DNA from: an uncultured Alphaproteobacteria bacterium
GTDB lineage: Bacteria; Pseudomonadota; Alphaproteobacteria; UBA828
Direction: 5' to 3'
Assembly (NCBI GenBank): GCA_913053235.1
Contig: CAJXFT010000007.1
Span: 1-45,386, forward strand
Length of the DNA: 45,386 bases
The notes beneath the pieces were generated by a model, which saw only the letters and a list, made by a program, of their open reading frames with translations, was not told the origin of the DNA and searched no databases. Positions 1-45,386 of the stretch are shown here, piece by piece. How positions within the stretch are numbered: the first letter of the stretch is position 1; each line of letters starts with the position of its first letter. Both the position numbers and the translations under genes were made by a program.

Positions 1-302
1 TGCTCGGGCGGACCCGCAACATGGTGCGCCTGCCCAACGGCGAGACCCATTATCCCGATTATCAGGACATTCTCGATGGCTTCGATCACGTGGTGCAGTT
101 TCAGATCGTGCGTCGCAAGGAAAACGAACTGGAGATGAAGCTGGTGGTGCGCCGGGCGCTCAGCGGCGGCGAAGAGGAAAAGCTCGTGCAGTGGCTGCAC
201 GAACGTTTCCAATATCCCTTCGCCATCGCTTTTACCTATCACGACGAAATCCCGCGCGCGCCGAGCGGTAAGTTTCTCGATTATGTCTCCGAAGTGGATT
301 GA
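1..302 (+). CDS. C-terminal end of a PaaK-like adenylate-forming CoA ligase (partial)
   Basis: Only the last ~100 codons are present; the reading frame is open from base 3 and runs off the left edge. It reads LGRTRNMVRLPNGE and ends with APSGKFLDYVSEVD. The G-R-x-R-N-M-x-x-L-P-x-G signature is typical of the hinge/C-terminal subdomain of phenylacetate-CoA ligase and CapK-like adenylating enzymes, which activate an acid with ATP and load it on CoA or a carrier. PSGKF near the end fits the C-terminal lysine loop of that fold. The substrate cannot be told from this fragment. The apparent internal ATG at 21 is not a start. TGA stop at 300-302, followed by a 350-bp gap. Confidence 0.7.
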   Translation, partial: LGRTRNMVRLPNGETHYPDYQDILDGFDHVVQFQIVRRKENELEMKLVVRRALSGGEEEKLVQWLHERFQYPFAIAFTYHDEIPRAPSGKFLDYVSEVD

Positions 303-351
303 CCGGAGAGCGCAAGAATCAACATCTTGTGGCCGAATATTAATACAGCAG

Positions 352-394
352 TTGTCCACTGCTTATTAATAGTTATCCACAGTGAATATCCACA
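352..394 (+). promoter_or_regulatory. Cluster of DnaA-box-like 9-mers
   Basis: Three same-orientation 9-mers lie within 43 bp: TTGTCCACT (352-360), TTATCCACA (373-381, exact match to the classical DnaA box) and ATATCCACA (386-394, one mismatch). They sit in unusually AT-rich DNA for this window, with a poly-T/A stretch at about 414-432. Two GANTC sites (CcrM methylation sequence) flank them at 316-320 and 396-400, both within CAAGAATC. This could be a replication origin fragment, a DnaA-titrating site or a DnaA-regulated promoter for what follows. No dnaA, hemE, gidA or parAB gene is nearby, so origin function is unproven. Confidence 0.5.
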
Positions 395-450
395 AGAATC
401 TCGCAGTAAAGGCCATTTTTTTATTGAAAAAATTCGCCGGGAGGTATTTA

Positions 451-528
451 ATGATAGTTGGCGATAACGGCTCTTATTGGACGCTTCGTAAGGTGAGTTG
501 CCGTTGTTGTTGGGAGGGTGGCTCTTAG
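451..528 (+). CDS. Putative 25-codon Cys-rich small ORF / leader peptide
   Basis: ATG at 451 is preceded by a very strong Shine-Dalgarno sequence, GGGAGG at 439-444, with 6-nt spacing. It encodes MIVGDNGSYWTLRKVSCRCC followed by WEGGS and TAG at 526-528. The C-R-C-C-W run resembles regulatory leader peptides that sense cysteine supply, but no cysteine gene follows: the next thing downstream is an intrinsic terminator at 605-634 and then an oppositely oriented gene. A possible promoter (TTGAAA 424-429, 17 nt, TTTAAT 447-452) overlaps the ribosome site and ATG. If that promoter is used, the transcript starts after the ATG and would instead be a ~175-nt small RNA. No family recognised. Confidence 0.4.
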   Translation: MIVGDNGSYWTLRKVSCRCCWEGGS

Positions 529-604
529 CCGCAGGACGGTCGGCGTCAGATCGGATCGTGTGCGAAGGCTGAAGGCCCAGTCGGGGGCGGTTGGGTCTCA
601 TTAA

Positions 605-634
605 GCGGCATCTCTGCAGGGGTGCCGCTTTTTT
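605..634 (+). terminator. Intrinsic terminator
   Basis: Stem GCGGCATC (605-612) pairs with GGTGCCGC (621-628) with one G-T wobble, loop of 8 nt, followed by TTTTTT (629-634). Oriented to end plus-strand transcription coming from the small ORF/RNA region at 451-600 or from the ligase gene. On the minus strand the hairpin is followed only by TTAA, so it is not a good terminator for that strand. Confidence 0.8.
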
Positions 635-650
635 GTTGCGCCGTACGCCG

Positions 651-1376
651 CTACCTCACCAGCGCCCCGGCCATCACCATGAAATTTTCGTAGATGCGCT
701 GCGCCGTGGCGTTGAAGGCCGCCAGGTTGGCGGCGATATCGGCGTCGAGGCGGGCCACGGCGCCGCCGCCGAGAGCGCTTTCGAGAGATTGTTTGTAGGC
801 CGGTATGGCGGCCCATTCCGGCACTGTCCGCGCCGTCATCTCGACATGAAATTGCAGCCCATAGGCATGCCGCCCGACGCGGATCGCCTGGGTTGGGCAG
901 CCGGCGGAAGCGGCAAGGATTTCGCCGCCGGCCGGCATCTCACTTATTTCGCAGCCATGCCATTGCAGGCAGGCGAGGGTTTCGCCGACGCCGTCGAACA
1001 GCGCGTCGGTGCGTCCGGCCGGCGTCAGCGATACTTCCATCAGCCCAACCTCCGGCTCGGCCATCACCGTCACCCTGCCGCCGAGCGCTTCGCCGAGAAG
1101 CTGATGGCCGAGGCAAACGCCGAGGAACGGCATCGCGCGCTCGGCCACGGCTTCGCGGATGATCGCCTTCTCCGCCGCCAGCCAGGGATGCTCGGCCTCT
1201 TCGAACACGTCCATCGGGCCGCCCATGGAGATCAGCGCATCATAGCCGTCGAGCGCCGGGATGGCCTCGCCGGCGTCGAGCTCGACCGCGTCCCAGGTCA
1301 CCCCGCCGGCGCGCATGAAATCGCGCCAAACGCCCGGATGTTCCACCGCAATATGCTGTAATACCAATAATTTCAC
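651..1376 (-). CDS. Class I glutamine amidotransferase (GATase1) family protein
   Basis: 241 aa. The triad of a class I glutamine amidotransferase is visible: Cys88 in the nucleophile elbow FLGVCLGHQ, and His177 and Glu179 in GLQFHVEMT. The oxyanion-side GGP motif is at MGGPMDVFEE. These stand-alone domains resemble the glutaminase part of GMP synthase and release ammonia from glutamine, or hydrolyse gamma-glutamyl compounds; the acceptor is unknown. I chose the GTG at 1376 because GGAGG sits 7 nt upstream and the conserved fold starts VKLLVLQH; an upstream ATG at 1475 would add 33 non-homologous residues and collide with pxpA. Divergent from pxpA, sharing a 98-bp promoter region. Confidence 0.85.
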   Translation of the reverse strand: MKLLVLQHIAVEHPGVWRDFMRAGGVTWDAVELDAGEAIPALDGYDALISMGGPMDVFEEAEHPWLAAEKAIIREAVAERAMPFLGVCLGHQLLGEALGGRVTVMAEPEVGLMEVSLTPAGRTDALFDGVGETLACLQWHGCEISEMPAGGEILAASAGCPTQAIRVGRHAYGLQFHVEMTARTVPEWAAIPAYKQSLESALGGGAVARLDADIAANLAAFNATAQRIYENFMVMAGALVR

Positions 1377-1441
1377 CGTATTTCCTCCGCCTCGGCTGTG
1401 CCTACCGGCGCTCCTCGCTATAATGCCACAGCCGATGCATA

Positions 1442-1473
1442 GCGAGGGAATAGCGGCGCGAGGGAATAGCGGC
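1442..1473 (+). repeat. 16-bp tandem duplication over the pxpA ribosome-binding site
   Basis: GCGAGGGAATAGCGGC occurs twice back to back (1442-1457 and 1458-1473), ending 1 bp before the pxpA ATG. Each copy carries GAGGGA, so the Shine-Dalgarno sequence is doubled; the second copy (1460-1465) is 9 nt from the ATG and is the likely one used. Confidence 0.9.
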
Positions 1474-1474
1474 A

Positions 1475-2200
1475 ATGACCATCGATCTCAATTGCGATAT
1501 GGGCGAAGCCTACGGCATCTATAAATGCGGTGACGACGGCGCCATCATGCCGTTGATATCCCTCGCCAATGTGGCCTGCGGCTTTCACGCCTCCGACCCC
1601 TCGGTGATGCGCCAAACCGTGCGCCTCGCCAAGCGGCACGGCGTGCACGTGGGCGCCCATCCGTCCTATCCCGACCGCGACGGTTTCGGCATCCGCGATA
1701 TGGCCATGGAGGGTGAGGAGCTGTGCGCCTGCGTCATGTATCAGGTCGGCGCGCTGAAGGGCTTTCTCGACGCCGAGGGCATGGCGCTCAACCATGTCAA
1801 ACCGCATGGCGCGCTCTATTGCACGGCATGGTCGGACGAACAGGTGGCGCGCGCCATCGCGCGTGCGGCAAACGCATTCGGCGTGCCGCTGATGGGCATG
1901 TCCGGCACCGGCCAGGAAATATGGTACCGGGACGAGGGCGTCGAGGTGATCTGGGAGACCTATGTCGATATCGATTACAATGACGCAGGCGAAGTCGTCG
2001 ACACTCGCAAGACCGACCCGGTATCGGTCGAAGCGGCGGCGGCGCAGGCCGTGCGCAGCGCGCGCGATGGCCAGGTGCGGACGATGAGCGGCAAGCTGAT
2101 CGACGTCAAATGCGAGACCATTTGCGTCCATTCCGACACCCCGGGCGTGGTTGAGATCGCGATAGCGGTCAACGAAGCGATTGCCGAATATTCCGGATAG
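1475..2200 (+). CDS. pxpA: 5-oxoprolinase subunit A, LamB/YcsF family
   Basis: 241 aa, slightly shorter than the usual ~245-255. The family N-terminus TIDLNCDMGEAYG is intact, followed by NVACGFHASDP, VHVGAHPSYPDR and LNHVKPHGALY, the conserved acidic and histidine motifs of PxpA. PxpA works with PxpB and PxpC in ATP-dependent opening of 5-oxoproline (pyroglutamate) to glutamate, a metabolite-repair reaction. No pxpB or pxpC is adjacent, so partners must be elsewhere or this is a paralogue with its own role. Start ATG 1475 has a duplicated GAGGGA upstream. It is followed by hisZ 49 bp downstream. Confidence 0.87.
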   Translation: MTIDLNCDMGEAYGIYKCGDDGAIMPLISLANVACGFHASDPSVMRQTVRLAKRHGVHVGAHPSYPDRDGFGIRDMAMEGEELCACVMYQVGALKGFLDAEGMALNHVKPHGALYCTAWSDEQVARAIARAANAFGVPLMGMSGTGQEIWYRDEGVEVIWETYVDIDYNDAGEVVDTRKTDPVSVEAAAAQAVRSARDGQVRTMSGKLIDVKCETICVHSDTPGVVEIAIAVNEAIAEYSG

Positions 2201-2249
2201 CGTGGCGCCGCTTGAGAGCATCGGCAAATTATGCAAAAACTCCGCCGCC

Positions 2250-3410
2250 ATGAATGACACCGCAAGCAAAGCCCTGTTGCCCGAGGGGCTGCAGGATCTG
2301 TTGCCGCCCGACGCGGCGCGCGAGGCGGCGCTCGGTGCGCGCCTGCTCGCCTGCTTTCACAGCCATGGCTATGAGCGCGTAAAGCCGCCGTTTATCGAAT
2401 TCGAGGACAGCCTGTTGAGCGGCACCGGCGCCGGTCTTTCGGAAAGCTCGTTTCGCCTGATGGACCCGGTGTCGCGCCGCATGATGGCGCTGAGAAGCGA
2501 TATGACGCCGCAGGTGGCGCGCATCGCGCGCACCCGCCTGGCGCGCGAGGCCAGGCCGCTTCGGCTCAGCTACAGCGGCGATATCCTGCGCGTGCAGGGC
2601 AGCGAGCTTCGCCCCGAGCGCCAATTCGCGCAGGTCGGCTTCGAGCTCGTTGGCGCCGCGACGCCGCGGGCCGACGCCGAGGTGGTGTTGATCGCCGTCG
2701 AGGGGCTGGCCGGGTTGGGCCTCAAAAACCTGACCGTCGATCTCAGTGCGCCGACCCTGGTGACGGCGATCCTCGACGGATTGGAATTGAGCGCCGAATC
2801 GCGCTCGGCCCTCCGCGCGACCCTCGACAGCAAGGATGGTGCCGGCATCGGCGCGCTGGCCGGCGCCGCCGACGGGATATTGCAGGGCCTGCTCACGGCG
2901 ACGGGTCCGGCCAGCCCGGCGCTGGCGGCGTTGGCGAAACTCGATCTGCCCGCCGCGGCGCGCGGCGCTGCATCGGCATTGAGCGACGTCGCCGGCCTGG
3001 TGCTGGCGGCGGCGCCCGACCTCGGCGTGACGATCGATCCGGTCGAGCGCCGCGGTTTCGAATATCAGACCGGGGTCAGCTTTACCCTGTTCGTCGAAGG
3101 CGTGCGCGGCGAATTGGGCCGCGGCGGGCGCTACCCGCTCGGAACAAACGGCGCCCCCGGCGAGGAAGCGGCGGGCTGCACGCTCTATATGGATTCCCTG
3201 TTGCGCGCGGTGCCGGGCGGTAACGCGCAAAAGCGCATCCTGCTGGCGCACGGGACGGAACCCGAGGCCGCCGCCGGATTGCGCGCGGCGGGGTGGATTG
3301 CGATTGCGGCGCTCAGCGCCTCGGGCGATGATAAGGCGGAGGCGCGCCGCCTCGGTTGCAGCCATCTCTACGCCGAGAACGGCATCACCGAAGTTCAGCC
3401 CGAGGAATAG
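2250..3410 (+). CDS. hisZ: ATP phosphoribosyltransferase regulatory subunit
   Basis: 386 aa. A class II aminoacyl-tRNA-synthetase-like fold without tRNA function: LLPEGLQDLLPPDA at the N-terminus, LMDPVSRRMMALRSDMTPQVAR (motif 2-like) around residues 80-100, and RRGFEYQTGVSFTLF, the histidine-binding motif. HisZ pairs with short-form HisG to make the first enzyme of histidine synthesis and confers histidine feedback. No hisG is adjacent. Start chosen at ATG 2250 (MNDTASKALL); an upstream ATG at 2181 lies inside pxpA and adds residues unlike the family. No clear Shine-Dalgarno precedes 2250. It is 6 bp from purA, a common alphaproteobacterial pairing. Confidence 0.9.
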   Translation: MNDTASKALLPEGLQDLLPPDAAREAALGARLLACFHSHGYERVKPPFIEFEDSLLSGTGAGLSESSFRLMDPVSRRMMALRSDMTPQVARIARTRLAREARPLRLSYSGDILRVQGSELRPERQFAQVGFELVGAATPRADAEVVLIAVEGLAGLGLKNLTVDLSAPTLVTAILDGLELSAESRSALRATLDSKDGAGIGALAGAADGILQGLLTATGPASPALAALAKLDLPAAARGAASALSDVAGLVLAAAPDLGVTIDPVERRGFEYQTGVSFTLFVEGVRGELGRGGRYPLGTNGAPGEEAAGCTLYMDSLLRAVPGGNAQKRILLAHGTEPEAAAGLRAAGWIAIAALSASGDDKAEARRLGCSHLYAENGITEVQPEE

Positions 3411-3416
3411 GGTCAT

Positions 3417-4709
3417 ATGTCGAATGTCGCCGTCGTCGGCGCCCAATGGGGCGACGAAGGCAAGGGCAAGATTGTCGATTGGCTGTCCGAGCGCGCCGAT
3501 GTGGTGGTGCGCTTCCAGGGCGGCCACAATGCCGGCCACACCCTGGTCATCGACGGCAATGTGTTCAAACTGAGCCTGCTGCCGTCGGGCGTCGTGCGCG
3601 GCGGCAAGCTTTCGGTAATCGGCAACGGCGTCGTGATCGACCCCTGGGCGCTGCGGCGCGAGATCGAGGAAATCGCCACCAAGGGCGTCGAGGTTACGCC
3701 TGAAAATCTGATGATCGCCGAGAATGCCTGCCTTATCCTGCCGCTGCACCGCGAGCTCGACCAGGCGCGCGAGGCGGCGCGCGGCGGCCAGACCATCGGC
3801 ACCACCGGGCGCGGTATCGGCCCCGCCTATGAGGATAAAGTCGGCCGGCGCGCCATCCGCATGTGCGATCTCAGCTCGCTGGCGGCGCTCGATGCCCGCC
3901 TTGACGAGCTGTTGCTGCACCACAATGCGCTGCGCCGGGGATTCGGCATCGGCGATGCCGACAAGGAAGTATTGAAGGCCGAACTAAGCGAGGTGGCGCC
4001 GCATGTTCTGCCCTATGCGGGCGCCGTGTGGCGCCGCCTCGACGCTGAGCGGCGCGCCGGCAAGCGCATCCTCTTCGAAGGCGCGCAAGGCGCCATGCTC
4101 GATATCGATCACGGCACCTACCCCTATGTGACCTCTTCCAACACCGTCGCCGGGCAGGCCGCGGCGGGCGCCGGCATCGGGCCGGGCGCCATCGGCTATG
4201 TGCTCGGCATCACCAAGGCCTATACCACGCGTGTCGGCTCGGGCCCGTTCCCGACCGAATTGGACGACGCGGTGGGGCAGGGCCTCGGCGAGCGCGGCCA
4301 TGAATTCGGCACCGTCACCGGACGGCGCCGGCGCTGCGGCTGGTTCGACGCCGTGATGGTGCGCCAGGCGGTCAAGATCAGCGGCATCAAGGGCATCGCA
4401 CTGACCAAGCTCGACGTGCTCGACGGCATGGACGAGCTTAGAGTGTGCACCGCCTATCGGCTGGATGGCAGCGGCATCGATCATTTGCCGGCTCAAGCCG
4501 CCGAGCAGGCCGCCGCCGAGCCGGTCTATGAGAGCTTCGATGGCTGGCAGCAAAGCACCCAGGGCGCGCGTTCATGGGCCGAACTGCCGGCCAGCGCGGT
4601 AAAATATATCCGCCGCATCGAGGAACTGATCGAGGCGCCGGTGGCACTTCTTTCGACCAGCCCCGAGCGCGACGACACCATCCTGGTGCGCGATCCGTTC
4701 GCCGATTGA
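3417..4709 (+). CDS. purA: Adenylosuccinate synthase
   Basis: 430 aa, the normal length. GDEGKGK (residues 12-18) is the GTP-binding P-loop with catalytic Asp, GGHNAGHT carries the catalytic His41, and [36 protein letters not shown] and [11 protein letters not shown] are hallmark motifs for IMP and aspartate binding. Catalyses GTP-dependent conversion of IMP and aspartate to adenylosuccinate in AMP synthesis, in the cytosol. GAGGAA lies just upstream of the ATG and overlaps the end of hisZ, so the two are very likely co-transcribed and translationally linked. Confidence 0.97.
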
Positions 4710-4741
4710 GCCCGAGCGCTTTCGTAATTTTAGCGGGATAA

Positions 4742-5983
4742 ATGGCAATGGTTGAAGAGAGCAGCGCCGCCGCCGGCACAGAATCCGGCACCGAATCCGG
4801 TGGGCCCTTGCAGGGCTACAGGATCATCGACCTCACCACCATGATCTCGGGCCCCTTCGCCACCATGATATTGGCCGATCAGGGTGCCGACGTGATCAAG
4901 GTCGAGGCGCCCGGGCGCGGCGATCATGTGCGCCGCGGCGTCCATCGCTCGGGCGGGCTGGCGGCGAATTTTCTCAACAACAACCGCAACAAGCGCTCCA
5001 TCGCCGTCAACCTGAAGCACCCCGAGGGGCGCGATATCCTGTTGCGCCTCGCCGCGAACGCCGATGTCTTCGTGCAGAATTTTCGCCCCGGCGTGGTCGA
5101 GCGCCTCGGCGTCGGCGAGGCCGATATCCGCGCCGTGCGGCCCGATATCGTCTATGTCTCGCTCAGCGGCTTCGGCGAGAACGGCCCCTATGCCGCCAAG
5201 CCGACCTATGACCCGATCATCCAGGCGGCCTCCGGCCTGGCCTCCGTCCAGGGCGGCTCGGACGACAATCCGCCGCGTTTAGTACGCACCATCCTCCCAG
5301 ACAAAGTGACCGCCGTTACCGCCGCCCAGGCGATTACCGCCGCCCTGTTGGCACGCCAGCGCGGCGGCGCGGCGCAGCATGTGCGCCTCTCCATGCTCGA
5401 TGCGGTGGTGGCTTTTCTGTGGTCGACCGATATGGGCGGCCAGACCTTTGTCGACAGGCCGGTGAGCGCCCAGCGCGCCGCCAGTTTCATCGACCTTATC
5501 TACACCACCCTGGACGGCCATATCAGCGTCGCCGTCATGAGCAACCGCGAATGGCACGCTCTGGCCGCCGCCTTCGAGCGCCCCGGATGGCTGGAGGATG
5601 CGCGCTTCGCGACGCCGGCGCTGCGCGACAAGAATATCGATGCGCGCCTGACGATGACCCAGGAGATGTTGAAAACGCGCACCAGCGCCGACTGGCTGGC
5701 GCGCCTCGAGGCGGCCGGCGTGCCGTGCGCGCCGGTGCTGACGCGCAACCAGCTGATCGAGCATGAGCAAATCGCGGCGAGCGAAATTCTGGTCGAGAGC
5801 GAGCATCCCCAGGCCGGGCGCCTGCGTCAGGCGCGCCCCGCCGCGCGCTTCGACGTGACGCCGCCCGGCATTCGCCACGGGGCGCCGCTGCTGGGCCAGC
5901 ATTCGGACGAAATTCTCAGCGAAATCGGCATCGGCCGGGATCGCATCGCCGCGCTCCGTGCCGACGGTGTGATCGAGGGCTGA
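4742..5983 (+). CDS. CaiB/BaiF (class III) CoA-transferase family protein
   Basis: 413 aa. After a ~20-residue Ser/Glu/Gly-rich N-terminal tail comes GYRIIDLTTMISGPFATMILADQGADVIKVE, the classic class III CoA-transferase start. NLKHPEGRDIL and VFVQNFRPGVVERLG follow, and TYDPIIQAASG carries the expected catalytic Asp157 that forms the acyl-enzyme anhydride. Members move CoA between carboxylic acids (formyl/oxalyl, carnitine, succinyl donors); the acids used here cannot be predicted. Start at ATG 4742 (MAM; second ATG at 4748 possible). It lies 32 bp after purA in the same direction. The N-terminal TESG-TESG is a small in-frame repeat. Confidence 0.88.
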   Translation: MAMVEESSAAAGTESGTESGGPLQGYRIIDLTTMISGPFATMILADQGADVIKVEAPGRGDHVRRGVHRSGGLAANFLNNNRNKRSIAVNLKHPEGRDILLRLAANADVFVQNFRPGVVERLGVGEADIRAVRPDIVYVSLSGFGENGPYAAKPTYDPIIQAASGLASVQGGSDDNPPRLVRTILPDKVTAVTAAQAITAALLARQRGGAAQHVRLSMLDAVVAFLWSTDMGGQTFVDRPVSAQRAASFIDLIYTTLDGHISVAVMSNREWHALAAAFERPGWLEDARFATPALRDKNIDARLTMTQEMLKTRTSADWLARLEAAGVPCAPVLTRNQLIEHEQIAASEILVESEHPQAGRLRQARPAARFDVTPPGIRHGAPLLGQHSDEILSEIGIGRDRIAALRADGVIEG

Positions 5984-5987
5984 GCCG

Positions 5988-7124
5988 TCAGGAGATTGCG
6001 GCTTCAGTATCCTGTAGGCCGAGAAAAATAGGGTCGTCGTTACTGAGGAAAATATTGACCTTGGCGTTATAGGCCGTGTGTCTTTTGCCGTGTTTGTCGG
6101 TAATGTCGAGTTCGCGCACCGCGTAGGAGCCATCCGCGTCTTGTGCACCGGTGAGGTAGGTCGAAATTCGCGAGATGGTCAGCTCGCCCATTTCGATATC
6201 CGTCATCCGTTCCAGAATAGCGGCGGCGTGATCGAAAAAATCCAGAATCCTGGCGGCGCCGGAAGTTGCTATAGATCCAACGTCTGATTCTATCTCGCCG
6301 TCGCCGCCGAGGCTCGAGATCAAGATCTGGTTGGGTTTGGCGAAACCGATGAGGCGGGCCAAGTCGATCGTCACTTCGCCGACGATATAGTCGCTGCCGA
6401 TCGCGCTCAGGCGGTTGTTCTGATGGTAGCTATAGTGGCTGCCCATGCCGAAAACGGTACGGATCGTCGGCACCTGGCTGTGCGCAATCCGGCGCTGTTG
6501 CAATGCCTGATGCGCGAGCGCCACCATGAGAACGCAGAATATATTCACGTCCGCTTCCTTGCCTTTTATCCGGTTCCAGGCGTAATAGCCGTCACCCGTC
6601 GTCGAGCGCGCGAGGTCGACCTCGGTGCCGAATTCGGCGATTTTCTCTTCGGCGATGTTGAGAGAATATTCGAGCGTGCTCAATTGCGCCGCCTGCTCCT
6701 CCGGCGAAAACAATGAAAATCCGGCGATGTCGTGCAGGAATACCGCCCTATTGCGTGTATGCGTGATGGTGTAGCGCGTAAATACGGACTCTATTTCGGC
6801 GGGCGATAGGCTCGCTTGTCGGAAGGAAAAGCGCCGCGGCTCGGCCAACAGCAATTTGGCGATTTCTCCAAATGTCCGTTCACCCATCATCCGCTCGCCG
6901 TGAACGATGCGGTGATGCTCCTGGACCAAGCTGAATATCCTCAGCGCCGGAGCGGCAAGATAGATGATGCCGCCTTGGCAGGGTCGCCAGCCAACCAACG
7001 CATTGCTGCCGAAATTCCACTGTTCGCGGAGCGTCGCGTTGAGGCGTTCAAGCAGACGACCTCGCTCAGCAGGATCTCCCGGCGAATTCAGAACTACCTT
7101 GCTATCGAATTCTTCGGCGCGCAT
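5988..7124 (-). CDS. Class III nucleotide cyclase-like protein, probably degenerate
   Basis: 378 aa, no signal peptide or membrane segment. Residues ~125-275 match the cyclase homology domain: VFLHDIAGFSLFS with metal-binding Asp132, TTGDGYYAWN with the second metal Asp178 (46 residues on), and SDYIVGEVTIDLARLIGFAKPNQILIS, aligned to the yGD-tvNlAARLe-lakpgqIlis block. The transition-state Arg is kept (Arg257) but the paired Asn position is Ile253 in my alignment. Both metal ligands survive, so it could still be an enzyme with altered chemistry or a nucleotide sensor. The N-terminal ~120 residues are of unknown fold. It converges on the CoA-transferase gene (4 bp gap). The 12-mer at 7151-7162 lies 27 bp upstream. 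Confidence 0.6.
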   Translation of the reverse strand: MRAEEFDSKVVLNSPGDPAERGRLLERLNATLREQWNFGSNALVGWRPCQGGIIYLAAPALRIFSLVQEHHRIVHGERMMGERTFGEIAKLLLAEPRRFSFRQASLSPAEIESVFTRYTITHTRNRAVFLHDIAGFSLFSPEEQAAQLSTLEYSLNIAEEKIAEFGTEVDLARSTTGDGYYAWNRIKGKEADVNIFCVLMVALAHQALQQRRIAHSQVPTIRTVFGMGSHYSYHQNNRLSAIGSDYIVGEVTIDLARLIGFAKPNQILISSLGGDGEIESDVGSIATSGAARILDFFDHAAAILERMTDIEMGELTISRISTYLTGAQDADGSYAVRELDITDKHGKRHTAYNAKVNIFLSNDDPIFLGLQDTEAAIS

Positions 7125-7150
7125 GGAACAATTGTAGCAATAAATACCAA

Positions 7151-7162
7151 GTTAATGTTAAC
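7151..7162. promoter_or_regulatory. GTTAATGTTAAC element upstream of the cyclase-like gene
   Basis: Two TTAA half-sites 2 bp apart, 27 bp upstream of the cyclase-like start. The identical 12-mer occurs at 39180-39191 before the six-PAS kinase, where it abuts a perfect CtrA box. It may be a CtrA half-site arrangement or the site of another regulator; here the TTAA spacing is not the canonical 7 bp. Confidence 0.4.
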
Positions 7163-7172
7163 AGCACCGGTC

Positions 7173-8162
7173 TTATTTCCGCCCCGCCGCAAGAAGCGAC
7201 TGCAAATCGGCGGGCGGTTCGCTGGCGAATTCGAGATATTCGCCGCTCAGCGGATGTCTGAACGCCAGGCGGTAGGCGTGCAGCGCCTGGCGGTGCCACT
7301 GTTTCAGGGCTTCGGCGGCCGCGGGCGGCAGCGCCTTCTTCGTGCCGCCGTGCTTGCCGCCATAGAGCGGGTCGCCGACCACGCCATGGCCGCGCGCCGT
7401 CAGATGGACGCGGATCTGGTGCGTGCGGCCGCTCTCGAGGCGGCATTCCACCAGGCTCCAGCAGCCATTCGCCAAATGCTCGCGCACGCGGTAGCGGGTG
7501 CGCGCTGGCCTTCCGCCGCGCGTCACGATGGCCATTTTCTTGCGGTTGCGCGGATTGCGGCCGATATTGCCGGCGATCACGCCCTCGGCCGGGGCGGGCG
7601 AGCCCCACACCAGGGCGAGATAGGCGCGCTCCAGATCATGGGCGGCGAACAATTGGCTGAGACCGCCATGGGCGGCATCGTTCTTGGCCGCCACCAAAAG
7701 GCCGCTGGTATCCTTGTCGAGGCGGTGCACGATGCCGGGCCGGCGCACGCCGCCGATGCCCGACAGGCTGGCGCCGCAATGGGCGGCCAGGGCGTTGACC
7801 AATGTTCTGTCGGGATTGCCCGGCGCCGGATGCACCACCAGCCCGGCCGGCTTGTCGATGACGATAAGGTCGCCGTCTTCATAATGTATGTCGAGCGCCA
7901 TCGCCTGCGGCTCGGGCGCCGCCTCGGCGCTCGCTTCGGGCACCGTCAGCTCGATCTCGGCCGCAGGTTTGACCCGGTATGCCGGCTCGGCTATCGTCTC
8001 GCCGCCGACGCGCACATGGCCGCTTTCGATCAAGCCCTTGAGGCGGTTGCGTGAGATGTCGGGCAGGGCGGTGGCGAGGAATTTATCGAGCCGCGCGCGC
8101 TCGTCTCCGGCGCGCAGGCGGTATGTGGTTTCCCCCTCTTTCACCATGGCCGATTTCACCAT
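7173..8162 (-). CDS. rluD: RluA/RluD-family 23S rRNA pseudouridine synthase
   Basis: 329 aa. An N-terminal S4 RNA-binding domain (residues ~23-70, RLDKFLATALPDISRNRLKGLI) precedes the catalytic domain. Asp149 in HRLDKDTSG is the invariant catalytic aspartate; ESGRTHQIRVHL and GDPLYGG are further family motifs. Members isomerise uridines in helix 69 of 23S rRNA (RluD) or related sites; the S4 domain plus length favour RluD. Start could be ATG 8162 or ATG 8147; neither has a strong Shine-Dalgarno sequence. Divergent from the small membrane protein gene with a 20-bp gap. Confidence 0.9.
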   Translation of the reverse strand: MVKSAMVKEGETTYRLRAGDERARLDKFLATALPDISRNRLKGLIESGHVRVGGETIAEPAYRVKPAAEIELTVPEASAEAAPEPQAMALDIHYEDGDLIVIDKPAGLVVHPAPGNPDRTLVNALAAHCGASLSGIGGVRRPGIVHRLDKDTSGLLVAAKNDAAHGGLSQLFAAHDLERAYLALVWGSPAPAEGVIAGNIGRNPRNRKKMAIVTRGGRPARTRYRVREHLANGCWSLVECRLESGRTHQIRVHLTARGHGVVGDPLYGGKHGGTKKALPPAAAEALKQWHRQALHAYRLAFRHPLSGEYLEFASEPPADLQSLLAAGRK

Positions 8163-8182
8163 AGCGGGCCGGTTGGACTCAA

Positions 8183-8536
8183 ATGATTCCCATTCCCATT
8201 CTCAAGGTCGCCGTCATCGTCATGGGCGTTTTGATCGTCGCCGGCCTCGCCGTGATCGGTGTCAAGATCTCGCAAAAAACCGGTGAGGTGGCGGAATCGA
8301 TGAGCTTCGACGCCGAGCAGGCGCCCGCGGCGGCACCGGCGGCAGCGGCGAACTTTCGCGTCAGCCTCGATCAGCTCGGCCTCGGCCCCGGCGCCCGCCT
8401 GCAAAGCATGGTGGTGGACCAGGGCCGGCTGGTGCTCCGCGTCAGCGACGGCGAGACCGGCGAGCGGGTGTTGATCGTCGACATAAACAGCGGTGCGGTG
8501 CTCGGCGAGATCGCCCTGCCGCCGCCACTTCGCTAG
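8183..8536 (+). CDS. Small single-pass membrane protein (DUF6476-like)
   Basis: 117 aa. Residues ~7-28 (LKVAVIVMGVLIVAGLAVIGVKI) form one transmembrane helix, followed by an Ala/Pro-rich linker and a C-terminal ~60-residue domain (SLDQLGLGPGARLQSMVVDQ) ending LPPPLR. The order short cytosolic tail, helix, then soluble domain suggests a bitopic protein with the domain in the periplasm. From memory, proteins of this sort sit next to rluD in many alphaproteobacteria and are annotated DUF6476; that assignment is unverified. Function unknown. The downstream JAMM gene begins 22 bp after its stop. Confidence 0.7.
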   Translation: MIPIPILKVAVIVMGVLIVAGLAVIGVKISQKTGEVAESMSFDAEQAPAAAPAAAANFRVSLDQLGLGPGARLQSMVVDQGRLVLRVSDGETGERVLIVDINSGAVLGEIALPPPLR

Positions 8537-8558
8537 GGGAGCCCCGGTTGGGCGCGCC

Positions 8559-9038
8559 ATGCTGTTGCTCAAGCCAGAGGATTTGAAACGCGTCGCCGAT
8601 CACGCCGAGGCGGCCTATCCGCAAGAGGCCTGCGGCCTGCTGCTGGGCTTTCGGCGCGCCAACGGAGATATCGAAGTCACGCGCATGGCGGAGAGCGAAA
8701 ACAAGGCGGTGGCGGACGGCAACGATCGTTTCGAGATCGATCCGGAACTGCGTCTCAGTCTGATGCGCGAAGCGCGCGACGCCGCGCCCGCCGCCATGCG
8801 CGCCGCCATGCCCGGTGGGTCGCACGGCATCATCGGCCATTACCACTCCCACCCAAACGGCTCGGCGCGGCCCTCGGCCACCGATCTCGCAATGGTCTGG
8901 GAGCCCGGCCTGGTATGGCTGATTACTGCCGTCGTCGACGGTCAGGCGGTTCAATCGACGGCGCATCTGTTGTCGCCGGGCGGCACGCGGTTCAACGATA
9001 TCGGGCTCGATTGTTTGCCCGCCGATAACACGGAGTAG
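8559..9038 (+). CDS. JAMM/MPN+ (Mov34-PAD1) metalloprotease-like protein
   Basis: 159 aa. The zinc JAMM motif is complete: Glu in YPQEACGLLLG, then HYHSHPNGSARPSATD with H-x-H-P and the downstream S-x-x-D. Bacterial JAMM proteins cut isopeptide or peptide bonds, for example removing residues from ThiS/CysO/MoaD-like sulphur carriers, but no such carrier or ThiF-like E1 gene is close. The start is placed at ATG 8559 (MLLLKPEDL), where similarity to the family begins; an upstream GTG at 8493 would overlap the previous gene. It is 11 bp before the threonine aldolase gene and probably co-transcribed. Confidence 0.82.
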   Translation: MLLLKPEDLKRVADHAEAAYPQEACGLLLGFRRANGDIEVTRMAESENKAVADGNDRFEIDPELRLSLMREARDAAPAAMRAAMPGGSHGIIGHYHSHPNGSARPSATDLAMVWEPGLVWLITAVVDGQAVQSTAHLLSPGGTRFNDIGLDCLPADNTE

Positions 9039-9049
9039 GGAAGCGAGAC

Positions 9050-10117
9050 ATGGAATTTCGCAGCGATAACACCGCCGGCGTCGCCGACGAGATCATGGCC
9101 GCCATCGCCGCCGCCAACAGCGGCACGGCGGCCGGCTACGGCGACGATGAAATCAGCCGGCGCCTCGAGCCCGCCTACTCCGAACTCTTCGAGACCGATG
9201 TGCGGGTCTTTCCGGTGCTGACCGGGACGATTGCCAACGCGCTCTCGGCCTCGGTGCTGAGCCCGCCCTACGGCGCCATATTCGCCGAGGCCGAATCGCA
9301 CATATACCAAGACGAATGCGGCGCGCCCGAATTGTTCACCGGCGGCGCCAAGCTGATTCCGCTACACGGCGAGGGCGGCAAGATCCCGCCCGAGGAATTG
9401 CGCCGCCGTGTGCGGGCATCCGGCCAGGGCTTCGTCCATGCCGCCCAGGCGGCGGCGTTCAGCGTCACCCAGACCAGCGAGGCCGGCGCCGTCTATAGCG
9501 CCGGCGAGATCGCCGAACTCAGCGCCATCGCCAAGCAAGCCGGGCTCGGCGTACATATGGACGGCGCCCGTTTCGCCAATGCGGTGGCGGCTCTGAACGT
9601 CGGCAACGAGACCGTGAGCGCGGCCGATCTGACGTGGCGCGCCGGCGTCGACGTGCTCTCCTTCGGCGCCACCAAGAACGGCGCGCTCGGCGCCGAGGCG
9701 ATCATCCTGTTCCGCACCGAACTGGGCGATGAAATGGCCTTCCGCCACAAGCGGGCCGGGCAGTTGGCCTCCAAGATGCGCTATATTTCGGCGCAATTGG
9801 CGGCCTATATCGAAGACGGTCTGTGGCTGCGTCTGGCCGCTCACGCCAACCGCATGTGCGCGTTGCTCGCCGAGAGCCTGGGCGCTTTTGAAAATGTGCG
9901 GCTTGACGCCTTCGGCGGCGCCAACGAACTCTTCGTCGAGCTTCCCGGCGCGGCCATTGTGGCGCTCCGGGAGGAAGGCTTCCAATTCTACGACTGGCCC
10001 GAAACCGTCGGCGCCGAGGCCGGCCGGCGCGGCACCATCCGCCTGGTCACCCGCTTCGATACGAAGGAAAGCGAAGTCGACGGCCTGATCGCGGCGGTGA
10101 AGCGTTTGGCCGGCTAG
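9050..10117 (+). CDS. ltaE: Low-specificity L-threonine aldolase (beta-eliminating lyase fold)
   Basis: 355 aa. A fold-type I PLP enzyme: MEFRSDNTAG start, GYGDDE motif, FPVLTGTIANA at the cofactor phosphate site, GVHMDGARFANA with the PLP-ring Asp171, and SFGATKNGA with the Schiff-base Lys209. It cleaves L-threonine or L-allo-threonine to glycine and acetaldehyde; related enzymes accept other beta-hydroxy amino acids. GGAAGCGAG sits just upstream of the ATG. Its stop overlaps the convergent deaminase stop by 4 bp. Confidence 0.88.
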   Translation: MEFRSDNTAGVADEIMAAIAAANSGTAAGYGDDEISRRLEPAYSELFETDVRVFPVLTGTIANALSASVLSPPYGAIFAEAESHIYQDECGAPELFTGGAKLIPLHGEGGKIPPEELRRRVRASGQGFVHAAQAAAFSVTQTSEAGAVYSAGEIAELSAIAKQAGLGVHMDGARFANAVAALNVGNETVSAADLTWRAGVDVLSFGATKNGALGAEAIILFRTELGDEMAFRHKRAGQLASKMRYISAQLAAYIEDGLWLRLAAHANRMCALLAESLGAFENVRLDAFGGANELFVELPGAAIVALREEGFQFYDWPETVGAEAGRRGTIRLVTRFDTKESEVDGLIAAVKRLAG

Positions 10118-10572
10118 TCCGGCGCAAAGTTCTCCAACTCGACGACGCTGACGCCGGCTTCGGCGAACATGGTGCGGGCGAGGTCGATCTGCGCCGCCCA
10201 GCGCGCGGCGCGCTCGGCATCGGCGGCGGGCGCCACCACTTCGCCGATGCCGGCCTGGATCAGGGTGGCGGCGCATTGCGCGCAGGGCAGCAGCGGCCAG
10301 ACATAAACGGTAGCGCCATCGACCGGCGCGTTGGCAAACAGCAGCGCATTGCGCTCGGCATGGATGATCATGTCATATTTGATCTCGCGGTCGCCGAGGC
10401 GCTCGACCAGATCGCGCACGCCGCGGGCGAAGCCGTTGAAGCCGAGCGACAGCACGCGGTGCTTGTCGTCGGCGATGACGGCGCCGACCTTGGTCGACGG
10501 GTCCTTCGACCATTGCGCCACATGCTCGGCCAGGCCGAGCAGCCGCAAATCCCATTTGTCGGGCCGCGTCAC
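10114..10572 (-). CDS. dCMP/cytidine deaminase-family protein
   Basis: 152 aa. Zinc deaminase motifs are intact: His71-Ala-Glu73 (IIHAERNALL) and Cys97-x2-Cys100 (LLPCAQCAATL). The N-terminal SKDPSTKVGAVI and GFNGFARG match ComEB-like dCMP deaminases, which make dUMP for thymidylate synthesis. Only three zinc ligands of the cytidine-deaminase type are seen, as expected. GAGG lies 7 nt upstream of the ATG. The next minus-strand gene upstream is the peroxidase, whose stop is 22 bp away, so read-through is possible. Confidence 0.85.
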   Translation of the reverse strand: MTRPDKWDLRLLGLAEHVAQWSKDPSTKVGAVIADDKHRVLSLGFNGFARGVRDLVERLGDREIKYDMIIHAERNALLFANAPVDGATVYVWPLLPCAQCAATLIQAGIGEVVAPAADAERAARWAAQIDLARTMFAEAGVSVVELENFAPD

Positions 10573-10594
10573 ATATTAATCCTCTTTGCCCCGC

Positions 10595-12055
10595 TCATCG
10601 CAAACCGTACATCGACGCGACGGGGAGGCCGCTGGGGACGCGGGCGGGGACAATTCTGGGCATCAGATCGTCGACATCGTCTTCCAGGGATTTCAGGAAG
10701 GCGATCAGGCGGTTGATTTCCGTGTCAGTCAAATTGAGGCCGGCGGCGAGAACATAGGAGACCGATTTGCGCTTGCCTCTATTCCAACTGTGCGTGCCGT
10801 TGGCGTATTTGGCGTCGGCGAGATTCAAGGGATCGTTATGGTGGCGGATGGCGGCGCGCAAGGTCGCGGCGACGCCGTCATGGAAGTAGGGCGCACTCAG
10901 GGTTACGTTGCGCAACGGCGGGGTGCGGAATTTGTAGAGATCGCGTTTGTCCCCGGTGACGTGATAGCGCCCGAGATCGTCCGAACTGATATTCTTGCCG
11001 GGGCCGATCTGGCGAACGCCAAGAGAATGGAATTCGTAATCGCTGAACAGTGGGCCGGAATGGCAGGCGGCGCATCTGCCGTTGCCGAAAAAGATCCGCG
11101 CGCCGGCCTTGGCGCCGTAGGAAATCGCATAGTTGTCGCCGCGAAGATAATTGTCCCACGGTGCATTTCGGGTGGCGAAGGCGATTTTCTCGAAATGGCC
11201 GATGGCATTGACCAATTCGACTATGGATAGTTGGCGCAGCGAGACATCGGGATAGGCGGCGTGCGCCAGGCGGCGATATTCCTTCTGCCATTCGGCCAGT
11301 TCGGGCTCGCCGTCCTCATCCAGATCGTCGGTGTCGAGGCGCGGCGCCAAGAGGCGCGCCACCAGGGCTTCATGCACGATTTGAATCTGCCTCGGCCCGC
11401 TTGTGCCCGCCGCCGCCTGGGCCAGCTCGTTGGGCAGGTTGGCATGTTCGTCGGCGAAATCCCTGGGCGAACGATCGCCCGGCCGGCCGAGCATTTCATC
11501 GACCCCGGTGAGGGGAAAGAGCGCCTGTGCGGCGAGCAGGTTTTCGACGCCATCGGGGAAGCGCCCGGCCATCGGGGTTTCGAAATAAATCGTCGTATCG
11601 TCTTTATCGTAGCGCCGCGCATCGTCTATCGCTTCTTCGTCGAGAGCGACGCGGCCGTCCCAGAACATATTTTGCACGGCGGCGTGGCCGCGGTTCCATA
11701 TGTCGGGCGAATTACGCGGCGTCTCAAAGCCGCGCCCGCCGGTCAGGCGATTCTCGCCGAGCCACCGGCCGTCGACGCCGACGGCGAGCGCTTGCCCGTT
11801 CGAGGTTCCGCGCGTCGGCAGGTGGCAGGTGGCGCAGGCGACTTGGCGCGCACCGCTGAGCACGGGATCGAAAAAAAGTGCCTGACCCAATAAATATTTG
11901 TCGTCGATCACAAAGGGCGGGCTCTCGAGCGGCGTCTGTCCGTGCGAGGCAAGCAACGCGCGCAGCGCCTGGTCGTAGGCCTCTCCCGACACCGCAACGG
12001 CCGGCGCGAGCAGCAGCATTAAGAGAGCGCTTAGCAAGGCGGCGGTTGTTTTCAC
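10595..12055 (-). CDS. Secreted di-heme cytochrome c peroxidase / MauG-like protein
   Basis: 486 aa. Signal peptide of ~22 residues (KTTAALLSALLMLLLAPAVAVSG), so periplasmic. Two c-type heme sites: C74-A-T-C-H78 and C328-A-A-C-H332, in the order expected for the CcpA/MauG family. FHSLGVRQIG, FRTPPLRNVTLSAPYFHDG and LTDTEINRLIAFLKSL are typical of the C-terminal half. Members reduce hydrogen peroxide using cytochrome c or cupredoxin, or oxidise protein targets like MauG. At 486 aa it is longer than classical peroxidases (~320), with extra sequence between the hemes. Start is GTG 12055 with AAAAGGA upstream. A ~80-bp gap separates it from the FecR-like gene. Confidence 0.88.
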   Translation of the reverse strand: MKTTAALLSALLMLLLAPAVAVSGEAYDQALRALLASHGQTPLESPPFVIDDKYLLGQALFFDPVLSGARQVACATCHLPTRGTSNGQALAVGVDGRWLGENRLTGGRGFETPRNSPDIWNRGHAAVQNMFWDGRVALDEEAIDDARRYDKDDTTIYFETPMAGRFPDGVENLLAAQALFPLTGVDEMLGRPGDRSPRDFADEHANLPNELAQAAAGTSGPRQIQIVHEALVARLLAPRLDTDDLDEDGEPELAEWQKEYRRLAHAAYPDVSLRQLSIVELVNAIGHFEKIAFATRNAPWDNYLRGDNYAISYGAKAGARIFFGNGRCAACHSGPLFSDYEFHSLGVRQIGPGKNISSDDLGRYHVTGDKRDLYKFRTPPLRNVTLSAPYFHDGVAATLRAAIRHHNDPLNLADAKYANGTHSWNRGKRKSVSYVLAAGLNLTDTEINRLIAFLKSLEDDVDDLMPRIVPARVPSGLPVASMYGLR

Positions 12056-12134
12056 GGCGCAAATCCTTTTGTTATGTCCGCCCCAAACCTTCCCATGCCA
12101 TAAAATGCCATGGTACGGCCCCTTATTCCAAGCG

Positions 12135-12794
12135 TTATGGATTGAGAAAGATGATGCGCCCGATCAGGGGGCCGCCCTCGGCCTCGGCCAGGCGGTCGAT
12201 GGCGAAGGTCACACGGGCCTGATCGGCGCTGGCGCGGTAGCGCCCGCCGGGGGCGAGGCGGTGTGCCGTCGCCGCCAGATCCGCCATGCCGCCCTCAAGT
12301 GCCAACGCCAAGGGCGGCGCCTCGGCGTCGAGGCGCTCGACGGTCACTTGCGCCGCCGCGCCGGTTATATGGAAGGCCGGCGTCAGGCTGAACAGGATGA
12401 CCTGCGGCGGCGCCTCGGAATCGCCGCCGGGCGGGGCGCGGTAGACCATGGCGCCGGATTTGTCCGACAGGGCATCGGCCAATATCAGGCTGCCGCCGTC
12501 GCATTCGACCAGCTCGCGATATACCCGGCCGCGCTTTACCGTGCCGTGTTCGGTGCCCACCGTCACCTCGCCGCCGGTGATCGTCTCGCGCCAGCACGAA
12601 CGTAAGTAACCGAGCACCAGCCGCCCGCCGGCGCCGAGCGTGATCACCCGGCCGGCCTCGAGCATGTCGAAAAGCTGCACATCGCCGGTATTGCCTTCGC
12701 TCTGTTCGACGATCGCCACCAATTCGCCGGCCCGTAGCGGCGCCGGGGCGGCGGCGAAAAGTGCCAGCAGGCACAGAACAAGAAATGCTTTCAT
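12135..12794 (-). CDS. Secreted FecR-like domain protein paired with the caspase gene
   Basis: 219 aa. Signal peptide KAFLVLCLLALFAAAPAPLRA with likely cleavage before GELVAIVEQ. Residues ~25-110 have the FecR-like pattern of a beta-rich domain (GRVITLGAGGRLVLGYLRSC then ITGGEVTVGTEHGTVKRGRV); two cysteines, in RSCWRETI and VECDGG, could form a disulphide in the periplasm. No membrane anchor or sigma-regulator motif. Start taken as ATG 12794, 7 bp after the caspase stop, giving a clean signal peptide; ATG 12815 would overlap the caspase gene by 14 bp. The tight spacing implies translation from one mRNA and a joint role with the caspase. True function unknown. Confidence 0.65.
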   Translation of the reverse strand: MKAFLVLCLLALFAAAPAPLRAGELVAIVEQSEGNTGDVQLFDMLEAGRVITLGAGGRLVLGYLRSCWRETITGGEVTVGTEHGTVKRGRVYRELVECDGGSLILADALSDKSGAMVYRAPPGGDSEAPPQVILFSLTPAFHITGAAAQVTVERLDAEAPPLALALEGGMADLAATAHRLAPGGRYRASADQARVTFAIDRLAEAEGGPLIGRIIFLNP

Positions 12795-12801
12795 GGCGAT
12801 A

Positions 12802-15777
12802 TCATTGAGCCCCATCGGCGCCGACCAGCGCCAGCGGAAAATCGGCCTCGACCGGCTTGCCGACGGCCGGCGTCTGGCGGCCGGCGGTCAGTTTCCTGAC
12901 GCGCCGCGAAATATAGGCGTCGAGGGTGGAAACCGTCACCTCGCCGTCGCCGAACAGATCGGCGCGCCCGGCCAGGCCTTCCAGCATCGCCTCGGTAAAG
13001 GCACCGTTCCGCCATGCCGCATTTTCCACCGAGAGCTGGGCGTGGGTCGAGGAGGCGAACACGATAACGCCGTTCTCCGGGCTCGACAGATCATTGACCA
13101 CGCGCACCACATCGTTGGACGGCTCGCCCGGCCTTCCCCACACGCCGCCGGCGCGGCAGGTATCGACGAACAGCAGGCTGCGCGCCGAGAGCGAGGTCAG
13201 CGCCTCTTTGATCTCGCCGTAGGCCAGGGCGGTTTCCGCGAGGCGCGCCGGGTCGCCGTCATGGGGCAGGAAGAAATAGGCGCCCGAGGCATCGTCGACG
13301 CCGTGCCCGGCCAAAAAAAGCGCCGCGAAATCGCCGGCCCGGGCTTCGCGCCTGAGCCATGCCAGGCCGTCACGCAGCGCCGCGCCGCTGGCCTCATCGT
13401 CGGAGAGAATGCGGAGATGCACGGTGCCGTAGGCGCGGCCGTCCTGTGCCAGCAGAATGGCGGCGAAATCCCGCGCATCCTTATGGGCGAAATTGAGGCG
13501 GAGCTCCTCGGCGGCGTAGTGGCTGACGCCGGCGGCGAGCAGATAGAGATCGGGGCGGCTCTCCGCCGCGCCGCCGACCCAGCGCAAGGATAGGCGCGCC
13601 GCTTCGCTTACCGTGCCGCGGCTGCCCTCGGCGGTGACCGAGATTTCGCTGTCATGGCGCGGCACCGTCAGTGCGAGCTCGAACGGCGCGCCGCCGGCGA
13701 GGTCGGCGAGATCGCCTTCCAGCGCGGCGATGGGCCGCCCGTCGGCGCGCACCTGTATGGCGCTGAGCGTATCGCCCGGTGCCGCGCGCACGGAAAGCTC
13801 GACGGTGACGCGCGGCGCCGAAATCTCGGCGCCACCGCTGAGCGTCAGCGCGGCGACGACCGGCGGCAACAACCGCCCGATGCCGCCGGGCACCTCCCGG
13901 GCTTCCGCGGCCAACGCCTGCATGACGATATCGGGGCGGTAAAAAGCCTCGCGGAAACGCCTCACGGCGAAGAAATCGGCGGCCCTGTCGGCGCCGCGAT
14001 TGACGTGCCAGCCGACCAGCGAATCGCCGCCCGGCGAGGCCAGATAATGGCCGGCCGGCGTCCAGGCGACCCAGCGCGCGCCGTCCTTATGGGCAAACAG
14101 AGCGAGCAGTTCGGCGCCGTCGGCCATGCGGTACCAGCGGATCGAGCCATCGCCGAACGCGGCGGCGGCGAGACGGCCATCGGTCGTGATGTTGAGCGCC
14201 CAGGTTTCGCCCGGCGCCTGGAAGCTCCACATCTCGTTGGCGTTGGCGCCGTAGCGGATGACGCGCCAGCGGGTACCGAGCAATATGCCGCTTTGGTCCG
14301 GCGCCACGGCGTAGCTTTCCGCCCGCTCATAAGGAAAGAGGGGAAGTGCCGCACCATTCAAGGTCGGCGCATAGCTGCCCTGCCAATTTGCCACCGCCAT
14401 GGCTGGTGTTTTCAGAAGCGGCGGCGCGAAATCCGCGCCGGGCGCCGGCGGATCGAGTTTGAGAGCGCGTGTCTCGAGCGCGAACAGCGCCGTCGCGCCG
14501 CCACCTGAAGCAAACTTGAAATATACTTGCGCGCCGTTCGCGGAGAGCCTGAAATCACTGCCCATATCGCGAAAATCGGCGGCCCGCGAGCGCCACTCGA
14601 ACAATTTGATATGATTTTCGTCGATGGCGCCGAGGGCCGGCTCGGAGCCGGCGAAATAGACCCCGCCCGCCGCGCGCGGCGCCAGATATGTGACGCCCTT
14701 GGCGGACGCCGCCGCGACATCTTGCGGGCGCCCCCGTCCGCCGTCGTCCCAGCGCCGCACCGGGTGCGTGCCGGCGCGTTCGAATTCACCGCCGGCGTAG
14801 AGAAAGCGGCCGTCCGCCGACCAGGCGGTGCGCCACATGTCGCCGTTATCGACACCCTCCATGCTCGGGCAGAATTGCAGCGACAGATCCTCCGCCGACA
14901 GCACATCGACGCGCTGACGCTCGGCATAGCCGACCGCCAGATATTTGCCGTCGGGCGAGAAGCTGGCCGACGTCGGCCATTCGCCGCCCGGCGCGCGGCG
15001 CGCTCGGAGCAGGTTGAATTCGGCGTCGAACAGGCGGATCGAACCGTCGAGCGATACCGTCACCAGCCGGCCTTGGTTGTCGAATTCGAGCCAGCCGGAA
15101 CTCGGCGCCGCGACGCCCTCGGGATTGTCGGCGTCGAGATAGGGCAGGGCAGTGGCGCGGCAGTTCGGGTCGTCGAAATCGTTTTCGTCGCCCGCCGCCA
15201 GGCCGCCCGGATGAACCACCGGACGCGCGGCGGCGAGGGCGAAGTCGCGCAGCCGGTAGACGCGAAAGCCGTGGCCGTTCTTGAGGGTGACGGCGAGGTG
15301 GCTGCCATCGGGCGAGAAAGCCAGATGCAAACCGCGGTGCGGCAGGTCATTGATGCGGTGGATCATCTCGCCGCTGGCGATATCGAACAGATAAAGGCTC
15401 CAATTGGGATCGCCCGATTCGCCGGTCCAACCCGCCGTGGCGACCATGCCGCCGTCGGGCGAGATGGCGACGCCGTAAAGCGCGCCTTCGCGCTCATCGC
15501 CGATCGGTACGCGCAAGGTGCGGATCAATCCGCCATCCTTAAGCGACCACAGCCGCAAGGTCTTGTCATAGGATGCCGAGGCCAGGATGCCGGCGCCGGG
15601 ATGGATTGCGATGCGGCCGATCTTGGCCGTGTGCATGCCGGTCTCAACGCGCAGCACCGGCGCTTCGGAAAGCCCGCCCGGCGCATCGGCCGCGGTGCCG
15701 GGCGCGGCGCCCAACAGAGCGAGGCCAAAAGCCAGGAGCGTCAATAGGCCGGCCGCGCGCCAGCTTGTGATCTTCAT
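12802..15777 (-). CDS. Exported WD40-repeat caspase-like protease (orthocaspase/metacaspase type)
   Basis: 991 aa. A signal peptide (~30 residues, LLTLLAFGLALLGAAPGTAA) sends it to the periplasm. Residues ~45-560 hold a run of WD40/beta-propeller repeats (for example GILASASYDKTLRLWSLKDG, SASFSPDGKYLAVGYA, RLAAAAFGDGSIRWYRMADG). A linker beta-domain follows (~640-730). The C-terminal ~240 residues are a peptidase C14 domain with the dyad His825 in LFLAGHGVDDASG and Cys874 in LLFVDTCRAGG, both intact. Family members cut after basic or acidic residues; specificity here is unknown. Export is unusual for a caspase, since most act in the cytosol. It precedes the FecR-like gene by 7 bp and faces away from the Asp-Pro mini-protein gene. 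Confidence 0.9.
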   Translation of the reverse strand: MKITSWRAAGLLTLLAFGLALLGAAPGTAADAPGGLSEAPVLRVETGMHTAKIGRIAIHPGAGILASASYDKTLRLWSLKDGGLIRTLRVPIGDEREGALYGVAISPDGGMVATAGWTGESGDPNWSLYLFDIASGEMIHRINDLPHRGLHLAFSPDGSHLAVTLKNGHGFRVYRLRDFALAAARPVVHPGGLAAGDENDFDDPNCRATALPYLDADNPEGVAAPSSGWLEFDNQGRLVTVSLDGSIRLFDAEFNLLRARRAPGGEWPTSASFSPDGKYLAVGYAERQRVDVLSAEDLSLQFCPSMEGVDNGDMWRTAWSADGRFLYAGGEFERAGTHPVRRWDDGGRGRPQDVAAASAKGVTYLAPRAAGGVYFAGSEPALGAIDENHIKLFEWRSRAADFRDMGSDFRLSANGAQVYFKFASGGGATALFALETRALKLDPPAPGADFAPPLLKTPAMAVANWQGSYAPTLNGAALPLFPYERAESYAVAPDQSGILLGTRWRVIRYGANANEMWSFQAPGETWALNITTDGRLAAAAFGDGSIRWYRMADGAELLALFAHKDGARWVAWTPAGHYLASPGGDSLVGWHVNRGADRAADFFAVRRFREAFYRPDIVMQALAAEAREVPGGIGRLLPPVVAALTLSGGAEISAPRVTVELSVRAAPGDTLSAIQVRADGRPIAALEGDLADLAGGAPFELALTVPRHDSEISVTAEGSRGTVSEAARLSLRWVGGAAESRPDLYLLAAGVSHYAAEELRLNFAHKDARDFAAILLAQDGRAYGTVHLRILSDDEASGAALRDGLAWLRREARAGDFAALFLAGHGVDDASGAYFFLPHDGDPARLAETALAYGEIKEALTSLSARSLLFVDTCRAGGVWGRPGEPSNDVVRVVNDLSSPENGVIVFASSTHAQLSVENAAWRNGAFTEAMLEGLAGRADLFGDGEVTVSTLDAYISRRVRKLTAGRQTPAVGKPVEADFPLALVGADGAQ

Positions 15778-15843
15778 TACACTATTGTTGGTCAGCCGAT
15801 ACTATAGTCAAATCATATTCGAAGTGACCGTAACCGAGGAGTG

Positions 15844-15999
15844 ATGGAGATGCTGCATTGGCGTTTATTGATGGCGGCGCTCGTTTTGACCTTCGCCTTG
15901 GGCCTGACGCTGCCGTTCGCCGGCCTGACCGGCGGCACGGCATGGGCCGGCGATCCCGACGATCCCTACGTTCCACCCGACGATCCCGACGATCCCTGA
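15844..15999 (+). CDS. Secreted mini-protein with Asp-Pro tail
   Basis: 51 aa. It starts MEMLHWRLLM, has a long hydrophobic segment and an AWA signal-peptidase site, leaving GDPDDPYVPPDDPDDP as the predicted mature 16-residue peptide, acidic and Pro-rich with internal symmetry. GAGGAG directly precedes the start region; ATG 15844, ATG 15850 or GTG 15841 are all possible. The tail is built from a 17-bp direct repeat (CGATCCCGACGATCCCT at 15951 and 15981). It is divergent from the caspase gene with 66 bp between starts, so they may share control. No family recognised. It could bind calcium or be a caspase substrate or inhibitor, but that is inference only. Confidence 0.6.
   Translation: MEMLHWRLLMAALVLTFALGLTLPFAGLTGGTAWAGDPDDPYVPPDDPDDP
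15951..15997 (+). repeat. 17-bp direct repeat inside the mini-protein gene
   Basis: CGATCCCGACGATCCCT is repeated exactly at 15951-15967 and 15981-15997, an in-frame 30-bp period that creates the two DPDDP blocks of the encoded tail. Confidence 0.9.
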
Positions 16000-16022
16000 G
16001 CGCTCGGGCGCCGTTCGCCTGT

Positions 16023-16853
16023 TCAGAACGACAGATTCTTGAAGTTCCGCGTTTGCTCCGTCAGCGCGATTTCGGTGGGCACGCGCTCCATGCTGCTGGC
16101 GCCGTAAAAGCCGTTTACATGCTTGCAGTTGCGCAAAACATATTCGGCGTCTTCGGGCTCGGAGATGGGGCCGCCATGGCAGAGAATGATGGCGTCGTCC
16201 CGCGTTTCCAGCGCGGCGGTGGTCCACGCGTCGATCAGCGCGACGCAGTCATCAAGAGATTTTGCCGTTTGCGCGCCGATCGCGCCGCCGGTGGTCAGAC
16301 CCATATGGCAGACGATGAGATCCGCCCCCGCCGCCGCCATGGCGCGCGCGTCCTCGGCGCTGAACACGTAGGGCGTGGTGAGCATGTCGAGTTCATGGGC
16401 GGTGCGGATCATCTCCACTTCCAAGCCGTAGCCCATGCCCGTCTCTTCCAGATTGGCGCGGAACACGCCGTCAATTAGCCCCACGGTGGGAAAATTTTGA
16501 ACCCCGGCGAAACCCATCGCCTTGAGCTCGGAAAGGAAAATTTCCATCGTCACGAAGGGGTCGGTGCCGTTGACCCCGGCGATCACCGGCGTGCGGGTGA
16601 CGACGGGCAACACTTCCGCCGCCATTTCCTTGACGATCTCGTTGGCGTTGCCATAGGCCAGAAGCCCGGCCAGCGAGCCGCGCCCGGCCATGCGGTAGCG
16701 CCCCGAATTGTAGATGCCGATGATATCGATACCGCCGGCCTCTTCGCATTTGGCCGAAAGCCCGGTGCCGGCGCCGCCGCCGACGATGGGCTGGCGCGCC
16801 GCCACCATGGCGCGGAATTTTTCGAGCAATGTCTTGCGTTCGAATTTGGGCAT
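16023..16853 (-). CDS. TIM-barrel PEP-hydrolase-like protein (C-terminal half of Tm-1 type)
   Basis: 276 aa. Starts [40 protein letters not shown], then [62 protein letters not shown] and [16 protein letters not shown]. This is the TIM-barrel family annotated as phosphoenolpyruvate-hydrolase-like or TIM-barrel signal-transduction protein. The physiological reaction is not firmly established. GGGGAG lies ~9 nt before the ATG. The UPF0261 gene ends 20 bp upstream, so the two are one operon. In plant and fungal Tm-1-like proteins the same two domains are fused. Confidence 0.88.
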
Positions 16854-16873
16854 GGCGTGATCTCCCCTGTTTT

Positions 16874-18088
16874 CTATGCCGCGATGTCGCGCCAGGCGGC
16901 GGCCAAGGCGGATGCGAATTCCGCATCGTTGATATGGTGCGGGCAGCGCACCAGCTTGCGCAACTCCGTTTCAATCAGCGTTTTCTCGAGCGCCTCGAAC
17001 AAAGCCGAATCCGCCGCCGGGTCGTGAAACGGCATGTCCGGCGCGTCGATCAGGGAGACGCCCTTCTCGGGTATGAGAAAGCGCACCGGGCCGCTGAATT
17101 TGTTGAGTTTGGCGCCGATCCATTCGCCGATGGCGCGCATTTCCTCGGGCGTGGTGCGCATCAGGCTGACTTGCGGATTGTGGATATAGATATTGCGGGC
17201 GCGGTATTTCTCCGGGATCGTCTCGCGGGCGCCGAAATTGACCATGTCGAGGGCGCCGCAACTGCCGACATAGGGCAGGCCCGCCGCCGCCAGGGCGTCG
17301 AGGCGCGTCTCGCCGGCGCTGAACACGCCGCCCATCAGATGGTCGCAGACTTCCGTCGTGGTGACGTCGATGCAGCCGCGCACGAAGCCGTCGGCGGCGA
17401 GTTTCTCCATCGATTGGCCGCCGGTGCCGGTGGCGTGAAAGACCAGGCAGTCATATTCCGCCTCGAGCAGCGCCCGCAGCTGATCGACGCAGGTTGTGGT
17501 GACGCCGAACATGGTGAGGCCGATGGCGGGTTTTTCCGCGCCCGCCCGTGGAACCTGGTGGCGCATCATGCCGGCCAGGGCGTGCGCCGCGTTGCCCAAG
17601 ACGGCGCGGGTGATGCTGTTGAGCCCGGCGACGTCGGCGACCGAGTAGACCATGGCGATATCGTTGGGCCCGACATAGGGCGCGACATCGCCCGAGGCGA
17701 CGGTGGAGACCAATATCTTGGGCAGGCCGAGGGCAAGGGCGCGCATGCCGGTGGCGACGAGCACGGTATTGCCGCTGCCGCCGGCGCCGATCATGCCGCC
17801 GATATCGCCGCGCGTGCGCACGAAATGGGCGAAGGCGTCGGCCATGGCGCTCACCGCGCGGCCGCGGTCGTCGCCGACCAGCACCGCGCCGGCACCTTCC
17901 GGGTGGTGCGACGCCACTTCCGCCGCGCTGACATCCACCGCGCCCGCATCCACCGCACCGCCAGCCCGCTCGCCGGTGCTGAGATCGACCAGGCAGGTGT
18001 CGATCCCGGCGGCCTCGATCAGACCCTTGATGAAATGCAGCTCCGCGCCCTTTGTGTCGCAGGTCCCGGCCACATAGGCTTTCATCAT
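16874..18088 (-). CDS. Tm-1-like ATP-binding domain protein (UPF0261)
   Basis: 404 aa. From [19 protein letters not shown] through [44 protein letters not shown] and [24 protein letters not shown] it follows UPF0261 from end to end. These proteins bind nucleotide; the plant homologue Tm-1 inhibits tobamovirus replication through this domain, but the bacterial role is unknown. Start is taken at ATG 18088 (ATG 18085 equally possible); the frame stays open upstream over the aldo-keto reductase gene but reads non-homologous sequence. First gene of a two-gene operon with the TIM-barrel partner. Divergent from the aldo-keto reductase with a 72-bp gap. Confidence 0.88.
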
Positions 18089-18160
18089 TTTCCGTGCCCC
18101 CGATGATTTCGCTGAGTTATTGTGTAGCATGTTTGACCGTGGCGCCACGAGGAGAGCGGG

Positions 18161-19006
18161 ATGACTTTGATGCAACGCATGGTGACGGCGCGCGGCGGGG
18201 TGTCCCTGCCGGCGCTCGGCCTCGGCACCTGGAAAATGGGTGAAAAGGCGAGCAGGAGAAAAGCGGAGGTGGCGGCCCTGCGGCACGGCCTCGATCTCGG
18301 TCTCGGCCTGATCGATACGGCGGAGATGTACGCCTCCGGCGGTGCCGAGCAGGTGGTGGGCGAGGCCATACGCGGGCGCCGCGACGAGGTCTATCTGGTG
18401 TCCAAGGTGTTGCCCAGCAACGCGTCGCGGAAGGGCACCATCAAGGCCGCCGAGCGCAGCCTCAAACATCTAAAATGCGATCATATCGATCTTTATCTGC
18501 TGCATTGGCCGGGCTCGCACCCGATGGCGGAAACATTGGAGGCTTTCGAACGTCTGACCGCCGACGGCAAGATCGCAAGATACGGCGTCAGCAATTTCGA
18601 TAGCGATGAATTGGAAGAGGCCATGGCGCTCAGTGGCGGCGACGCCATTTGCGTCGATCAGGTGCTCTACAATCCGGCCCAGCGCGCCATCGAAGCCGAG
18701 CTGCTGCCATTCTGCGCGGCGCAGGGTGTGGCGCTGATGGCCTACTCGCCGCTCGACCGCGGCGGCATTCTGCAGGACGCCGTGTTGGAGCAGATCGCCG
18801 ACCGTCACCGCGTCACAACCGCCACGGTGGCGGTGGCCTGGACGCTGCGCCTTCCCGGCATGATTTCCATCCCCAAGGCGACCGCGCCGGCGCATGTGGA
18901 GGCGGTTGCCGCGGCGCGCGGGCTTGAACTCACGGCCGATGACCTTGCCGCCATCGACCGCGCCTTTCCGCCGCCCGAACCCGGCGCCAGATTGGCAATA
19001 TATTAA
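18161..19006 (+). CDS. Aldo/keto reductase
   Basis: 281 aa. (alpha/beta)8 NAD(P)H-dependent oxidoreductase with the full catalytic tetrad: Asp52 and Tyr57 in LIDTAEMYASG, Lys82 in YLVSKVLP, His115 in YLLHWPGS. YGVSNFD and the C-terminal IPKAT cofactor motif are present. It resembles bacterial YeaE/DkgA-like enzymes that reduce aldehydes such as methylglyoxal; substrate not predictable. AGGAGAGCGGG precedes the ATG. It ends just 22 bp before the CtrA-type box of the downstream sensor kinase. Confidence 0.92.
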   Translation: MTLMQRMVTARGGVSLPALGLGTWKMGEKASRRKAEVAALRHGLDLGLGLIDTAEMYASGGAEQVVGEAIRGRRDEVYLVSKVLPSNASRKGTIKAAERSLKHLKCDHIDLYLLHWPGSHPMAETLEAFERLTADGKIARYGVSNFDSDELEEAMALSGGDAICVDQVLYNPAQRAIEAELLPFCAAQGVALMAYSPLDRGGILQDAVLEQIADRHRVTTATVAVAWTLRLPGMISIPKATAPAHVEAVAAARGLELTADDLAAIDRAFPPPEPGARLAIY

Positions 19007-19028
19007 TACGAGAAACAATCCCCCATTA

Positions 19029-19043
19029 TTAACACATCGTTAA
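19029..19043. promoter_or_regulatory. CtrA-type box TTAACACATCGTTAA before sensor kinase 1
   Basis: Perfect TTAA-N7-TTAA, the CtrA consensus of alphaproteobacteria, 54 bp upstream of the kinase start. A further TTAA half-site (GGTTAATG) lies at 19053-19060. One of four such perfect boxes in the window, all in front of signalling or envelope genes. Confidence 0.7.
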
Positions 19044-19097
19044 AATTCTTATGGTTAATGTCACGCCGCGCGAGAATTTCCCGGCGGCGAGATTTCG

Positions 19098-20713
<1,616 letters not shown>

Positions 20714-20717
<4 letters not shown>

Positions 20718-21508
20718 TGCGTTGCCGCGATTAGCCCACCATCCACCACGATGTCAGCCGCAGTGACGTATTTGGCTTCGTCGGATGCCAGATAGAGCGC
20801 CGCGTAGGCGACGTCCCAACCTTCGCCCATATGGCCCATGGGGACCTGTTTGTGGCGCTTTTCGATGAGCGCTTCGGCATCTCCGGCGCCGTATTGCGCG
20901 GCCAGGCGCACCTCGACCAAAGGCGTGTGCATGAGGCCGGGAGAGACCGAATTGCAGCGGATGCCGAGCGGCGCGTATTTGACCGCCAACGCGCGGCCGA
21001 ACTGCACCAGGCCGGCCTTGGCGGCGGCGTAGCCGACATGGTCGTTGCCGATGTGGCGCAGGCCGGCAACCGACGAAATATTGACGATCGCGCCGCCGCC
21101 CTGGCGCTCCATATGCGGCAGCGCGTGCTTGCAGGCGAGAAAGGCCGAGGTCAGGTTGAAATCGAGCTGGCCCTGCCACGCCTCCTGGCTGAGCTCCAAC
21201 GGTCCGCCCGGCACCGAGCCGCCGACATTATTGACCAGAATATCGATGCGCCCGAAATGCTCGACGCAGGCACCGATCATGGCTTCGACCTCGGCCGCCT
21301 CGGTGACGTCGCAAATATGGGTTTGGCATACGCCGCCTTCGGAAGCGATGATGCCCTGGGTTTCCGCCGCCGCTTCGGGCGCCAAATCGACGGCGAAGAT
21401 GCTGGCGCCCTCGCGCGCGAAGGCCACCGCCGTGCTTTTGCCGTTGCCCCAGCCCGGTCCCACCGATCCGGCGCCGCTGATCAGCGCCACTTTATTTTCC
21501 AACCGCAT
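20714..21508 (-). CDS. SDR-family oxidoreductase
   Basis: 264 aa. Rossmann nucleotide-binding segment GAGSVGPGWGNGKSTA is a variant of TGxxxGIG with extra residues. ILVNNVGG replaces NNAG, and the active site has Ser in VNISSVAG, then Tyr-Ala-Ala-Ala-Lys (GYAAAKAGL). VSPGLMHTP follows, and AADIVVDGGL is the usual C-terminal motif. Substrate unknown. The start is set at ATG 21508 (MRLENKVALI) where the family begins; ATG 21535 adds nine residues. The unusual glycine loop VGPGWGNGKS is also seen in a subset of SDRs and may alter cofactor preference. Confidence 0.88.
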
Positions 21509-21556
21509 ATGCCTGTCCGCCCCTCGTTGTGCCAAAATTCGCCAATTGGCCGCATT

Positions 21557-21581
21557 GAATTGCGGCGAATTGCGGCGAATT
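21557..21581 (+). repeat. 2.5 copies of a 10-bp tandem repeat
   Basis: GAATTGCGGC at 21557-21566 and 21567-21576, followed by GAATT. It lies between the divergent SDR and Sel1-repeat genes, in their shared promoter region. Confidence 0.8.
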
Positions 21582-21619
21582 TATCTTTCCCCATGGGCTG
21601 GCGCCAGTATCCTTTGGTC

Positions 21620-22972
21620 ATGCGTAATGTGAATGAGCGAGGATTGCGAAACTTGCGGGTTTGGGCGATCGCCGGCGCGACCTGGCTGATGTTGCTGACG
21701 GTCTTGTCGTTTGGTTTGGCCGGCACGCTCCGCGCCGAAGAGGAACGGGCGCCGGATTTCCATGCCGCCTACGCCGCCTATGCGCGCGGCGACTATGAGA
21801 CGGCGCACGCGATGTGGCTTGTTCTGGCCAAGCGCGGCGATATCGATGCCCAGTTCAATGTGGCGGCGCTCTATGACAATGGCTGGGGCGTGAAGCGCGA
21901 CGTCGACAAGGCGGCGCTGTGGTATGGCCGCGCGGCGGCGCGCAATATCGCGCCGGCCGAGTTGGTCCTGGCGCATATCCTCAGGCGCGGAGAAGCCGGC
22001 GTGCCGGATGGCGAGCAGGCGCTGCGCCACCTGCGCTCGGCCGCCCACCGCGGTGCCGCCCGCGCCCAGTTCGAGCTCGGCGTGGCCTATGACCGCGGCA
22101 TCGGGGTGACGCAGAATTATGCCACTGCAGCCGTGTGGTATGAAAAGGCGGCGGCCCAGGGCCTGACCGAAGCGATATACAATCTTGCCACCCTGTTCGA
22201 CGAGGGCCTCGGCGCGCCGAAAGATCATGCGGCGGCGATCGCCTGGTACCGCGAAGCGGCGCGCGGCGGCAGCGCCCTGGCTGAAAACAATATCGGCAAT
22301 CTACATGAAAAAGGGTTGGGCGTGCCGCAAAACTACGTGCTCGCGGTCGAATGGTATGCCAAGGCGGCGGCGCGCGGCTTGCCGATCGCGCAAAACAATC
22401 TCGCCACCATGTATCATCTCGGCCATGGCGTGGCGCGCGATTTCAAGGCCGCGGCGCGCTGGTACAGGGTGGCGGCGGAGCAGGGCGAGCAATCGGCGCA
22501 GAACAATCTCGGCCTGTTGCGGGCCAACGGCCTCGGTGTGGCGCGCGATCTCGTGGCCGCGACCAAATGGTTCCTCCTCGCCGCCGGCGGCCCCGACAAG
22601 GAATTGGCGTTGCGCGCCAGCACCTATAGCCGCGACCTCGCGGCGCGGCTCGTCGGCGATGAATTGGCGGCGGTGCAGGAGGCGGTGGACCGCCACCATG
22701 CGGCGGCGGTGGCGCAGGCCGAAGCGGATGCCGAACGCGAGATCCCGGTGCCGATTCCGAGCGCCGCCCTCGGCCATCCAACGGTGACGGTGCAGCGCCT
22801 GTTGGCGGCGCTCGGCTATTACCAGGGCGCGGTGGACGGGTTGATCGGCCCGATCACCCTGGAGGCATTGCAAGTCGCGCGCAACAGAGAAGGGCTGGAT
22901 ATGGCGGCCGAAATATCGCCTGAATTGATCGCCGCGCTGGCCAGCCTGCGGCGCCGCCGCGGGGTACAATGA
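21620..22972 (+). CDS. Exported Sel1-repeat protein with C-terminal peptidoglycan-binding domain
   Basis: 450 aa from ATG 21620 (459 if ATG 21593 is used; no clear Shine-Dalgarno sequence for either). An N-terminal hydrophobic segment (WAIAGATWLMLLTVLSFGLA) is a signal peptide or anchor. About eight Sel1/TPR-like repeats follow, with the repeating pattern ALYDNGWGVKRDVDKAALWY. After an Ala-rich region, PTVTVQRLLAALGYYQGAVD then GLIGPITLEALQ is a PG_binding_1 fold. Sel1 repeats act as protein-interaction scaffolds, and with the wall-binding end this suggests a cell-wall-tethered adaptor in the periplasm. Divergent from the SDR gene. Confidence 0.85.
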   Translation: MRNVNERGLRNLRVWAIAGATWLMLLTVLSFGLAGTLRAEEERAPDFHAAYAAYARGDYETAHAMWLVLAKRGDIDAQFNVAALYDNGWGVKRDVDKAALWYGRAAARNIAPAELVLAHILRRGEAGVPDGEQALRHLRSAAHRGAARAQFELGVAYDRGIGVTQNYATAAVWYEKAAAQGLTEAIYNLATLFDEGLGAPKDHAAAIAWYREAARGGSALAENNIGNLHEKGLGVPQNYVLAVEWYAKAAARGLPIAQNNLATMYHLGHGVARDFKAAARWYRVAAEQGEQSAQNNLGLLRANGLGVARDLVAATKWFLLAAGGPDKELALRASTYSRDLAARLVGDELAAVQEAVDRHHAAAVAQAEADAEREIPVPIPSAALGHPTVTVQRLLAALGYYQGAVDGLIGPITLEALQVARNREGLDMAAEISPELIAALASLRRRRGVQ

Positions 22973-23097
22973 TTCGAGAATATTAGGAAAGATTCGCCGA
23001 ATCCGCCCGCGATGCCGCGCAAATGCCACCAGCCAGCGAGCCCAGACGGCGTTAATGTTTGTTTAACACCGAAAAAGTTAACATCGGATCAAGATTC
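22971..23097. promoter_or_regulatory. GANTC cluster upstream of hybrid kinase 2
   Basis: Four GANTC sites (CcrM methylation sequence) at 22971-22975, 22991-22995, 22999-23003 and 23093-23097, bracketing the CtrA-type box at 23052-23066. The gap 22973-23241 contains no gene I can support. Confidence 0.45.
23052..23066. promoter_or_regulatory. CtrA-type box TTAATGTTTGTTTAA before hybrid kinase 2
   Basis: Perfect TTAA-N7-TTAA, 175 bp upstream of the kinase ATG, with another half-site GTTAAC at 23077-23082. Confidence 0.7.
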
Positions 23098-23241
23098 ATG
23101 ACCCGTAAATGTCGGTGAGTAGGACTGACAAAAATTATGGCCGGCCGGTGAAATCACAGTTCCTGAAAGATGCGCCAGCCGATGCGTCGGCCAAAATGAC
23201 GCGGTCAAACCGCCCGCCAAATCGCGGCCGGCTCACATAAC

Positions 23242-26200
23242 ATGAGCATGCGCCAAATGTCGGACAGTCAGGAACCGGAGGAAAACCTCTCCGCGCTCAG
23301 CAATTCCCAGCTTGTCGCGGCGGTGGCGCGGCTTCAGCACCGCGTCGTTACTCTGGAAAATGAGCTTGAGGAGCACCGCCACGGCGTAACCGAGGCAGGC
23401 AAACCGATCTCGGGCGACGATCGGCTTCGCCTTCAGCGCCTTGAGTTGGCCGTGCAGGCGACCAAGGACGGTGTTTGGGATTGGGATATTGTCAACAAGC
23501 GCATATGGCAGTCGGCGCCACTGCGCCACCTCTATGGATATGCCGAGAGCGAACTTGAAGAGGCGTTCGACATCGACGATGAATCCGACCCCTGGTGCGC
23601 GGGTCTGCATCCCGAAGACCGGCCGCTTTTGGCTCGCACCCTGCGCGCCCATCTACTCGACGACACGCCTTACGAATTGGAATTTCGCTACCGCATGCCG
23701 GCGGGCGACTATCGCTGGATCGGCACGATCGGCCAGGCGATCCGCGACGGCGAAGGCACCCCCATCCGCATGGTCGGCTCGAACAGGGACATTACCGACC
23801 GCGTCAACGCCACGGATGCCTTGCGCGCCAGCGAAGCCCGCCTCGAAAAGGCGCAGCGCACCGCACAGGTAGGCAATTGGGAATATTTCCCGGCCACCGA
23901 TAGCCTCGTTTGGTCGGCTGAAACCCACCGCATTTTCGGCACCACTCCCGACGACTATCGTCCGACAAGGGAGGGATTTTACAACTTTGTCCATCCCGAC
24001 GACCGCGAGCGCATACGCGGCATCCACGACGATATTGTGCGCACCGGAAAGCAAATCGGCTATGAACACCGTATTGTGCTGGACGATGGCGAGATCCGTT
24101 GGGTGCATCAAATAAATGAGCCCATCGGCGATGACAAAGTCGAAACCGAAAGCCGACGCGGCACCGTCCAGCTCATCACCGAACGAAAACTGGCCGAACA
24201 GGCGCTCAAGCATAGCGAAGCACAGCAGCGCCTGCTGATGGACAGCATGCCGGCATTGATCGCCTATATCGATGCCGACAAGCGCTACAGGACCGTCAAT
24301 CGTACTTTCGAGGAATGGTACCGGCTGCCGCTCGCGTCAGTATTGGGAAAGACGGTCGAAGCAGTCGTCGGAGCGGAGTATTACGCCACGATCAAGGATT
24401 TTACCGAGCGCGCGCTTGCCGGCGAACAGGTTAGCTATGATCGAACCATTACCTACCCCGGCGGGCGAAGCCGGGATATCCATGCCGCCTTGGTTCCTGA
24501 CATAGGCCCTGAACAACGTGTCCGTGGATACTATGCTCTGATCACCGACGACACCGAGCGCAAAGAGAACGAAGAACAGTTGCGCCAAAGCGAGGCGCGC
24601 CTTGTCGAAGCGCAGCAACTCGGAAATGTCGGTAGTTGGGCACTGTATTTTCTCGGCGATGACCAAGTCGAGACTCGCTGGTCGGAGCAATTGTGCAGAA
24701 TTTACGGAATCGAGCCGGATGCGGCGCCACAAGAACTTTCTGCGTTCATCGAACTTGTCCATCCGGACGATCGAGACGGCCTAACTCTTGCCTGGAGAAA
24801 TGCGTTTGAGCGGAACGAACTCTTTCAGGCGGAACACCGCATAATATGTCCCGGCGGAAAAATCCGGCACGTTCACACCAAGGCGCGTTTTTTCGCCTTC
24901 GATGCCGGCGGCGGCAAACGCTGTGTCGGAGCTACCAGCGATATCACGGAGCGCAAGGAGATCGAGGAAGCGTTGCGCGATCGCGAGCAAATGCTGAGCG
25001 GTATATTCGAATCCGCTTCAGTCGGCATCGTGGTGAACGATACCGAAGGCCGTTTCATAAAGTCGAACCGCACCTATCAGGCGATGTTGGGCTTGAGCGG
25101 CGAAGAGCTGAAACGCATGACATTCTGGGACGTCACTCACCCGGATGACCATGCGCGGGAGGTGGTACCGCGCAATAAATTCTTGGCCGGCGGCGGCGAG
25201 TCTTATCAGCTCGACAAAAGATATATTCATAACAATGGTTCGACCTTGTGGGTGCGCGTGAATTCGGCGCGCTTGAAAAATGCCGAGGGCAAGGTTATCG
25301 GCGATATAGCCGTGGTCGAGGATATTACGCGGCGCCGGGAAATCGAGGCGCAACTTCTGCAATCCCAGAAAATGGAGGTGGTCGGCCAGCTTACCGGCGG
25401 CGTCGCGCATGATTTCAACAACCTCCTCACCGTGATATCGGGCAACCTCCATCTGCTGCGCGAAGGCGCCGACGGCGGCAAGGCCGGCCCCGATTTAATC
25501 GCCCGCGCGCTCCAGGCGGTTGAGCGCGGCGCCGATTTGACCCGGCGCCTGTTGGCGTTTTCCAGGACCCAAACGCTGCAACCCGACGCCGTGGATGCCG
25601 GCGCGCTGGTGTCGGACATGATCGAAATATTGCACCGTACCCTGGGCGCGAATATCGAGATCGTGACCTCTCGGCCGGATGATTTATGGCCTTGCGAGGC
25701 CGATTCTTCGCTGCTGGAAAGCGCCATTTTGAATTTGGCGATCAATGCGCGCGACGCCATGGCGGATGGCGGCACGCTTGCCATCTCGGTCGAAAATTCG
25801 CAATTGGATGATGCCGATGCCGCCGCCGAGACGGATGCCAAGGCGGGAGAATATGTGATGCTGTCGGTATGCGATACCGGAGCCGGCATCGCCAGGGAAA
25901 ATCTGGACCGCGTTTTCGAGCCGTTTTTTTCCACCAAGGAAGTCGGCAAGGGGTCCGGCCTCGGCCTCAGCATGGTTTATGGTTTTGCCCGGCAATCGCG
26001 CGGCCATGTGAATATCGAGAGCGAGGAGGGCGAGGGCACCAAGGTCAGGCTTTTCCTGCCGCGCGCGATGCGCACGGATGAGCAAGCCGCGCCGGCGCCG
26101 CCGGTGGACGGCATACCGGCGGCCAGGGGCGAAACAATTCTGATCGTCGAGGACGATCCGGACGTGCGCACGCTTGCCGCCGCCCTGTTGTCGAAACTCG

Positions 26201-26493
26201 GCTATCAAATCATTGAGGCGCCGGATGCAAAGGCGGCGCTGGCGCTGTTGCGGCGCAGCGGTTCGGTCGATTTGCTGCTTAGCGATATCGCCTTGCCCGG
26301 CGAATTGAACGGCACCGACCTCGCGATCGAAGTGCGCGCCGCAGCGCCGGGTATCAAAATCGTATTAATGTCGGGCCTGGCGCAAAGCGATGTCGACGGC
26401 GAAAAGGCCGCCGAGCACGGATTTCACTTTATTCAAAAGCCGTTCGGCAAGCCCGTTCTCGCCAATACCATCCGCAAGGCACTCGACGGATAG
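23242..26493 (+). CDS. Soluble five-PAS hybrid histidine kinase
   Basis: 1083 aa, no membrane helix. A short coiled coil (~20-48) leads to five PAS/PAC modules at about 65-185, 200-315, 325-440, 455-570 and 580-700, each closing with a DIT-E/R-like PAC end. The HisKA domain has His723 in GGVAHDFNNLLTVI. HATPase motifs are NLAINARDAM (Asn835), CDTGAGI and GKGSGLGLSMVYGFARQS. A C-terminal receiver (~965-1083) starts TILIVEDDPDVR with phospho-acceptor Asp1015 in LLLSDIALPG. Domain plan and wording of the kinase core match the six-PAS kinase at 35540-39139, so the two are paralogues. Shine-Dalgarno sequence is weak; CtrA and GANTC sites lie upstream. It converges on the lactonase gene (4-bp gap). 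Confidence 0.93.
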   Translation: MSMRQMSDSQEPEENLSALSNSQLVAAVARLQHRVVTLENELEEHRHGVTEAGKPISGDDRLRLQRLELAVQATKDGVWDWDIVNKRIWQSAPLRHLYGYAESELEEAFDIDDESDPWCAGLHPEDRPLLARTLRAHLLDDTPYELEFRYRMPAGDYRWIGTIGQAIRDGEGTPIRMVGSNRDITDRVNATDALRASEARLEKAQRTAQVGNWEYFPATDSLVWSAETHRIFGTTPDDYRPTREGFYNFVHPDDRERIRGIHDDIVRTGKQIGYEHRIVLDDGEIRWVHQINEPIGDDKVETESRRGTVQLITERKLAEQALKHSEAQQRLLMDSMPALIAYIDADKRYRTVNRTFEEWYRLPLASVLGKTVEAVVGAEYYATIKDFTERALAGEQVSYDRTITYPGGRSRDIHAALVPDIGPEQRVRGYYALITDDTERKENEEQLRQSEARLVEAQQLGNVGSWALYFLGDDQVETRWSEQLCRIYGIEPDAAPQELSAFIELVHPDDRDGLTLAWRNAFERNELFQAEHRIICPGGKIRHVHTKARFFAFDAGGGKRCVGATSDITERKEIEEALRDREQMLSGIFESASVGIVVNDTEGRFIKSNRTYQAMLGLSGEELKRMTFWDVTHPDDHAREVVPRNKFLAGGGESYQLDKRYIHNNGSTLWVRVNSARLKNAEGKVIGDIAVVEDITRRREIEAQLLQSQKMEVVGQLTGGVAHDFNNLLTVISGNLHLLREGADGGKAGPDLIARALQAVERGADLTRRLLAFSRTQTLQPDAVDAGALVSDMIEILHRTLGANIEIVTSRPDDLWPCEADSSLLESAILNLAINARDAMADGGTLAISVENSQLDDADAAAETDAKAGEYVMLSVCDTGAGIARENLDRVFEPFFSTKEVGKGSGLGLSMVYGFARQSRGHVNIESEEGEGTKVRLFLPRAMRTDEQAAPAPPVDGIPAARGETILIVEDDPDVRTLAAALLSKLGYQIIEAPDAKAALALLRRSGSVDLLLSDIALPGELNGTDLAIEVRAAAPGIKIVLMSGLAQSDVDGEKAAEHGFHFIQKPFGKPVLANTIRKALDG

Positions 26494-26497
26494 TCTT

Positions 26498-27262
26498 TTA
26501 GGTCAGCTCGAGCGGCGCCTGCGGGACGGCTTGCCAATATTCCGGATCGTGGCCGTAAAATATGCGCGCGCCGGCGGTTTGCAGGCGGCGCAGGGTCTTC
26601 AGCGATTCAAGCATTTTCACCTTGTCGAAAACGATATTGGGAAGATGCATGTCCTCGAGGGTTTTGCGGAAATAGCAGGCGTCGGCGGCCAGGATGATGT
26701 CGCCGGAAGCCAGCTTGACCTTGAGCGATTGATGCCCCGGTGTATGGCCGTAAGTGGGAACCGTCACCACCGTGCCGTCGCCGAACAGGTCATGTTCGCC
26801 GTCGATCTGCTGAATCTGATGGCCGTGGTTGTAATCCGCCGGATTGAAGAGATTTTGTTCGATCAGCTCGGGCACATGGCCGGCTTCCCATTCCTTCTTC
26901 TGGATGATGATCTTGGCGTTGGCGACCAATGTGTTGCCGCCGGTATGGTCCCAATGGAGGTGCGAGTTGACGATATAGTCGATCGAATCGGCGGCGATAT
27001 CGAGCGCCGCCAGGCGCGCCTCGATCTCCTCTCCGGGGCGGAATTCGACCTCGAACAGATCGGCCATCACGTCGCCGGCGCGGCCGCGCATATCGGTCTG
27101 AATATCCGGATGCAGGCCGCTGTCGAACAGCACCCGCCCTTTCGGGTGGTCGATCAGATAGGCCGGCACGGGAAAGCGGATTCTGCCCGGCGCGTCGGCC
27201 ATCATCAGATTGAAGTCGCCGCTGATCCAGCCGCAGGTCATCGCATAGACTTTAACCGTCAT
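26498..27262 (-). CDS. MBL-fold lactonase, AiiA/AttM (BlcC) type
   Basis: 254 aa. Zinc motif His101-x-His103-x-Asp105-His106 in NSHLHWDHTGGN, with later metal ligands in YGHTPGHQSL, DACYF and YGHDPEYW. VLFDSGLHPD and the overall order match N-acyl-homoserine lactonases and the gamma-butyrolactonase BlcC/AttM. GGGGAGAAG lies just upstream of ATG 27262, which is why I prefer it to ATG 27295. The adjacent upstream gene is an iron alcohol dehydrogenase like BlcB; together they suggest lactone opening followed by oxidation of the hydroxy acid. Quorum quenching is an alternative. Cytosolic. Confidence 0.83.
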   Translation of the reverse strand: MTVKVYAMTCGWISGDFNLMMADAPGRIRFPVPAYLIDHPKGRVLFDSGLHPDIQTDMRGRAGDVMADLFEVEFRPGEEIEARLAALDIAADSIDYIVNSHLHWDHTGGNTLVANAKIIIQKKEWEAGHVPELIEQNLFNPADYNHGHQIQQIDGEHDLFGDGTVVTVPTYGHTPGHQSLKVKLASGDIILAADACYFRKTLEDMHLPNIVFDKVKMLESLKTLRRLQTAGARIFYGHDPEYWQAVPQAPLELT

Positions 27263-27288
27263 ATCGCTTCTCCCCGGTGTTTTCCGAT

Positions 27289-28596
27289 TCACCAATAGCG
27301 CATCGAATCCCTGAACAACTGACTGAGATCGTCGCGCGAAATTTTGCGCGGGGCGATGTCGAGCAGCCTTTGTTGCGGCAGCGTGCGGTCGGTCAGGGCC
27401 TCGATATCGGCGTCGCTATATCCCACCCCGGAGATGCCGTTGGGCACCCCGGTTGCGCGCATCAGGCGGATCACCTCGGTGGCCAACACCTCGCCCGCCC
27501 GGTCGTCCGAGATATTTCGGATATCCACACCCATCGCTTGCGCCGCGCGCAAATGGCGCCCGGCGGCGGACGGGCCGATGAGGCGAAACGCCGCCGGCGC
27601 GTTGACGATCACCGAGATGCCGTGCGGCACCATGGCATGGTCGTCCGGCCAGCCTTGCGGGTAGTAGTCGCGCACCATCCCGGCGACGGCATAGGACATC
27701 GCATGCGGCACATGGCAGCCGGAATTGCCGAAGCCGATGCCGGCCAGCATGCCGGCGAACATCAGCGGCTCGCGCGCCGAGACGTCGTCGGGCGCGGCCA
27801 TGGCGCGCTCGATATTGGCGGCGATCAGCCGGATCGCCTCGCTGCAGGCGATATCGCTGTACGGGTTGGCGCCCTGGTACATCGGTCTCAGCGTGGGATT
27901 CTCGGGCGCCGCGCGCTCGGTATAGGGTATGGCGGTGAGCGATTCGATGGCGTGGCTGAAGACGTCGAAGGCATTTGCCGCCACCACCAACTCGGGCAGC
28001 GTGGTCAACGCGGCGGGGTCGAGAATGCCGAGCGTCGGGCGCAGCTCGCGGTTGGCGATACCGGTCTTCATCTCCATCTCGAGCATGTCGAAGATGGCCA
28101 TGCCGGTGCATTCGCTGGCGGTGCCGAAAGTGGTCGGACAGGCAATGTGCGGCTTCAGCGGGCCGGGCACCGGTTTGGCTTCGCCGACCGGCAGATTGAC
28201 ATAGGTCAGGAGCTCGGCCGGATAAGTGGCGTAGAGATTGCTCGCCTTGGCGGTGTCCATGACCGAGCCGCCGCCGACCGAGACGAACCCGTCGAAGCCC
28301 CCCTCACGGGCGAATTCGGCGCCGGCGAGGAACGACCGGTTGGTCGGCTCCACCGCCACTTCGTCATAGATTACGACGTCCAGTCCGGCAGCCTTGAGGG
28401 CGCCGGCGGCGATGGCGACATGTTCGAGTTTGGCGACGCGCGGGTCGGTATAAAGCGCCACTCGCTTCATGCCGAGCGTTTTGGCGTCCCACCCGACCTC
28501 GGCGATGGCGCCGAGCCCGAACTTCAGTCTGTTCGCTTCGATGGTATAGGCATATTCACCGGCTTCGCGGCGCGTGAAATATGTATCGGCTGCCAT
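27289..28596 (-). CDS. Iron-containing alcohol dehydrogenase, hydroxyacid-oxoacid transhydrogenase-like
   Basis: 435 aa. NAD-binding GGGSVMDTAKAS, metal-site residues in NAFDVFSHAIESLTAIPYTER, then FGNSGCHVPHAMSYAVAG with two His, and DYYPQGWPDDHAMVPHG. This combination, and the length, match mitochondrial HOT (ADHFE1) and bacterial 4-hydroxybutyrate dehydrogenases, which oxidise 4-hydroxybutyrate to succinic semialdehyde, by hydride transfer to 2-oxoglutarate in HOT. It is 26 bp upstream of the lactonase gene on the same mRNA. No succinic semialdehyde dehydrogenase is in the window. Confidence 0.88.
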   Translation of the reverse strand: MAADTYFTRREAGEYAYTIEANRLKFGLGAIAEVGWDAKTLGMKRVALYTDPRVAKLEHVAIAAGALKAAGLDVVIYDEVAVEPTNRSFLAGAEFAREGGFDGFVSVGGGSVMDTAKASNLYATYPAELLTYVNLPVGEAKPVPGPLKPHIACPTTFGTASECTGMAIFDMLEMEMKTGIANRELRPTLGILDPAALTTLPELVVAANAFDVFSHAIESLTAIPYTERAAPENPTLRPMYQGANPYSDIACSEAIRLIAANIERAMAAPDDVSAREPLMFAGMLAGIGFGNSGCHVPHAMSYAVAGMVRDYYPQGWPDDHAMVPHGISVIVNAPAAFRLIGPSAAGRHLRAAQAMGVDIRNISDDRAGEVLATEVIRLMRATGVPNGISGVGYSDADIEALTDRTLPQQRLLDIAPRKISRDDLSQLFRDSMRYW

Positions 28597-28684
28597 GTCG
28601 AACCTTCAATTACGCGATGTCGCCGGAGTAATGTCGGTTGATGCGCCGGGCGCGTCAAGAAAAGCCGCGCCGGGCGCGCCGCGT

Positions 28685-29353
28685 TTATTGCGGGCGCTTG
28701 CGGCACAAGGTCAAGCCATCGCCGATCGGAATCATGGCGATGTTGACGCGCTCGTCGTCTTTGACCTTGGCGTTAAGCGCGTCGATCGCCGGGGTTTCCT
28801 CGGCCCATTTCTCGCGCGGCGCGACGCGCCCCAAATGGAACATATTGTCGAGCGCCAACAGCCCGCCGGGGCGCAACAATTCGAGGCAGGCTTCGTAGTA
28901 GCCGTCATAGCCGGTTTTGTCGGCGTCGATAAAAGCGAAGTCGTAGCTGCCGGCCCGGCCTTCAGCCAGCAATTGGGCGAGCGAGTCGCTGGCATCTCCG
29001 AGGCGAAGCTCGATATTCTCGGCCAGCCCGGCTTCGCGCCAATAGCGCTCCGCGATCTCTGTATATTCCGCATTGCGGTCGAGCGCCGTGACATGGCCGC
29101 CCGCGCCCATGGCGAGCGCCAGGACGAGCGAGCTGTAGCCGGTAAAGACGCCGATTTCGAGATAGCGCCGGCAGCCGATCAGCTCCGCCAAAAGACCCAT
29201 GAAGGCGCCTTGCTCGGGCGTGATCTGCATGATTGCCCGTTCATGGCTTTGCGTTTCCTGGCGCAGCCGGGCGAGGATTTCGGCTTCGCGAAAGCCGTGC
29301 GCCAGCAAATAGTCGTGCAGCGCCAGAGTTAGTTCCGTCGGCCTGTTCGCCAT
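28685..29353 (-). CDS. Class I SAM-dependent O-methyltransferase (CCoAMT-like)
   Basis: 222 aa. N-terminal QITPEQGAFMGLLAELIG, SAM-binding motif I YLEIGVFTGYSSLVLALAMG, acidic ALDRNAEYTEIAERYW, metal and catalytic Asp in FAFIDADKTGYDGYYE, then LALDNMFHLGRV and IPIGDGLTLCRK. These are the hallmarks of cation-dependent catechol/caffeoyl-CoA-type O-methyltransferases. The acceptor cannot be predicted; it lies between the FecR-Hint gene (23 bp upstream) and the dehydrogenase (88 bp downstream), all on the minus strand. Confidence 0.9.
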   Translation of the reverse strand: MANRPTELTLALHDYLLAHGFREAEILARLRQETQSHERAIMQITPEQGAFMGLLAELIGCRRYLEIGVFTGYSSLVLALAMGAGGHVTALDRNAEYTEIAERYWREAGLAENIELRLGDASDSLAQLLAEGRAGSYDFAFIDADKTGYDGYYEACLELLRPGGLLALDNMFHLGRVAPREKWAEETPAIDALNAKVKDDERVNIAMIPIGDGLTLCRKRPQ

Positions 29354-29376
29354 ATGTTACCCGCCGACCAAATGCC

Positions 29377-30636
29377 CTAGCCGCCCTTGTTATGAACCAG
29401 ATATGCCGTGCCCGCCCCGCCTTCGGTTTCGACCGTCGCCGAGATGGTTTGCATCAGCGCCGCCGCGCCGGACTGCACCACCCAATAGGAATGATCGCCG
29501 TCGAGCAAGAGATTATAGAGCAGGGTCGCGGAATCGGCCGCCACCGCGGCCAGCGAAGCCAGCCTTTGATGGCCGACGGCGCCTTCCGCCAGGCCGCGCG
29601 GGTCTCCCAGCGCGGCAAGACGCCACGCCGAACGCCGCATCGTCAGCAGCCCGTCTCCCGGCTCCAGCCTGGCGACGTCGAGGGCGCCGTTCTCCGCCGC
29701 CGTCGCCGACGGGTCGATCGACTTCCAGCCGCTCTCGGTCATGAACGGATGTTCCGCCGTCACGAAGGGCGGGCCGCCGTCAAAGCCGTACAGCATGCGC
29801 CCGCCGAGCTTCACCCGCTCGATGCCGGTCACCAGGTTATGGGTGCCGTCCCGCCCGAGCACCACTTCTCCGATCGCGATGTCACTTATCGCCTTCAGCC
29901 GGCCGTCGGCCATGACGATACGGGTCTCGGGCGTGAAACAACTGCTGCCGCCGCCACTGCCGCCGCCGCCGCCGTTACCGCCGCCGCTGGCGGCGCCCGA
30001 CGATGCCGAGCCCTGGCCCGCAGAAACGCTTGCCGGCGGCGCGCTCTGGCTCGACGGCGAAACGCTGACGGTTCCGTTGGCCGTCGCCACGGAAGCGGTT
30101 TCTCCGGGGTTGACCGCCGCCGCCGCGCCGCCGCCACGCGGCGACACCGACACCTGCCCCGAATAAACCGAAACTTCGGTGGCGCCGCTCGCCGCCACGG
30201 CGACCGAGAAATCCGTCCCGCGTATGCCGATGATGACGGCGGGCGTGAGTATCTCATAGCTCGGGCCCGGCAGATTTCCGGTGACAAAGCGAAACAGCCC
30301 GACGGTGAGTTCGGCCACCATCTCGCCGCTGCCCCGGTCGGGATCATAGATAAAGGAATCCAGCGTCAACTGGCTCGAGGCGCCGAGCCATAAATCGGTA
30401 TCGTCCAAAAATCGGATCTGGGCGCTGGATTTCTTGACCGTCTCGATCAATTCATCGGCATAGACATGGTCATTTTTATAGAGGCGCTCGGAATCGCCGC
30501 CGGCGACGGTGCCGTATAGCGCCAGGCGAATCTCCTCGACATTGCCGATTTCCACCGTCTCGGCTCGTGCCTGGGTGATTGCAAGCGTGGTTAAGCTGAA
30601 AACGAGCGCGGCCGCCAAGCAGCGAAAAATATACAT
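29377..30636 (-). CDS. Secreted FecR-domain protein with C-terminal Hint (intein-like) domain
   Basis: 419 aa. Signal peptide (YIFRCLAAALVFSLTTLAI, cleavage near ARA-ET). FecR domain ~25-185, including LWLGASSQLTLDSFIYDP and TPAVIIGIRGTDFSVAV. A Gly/Ser/Ala linker (~186-232) leads to a Hint domain: Cys233 in SCFTPETRIVMADG, block B Thr293-x-x-His296 in VTAEHPFM, YNLLLDGDHSYWV, and the C-terminal block YLVHNKGG ending with His415-Asn416. All autoprocessing residues of Hint domains are in place, with Lys rather than Cys/Ser/Thr after the Asn, so cleavage is more likely than splicing. Start at ATG 30636; ATG 30711 would add residues ahead of the signal peptide. A CtrA box lies 99 bp upstream. 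Confidence 0.85.
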   Translation of the reverse strand: MYIFRCLAAALVFSLTTLAITQARAETVEIGNVEEIRLALYGTVAGGDSERLYKNDHVYADELIETVKKSSAQIRFLDDTDLWLGASSQLTLDSFIYDPDRGSGEMVAELTVGLFRFVTGNLPGPSYEILTPAVIIGIRGTDFSVAVAASGATEVSVYSGQVSVSPRGGGAAAAVNPGETASVATANGTVSVSPSSQSAPPASVSAGQGSASSGAASGGGNGGGGGSGGGSSCFTPETRIVMADGRLKAISDIAIGEVVLGRDGTHNLVTGIERVKLGGRMLYGFDGGPPFVTAEHPFMTESGWKSIDPSATAAENGALDVARLEPGDGLLTMRRSAWRLAALGDPRGLAEGAVGHQRLASLAAVAADSATLLYNLLLDGDHSYWVVQSGAAALMQTISATVETEGGAGTAYLVHNKGG

Positions 30637-30735
30637 ATCGGAAACCCCCAGCCATCGATTGGCGCCCGGCAAACGGCGGTGGAATCGGGTCAAGCCGCGC
30701 CGCTTGCCCACCCCTGAAGCTTTAGGGTCTTTCGG

Positions 30736-30750
30736 TTAATGAAGGGTTAA
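30736..30750. promoter_or_regulatory. CtrA-type box TTAATGAAGGGTTAA before the FecR-Hint gene
   Basis: Perfect TTAA-N7-TTAA 99 bp upstream of ATG 30636; the right half overlaps the TAA stop of the preceding gene. A GANTC site (30682-30686) lies between box and start. Confidence 0.65.
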
Positions 30751-31178
30751 GAAGTCGCCTCGCCGGGCGCGCGCCGCGCCACCGCCGCCGGGCGGTTCGA
30801 GACCAGTTTCAGCGCCCTGCCGGCGTCCGGCCCGTTGCGGTATTCGCTTGCTCTCTCCGGCGTTTCAGCGAGCGATTCGCCGAGCGATTCGATAGCATTG
30901 GTGAGCTCGGCGATTTTTTGCCTTTCGCGGTCAATGCGGTGATTCAAGGCATCGCATTTGCGCGCAAATCGAGGGTTCGCGGCGCGCAACGGCTCAAGCC
31001 GTTGCAGCGAACGCTCGAGGCCGAGCAATGTCGTGTGCCGGCGGCGGCGCGCATTTTCAGGCTCCCTGTCCTTGCCCAACGAGACGATGACGCGATATTC
31101 GGAGCCCGTCGAATGCCGCGCTTCCTCGACGATCTCGTAGCAGGGCTGCCCGCCGATCTGCTTTTCGCGGATATGCAT
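30747..31178 (-). CDS. Small protein with coiled coil; start resembles IS1634-type transposase N-termini
   Basis: 143 aa from ATG 31178. MHIREKQIGGQPCYEIVEEA then YRVIVSLGKDREPENA recalls the N-terminus of IS1634/IS4-like transposases (conserved K-I-x-G-x-x-Y-x-x-L-V-E and R-V-I-x-S-L-G-R). The rest is a charged coiled coil (~50-105) with no DDE catalytic region. No inverted repeats or other transposase parts were found next to it. It may be a domesticated fragment or an unrelated small protein; function unknown. A longer frame up to 31364 overlaps ilvA on the same strand and is not used. Confidence 0.5.
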   Translation of the reverse strand: MHIREKQIGGQPCYEIVEEARHSTGSEYRVIVSLGKDREPENARRRRHTTLLGLERSLQRLEPLRAANPRFARKCDALNHRIDRERQKIAELTNAIESLGESLAETPERASEYRNGPDAGRALKLVSNRPAAVARRAPGEATS

Positions 31179-31233
31179 GGCGTTATCTAAGCAGAAAGCG
31201 TTGGCCGCGACAAAAGGATTACGAAAGGGGGCA

Positions 31234-32772
31234 CTAGCCGAGAAACATCCGATAGGCGGGATTGTCCGTCTCCTTGCGGTAATTGTAACCGAGCGCCTCG
31301 AGGAAGGCTTGGAATTCGCCGCGCTTGTCCTTGGGCACCTGCATGCCGCACAGCACGCGGCCAAAGGCGGCGCCGTGATTGCGATAATGAAAGAGGCTGA
31401 TATTCCAATCCGCCTTCATACGGTCGAGGAAATTCAGGAGGGCGCCCGGGCGCTCGGGAAATTCGAAGCGGTAGAGAAGCTCCTCGGCGATGTCCGATGT
31501 GGCGATGTCCGATGTATGGCCGCCGACCATGTAGCGCACATGCAGCTTGGCGGCGTCATTGTCGCTCAGATCGACCAGCTCATAGCCCTTTTGCGCGAGC
31601 TGCGCGAACAATGCCTGACTTTCCGCCGCGCCACCGGTCTCGACGCCGACAAAGATATTTGCCGCGTGATTGTCGCCGTAGCGGTAGTTGAACTCCGTCA
31701 CCTGGCGCTTGCCGAGCGCGCGGCAGAAGGCGCGGAAGCTGCCCGGGCGTTCGGGGATGGTGACGGCGAACACCGCTTCGCGCCGCTCGCCCAGCTCGGC
31801 CCGCTCGGCGACGTGGCGCAGGCGGTCGAAATTCACATTGGCGCCGCTGTTGATGGCGATCAGCACCTGGTTGCGGATGCCTTGGCGCTGGACATAATTC
31901 TTGAGTCCGGCCACCGCCAGCGCGCCCGCCGGCTCGGCGATGGAGCGCGTGTCTTCATAGATGTCCTTGATGGCGGCGCAGATTTCATCGACGCTGGCCA
32001 GCACCACCTCGTCGACCAGCTTGCGGGCCAGGCGGAAGGGCTCCTTGCCGACCTGGCGCACCGCCACGCCGTCGGTGAAAATGCCGACATGATCGAGGCG
32101 CGCGCGGCGGCCGCGCCTGAGCGCCAAATGGAGCGAGGCGGCGTCCTCGGGCTCGACGCCGATGATTTTCACCTCGGGCCTGAGGGTCTTGATATAGGCG
32201 GCGATGCCGGCCACCAAACCGCCGCCGCCGACGGGCACGAATACGGCATCGAGCGCGCCCGAATGCTGGCGCAGGATTTCCATGGCGATGGTGCCCTGGC
32301 CGGCGATGACCTCGGCATCGTCATAGGGATGGATGTAGGTCATGCCGCGTTGGCGCGCCAGCGCCAGGGCGCGCGTCTCGGCTTCGTCATAAGCGTCGCC
32401 ATGGAGCAGCGTCTTGGCGCCCCAGCGGCGCACCGCATCGACCTTGATCTCGGGCGTCGTGCGCGGCATCACCACCAGCGCCTTGATGCCGAACCTGTCG
32501 GCCGAGAGCGCAACACCTTGCGCATGGTTGCCCGCCGAGGCGGCGATGACGCCGCGCTTGGCCTCGCTTTCAGACAGTCCGGAAATCTTGTTGTAGGCGC
32601 CGCGCAGCTTGAACGAAAAACACGGCTGCAAATCCTCGCGCTTGAGCAGCACCCGATTGGCGAGACGCTCGGATAAGAGACCGAGCGCCTCCAGCGGCGT
32701 CTCGGTGGCGACGTTATAGACACGCGCGTTGAGGATTTTCTTGATATAACGTTCGGGCACGGCGAGATCCAC
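31234..32772 (-). CDS. ilvA: Threonine ammonia-lyase, biosynthetic long form
   Basis: About 513 aa, equal to the E. coli enzyme. PLP domain with Schiff-base Lys55 in CFSFKLRGAYNK, ASAGNHAQGVA, PVGGGGLVAGIA for phosphate binding, and NSGANVNFDRLRHVAER. Two C-terminal ACT-like regulatory modules follow, beginning VFAVTIPERPGSFRAFC and LYRFEFPERPGALLNFL, which bind isoleucine and valine. It deaminates threonine to 2-oxobutyrate, the first step to isoleucine. The start is uncertain: GTG 32772 fits family length, but there is no clear Shine-Dalgarno sequence, and the open frame continues to 32952. A 15-bp in-frame duplication lies between the ACT modules. Confidence 0.92.
   Translation of the reverse strand: MDLAVPERYIKKILNARVYNVATETPLEALGLLSERLANRVLLKREDLQPCFSFKLRGAYNKISGLSESEAKRGVIAASAGNHAQGVALSADRFGIKALVVMPRTTPEIKVDAVRRWGAKTLLHGDAYDEAETRALALARQRGMTYIHPYDDAEVIAGQGTIAMEILRQHSGALDAVFVPVGGGGLVAGIAAYIKTLRPEVKIIGVEPEDAASLHLALRRGRRARLDHVGIFTDGVAVRQVGKEPFRLARKLVDEVVLASVDEICAAIKDIYEDTRSIAEPAGALAVAGLKNYVQRQGIRNQVLIAINSGANVNFDRLRHVAERAELGERREAVFAVTIPERPGSFRAFCRALGKRQVTEFNYRYGDNHAANIFVGVETGGAAESQALFAQLAQKGYELVDLSDNDAAKLHVRYMVGGHTSDIATSDIAEELLYRFEFPERPGALLNFLDRMKADWNISLFHYRNHGAAFGRVLCGMQVPKDKRGEFQAFLEALGYNYRKETDNPAYRMFLG
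31486..31515 (-). repeat. 15-bp tandem duplication within ilvA
   Basis: Plus-strand GGCGATGTCCGATGT is repeated exactly at 31486-31500 and 31501-31515. On the coding strand it gives TSDIATSDIA just before the second ACT module, adding five residues in the linker without breaking frame. Confidence 0.95.
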
Positions 32773-32974
32773 GGGCGGTTGGTTGTTGCCGGTTCTGTGG
32801 CCGGCAGTGAAGCATATTCGGCGCCGCAACACACGGTTCTTGGCCGCCTCTCGCCGCCCGGCAAACTTTTCGTGAACGCCGCGTTCTACGGTGGAACAGC
32901 GTCGGCTAATGGCGGATAATCCGGCCCGATTCAGCGCAGGAATCATCAACAACGAAAAAATGAGGAGTGAAGCA

Positions 32975-33265
32975 ATGGCTGTTTACGTAATTGGCTCGGT
33001 GACGGTGCATGATCCGTCTTTTCTTGGAGAATATGGCCCGGCGGTCGATGCGATGGTGCAGGCGAATGGCGGCAAATATATCGCCCGCGATTTGGAGCCC
33101 AACCATCTCGAGGGCAGCGGCGCGGTACCGACGGTGATCGTCGTGCTCGAATTCCCGACCGCCGAGCAGGCCCGCGCCTGGTACGATTCGTCGGAATATC
33201 AGCCCTATATCAAAATGCGCCAGGCCGGCTCGTCCGGCGATCTGTTCATGGTGGCGGGTCTTTAG
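32975..33265 (+). CDS. DUF1330 family protein (dimeric alpha/beta barrel)
   Basis: 96 aa. AVYVIGSVTVHDPSFLGEYGPAV, ANGGKYIARDL, VVLEFPTAEQARAWYDSSEYQPY and the end FMVAGL match DUF1330, a ferredoxin-like dimeric fold of unknown reaction. ATG 32975 has GAGGAG 9 nt upstream (TGAGGAGTGAAGCA), a strong site; the earlier ATG at 32891 does not. It is divergent from ilvA across ~200 bp (32773-32974) in which I see no further gene. Its 3' end overlaps the convergent oxygenase by 20 bp. Confidence 0.9.
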   Translation: MAVYVIGSVTVHDPSFLGEYGPAVDAMVQANGGKYIARDLEPNHLEGSGAVPTVIVVLEFPTAEQARAWYDSSEYQPYIKMRQAGSSGDLFMVAGL

Positions 33266-34262
33266 CCCTGAGATGCTCGAGGCCCCCGTAGCGCCCGAAG
33301 CGTTGCAACAGATGCGCACCGTAGGATAGGCGCGCGGTTTGCCGGCTTTGTTCGGGCGGCGGCGCTATCAGCGGCGCCAGCTCGGCGTCCAGATTGGGTT
33401 CGTGGAAATATCCGATGGCGCCGCGCGCCATGCCATTGTTGAGAACCCGGTGCGGCGTGGCGCGCCAGCGCCCATTGGTGAGGAATTCCATCACCGATCC
33501 CAAATGCACGGAGATGGCGCCCGGGCGGCAAGCTATATCGAGCCAGCGGCCGTCCGGCGTTTGCGCCTGCAGGCCGGCCTGGCGTTGCCACAGCAACGAC
33601 AGCGCGCAGGCATCGACATGGCGCCCCGTCACCAGGCGGGCGCCATCGGGATGCGGCATTTCCTCGGTGATGACGGCACCGCCCGGTTTGCGTGGATAGT
33701 TGAGCAGGCGCAGCGTCGAGCCGCCAGCGGCGAATAGCGGCGCCAGCGCGCTCTCGCTCAGGCCGAGAAATTCGCCGGCCGCCGCGAGGATCGCCGCGCC
33801 GGCCGTTTCCATGGCGCCGTGATAGGCCAGCATCTCGGCGCGCCACCGCGGAAAGGGCGGGCGCGCCGGCCATATATTGGTCTCGGCGAAAATTTGCGCC
33901 GCCTCGATGGCGGGCGGCGGCAGCGCGCGCTCCGGGCCGATATCGAAAAATTCGTTATAGGCCCAGCCCTGCTTCATGGTCGAAACATAGCCGCGGTAGT
34001 TGCGCCGGCTGTCGGCGCGCACCCGGCGTGTCGCCAGGCGCAACTTATCCGCTTCGGACAGATCGAAAAAGGCGAGCAGCGAAGTGGCGCGGCGCTCCAG
34101 CTGCGCGCCTTCGGGCAGGCGCGGCGCGACGAACACGCCATCCTCTTGCAGGGCCCGGCCGAGGCCCCGGACGGCGGCCCCGCGGGCGCCGCCATCTCCG
34201 CCAAACAATGGTACAATATCAATAGTTTGAGCGAAATTCGCTGGGTTTTTCAATGGCCCCAT
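33246..34262 (-). CDS. 2-oxoglutarate/Fe(II) oxygenase, isopenicillin-N-synthase-like
   Basis: 338 aa. The iron facial triad is His215-x-Asp217 in GRHVDACALSLLWQ and His271 in WRATPHRVLN; the co-substrate Arg lies near RGAIGYFHEP. TIDIVPLFGGD and GVFVAPRLP at the N-terminus are characteristic of the IPNS-like subgroup with a DIOX_N segment. Members hydroxylate or desaturate small metabolites. ATG 34262 chosen (MGPLKNPANF); ATG 34295 is possible. Its last 20 bp overlap the DUF1330 coding end, tail to tail. Confidence 0.87.
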   Translation of the reverse strand: MGPLKNPANFAQTIDIVPLFGGDGGARGAAVRGLGRALQEDGVFVAPRLPEGAQLERRATSLLAFFDLSEADKLRLATRRVRADSRRNYRGYVSTMKQGWAYNEFFDIGPERALPPPAIEAAQIFAETNIWPARPPFPRWRAEMLAYHGAMETAGAAILAAAGEFLGLSESALAPLFAAGGSTLRLLNYPRKPGGAVITEEMPHPDGARLVTGRHVDACALSLLWQRQAGLQAQTPDGRWLDIACRPGAISVHLGSVMEFLTNGRWRATPHRVLNNGMARGAIGYFHEPNLDAELAPLIAPPPEQSRQTARLSYGAHLLQRFGRYGGLEHLRAKDPPP

Positions 34263-34475
34263 ATCGACCCTGATCCTGCTGCCGCCAATGGCCACCGATG
34301 CTACCCCAAAGCGCCTTGGGATGGCGCATTAATGGCGGCGCCGACGCAATAACCGCCGGGTTCGAGCGCAAATATGTAGGCGTCGCCGACTTTCTCGCCA
34401 TTTTCGAAGCGGAAGCGGTTGAAAAACTGTTCTGTGGCGATTATAAAATAAGCTTTTACAACCGTGAGAAAGCCC

Positions 34476-34892
34476 ATGCCGAGGCACGTTTTAGGCGACC
34501 GAAGTTCGGACCCCGTCGACATGCATGTCGGGAAACGCCTGCGCGAGCGGCGCATTGAGATGGGTTTGAGCCAATCCGCGGTCGGCCGCGAGCTCGGGAT
34601 CACTTTTCAGCAACTGCAAAAGAACGAGTGGGGCATCAACCGCATCGGCGCCAGCCGGCTTTACCTGCTGAGTAAAATCCTCTCCGTGCCCGTCGCCTAT
34701 TTTTTCGAGGAATTGCCGGACAATGTGCGCGAGCGGATGACCGATACGGTTACCCTGGATGAATCCGGCATGTCCGCCAGGCGCGACCGCGAGATCCTCA
34801 AACTGGTGCGCACCTATTACCGCATCCGCGATGCGAAGCTGCGTTCCAGCCTGTTGGAGCTATGCAAATCGCTTGGCCGCGAGGTGAACTGA
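34476..34892 (+). CDS. XRE-family HTH regulator
   Basis: 138 aa. HTH_3 DNA-binding domain at ~20-75: HVGKRLRERRIEMGLSQSAV then GRELGITFQQLQ, ending NRIGASRLYLLSKILSVPVAYFFEEL. This wording is common in alphaproteobacteria, where QVQKYEKG is usual; here it reads QLQKNEWG, a change in the turn after the recognition helix. The C-terminal ~50 residues are helical. ATG 34476 is used with GAGAAAG just upstream; a GTG at 34464 is an alternative. No linked operator seen. It precedes HU by 161 bp. Confidence 0.85.
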   Translation: MPRHVLGDRSSDPVDMHVGKRLRERRIEMGLSQSAVGRELGITFQQLQKNEWGINRIGASRLYLLSKILSVPVAYFFEELPDNVRERMTDTVTLDESGMSARRDREILKLVRTYYRIRDAKLRSSLLELCKSLGREVN

Positions 34893-34970
34893 CGATTCTT
34901 TCACGGTGATTTCCGGCGATCGTCATTTTCCAATTGCGCTTGGTGACGAATACAAGCAACCTGAGTGTGA

Positions 34971-34985
34971 TTAACCATTCGATTC
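34971..34985. promoter_or_regulatory. TTAACCAT half-site next to GANTC, upstream of HU
   Basis: TTAACCAT (34971-34978), a described CtrA half-site form, followed immediately by GATTC (34981-34985), about 70-80 bp before the HU start codon. A single half-site is weak evidence for CtrA control. Confidence 0.3.
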
Positions 34986-35053
34986 GGGGCAGACGTATCA
35001 ATAAGGGCGCTCGGCCGATCCGGCCGCCCGGTGTAGCATAGGGGAGACTCATC

Positions 35054-35335
35054 GTGAATCAGGGCGAACTCATCGAAGCCGTTGTGAAGAACAGCGGCCT
35101 GACAAAGAGCGACTCTTCAAAAGCGGTCAAAGCGGCATTGGAAGAAATGGCCAAGACCCTGAAGAAGGGCAATTCCGTGCGCACCACGCTGGGCACGTTT
35201 TCGGTTTACAAGCGCGGCGCGCGCAAGGGCCGCAATCCGGCGACCGGCGCGGCGATAAAGATCAAGGCCAGCAAGGGCGTGCGTTTCAAGGCCTCCAAGA
35301 CGCTCAAGGACAGGGTCAACAGACGCCGTTCCTGA
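35054..35335 (+). CDS. HU-family nucleoid DNA-binding protein
   Basis: 93 aa. NQGELIEAVVKNSGLTKSDSSKAVKAALEEM helical dimerisation part, LGTFSVYKRGARKGRNPATG with the beta-arm GRNPATG motif containing the intercalating proline, and VRFKASKTLKDRVN. Binds and bends DNA without strict sequence preference. GTG start with GGGGAGA 7 nt upstream. The C-terminus is very basic (NRRRS). Single gene unit, followed by a strong hairpin at 35428. Confidence 0.95.
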   Translation: MNQGELIEAVVKNSGLTKSDSSKAVKAALEEMAKTLKKGNSVRTTLGTFSVYKRGARKGRNPATGAAIKIKASKGVRFKASKTLKDRVNRRRS

Positions 35336-35427
35336 CCGGGGCGGAATCGCGCCGAATATCCAAGGCGTAACGAATGGAATTGCCGGAGCGATCCGGTCGC
35401 CCGCTATGCTTGCTCTAAATTCTTGGC

Positions 35428-35460
35428 ATCGATCGGAGCCTCGCTTCGGCTCCGATCGAT
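35428..35460. terminator. 13-bp perfect hairpin between convergent genes
   Basis: ATCGATCGGAGCC (35428-35440) pairs fully with GGCTCCGATCGAT (35448-35460) around a 7-nt loop. It sits between the convergent HU and six-PAS kinase genes, so it could stop transcription from both sides or shield 3' ends. There is no T-run on either strand, so it is not a textbook intrinsic terminator. Confidence 0.55.
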
Positions 35461-35539
35461 CCTGATTAACTCTTGAACACGGCAGTGGTTTTGATCGCGG
35501 CGCCCGAAAACAGTTGGTTTCGTCGTTGCGTGAAGATGA

Positions 35540-38500
35540 TCAGGCCAACGCTTCGCCGCCGTCCAGCGCCTGTCGAACCGCGGCCGCGAAATCCGCCTTC
35601 TTAAACGGTTTTTGCAGCAGCCGCGGGCCGCCATTTCGCCCCGCCAGGGTGGAGATTGCGCCTTCCGTGTAACCTGACATATAGAGCAATTTGACGGCCG
35701 GCCTGCGGCGTTGAATTTCGCTCGCAAGGTCGCGGCCGTTCATGCCGCCCGGCAAAACGATGTCGCTGAGCAACAGATCGATCGCCGGCGCGCGCTCGAC
35801 AACTTCCAGCGCCGCCTTCGCCGTCGCGGCTTCGAGGACTTCGTAGCCGAGATTGCCGAGAAGGGCGATCGCGAGAGCGCGGACATCGGCATCGTCCTCG
35901 ACCACCAAAACCCTCTCGCCACGGGCCGATGGCGATACCGCATCCAAAGGATGTTTCTTCCCGCCGTCGCACCGCGCCGATGATCGCGGCAGGAATATCT
36001 TGACCGTGCTGCCCTTGCCTTCCTCGCTGTCAATCACTGCATGGCCGCCCGATTGCCGGGCGAAGCCATACACCATGCTTAAGCCCAGGCCCGAGCCCTG
36101 GCCGACATCCTTGGTCGAAAAAAACGGCTCGAAGGCGTGAAGCAACACGTCGCTCGGCATTCCCGTGCCGGTGTCCGAGACCGCGAGCATCACATACTCC
36201 CGGGGTGTCGTCTCGCTCGGCACGGCGGCGCGCGCGTCGCTCTCGGACAGGTTTGCCGTCTCGATGGTGAGAGCGCCGCCCCCGGGCATGGCGTCGCGGG
36301 CGTTGATCGCCAGGTTGAGGATCGCGCTTTCCATCTGTGAAACATCGACGTCACAAAGCCACAATTCATCCTTGGCTAGGGTGTTCACCTCTATCGTCTC
36401 GCCGAGTGTGCGCACCAACATATCCGCCATTTCGGACACCAATATGTCGAGATTGATCGCTTCGGGTTGCAGCACTTGCTTGCGCGAAAAGGCGAGCAGC
36501 CGATTGGTCAAGGCGGCGCCTCGACCGGCCGCCTGCACCGCGCGCTCGATCATCCGGGTGGCATCAGCGTCACCGTTGAGGTGCTCGCGAACCAGCTCGA
36601 GGTTCCCCAGCATCACCGTCAGCAGATTGTTGAAGTCGTGCGCGACACCGCCGGTCAACTGGCCGACGGCCTCCATTTTCTGCGCTTGACGAAGCTGTTC
36701 CTCGACCAGCTTGCGTTCGCTGGCGTCGCGCATGGTGCCGATAAAGGTGCGCTGCCCGCCGACCAGCATTTCGCTGACCGCAAGCTCCATCGGAAACGTC
36801 GCGCCATCCTTGCGCTGGCCCAATACTTCGCGTGGTCCCTGCCCGATAAGTTTTCCGCTTCCGGTTTCCAGATATCGTTTAACGAAGCCCGGGTGAAGGC
36901 TACGCTCCGGCTCGGGCATCAGCAGCTCTACGTTTCGCCCGATAACCTGTTCGGCCGGATAGCCGAACATTTTCTCGGCGGATCGGTTAAATGATTGAAT
37001 AGTTGCCCGCTCGTCGATCGTGATCACGCCGTCGGCCACATTCTCCATGATGCCGCGCAGGTTTTGCTCGCTCTTCCGAAGCGCCTCTTCCGCCTCTATT
37101 TGCTCGGTGATGTCCCGAACCGTGCCGGCAAAGCGAATGGGCTTGTATGCTTCGTTTCGAAACACCCGCACGTGAGAACTCATCACCCGTTCGACGCTGT
37201 CCGCTCTGACGGTTCGAAAAATTATGTCGTAATCTTGGCCATCCTTGGCGAGCTTCTCATTCGCGGACTTGACGCGGTCCAGATCGTTCGGGTGGACGTG
37301 TCTCAGAAAATCGTCGTAGGACGGCTCGAAGGCGCTTGGTTCATGGCCATATATGCGAAAATGTTGGTCTGACCATTGCTCTTTTCCACTCTCGATATGA
37401 CGCTCCCAGCTGCCGATTTTTGCGATGCGTTGGGCCTCTGCAAGACCGGCCTCGCTCTTGCGCAGGGCCTCCTCCGCCGCGCGGCGATCGGTGACATCCT
37501 GGCCCAAACCAAATAGCCCCCGCACGTGGCCATCGGCGGCGACGTCCGGGACGTAGGTGATCTCCATCGTGCGCCGGCCGAGTTTCGGGTAGTCGCGCTC
37601 AATATCGAACTTCACCGCCTCACCGGTGAGCGCTCGGCGAAAGTAGGGTTCCCAGAGATTGAATGATTTTTCGTCGATCAGTTCATATACGTTCATGCCG
37701 ATGAATTCATTGCGAGGTCGGCCGTACCAATCCTCGTATGCTTTGTTTGCGAAGCGGTAACACCCGTTTTCATCCAAATAGGAAATGATGGCCGGCAAAT
37801 TATCCGTGACCGTACGCAGCAATTGTTGGCTTTCCTCGAGCGCGGTTTCCGCCGCCTTGCGTTCGCTGATATCGCGAATGATGCCCATGAATCGCGCCGG
37901 AGGGCCGTCGCCGTCACCCACCGGCCAGGCATGTATGGAGACCGGCACTTGCCTTCCATCACGATGGAGATATTCCTTTTCGTATTCGCCGTATGGTCCG
38001 GCCAGTATTTTCTCTCTTATTGTTCGGTTCTGTTCCCGCCACTCAGGATGTGAAATGTCATCAAGGCTGCGGCCACGCAATTCGGCAATATCGTAGCCGA
38101 GCATTTGAAGGAAGGCCGGGTTCGCCTCTTGAATCTTGCCTTCGGGGTCGGTGAACAGAATGCCGTCGAGACTGGTTTCGAACAGGCTTCGGTACTTGTT
38201 TTCCGATTCCGCCAGGGCCGCCGCCGCGCGCCTATGTTCGGTGACATCCAAGGCGAGGGCCGCCACGCCTGTGGTCTTTCCAGCCGCGTTCCTGAGCGGG
38301 GTATTGTACCACTCGACGAATACCGTGCGGCCGTCCTTGGTTACATTTTCACTGGTGTTGCGTACACCCCCTTCGTGTTCGAGCACGCGCTGGATGAAGT
38401 CATCTATGTACTTTCTATCTTTTTCTGGGACGACAAGTATCATTGCGTTGTGGCCTATCGCCTCGTCCGCGCTGTAGCCGAAAATTTTTTCCGCCGCCGA

Positions 38501-39139
38501 ATTCCATTCTTTCACCACGTAGTTCACGTCCCAAACGATCACGGCGACAGGCGTATGGGTAATATGGTTTGACAGCCTTAATTCACTCTCCCGCAGCGCT
38601 TCCAGCGCCTGCTTTTGCTCGGTGATGTCTTGCGAAACGCAGAGAATAGCGGGCTTGCCGCTATCCGCCGTGCGGTAAGGAACCTTGATCGTCTGTTGCC
38701 ATCTCTCGCGACCCCGCCCATCGATAAATGGCTCCTCGGCGATGTGTTTGATTCTTCCTGACCTGATGACCTCAAGGTCATCGGAGCGATAGCGCGCCAC
38801 CAAGGCCGGATCGGCGCTCAATTCGTCTTCTTTCCGGCCCGTCATCTCCCGCACCGTTAGCCCGAAGGCCGAAGCGGTGGCTTGGTTGACCAGAATAAAT
38901 CGACCGTCAATGTCTTTCGCGAACAGGAAGTGGGGCACCAGATCGATGATCTGGCGAATCGTCTGTTCATGAATATCTTGAGCCGCGGGGAGGGTGGAGC
39001 GTGAAGCGGGGTTCGCTAGAGGCGCGCCAGGGCCTCGTTCAAGCTCCTCGATCCGGCGTTTGAGATCGGCGACCTGCCGGCTGAGCCGAGCGTTTTCCCG
39101 GCGCATCGAGGCGCTGCCGGTTCGCTCTGAACGCGTCAT
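35540..39139 (-). CDS. Soluble six-PAS hybrid histidine kinase with FixL-like last PAS
   Basis: 1199 aa. N-terminal coiled coil (~14-36), then PAS modules at about 60-180, 190-305, 312-430, 440-555, 565-685 and 695-810. The sixth, with ITIDERATIQSFNRSAEKMF and LMPEPERSLHPGFVKRYLET, reads like the heme PAS of FixL; His749 aligns with the heme-ligating His200 of Bradyrhizobium FixL and Arg755 with Arg206. HisKA His834 (GGVAHDFNNLL), HATPase (NLAINARDAM, SDTGTGM, GQGSGLGLSMVYG) and a C-terminal receiver with Asp1126 (LLLSDIVLPG) follow. No membrane segment. GGGAG precedes the ATG, and a CtrA box lies 47 bp upstream. Paralogue of the five-PAS kinase at 23242. Confidence 0.93.
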   Translation of the reverse strand: MTRSERTGSASMRRENARLSRQVADLKRRIEELERGPGAPLANPASRSTLPAAQDIHEQTIRQIIDLVPHFLFAKDIDGRFILVNQATASAFGLTVREMTGRKEDELSADPALVARYRSDDLEVIRSGRIKHIAEEPFIDGRGRERWQQTIKVPYRTADSGKPAILCVSQDITEQKQALEALRESELRLSNHITHTPVAVIVWDVNYVVKEWNSAAEKIFGYSADEAIGHNAMILVVPEKDRKYIDDFIQRVLEHEGGVRNTSENVTKDGRTVFVEWYNTPLRNAAGKTTGVAALALDVTEHRRAAAALAESENKYRSLFETSLDGILFTDPEGKIQEANPAFLQMLGYDIAELRGRSLDDISHPEWREQNRTIREKILAGPYGEYEKEYLHRDGRQVPVSIHAWPVGDGDGPPARFMGIIRDISERKAAETALEESQQLLRTVTDNLPAIISYLDENGCYRFANKAYEDWYGRPRNEFIGMNVYELIDEKSFNLWEPYFRRALTGEAVKFDIERDYPKLGRRTMEITYVPDVAADGHVRGLFGLGQDVTDRRAAEEALRKSEAGLAEAQRIAKIGSWERHIESGKEQWSDQHFRIYGHEPSAFEPSYDDFLRHVHPNDLDRVKSANEKLAKDGQDYDIIFRTVRADSVERVMSSHVRVFRNEAYKPIRFAGTVRDITEQIEAEEALRKSEQNLRGIMENVADGVITIDERATIQSFNRSAEKMFGYPAEQVIGRNVELLMPEPERSLHPGFVKRYLETGSGKLIGQGPREVLGQRKDGATFPMELAVSEMLVGGQRTFIGTMRDASERKLVEEQLRQAQKMEAVGQLTGGVAHDFNNLLTVMLGNLELVREHLNGDADATRMIERAVQAAGRGAALTNRLLAFSRKQVLQPEAINLDILVSEMADMLVRTLGETIEVNTLAKDELWLCDVDVSQMESAILNLAINARDAMPGGGALTIETANLSESDARAAVPSETTPREYVMLAVSDTGTGMPSDVLLHAFEPFFSTKDVGQGSGLGLSMVYGFARQSGGHAVIDSEEGKGSTVKIFLPRSSARCDGGKKHPLDAVSPSARGERVLVVEDDADVRALAIALLGNLGYEVLEAATAKAALEVVERAPAIDLLLSDIVLPGGMNGRDLASEIQRRRPAVKLLYMSGYTEGAISTLAGRNGGPRLLQKPFKKADFAAAVRQALDGGEALA

Positions 39140-39179
39140 TCGATATCTCCCTGGTGTCCAAACCCGGAAAGGCTATGCA

Positions 39180-39201
39180 GTTAATGTTAACGTTCCATTA
39201 A
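39180..39201. promoter_or_regulatory. CtrA-type box plus GTTAATGTTAAC before hybrid kinase 3
   Basis: TTAACGTTCCATTAA at 39187-39201 is a perfect TTAA-N7-TTAA, 47 bp upstream of the kinase ATG. It overlaps GTTAATGTTAAC (39180-39191), the same 12-mer as at 7151-7162, giving three TTAA half-sites in 22 bp. Confidence 0.7.
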
Positions 39202-39213
39202 CCACGCGACGGG

Positions 39214-39849
39214 TCATACGGCGGCGGCGCTGGGGCGGGCTTCCACTTCGCCGAACCAGCGCGCCAGATTGGCGCAGGCGGCGGGCGGCTCGACCTCGAC
39301 GCGGGCGGCGAAGCGGATGGTGACGAAAGTGGTGATGTCGGCGACCGAGAAGGAATCGCCGGCGACGAAGCGCACCGCGCCCAGGCGTTCATCGAAATGC
39401 GCGAAGAAGCGCCCCATTGCATTGCGCCCGCGCTCGACCAATTCGGCAATTTGCGGCACCCCGCCGGGTACGCCCGGCAACCCGCGGTCCTCGAAGGCGG
39501 GCGAGGAATTGCGCAGCATGTCGGCCGCGGCGAGATAGCCCATAAACTCGGCGCGCCGGCTCCACATCTCGATCAGCGCTTTTTCCTTGGCCTCGCTTCC
39601 GAACAGCACCGGCTCGGGGTGGAGCTCTTCGAGATAGCGGCAGATCGCCATCGTTTCGGCGATACAGGTGCCGTCGTCGAGTTCCAGCACCGGCACCTGG
39701 CTGGCCGGGTTGACCGCCTTGAAGGAATCGCTGAATTGCGCGCGCTCGCGCGTGTTGATCTCGACGGTCGGGATTTGCACGCCCTTTTCGGCCAGGAACA
39801 TGTTCACGCGTTGCGGGTTCGGCGCGACTTTGAAATCATAGAGTTTCAT
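39214..39849 (-). CDS. Glutathione S-transferase
   Basis: 211 aa. Thioredoxin-like N-domain KLYDFKVAPNPQRVNMFLAEKG with the catalytic-region Ser/Pro pattern, VNPASQVPVLELDDGTCIAET (cis-Pro and the glutathione-binding E-T motif; usual form ESxxI), then an all-helical C-domain with FVAGDSFSVADITTF, the N-capping box. Detoxification or stress role in the cytosol; substrate not predictable. AGGAGCC lies shortly before ATG 39849, so ATG 39885 is not preferred. The six-PAS kinase follows 75 bp downstream with its own promoter. Confidence 0.9.
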   Translation of the reverse strand: MKLYDFKVAPNPQRVNMFLAEKGVQIPTVEINTRERAQFSDSFKAVNPASQVPVLELDDGTCIAETMAICRYLEELHPEPVLFGSEAKEKALIEMWSRRAEFMGYLAAADMLRNSSPAFEDRGLPGVPGGVPQIAELVERGRNAMGRFFAHFDERLGAVRFVAGDSFSVADITTFVTIRFAARVEVEPPAACANLARWFGEVEARPSAAAV

Positions 39850-39909
39850 TTCTAAAGGCTCCTGGATCGGTGGGTCAGGCGACAAAGTGCGCGGTCACGA
39901 CGCGGCAAG

Positions 39910-40335
39910 TCAAGCACCGTCCAATGCGCCCTCCGCCGAGCCGGCGAATTTCTCCAGGCCATCGGCGATGTCGTAGAAATCGCCTTTCTCCGCCGTGAAG
40001 ATATGGCCGATAGTGGCCAGGCCGCATGGCTGGTCGAGCGTGCCGGCGGCGATCGAGGTGGTTCGCATCCCCGCCGGTTGCCAGAAAAGGCTTGAGCCGC
40101 AGCGTCTGCAAAAGCCGCGCCGCGCATTCGGCGAGGAATCATACCAGGCGAGACCGCTTTCCTCGACCACGGAGAGATCGGCATTTTCGACTTTCGTATA
40201 GGCGCCGAATGCGCCGTGCAGGCGCCGGCACATGTCGCAATGGCAATTGATGACCCCGCGCATCGCTCCGTGTATTTCGTAGCGCACGGCGCCGCAAAGA
40301 CAACCGCCGCCATGCCCGCTCCTGTTCTCAGTCAT
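39910..40335 (-). CDS. GFA-family zinc protein (glutathione-dependent formaldehyde-activating/CENP-V type)
   Basis: 141 aa. Zinc cysteines are complete: GGGCLCGAVRYE, INCHCDMCRRLHG, and RGFCRRCGSSLFW. ATIGHIFTAEKGDFYDI follows the fold to its usual end. Named after the formaldehyde-glutathione adduct enzyme, but most members have unknown chemistry. AAGGA precedes the ATG at ~8 nt. The next gene downstream is the glutathione S-transferase 60 bp away on the same strand, giving a small glutathione-themed pair. Confidence 0.9.
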   Translation of the reverse strand: MTENRSGHGGGCLCGAVRYEIHGAMRGVINCHCDMCRRLHGAFGAYTKVENADLSVVEESGLAWYDSSPNARRGFCRRCGSSLFWQPAGMRTTSIAAGTLDQPCGLATIGHIFTAEKGDFYDIADGLEKFAGSAEGALDGA

Positions 40336-40428
40336 AATAAAATCCTTTTTGTTTGGTCCCTCAGACGCCGGGCGGTCGCATCCGCTCCCTTGGCTACCTC
40401 GTATTAACTCGGGCGCTCAGTCGCGCAG

Positions 40429-40543
40429 CCGGAATGCAAGAGAAGCATTCCGGGGGTGTGCCGTTTGCACGAATCTTTGTGGGTTCCGGTGCACGTTGGG
40501 CGTGCTTGGTGGAATGTGGCGAGTTTGGTGCATTGCATTCCGG
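40429..40543. repeat. Inverted and direct repeats of GCATTCCGG
   Basis: CCGGAATGC (40429-40437) and GCATTCCGG (40445-40453) form a perfect 9-bp stem with a 7-nt loop; a third copy, GCATTCCGG, is at 40535-40543. They lie in the ~210-bp gap between the GFA and SDR genes, which holds no gene I can support and is locally less GC-rich than its surroundings. Confidence 0.6.
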
Positions 40544-40545
40544 GG

Positions 40546-41415
40546 TTAGTCGATCAAGCCCAGTGCGCGCCCGATCTTGCGGTCGACAAAGCGCGTGGGC
40601 AGCAGGTTTGGCAGGGTCCAGTTGATGAATTTGCCCTGCACCGGCGCGTAGCGGGCCTTCGGCTTGGCCACCGTGAGCGCCTTATGGATGACGCGCGCGA
40701 CGCGCTCGGGCGGATCGCCCTTGGGCCCGACATCCATCAAATAAGCCATCAGCCGCGTCAGCGCCGGCGCGTAGGCGGTCTCCCGATAGGGCGAGAAATC
40801 ACTGTCCCCGGCCTTGTTCCAGATCGCTGTGGCGACCGCCCCGGGGGCGACGATGATCACCTCGATGCCGAACAGCATGAGCTCGCGCCGGAGGCTCTCC
40901 GAGACCGCTTCAAGGGCGTGCTTGGAGGCGCTGTAAGGCGCCATGAAGGGCATTGCGCGCTTGCCCGAGACGGAGCTCACATTGACGATGCGCCCGGGGA
41001 CGATGCGCCCGGGTTTGCCGGTCGCCGTATCGCCGCACCCGAGGAGCGGCAGGAAAGCCTGGGTCACGGCGACGGCGCCGAAGAAATTGACTTCGAACTG
41101 TTGACGGAAGGCGTCGAGCGGCAGGTGCGAGAGCGGCCCGCCGATGGCGATGCCGGCATTGTTGACGAGGCCGGCGAGGCTGGCGCCCGCAAGCGCGCGC
41201 GTCACATCCCTGGCGCCGGCGCTGATCGCCTCGCCGTCCGTCACATCCATGACAAGCGGGGTGAAGGCGTTGCCCAACCGGCTTTGCAGCCGCGCGCCAT
41301 CACCCTTGCGGCGGACGCCGCCAAAGACGCGAAAGCCCTTCGCTATCAGAAACTCTGCCGTGCTCGCGCCGATGCCGGTCGAGCTGCCGGTGACCACTAC
41401 CGCCTTGGCTTCCAC
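40546..41415 (-). CDS. SDR-family oxidoreductase
   Basis: 289 aa. Classical SDR: GSSTGIGASTAEFLIAKG cofactor loop, LVNNAGIAIGG, Ser in NVSSVSGK, Tyr-x3-Lys in PYSASKHALEA, and IIVAPGAVATAIW. The C-terminal extension (KPKARYAPVQGKFINWTLPN) is typical of SDRs acting on lipids, retinoids or steroids. NADP or NAD dependence cannot be assigned surely. No obvious partner; the molybdenum hydroxylase operon ends 70 bp upstream on the same strand. Confidence 0.92.
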   Translation of the reverse strand: MEAKAVVVTGSSTGIGASTAEFLIAKGFRVFGGVRRKGDGARLQSRLGNAFTPLVMDVTDGEAISAGARDVTRALAGASLAGLVNNAGIAIGGPLSHLPLDAFRQQFEVNFFGAVAVTQAFLPLLGCGDTATGKPGRIVPGRIVNVSSVSGKRAMPFMAPYSASKHALEAVSESLRRELMLFGIEVIIVAPGAVATAIWNKAGDSDFSPYRETAYAPALTRLMAYLMDVGPKGDPPERVARVIHKALTVAKPKARYAPVQGKFINWTLPNLLPTRFVDRKIGRALGLID

Positions 41416-41484
41416 CGCTGACGCTCCCGTTGATTCTCCCTTGGCGCATTATAACCGATGTATCCGGGATTGCGGCGCGCCGTG

Positions 41485-43941
41485 CTAGCCCTGGCCTTTC
41501 TGCGCCTTGCGGATCAGGGCGCGCAGGCGGCTCGGTGAAATCGGCAGCTCGTCGATCTTGACGCCGAGCGGCCGGAGCGCGTCCTCGACCGCCTGGGTGA
41601 CCGCCGGCGGCGCCCCCATGCGCCCGCCCTCGCCGCCGCCCTTAATGCCGTATTCGGTGTAGGGCGAGGGCGTCTCGACATGGCCGACGCGAATCACGTC
41701 CGGCCCCTCCATGATGCCCGGCAACAGATAGTCGGCGAAGGTCGCGTTGAGCAGTTGGCCGCTTTCGTCATAGTAGAAATGCTCATAGATGGTCGAGCCG
41801 ATGCCGTTGACGACGCCGCCCCGGATATGGCCTTCGAGCGTCATCGGATTGACCATGGTGCCGCAATCATGCACGGCGGTGTAATCGAGGAAGCTGACCT
41901 GGCCGGTCTCGATATCGACCTCGACCACCGGAATGTGAACCATATGGCCGACGAAGGGGTAGAAGATGCCCATGTCGGAGCGATCCTCGTTGGGCAGCGT
42001 CGTCAGCGGATGGTCATAGACGCATATCGCATCGAGGCCGCTGTCGAATTCGGGCCCGTCGGGAAAGCTGAGGCGGAAGTAATGCGCCTGCGTCGCCACT
42101 TCCTCGAAGCTGAGCTCGCGGCCGGGCGCGCCCTTGACGCGGACCTTGCCGTCAAACACTTCGAGGTCGGCGCTGTCGGTCTCCATCATATGGCCGGCAA
42201 AGCGCAGCAGCTTCTGCCTGATTTCGCCGGCGGCGCTGACGATGGCGCCGGCCACCATCACCGTGTAACGGCTGCCCGACGGCCCGGTCCCCAGCATGCC
42301 GGAATCGCTGTCGGCATATCTGATGACGATGTTGGCCGGGTCCATCTGCAACTGCTCGGCGATGACCTGCGTCGCCACCGTCTCGGGGCTGTTGCCGGTG
42401 AACGGCGAATGCAGCGAGGCGAACACGGTGCCGGTCGGGTCCATGCTGATCGAGATGCTCTCGGGCGTGCTCGAGAGATCGAAGCCGGGCTCGAGATTGA
42501 ACATCCACCATTCGGTCGAGTTGTAGACGCTGCGCTCCTGGCACGACACAACGCCGACGCCGATATAGCGCCCCTCATCGCGCGCCTCGGCCTGCTTCTT
42601 GCGCCAGCCGTAATAGTCCGACATCTCGAGCGCCATATCGAGCACCTTCGGATAGTCGCCGCTGTCATACATGTTGCCGGTCGGGATGATGTAGGGGAAC
42701 TGATCCGGCTGGATCAGGTTGAGTTGGCGGAATTCGACCGGATCGGCGCCCAGCTCGTCGACCGCGGCGTCGACCATGCGCTCCATGACCCAGTTGGTCA
42801 CTTCCGAGCCGAAGCCGCGATAGGCGCCGATCTGGCATTTGTTGGTGAGCACAGCCACCAGGTCGATGCCGAAGCTGTTGATGCGGTAGGGGCCGGTGAC
42901 CTGGGCCATGGCGTTGCCGTGCTGGCCGACGCCGAACTGGAAATAGGCACCGTAATCATCGACGACGCGGAAGCGCAGGCTGGTCATGGTGCCGTCTTTC
43001 TTGAGCGCCAGCTCGGCGTCGTAGATGCGGTCCGAGCCATGCGCATCGCAGCTCGTGGTGTCGTCGATACGGTCTTCGAGAAACTTCACCGGCCGCCCCG
43101 AGGCGCGCGCCAGCACCGCCACCAGGGCCATGATCTTGTGCAGGAAAACCTTGGCGCCGAAGCTGCCGCCGGCCAGGGTCGGGACGATATTGACATTCTT
43201 CGACGGCACGCCGAGCGAACGCGCGATGGTCCAGCCGATGAAGCTGTACATCTGGGTATTGGAATAGATCTCATATTTGTTCATGCCGGGGTCGTAGCTC
43301 GCCACGGCGCCGGCGGTCTCGAGCGGCTGACCACCCGAGCGCGGCCAGCGCAGATGGCGCTTGATGACCCGGTCGGCGGCGGCGAAATCCTCCTCGACCG
43401 GGCCGAAATCGAGCTTGCGCGCAAGTGCCACATTGGTATCGCCGCGCTCCGGATGGAGCACCGCGTCGCCGGTCATGGTGATCGCCTCTTCCATATCGAC
43501 GACCGGCGGCAGCTCCTCATAGACCACTTCGATGAGCTCCGAGGCGTCCTCGGCGATGGCGCGGCTTTCGGCGACCACGGCGGCGACCGGCTCGCCGACA
43601 TGGCGGACGCGGTCGAGCGCGACGCAGCGCTGCGGCACCGGCGGTGCCGCGAAGCTCGGCAATTCGCCGCACAGCTCGGCGATATCGGCGCCCGACATGA
43701 CGAGCACCACGCCGGCCACCTTCTCGGCCTTGCCGTAATCGACCGAGACGATGCGCGCATGCGCGTGCGGGCTCCTCAGCACCGCGCAATGCGCCATGTT
43801 CGCCATCACGATATCGTCGGCATATTTGCCGTGCCCGGTCAGCAAGCGCGGGTCCTCGACGCGCTTCATGCTCTTGCCGATCCAGGTATGGTCGCCGGTC
43901 GGTTTCTCGCGTTGGCGGCTTTGCGGGATGTGGTGCTTCAT
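41485..43941 (-). CDS. Molybdopterin-binding large subunit, xanthine dehydrogenase/CoxL family
   Basis: 818 aa. Starts with WIGKSMKRVEDPRLLTGHGKYADDI, the usual CoxL opening. GGSFGAKVFLHK and GAYRGFGSE (~370-378) are cofactor loops, and Glu771 in GEGGRMGAPPAVTQAVEDAL is the catalytic glutamate. True form I CO dehydrogenases carry AYxCSFR with a Cu-binding cysteine; here the loop reads AYRGFGS with no Cys, so CO oxidation is unlikely and an aldehyde, N-heterocycle or aromatic substrate is more probable. The ATG overlaps the small-subunit stop (ATGA), so translation is coupled; GGGAGAAG precedes it. Confidence 0.92.
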   Translation of the reverse strand: MKHHIPQSRQREKPTGDHTWIGKSMKRVEDPRLLTGHGKYADDIVMANMAHCAVLRSPHAHARIVSVDYGKAEKVAGVVLVMSGADIAELCGELPSFAAPPVPQRCVALDRVRHVGEPVAAVVAESRAIAEDASELIEVVYEELPPVVDMEEAITMTGDAVLHPERGDTNVALARKLDFGPVEEDFAAADRVIKRHLRWPRSGGQPLETAGAVASYDPGMNKYEIYSNTQMYSFIGWTIARSLGVPSKNVNIVPTLAGGSFGAKVFLHKIMALVAVLARASGRPVKFLEDRIDDTTSCDAHGSDRIYDAELALKKDGTMTSLRFRVVDDYGAYFQFGVGQHGNAMAQVTGPYRINSFGIDLVAVLTNKCQIGAYRGFGSEVTNWVMERMVDAAVDELGADPVEFRQLNLIQPDQFPYIIPTGNMYDSGDYPKVLDMALEMSDYYGWRKKQAEARDEGRYIGVGVVSCQERSVYNSTEWWMFNLEPGFDLSSTPESISISMDPTGTVFASLHSPFTGNSPETVATQVIAEQLQMDPANIVIRYADSDSGMLGTGPSGSRYTVMVAGAIVSAAGEIRQKLLRFAGHMMETDSADLEVFDGKVRVKGAPGRELSFEEVATQAHYFRLSFPDGPEFDSGLDAICVYDHPLTTLPNEDRSDMGIFYPFVGHMVHIPVVEVDIETGQVSFLDYTAVHDCGTMVNPMTLEGHIRGGVVNGIGSTIYEHFYYDESGQLLNATFADYLLPGIMEGPDVIRVGHVETPSPYTEYGIKGGGEGGRMGAPPAVTQAVEDALRPLGVKIDELPISPSRLRALIRKAQKGQG

Positions 43942-44420
43942 TTGGCTTCTCCCTGGATCTTGACCGCCGCCGTCTCGACCGCCTCGACGATCGTCTGGTA
44001 GCCGGTGCAGCGGCATAGATTGCTGGAGATCGCGGCGCGGATCTCCTCGCGGTCGGGGGTGGCGTTGTTTTCCAGCAATTCGGTCGCCGTCATCAACATG
44101 CCGGGCGTGCAGAAGCCGCATTGCAGGCCGTGTTTTTCCCAGAACGCCTCCTGCAGCGGGTGCATGTCGTCGATCGTACCCAGGCTTTCGACGGTGCGCA
44201 CCTCGGCGCCGTCGAGCTGCACCGCGAGCAGCAGGCAGGAGCGCGCCGTCTTGTCGTTGAGGAGGATGTTGCAGCAGCCGCAGATGCCGTGCTCGCATCC
44301 GACATGGGTGCCGGTGAGGCCGAGATCCTCGCGCAGAAAATCGCTCGCCAGGCGGCGCGGCTCGACGCCGCGCTCATATTGTACGCCGTTGACGGTAACG
44401 TTGATGGTTACGGTTTGCAT
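43938..44420 (-). CDS. [2Fe-2S] small subunit, CoxS family
   Basis: 160 aa. N-terminal plant-type ferredoxin cluster with Cys42, Cys47, Cys50 (GCEHGICGCC) and Cys62; the C-terminal helical cluster has Cys101, Cys104 (CGFCTPGM) and Cys136, Cys138 (LCRCTGY). It carries electrons from the molybdenum centre to the FAD subunit. No signal peptide, so the enzyme is cytosolic. The 4-bp overlap with the large subunit gene and the 12-bp gap to the FAD subunit make a clear MSL operon. Confidence 0.95.
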   Translation of the reverse strand: MQTVTINVTVNGVQYERGVEPRRLASDFLREDLGLTGTHVGCEHGICGCCNILLNDKTARSCLLLAVQLDGAEVRTVESLGTIDDMHPLQEAFWEKHGLQCGFCTPGMLMTATELLENNATPDREEIRAAISSNLCRCTGYQTIVEAVETAAVKIQGEAK

Positions 44421-44432
44421 GGCTTTCCCCCG

Positions 44433-45296
44433 TTACGCGATACGGCTATGCGCCGCGATCAGGGCGCGGCGCGTCAATGTGGTGGCGAGGTCGCGGCGAT
44501 ATTCCGGGTCGGCGTGATAATCGCCTTGCGGATCGATCGCGCGCCCGGCGATTTCGCCGGCCTTGGCGAACAAAGCCTGGTCCGGCTTGCCGCCCTCGAC
44601 CGCCTGTTCGGCCTCGCCGATGCGCCGCGCCCGGTCGCCGACGCCGCAATAGGCCAGGCGCACCGTCTCGCAGGCGCCGTCCTTCAGGCCCAGGCAGGCG
44701 GCGACGCCGACGATGGCGAAATCGCCCTTGCGCGGGCTGACCTCGAGGAACGACCAGCCGCGCCCGCCGGGCCATGCCGGGTAGCGAATTTCGACCAGCA
44801 GCTCGTCGGGCGCGAGCGCCGTCTCGAGCGTGCCGAGAAAGAAATCCGCGGCCTCGATCTGGCGCTCGCCGCCTGTGCTCCGTGCCACCATCACGGCACC
44901 GGCCGCCAGCGCCACCGCCGACATTTCCGAGGACGGGTCGGCGTGGCTGAGATTGCCGCCGATGGTGCCCCGGTTGCGCACCGGCTTGTGCGCGACATAG
45001 CCATATGCCTCGGTCATCAACGGGCAATGCTCGGCGACCAGCGCCGAGTTCTTCAACGTGCTGTGCCGGGTAAGGCCGCCGACCTTGAGCTGGCCGTCTT
45101 CGGCGGTGACGTAATCGAGCATCGTCAGGCCGTTGATATCGAGCAGATGTTGCGGGTAGGTGAGGCGCAAATTCATCATCGGGACGAGGCTCTGACCGCC
45201 GGCCAGAATTTTGCAATCATCGCCCCGTTCGGCGAGCACGGTGAGGGCTTGCGCCATCGATTCCGCCTTGGTGTAGGAGAATGGTGGTGGCTTCAT
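44433..45296 (-). CDS. FAD-binding subunit, CoxM family
   Basis: 287 aa. FAD-binding motifs AGGQSLVPMMNLRL (32-45) and RNRGTIGGNLSHADPSSE (~108-125) are both intact, as is FLEVSPRKGDFAIVGVAA. The C-terminal CO-dehydrogenase flavoprotein domain follows. It passes electrons from the iron-sulphur subunit to a quinone or other acceptor. First gene of the three-subunit operon in the order M-S-L used by carbon monoxide and related dehydrogenases. No Shine-Dalgarno sequence stronger than AGGAAA-like near the ATG. Confidence 0.93.
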   Translation of the reverse strand: MKPPPFSYTKAESMAQALTVLAERGDDCKILAGGQSLVPMMNLRLTYPQHLLDINGLTMLDYVTAEDGQLKVGGLTRHSTLKNSALVAEHCPLMTEAYGYVAHKPVRNRGTIGGNLSHADPSSEMSAVALAAGAVMVARSTGGERQIEAADFFLGTLETALAPDELLVEIRYPAWPGGRGWSFLEVSPRKGDFAIVGVAACLGLKDGACETVRLAYCGVGDRARRIGEAEQAVEGGKPDQALFAKAGEIAGRAIDPQGDYHADPEYRRDLATTLTRRALIAAHSRIA

Positions 45297-45358
45297 GGCA
45301 GTTTCCTAACCGAATTCCGGGTTGCTGGTGATGGCTGGCGCACTGTCGCCGGGGGATC

Positions 45359-45386
45359 CTAGGGCGCGCCGTCGATGATGGCGACG
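45359..45386 (-). CDS. Possible C-terminal end of an upstream gene (partial)
   Basis: On the minus strand the last bases read VAIIDGAP followed by TAG at 45361-45359. This could be the tail of a gene co-transcribed ahead of the FAD subunit. Eight residues are far too few to name it or to be sure it is coding. Confidence 0.2.

Follow-up and report, generated by a model that had tools for sequence, protein, structure and literature searches.

Among bacterial metacaspases, WD40 is the commonest additional domain (10.9%), and an N-terminal helix, possibly a signal peptide, is present in 46 sequences, according to the sections of the survey by Asplund-Samuelsson et al. 2012 on which we draw (PMC3501461). 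The same sections describe metacaspase-NACHT-WD40 as the widespread type and report a metacaspase fused to CHASE2 in Trichodesmium (PMC3501461). In the parts of the source used here, the Burkholderia BiofilmReg operon combines a FecR/LysM protein with a CHASE2 histidine kinase (PMC5192318). For Sinorhizobium, whose CyaD1/CyaD2/CyaK-Clr cAMP pathway involves CHASE2-adenylyl cyclases, excerpts report that a CyaD1 construct without CHASE2 makes cAMP constitutively, which indicates that the periplasmic CHASE2 domain restrains the cyclase (PMC5498481).

Here, we analyze a stretch of 45,386 nucleotides (the window) from a marine alphaproteobacterium, in which the gene for a predicted exported WD40-caspase protein is followed by that for a smaller predicted exported protein, P2, whose family is defined in the present work. 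The window caspase shares WD40 and a His-Cys dyad with the bacterial WD40-metacaspases/orthocaspases, but differs from the widespread NACHT type in that WD40 precedes the caspase domain, the protein is predicted to be exported and it is paired with P2, a pairing that the sections of the survey used here do not mention (PMC3501461). Like the Trichodesmium fusion, the module proposed below would couple a caspase to a CHASE2 sensor; however, the fusion is described there as one protein with a cytoplasmic caspase, whereas here the cyclase has a gene of its own and the caspase is predicted to be exported (PMC3501461). The BiofilmReg operon resembles P2 loci in placing the gene of an exported protein beside that of a CHASE2 sensor, but it has a true FecR-LysM protein and a histidine kinase output, and the parts of the source used report no peptidase (PMC5192318). 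The Sinorhizobium pathway likewise relies on CHASE2-adenylyl cyclases in the Alphaproteobacteria, although the excerpts report neither P2 nor a peptidase (PMC5498481). In the open-licence full-text literature we found no paper joining CHASE2 with a CHAT domain, none joining CHASE2 and caspase with adenylate cyclase, and none joining CHASE2, CHAT and FecR; papers combining CHASE2 with FecR, or CHASE2 with caspase, describe other arrangements in the parts consulted. Because the search covered open-licence papers only, an earlier description may have escaped it. The locus consists of known component types in a combination that we did not find described, plus one unnamed family, P2.

The caspase, P2 and the divergent mini-protein

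An initial annotation had proposed a 991-residue protein with WD40 and an intact His825/Cys874 dyad, and the open reading frame, Pfam WD40 matches and an alignment of 17 caspases (the window protein and 16 from other loci) all agree with it; G824-H825-G826, D872 and C874 are invariant in the alignment. Judged from its sequence by the His-Cys dyad criterion, the window protein is a putative caspase-like peptidase (clan CD, C14). The domain matches NCBIfam NF047832 (caspase_w_EACC1) with E 6e-21 and 74.8 bits, under the curated cutoff of 140, and is divergent, given that Pfam PF00656 gives no match at E<=0.1; a homologue in genome G391, 48% identical to the window caspase, matches PF00656 above cutoff (E 2.7e-13). 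The alignment left out a chimera at L075:2-265, in which the C-terminal half of a caspase is fused in frame to what we take, reading from the sequence, to be a pyruvate-kinase-like segment; this junction is probably an assembly error.

The structural model of the caspase domain has alternating alpha and beta elements in the expected strand/helix order, with pLDDT mostly 80-95 over the core. The WD40 propeller model matches WDR5 (E 7.6e-14, Foldseek against the PDB) and its second half is of low confidence; of the full protein model, only the caspase domain and the first half of WD40 are usable. The PDB matches listed for the full model all fall on the WD40 part and none is listed for the caspase domain, and a PDB sequence search with that domain returned nothing useful.

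Export was judged by sequence heuristics and genes were called with a home-made codon-usage caller. The caspase begins with a basic n-region, then a hydrophobic stretch, then an Ala-rich cleavage region, in keeping with the signal-type N-terminus annotated initially. The accompanying premise that most bacterial caspases are cytosolic does not fit our Alphaproteobacteria sample, in which, where the N-terminus is complete, most caspases show a signal-like start by the same heuristic; exported caspases are, on this prediction, usual rather than rare in the class.

P2 begins 7 bp after the caspase stop, and, as annotated, has an export-type N-terminus and two cysteines; both, C67 and C98, are invariant in 53 homologues. 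The window P2 shows all the features by which we define the family, namely a profile match, Cys67 and Cys98, the motif LGYxxSC and an export-type N-terminus, and it has no match in Pfam or NCBIfam. Its model is mostly beta and confident (pLDDT 86.7), with no match to the PDB at E<0.001, and searching PDB sequences with its family profile gave nothing useful. The label 'FecR-like' given to P2 could not be upheld: there is no PF04773 match, no meaningful profile match to a genuine FecR protein of the same window and no confident PDB fold match. That genuine FecR protein (29377-30636, minus strand) is predicted to be exported and has an unusual domain combination, the beginning of a Hint domain (E 2e-9) coming after the FecR domain (E 3e-14). 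Also in the window, <10 kb apart, are the genes of two multi-PAS hybrid histidine kinases (23242-26493, plus strand; 35540-39139, minus strand), both very large and equipped with receiver domains.

The mini-protein on the opposite strand is real and divergent as proposed, but rather than 51 residues starting 66 bp away it is better described as 49 residues from an ATG 72 bp from the caspase start, because this ATG is conserved in congeners and has GAGGAG 8 bp upstream. Its tail is short and acidic. Two congeners carry it at 76-78% identity and it is broken in two others; searches beyond the genus gave chance-level matches only, and it is at most a local accessory.

In simple pairwise comparisons between congeners (synonymous distances ~0.3-0.8), dN/dS is 0.086 for the caspase domain, 0.20 for WD40 and 1.2 over 34 codons of the fast-evolving signal-peptide region. 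For P2 it is 0.25-0.38, a moderate constraint, and for the mini-protein 0.27-0.42 on just 43-49 codons. These values point to strong constraint on the caspase domain where the gene is open.

Table 1 Features of the caspase-P2 locus and its flanks (window coordinates).
Feature	Position	Strand	Basis
WD40-caspase protein, predicted exported, 991 aa	12802..15777	-	ORF, Pfam, NCBIfam, alignment
Predicted Sec signal peptide, ~residues 1-30, MKITSWRAAGLLTLLAFGLALLGAAPGTAA	15688..15777	-	Sequence and heuristic
WD40 / beta-propeller region, ~residues 46-600	13978..15642	-	Pfam and Foldseek
Caspase domain, ~residues 740-985	12823..13560	-	NCBIfam, alignment, model
Caspase His825	13303-13305	-	Dyad residue, alignment
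Caspase Cys874	13156-13158	-	Dyad residue, alignment
P2, predicted exported, 219 aa, family without Pfam entry	12135..12794	-	ORF, family profile
P2 Cys67	12594-12596	-	Invariant in family
P2 Cys98	12501-12503	-	Invariant in family
MauG-like di-haem cytochrome, predicted exported, downstream of P2	10595..12055	-	Pfam, NCBIfam, synteny
Mini-protein, predicted exported, 49 aa, mature tail GDPDDPYVPPDDPDDP, genus-restricted	15850..15999	+	Congener alignment
Divergent intergenic region, caspase / mini-protein	15778..15849	.	Alignment of three congeners
Ribosome-binding site GAGGAG	15836-15841	.	Alignment of three congeners

Neighbours of P2 across genomes

Scanning 84,980 species genomes with a single motif, which leaves divergent P2 undercounted, yielded 61 P2 loci; a P2 match is present in 45 of 385 Alphaproteobacteria genomes. 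The next gene downstream is a same-strand CHASE2-adenylyl cyclase in 48 of the 56 loci that have a downstream gene (median gap 18.5 bp), and 27 of 59 loci have a gene for a caspase or CHAT peptidase <=3 genes away. Compared with genes >=5 away on the same contigs, both are enriched near P2 (p 8e-17 for the cyclase, p 6e-8 for the peptidase), and Pfam confirmed the CHASE2, cyclase, CHAT and caspase domains in representative loci. Four-part arrays of CHAT, caspase, P2 and CHASE2-cyclase occur at L079, L081 and L097 (the last with one extra small ORF), and unrelated caspases stand beside P2 in these three and in L086. Conserved co-occurrence of the three genes is borne out in part: the order caspase then P2 recurs in congeners, in these four loci and, degraded, in another Alphaproteobacteria family (G028), so it is not unique to the window genome, but the mini-protein is confined to the genus. 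Mapped on the P2 tree, the caspase-neighbour state has undergone at least 11 changes, which argues that the pairing is recurrent rather than inherited once, and the cyclase-neighbour state 7. P2 adjoins only 1 of 28 sampled Alphaproteobacteria caspases; since caspases taken at random so rarely adjoin it, P2 appears from these gene neighbourhoods to be chiefly a cyclase partner that has repeatedly acquired peptidases.

Two further observations concern related loci. A P2-CHASE2-cyclase locus (L118) lies in a genome labelled Rubrivivax, a betaproteobacterium, through either transfer or a mislabelled bin. A second unnamed exported family of ~230 aa accompanies caspases near CHASE2-adenylyl cyclases (L199:5661-11572, L206:1310-8659, L208:5406-9930 and L209:992-6251), and the caspases bear WD40 in all of these loci except L208 (3/4). 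Its comparison with P2 by hhalign gives E 3.8e-4 and probability 36, the match being partly signal peptide, and a distant relationship to P2 is unproven.

In the window, P2 has no adjacent CHASE2-adenylyl cyclase gene and is followed by the MauG-like gene. The same genome encodes a paralogous P2 beside a CHASE2-cyclase on another contig, and two more CHASE2 proteins elsewhere. Given the usual neighbours of P2, the window locus is best read, as far as gene order can tell, as a cut-down envelope peptidase-P2-cyclase module. The caspase and P2 may accordingly be named as candidate extracytoplasmic parts of an envelope-sensing module whose CHASE2-adenylyl cyclase is encoded elsewhere in the genome, a reading that we hold tentatively and at somewhat less than an even chance. 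Against it count the lack of a cyclase gene beside the window P2 and the state of the cyclase beside the paralogue (L066, G000:C37, ~4285-6418, minus strand), whose reading frame seems to shift near codon 52, through an assembly error or in reality. The low share of caspases that adjoin P2 also weighs against it, as does the over-representation among P2 loci of Bradyrhizobium, where caspases are common and loci are not independent. Of the stress, signalling or processing system suggested at the outset, signalling fits the cyclase that usually neighbours P2, but a three-gene unit does not.

Some bacterial caspases work in cell-death or anti-phage systems. Such an effector role is very improbable here: besides this general precedent it has a weak PADLOC caspase match (E 3.8e-8), but the caspase N-terminus is of the export type, P2 has no PADLOC match, and PycC matches of a linked cyclase cover the cyclase catalytic domain only. 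A defence role of the locus is not supported: PADLOC and neighbour annotation revealed no defence partner genes nearby.

Fate of the locus in the genus and in a second lineage

Five of the six genus genomes (the window genome and five sampled congeners) have an intact P2. An intact caspase gene is present in the window genome; that of G004, recovered as two contig pieces, is open in both. In G002 it has a single stop, possibly a sequencing error, which we do not count as proof of loss. In G001 it is a multi-lesion pseudogene from which the promoter and signal-peptide region are gone and which carries a stop and a 1-bp deletion, and in G003 only scraps of it are left between P2 and the mini-protein. 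The caspase is thus wrecked or deleted in two of the five congeners while P2 survives. G005, with a genome 86% complete, is without caspase, P2 and the MauG-like gene. A second lineage has caspase and P2 in L086 and a scrambled caspase beside an intact P2 in L091 and L280, where the C-terminal part of the caspase is placed ahead of the middle part (L091:9218-9905; L280:5350-6037).

The stable three-gene system implied by the initial annotation is not what these sequences indicate, given that the caspase is lost while P2 stays. Because P2 remains intact and constrained in such genomes, its function appears to be independent of an adjacent caspase; this persistence is a further point against the envelope-sensing module. 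The lesions in G001 and G003 and the stop in G002 could also mean that the locus is decaying and no longer has a role in the window genome, but we consider this improbable, as the frame is open in the window copy and in both G004 pieces, and constraint on the caspase domain is strong.

Alternatively, P2 and the caspase could form a periplasmic protease-inhibitor or protease-chaperone pair that works independently of cAMP. The 7-bp spacing and the export-type N-termini of both proteins would suit such a pair, as would the caspase-P2 pairs without a cyclase in L086 and the window genus. It is nonetheless unlikely, because a dedicated partner should decay with its caspase, whereas P2 is kept under constraint in two lineages where the caspase is gone; moreover, most P2 copies lie beside cyclases, and a nearby peptidase is absent from about half of them.

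The MauG-like gene is next after P2, in synteny, in five genus members, including those without a caspase. Together with the two invariant cysteines of P2, this would be expected if P2 had been recruited in this genus to a redox pair with the di-haem protein, the caspase being a bystander on its way out. We regard this as quite unlikely: no sampled P2 locus outside the genus has a MauG-like neighbour, the cysteines are equally invariant in cyclase-linked P2, P2 and the MauG-like gene are separated by gaps of 55-79 bp, and constraint on the caspase domain is strong where the gene is intact. By the same gene-order evidence, the cytochrome does not appear to be part of a wider P2 module.

A possible route from envelope peptidases to cAMP

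Returning to the envelope-sensing module, its sequence-level support comprises gene order, export-type N-termini, the intact dyad, purifying selection and the strong association of P2 with CHASE2-cyclases and caspase or CHAT genes. Also in its favour are the recurrence of the caspase-P2 pairing on the P2 tree, the second exported family near CHASE2-cyclases, the Trichodesmium fusion, the constitutive CyaD1 construct of Sinorhizobium, and the CHASE2 proteins of the window genome, one of them beside the P2 paralogue. The WD40 part would serve to dock the exported protease, either on P2 or on an envelope target, and P2 would regulate the CHASE2 sensor domain from the periplasm. If P2 or a P2-bound partner were cleaved or released, CHASE2 occupancy and hence cAMP output could change, with the cyclase of the window genome acting in trans from the inner membrane. 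Three of these steps we infer: binding of CHASE2 by P2, action of the caspase by way of P2, and cAMP as the output in this genome. P2 seems to have a function that outlasts the caspase and to which the caspase is an optional input.

The exported caspase beside P2 suggests that proteases of the envelope and cAMP signalling are connected in a way not yet described. More broadly, and on the doubtful side of possible, there may be an undescribed alphaproteobacterial pathway with periplasmic P2 at its centre, controlled by exported clan-CD peptidases (caspase and/or CHAT) and itself gating CHASE2-adenylyl cyclases, the window pair being a stripped-down branch that acts in trans. If this is true, envelope proteolysis would be converted into cytoplasmic cAMP. 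P2 is a candidate physiological partner of CHASE2, and the proteases upstream of it could be exported caspases or CHAT proteins. Small and widespread, P2 offers a testable handle on the roles of bacterial caspases and on the ligands of CHASE2.
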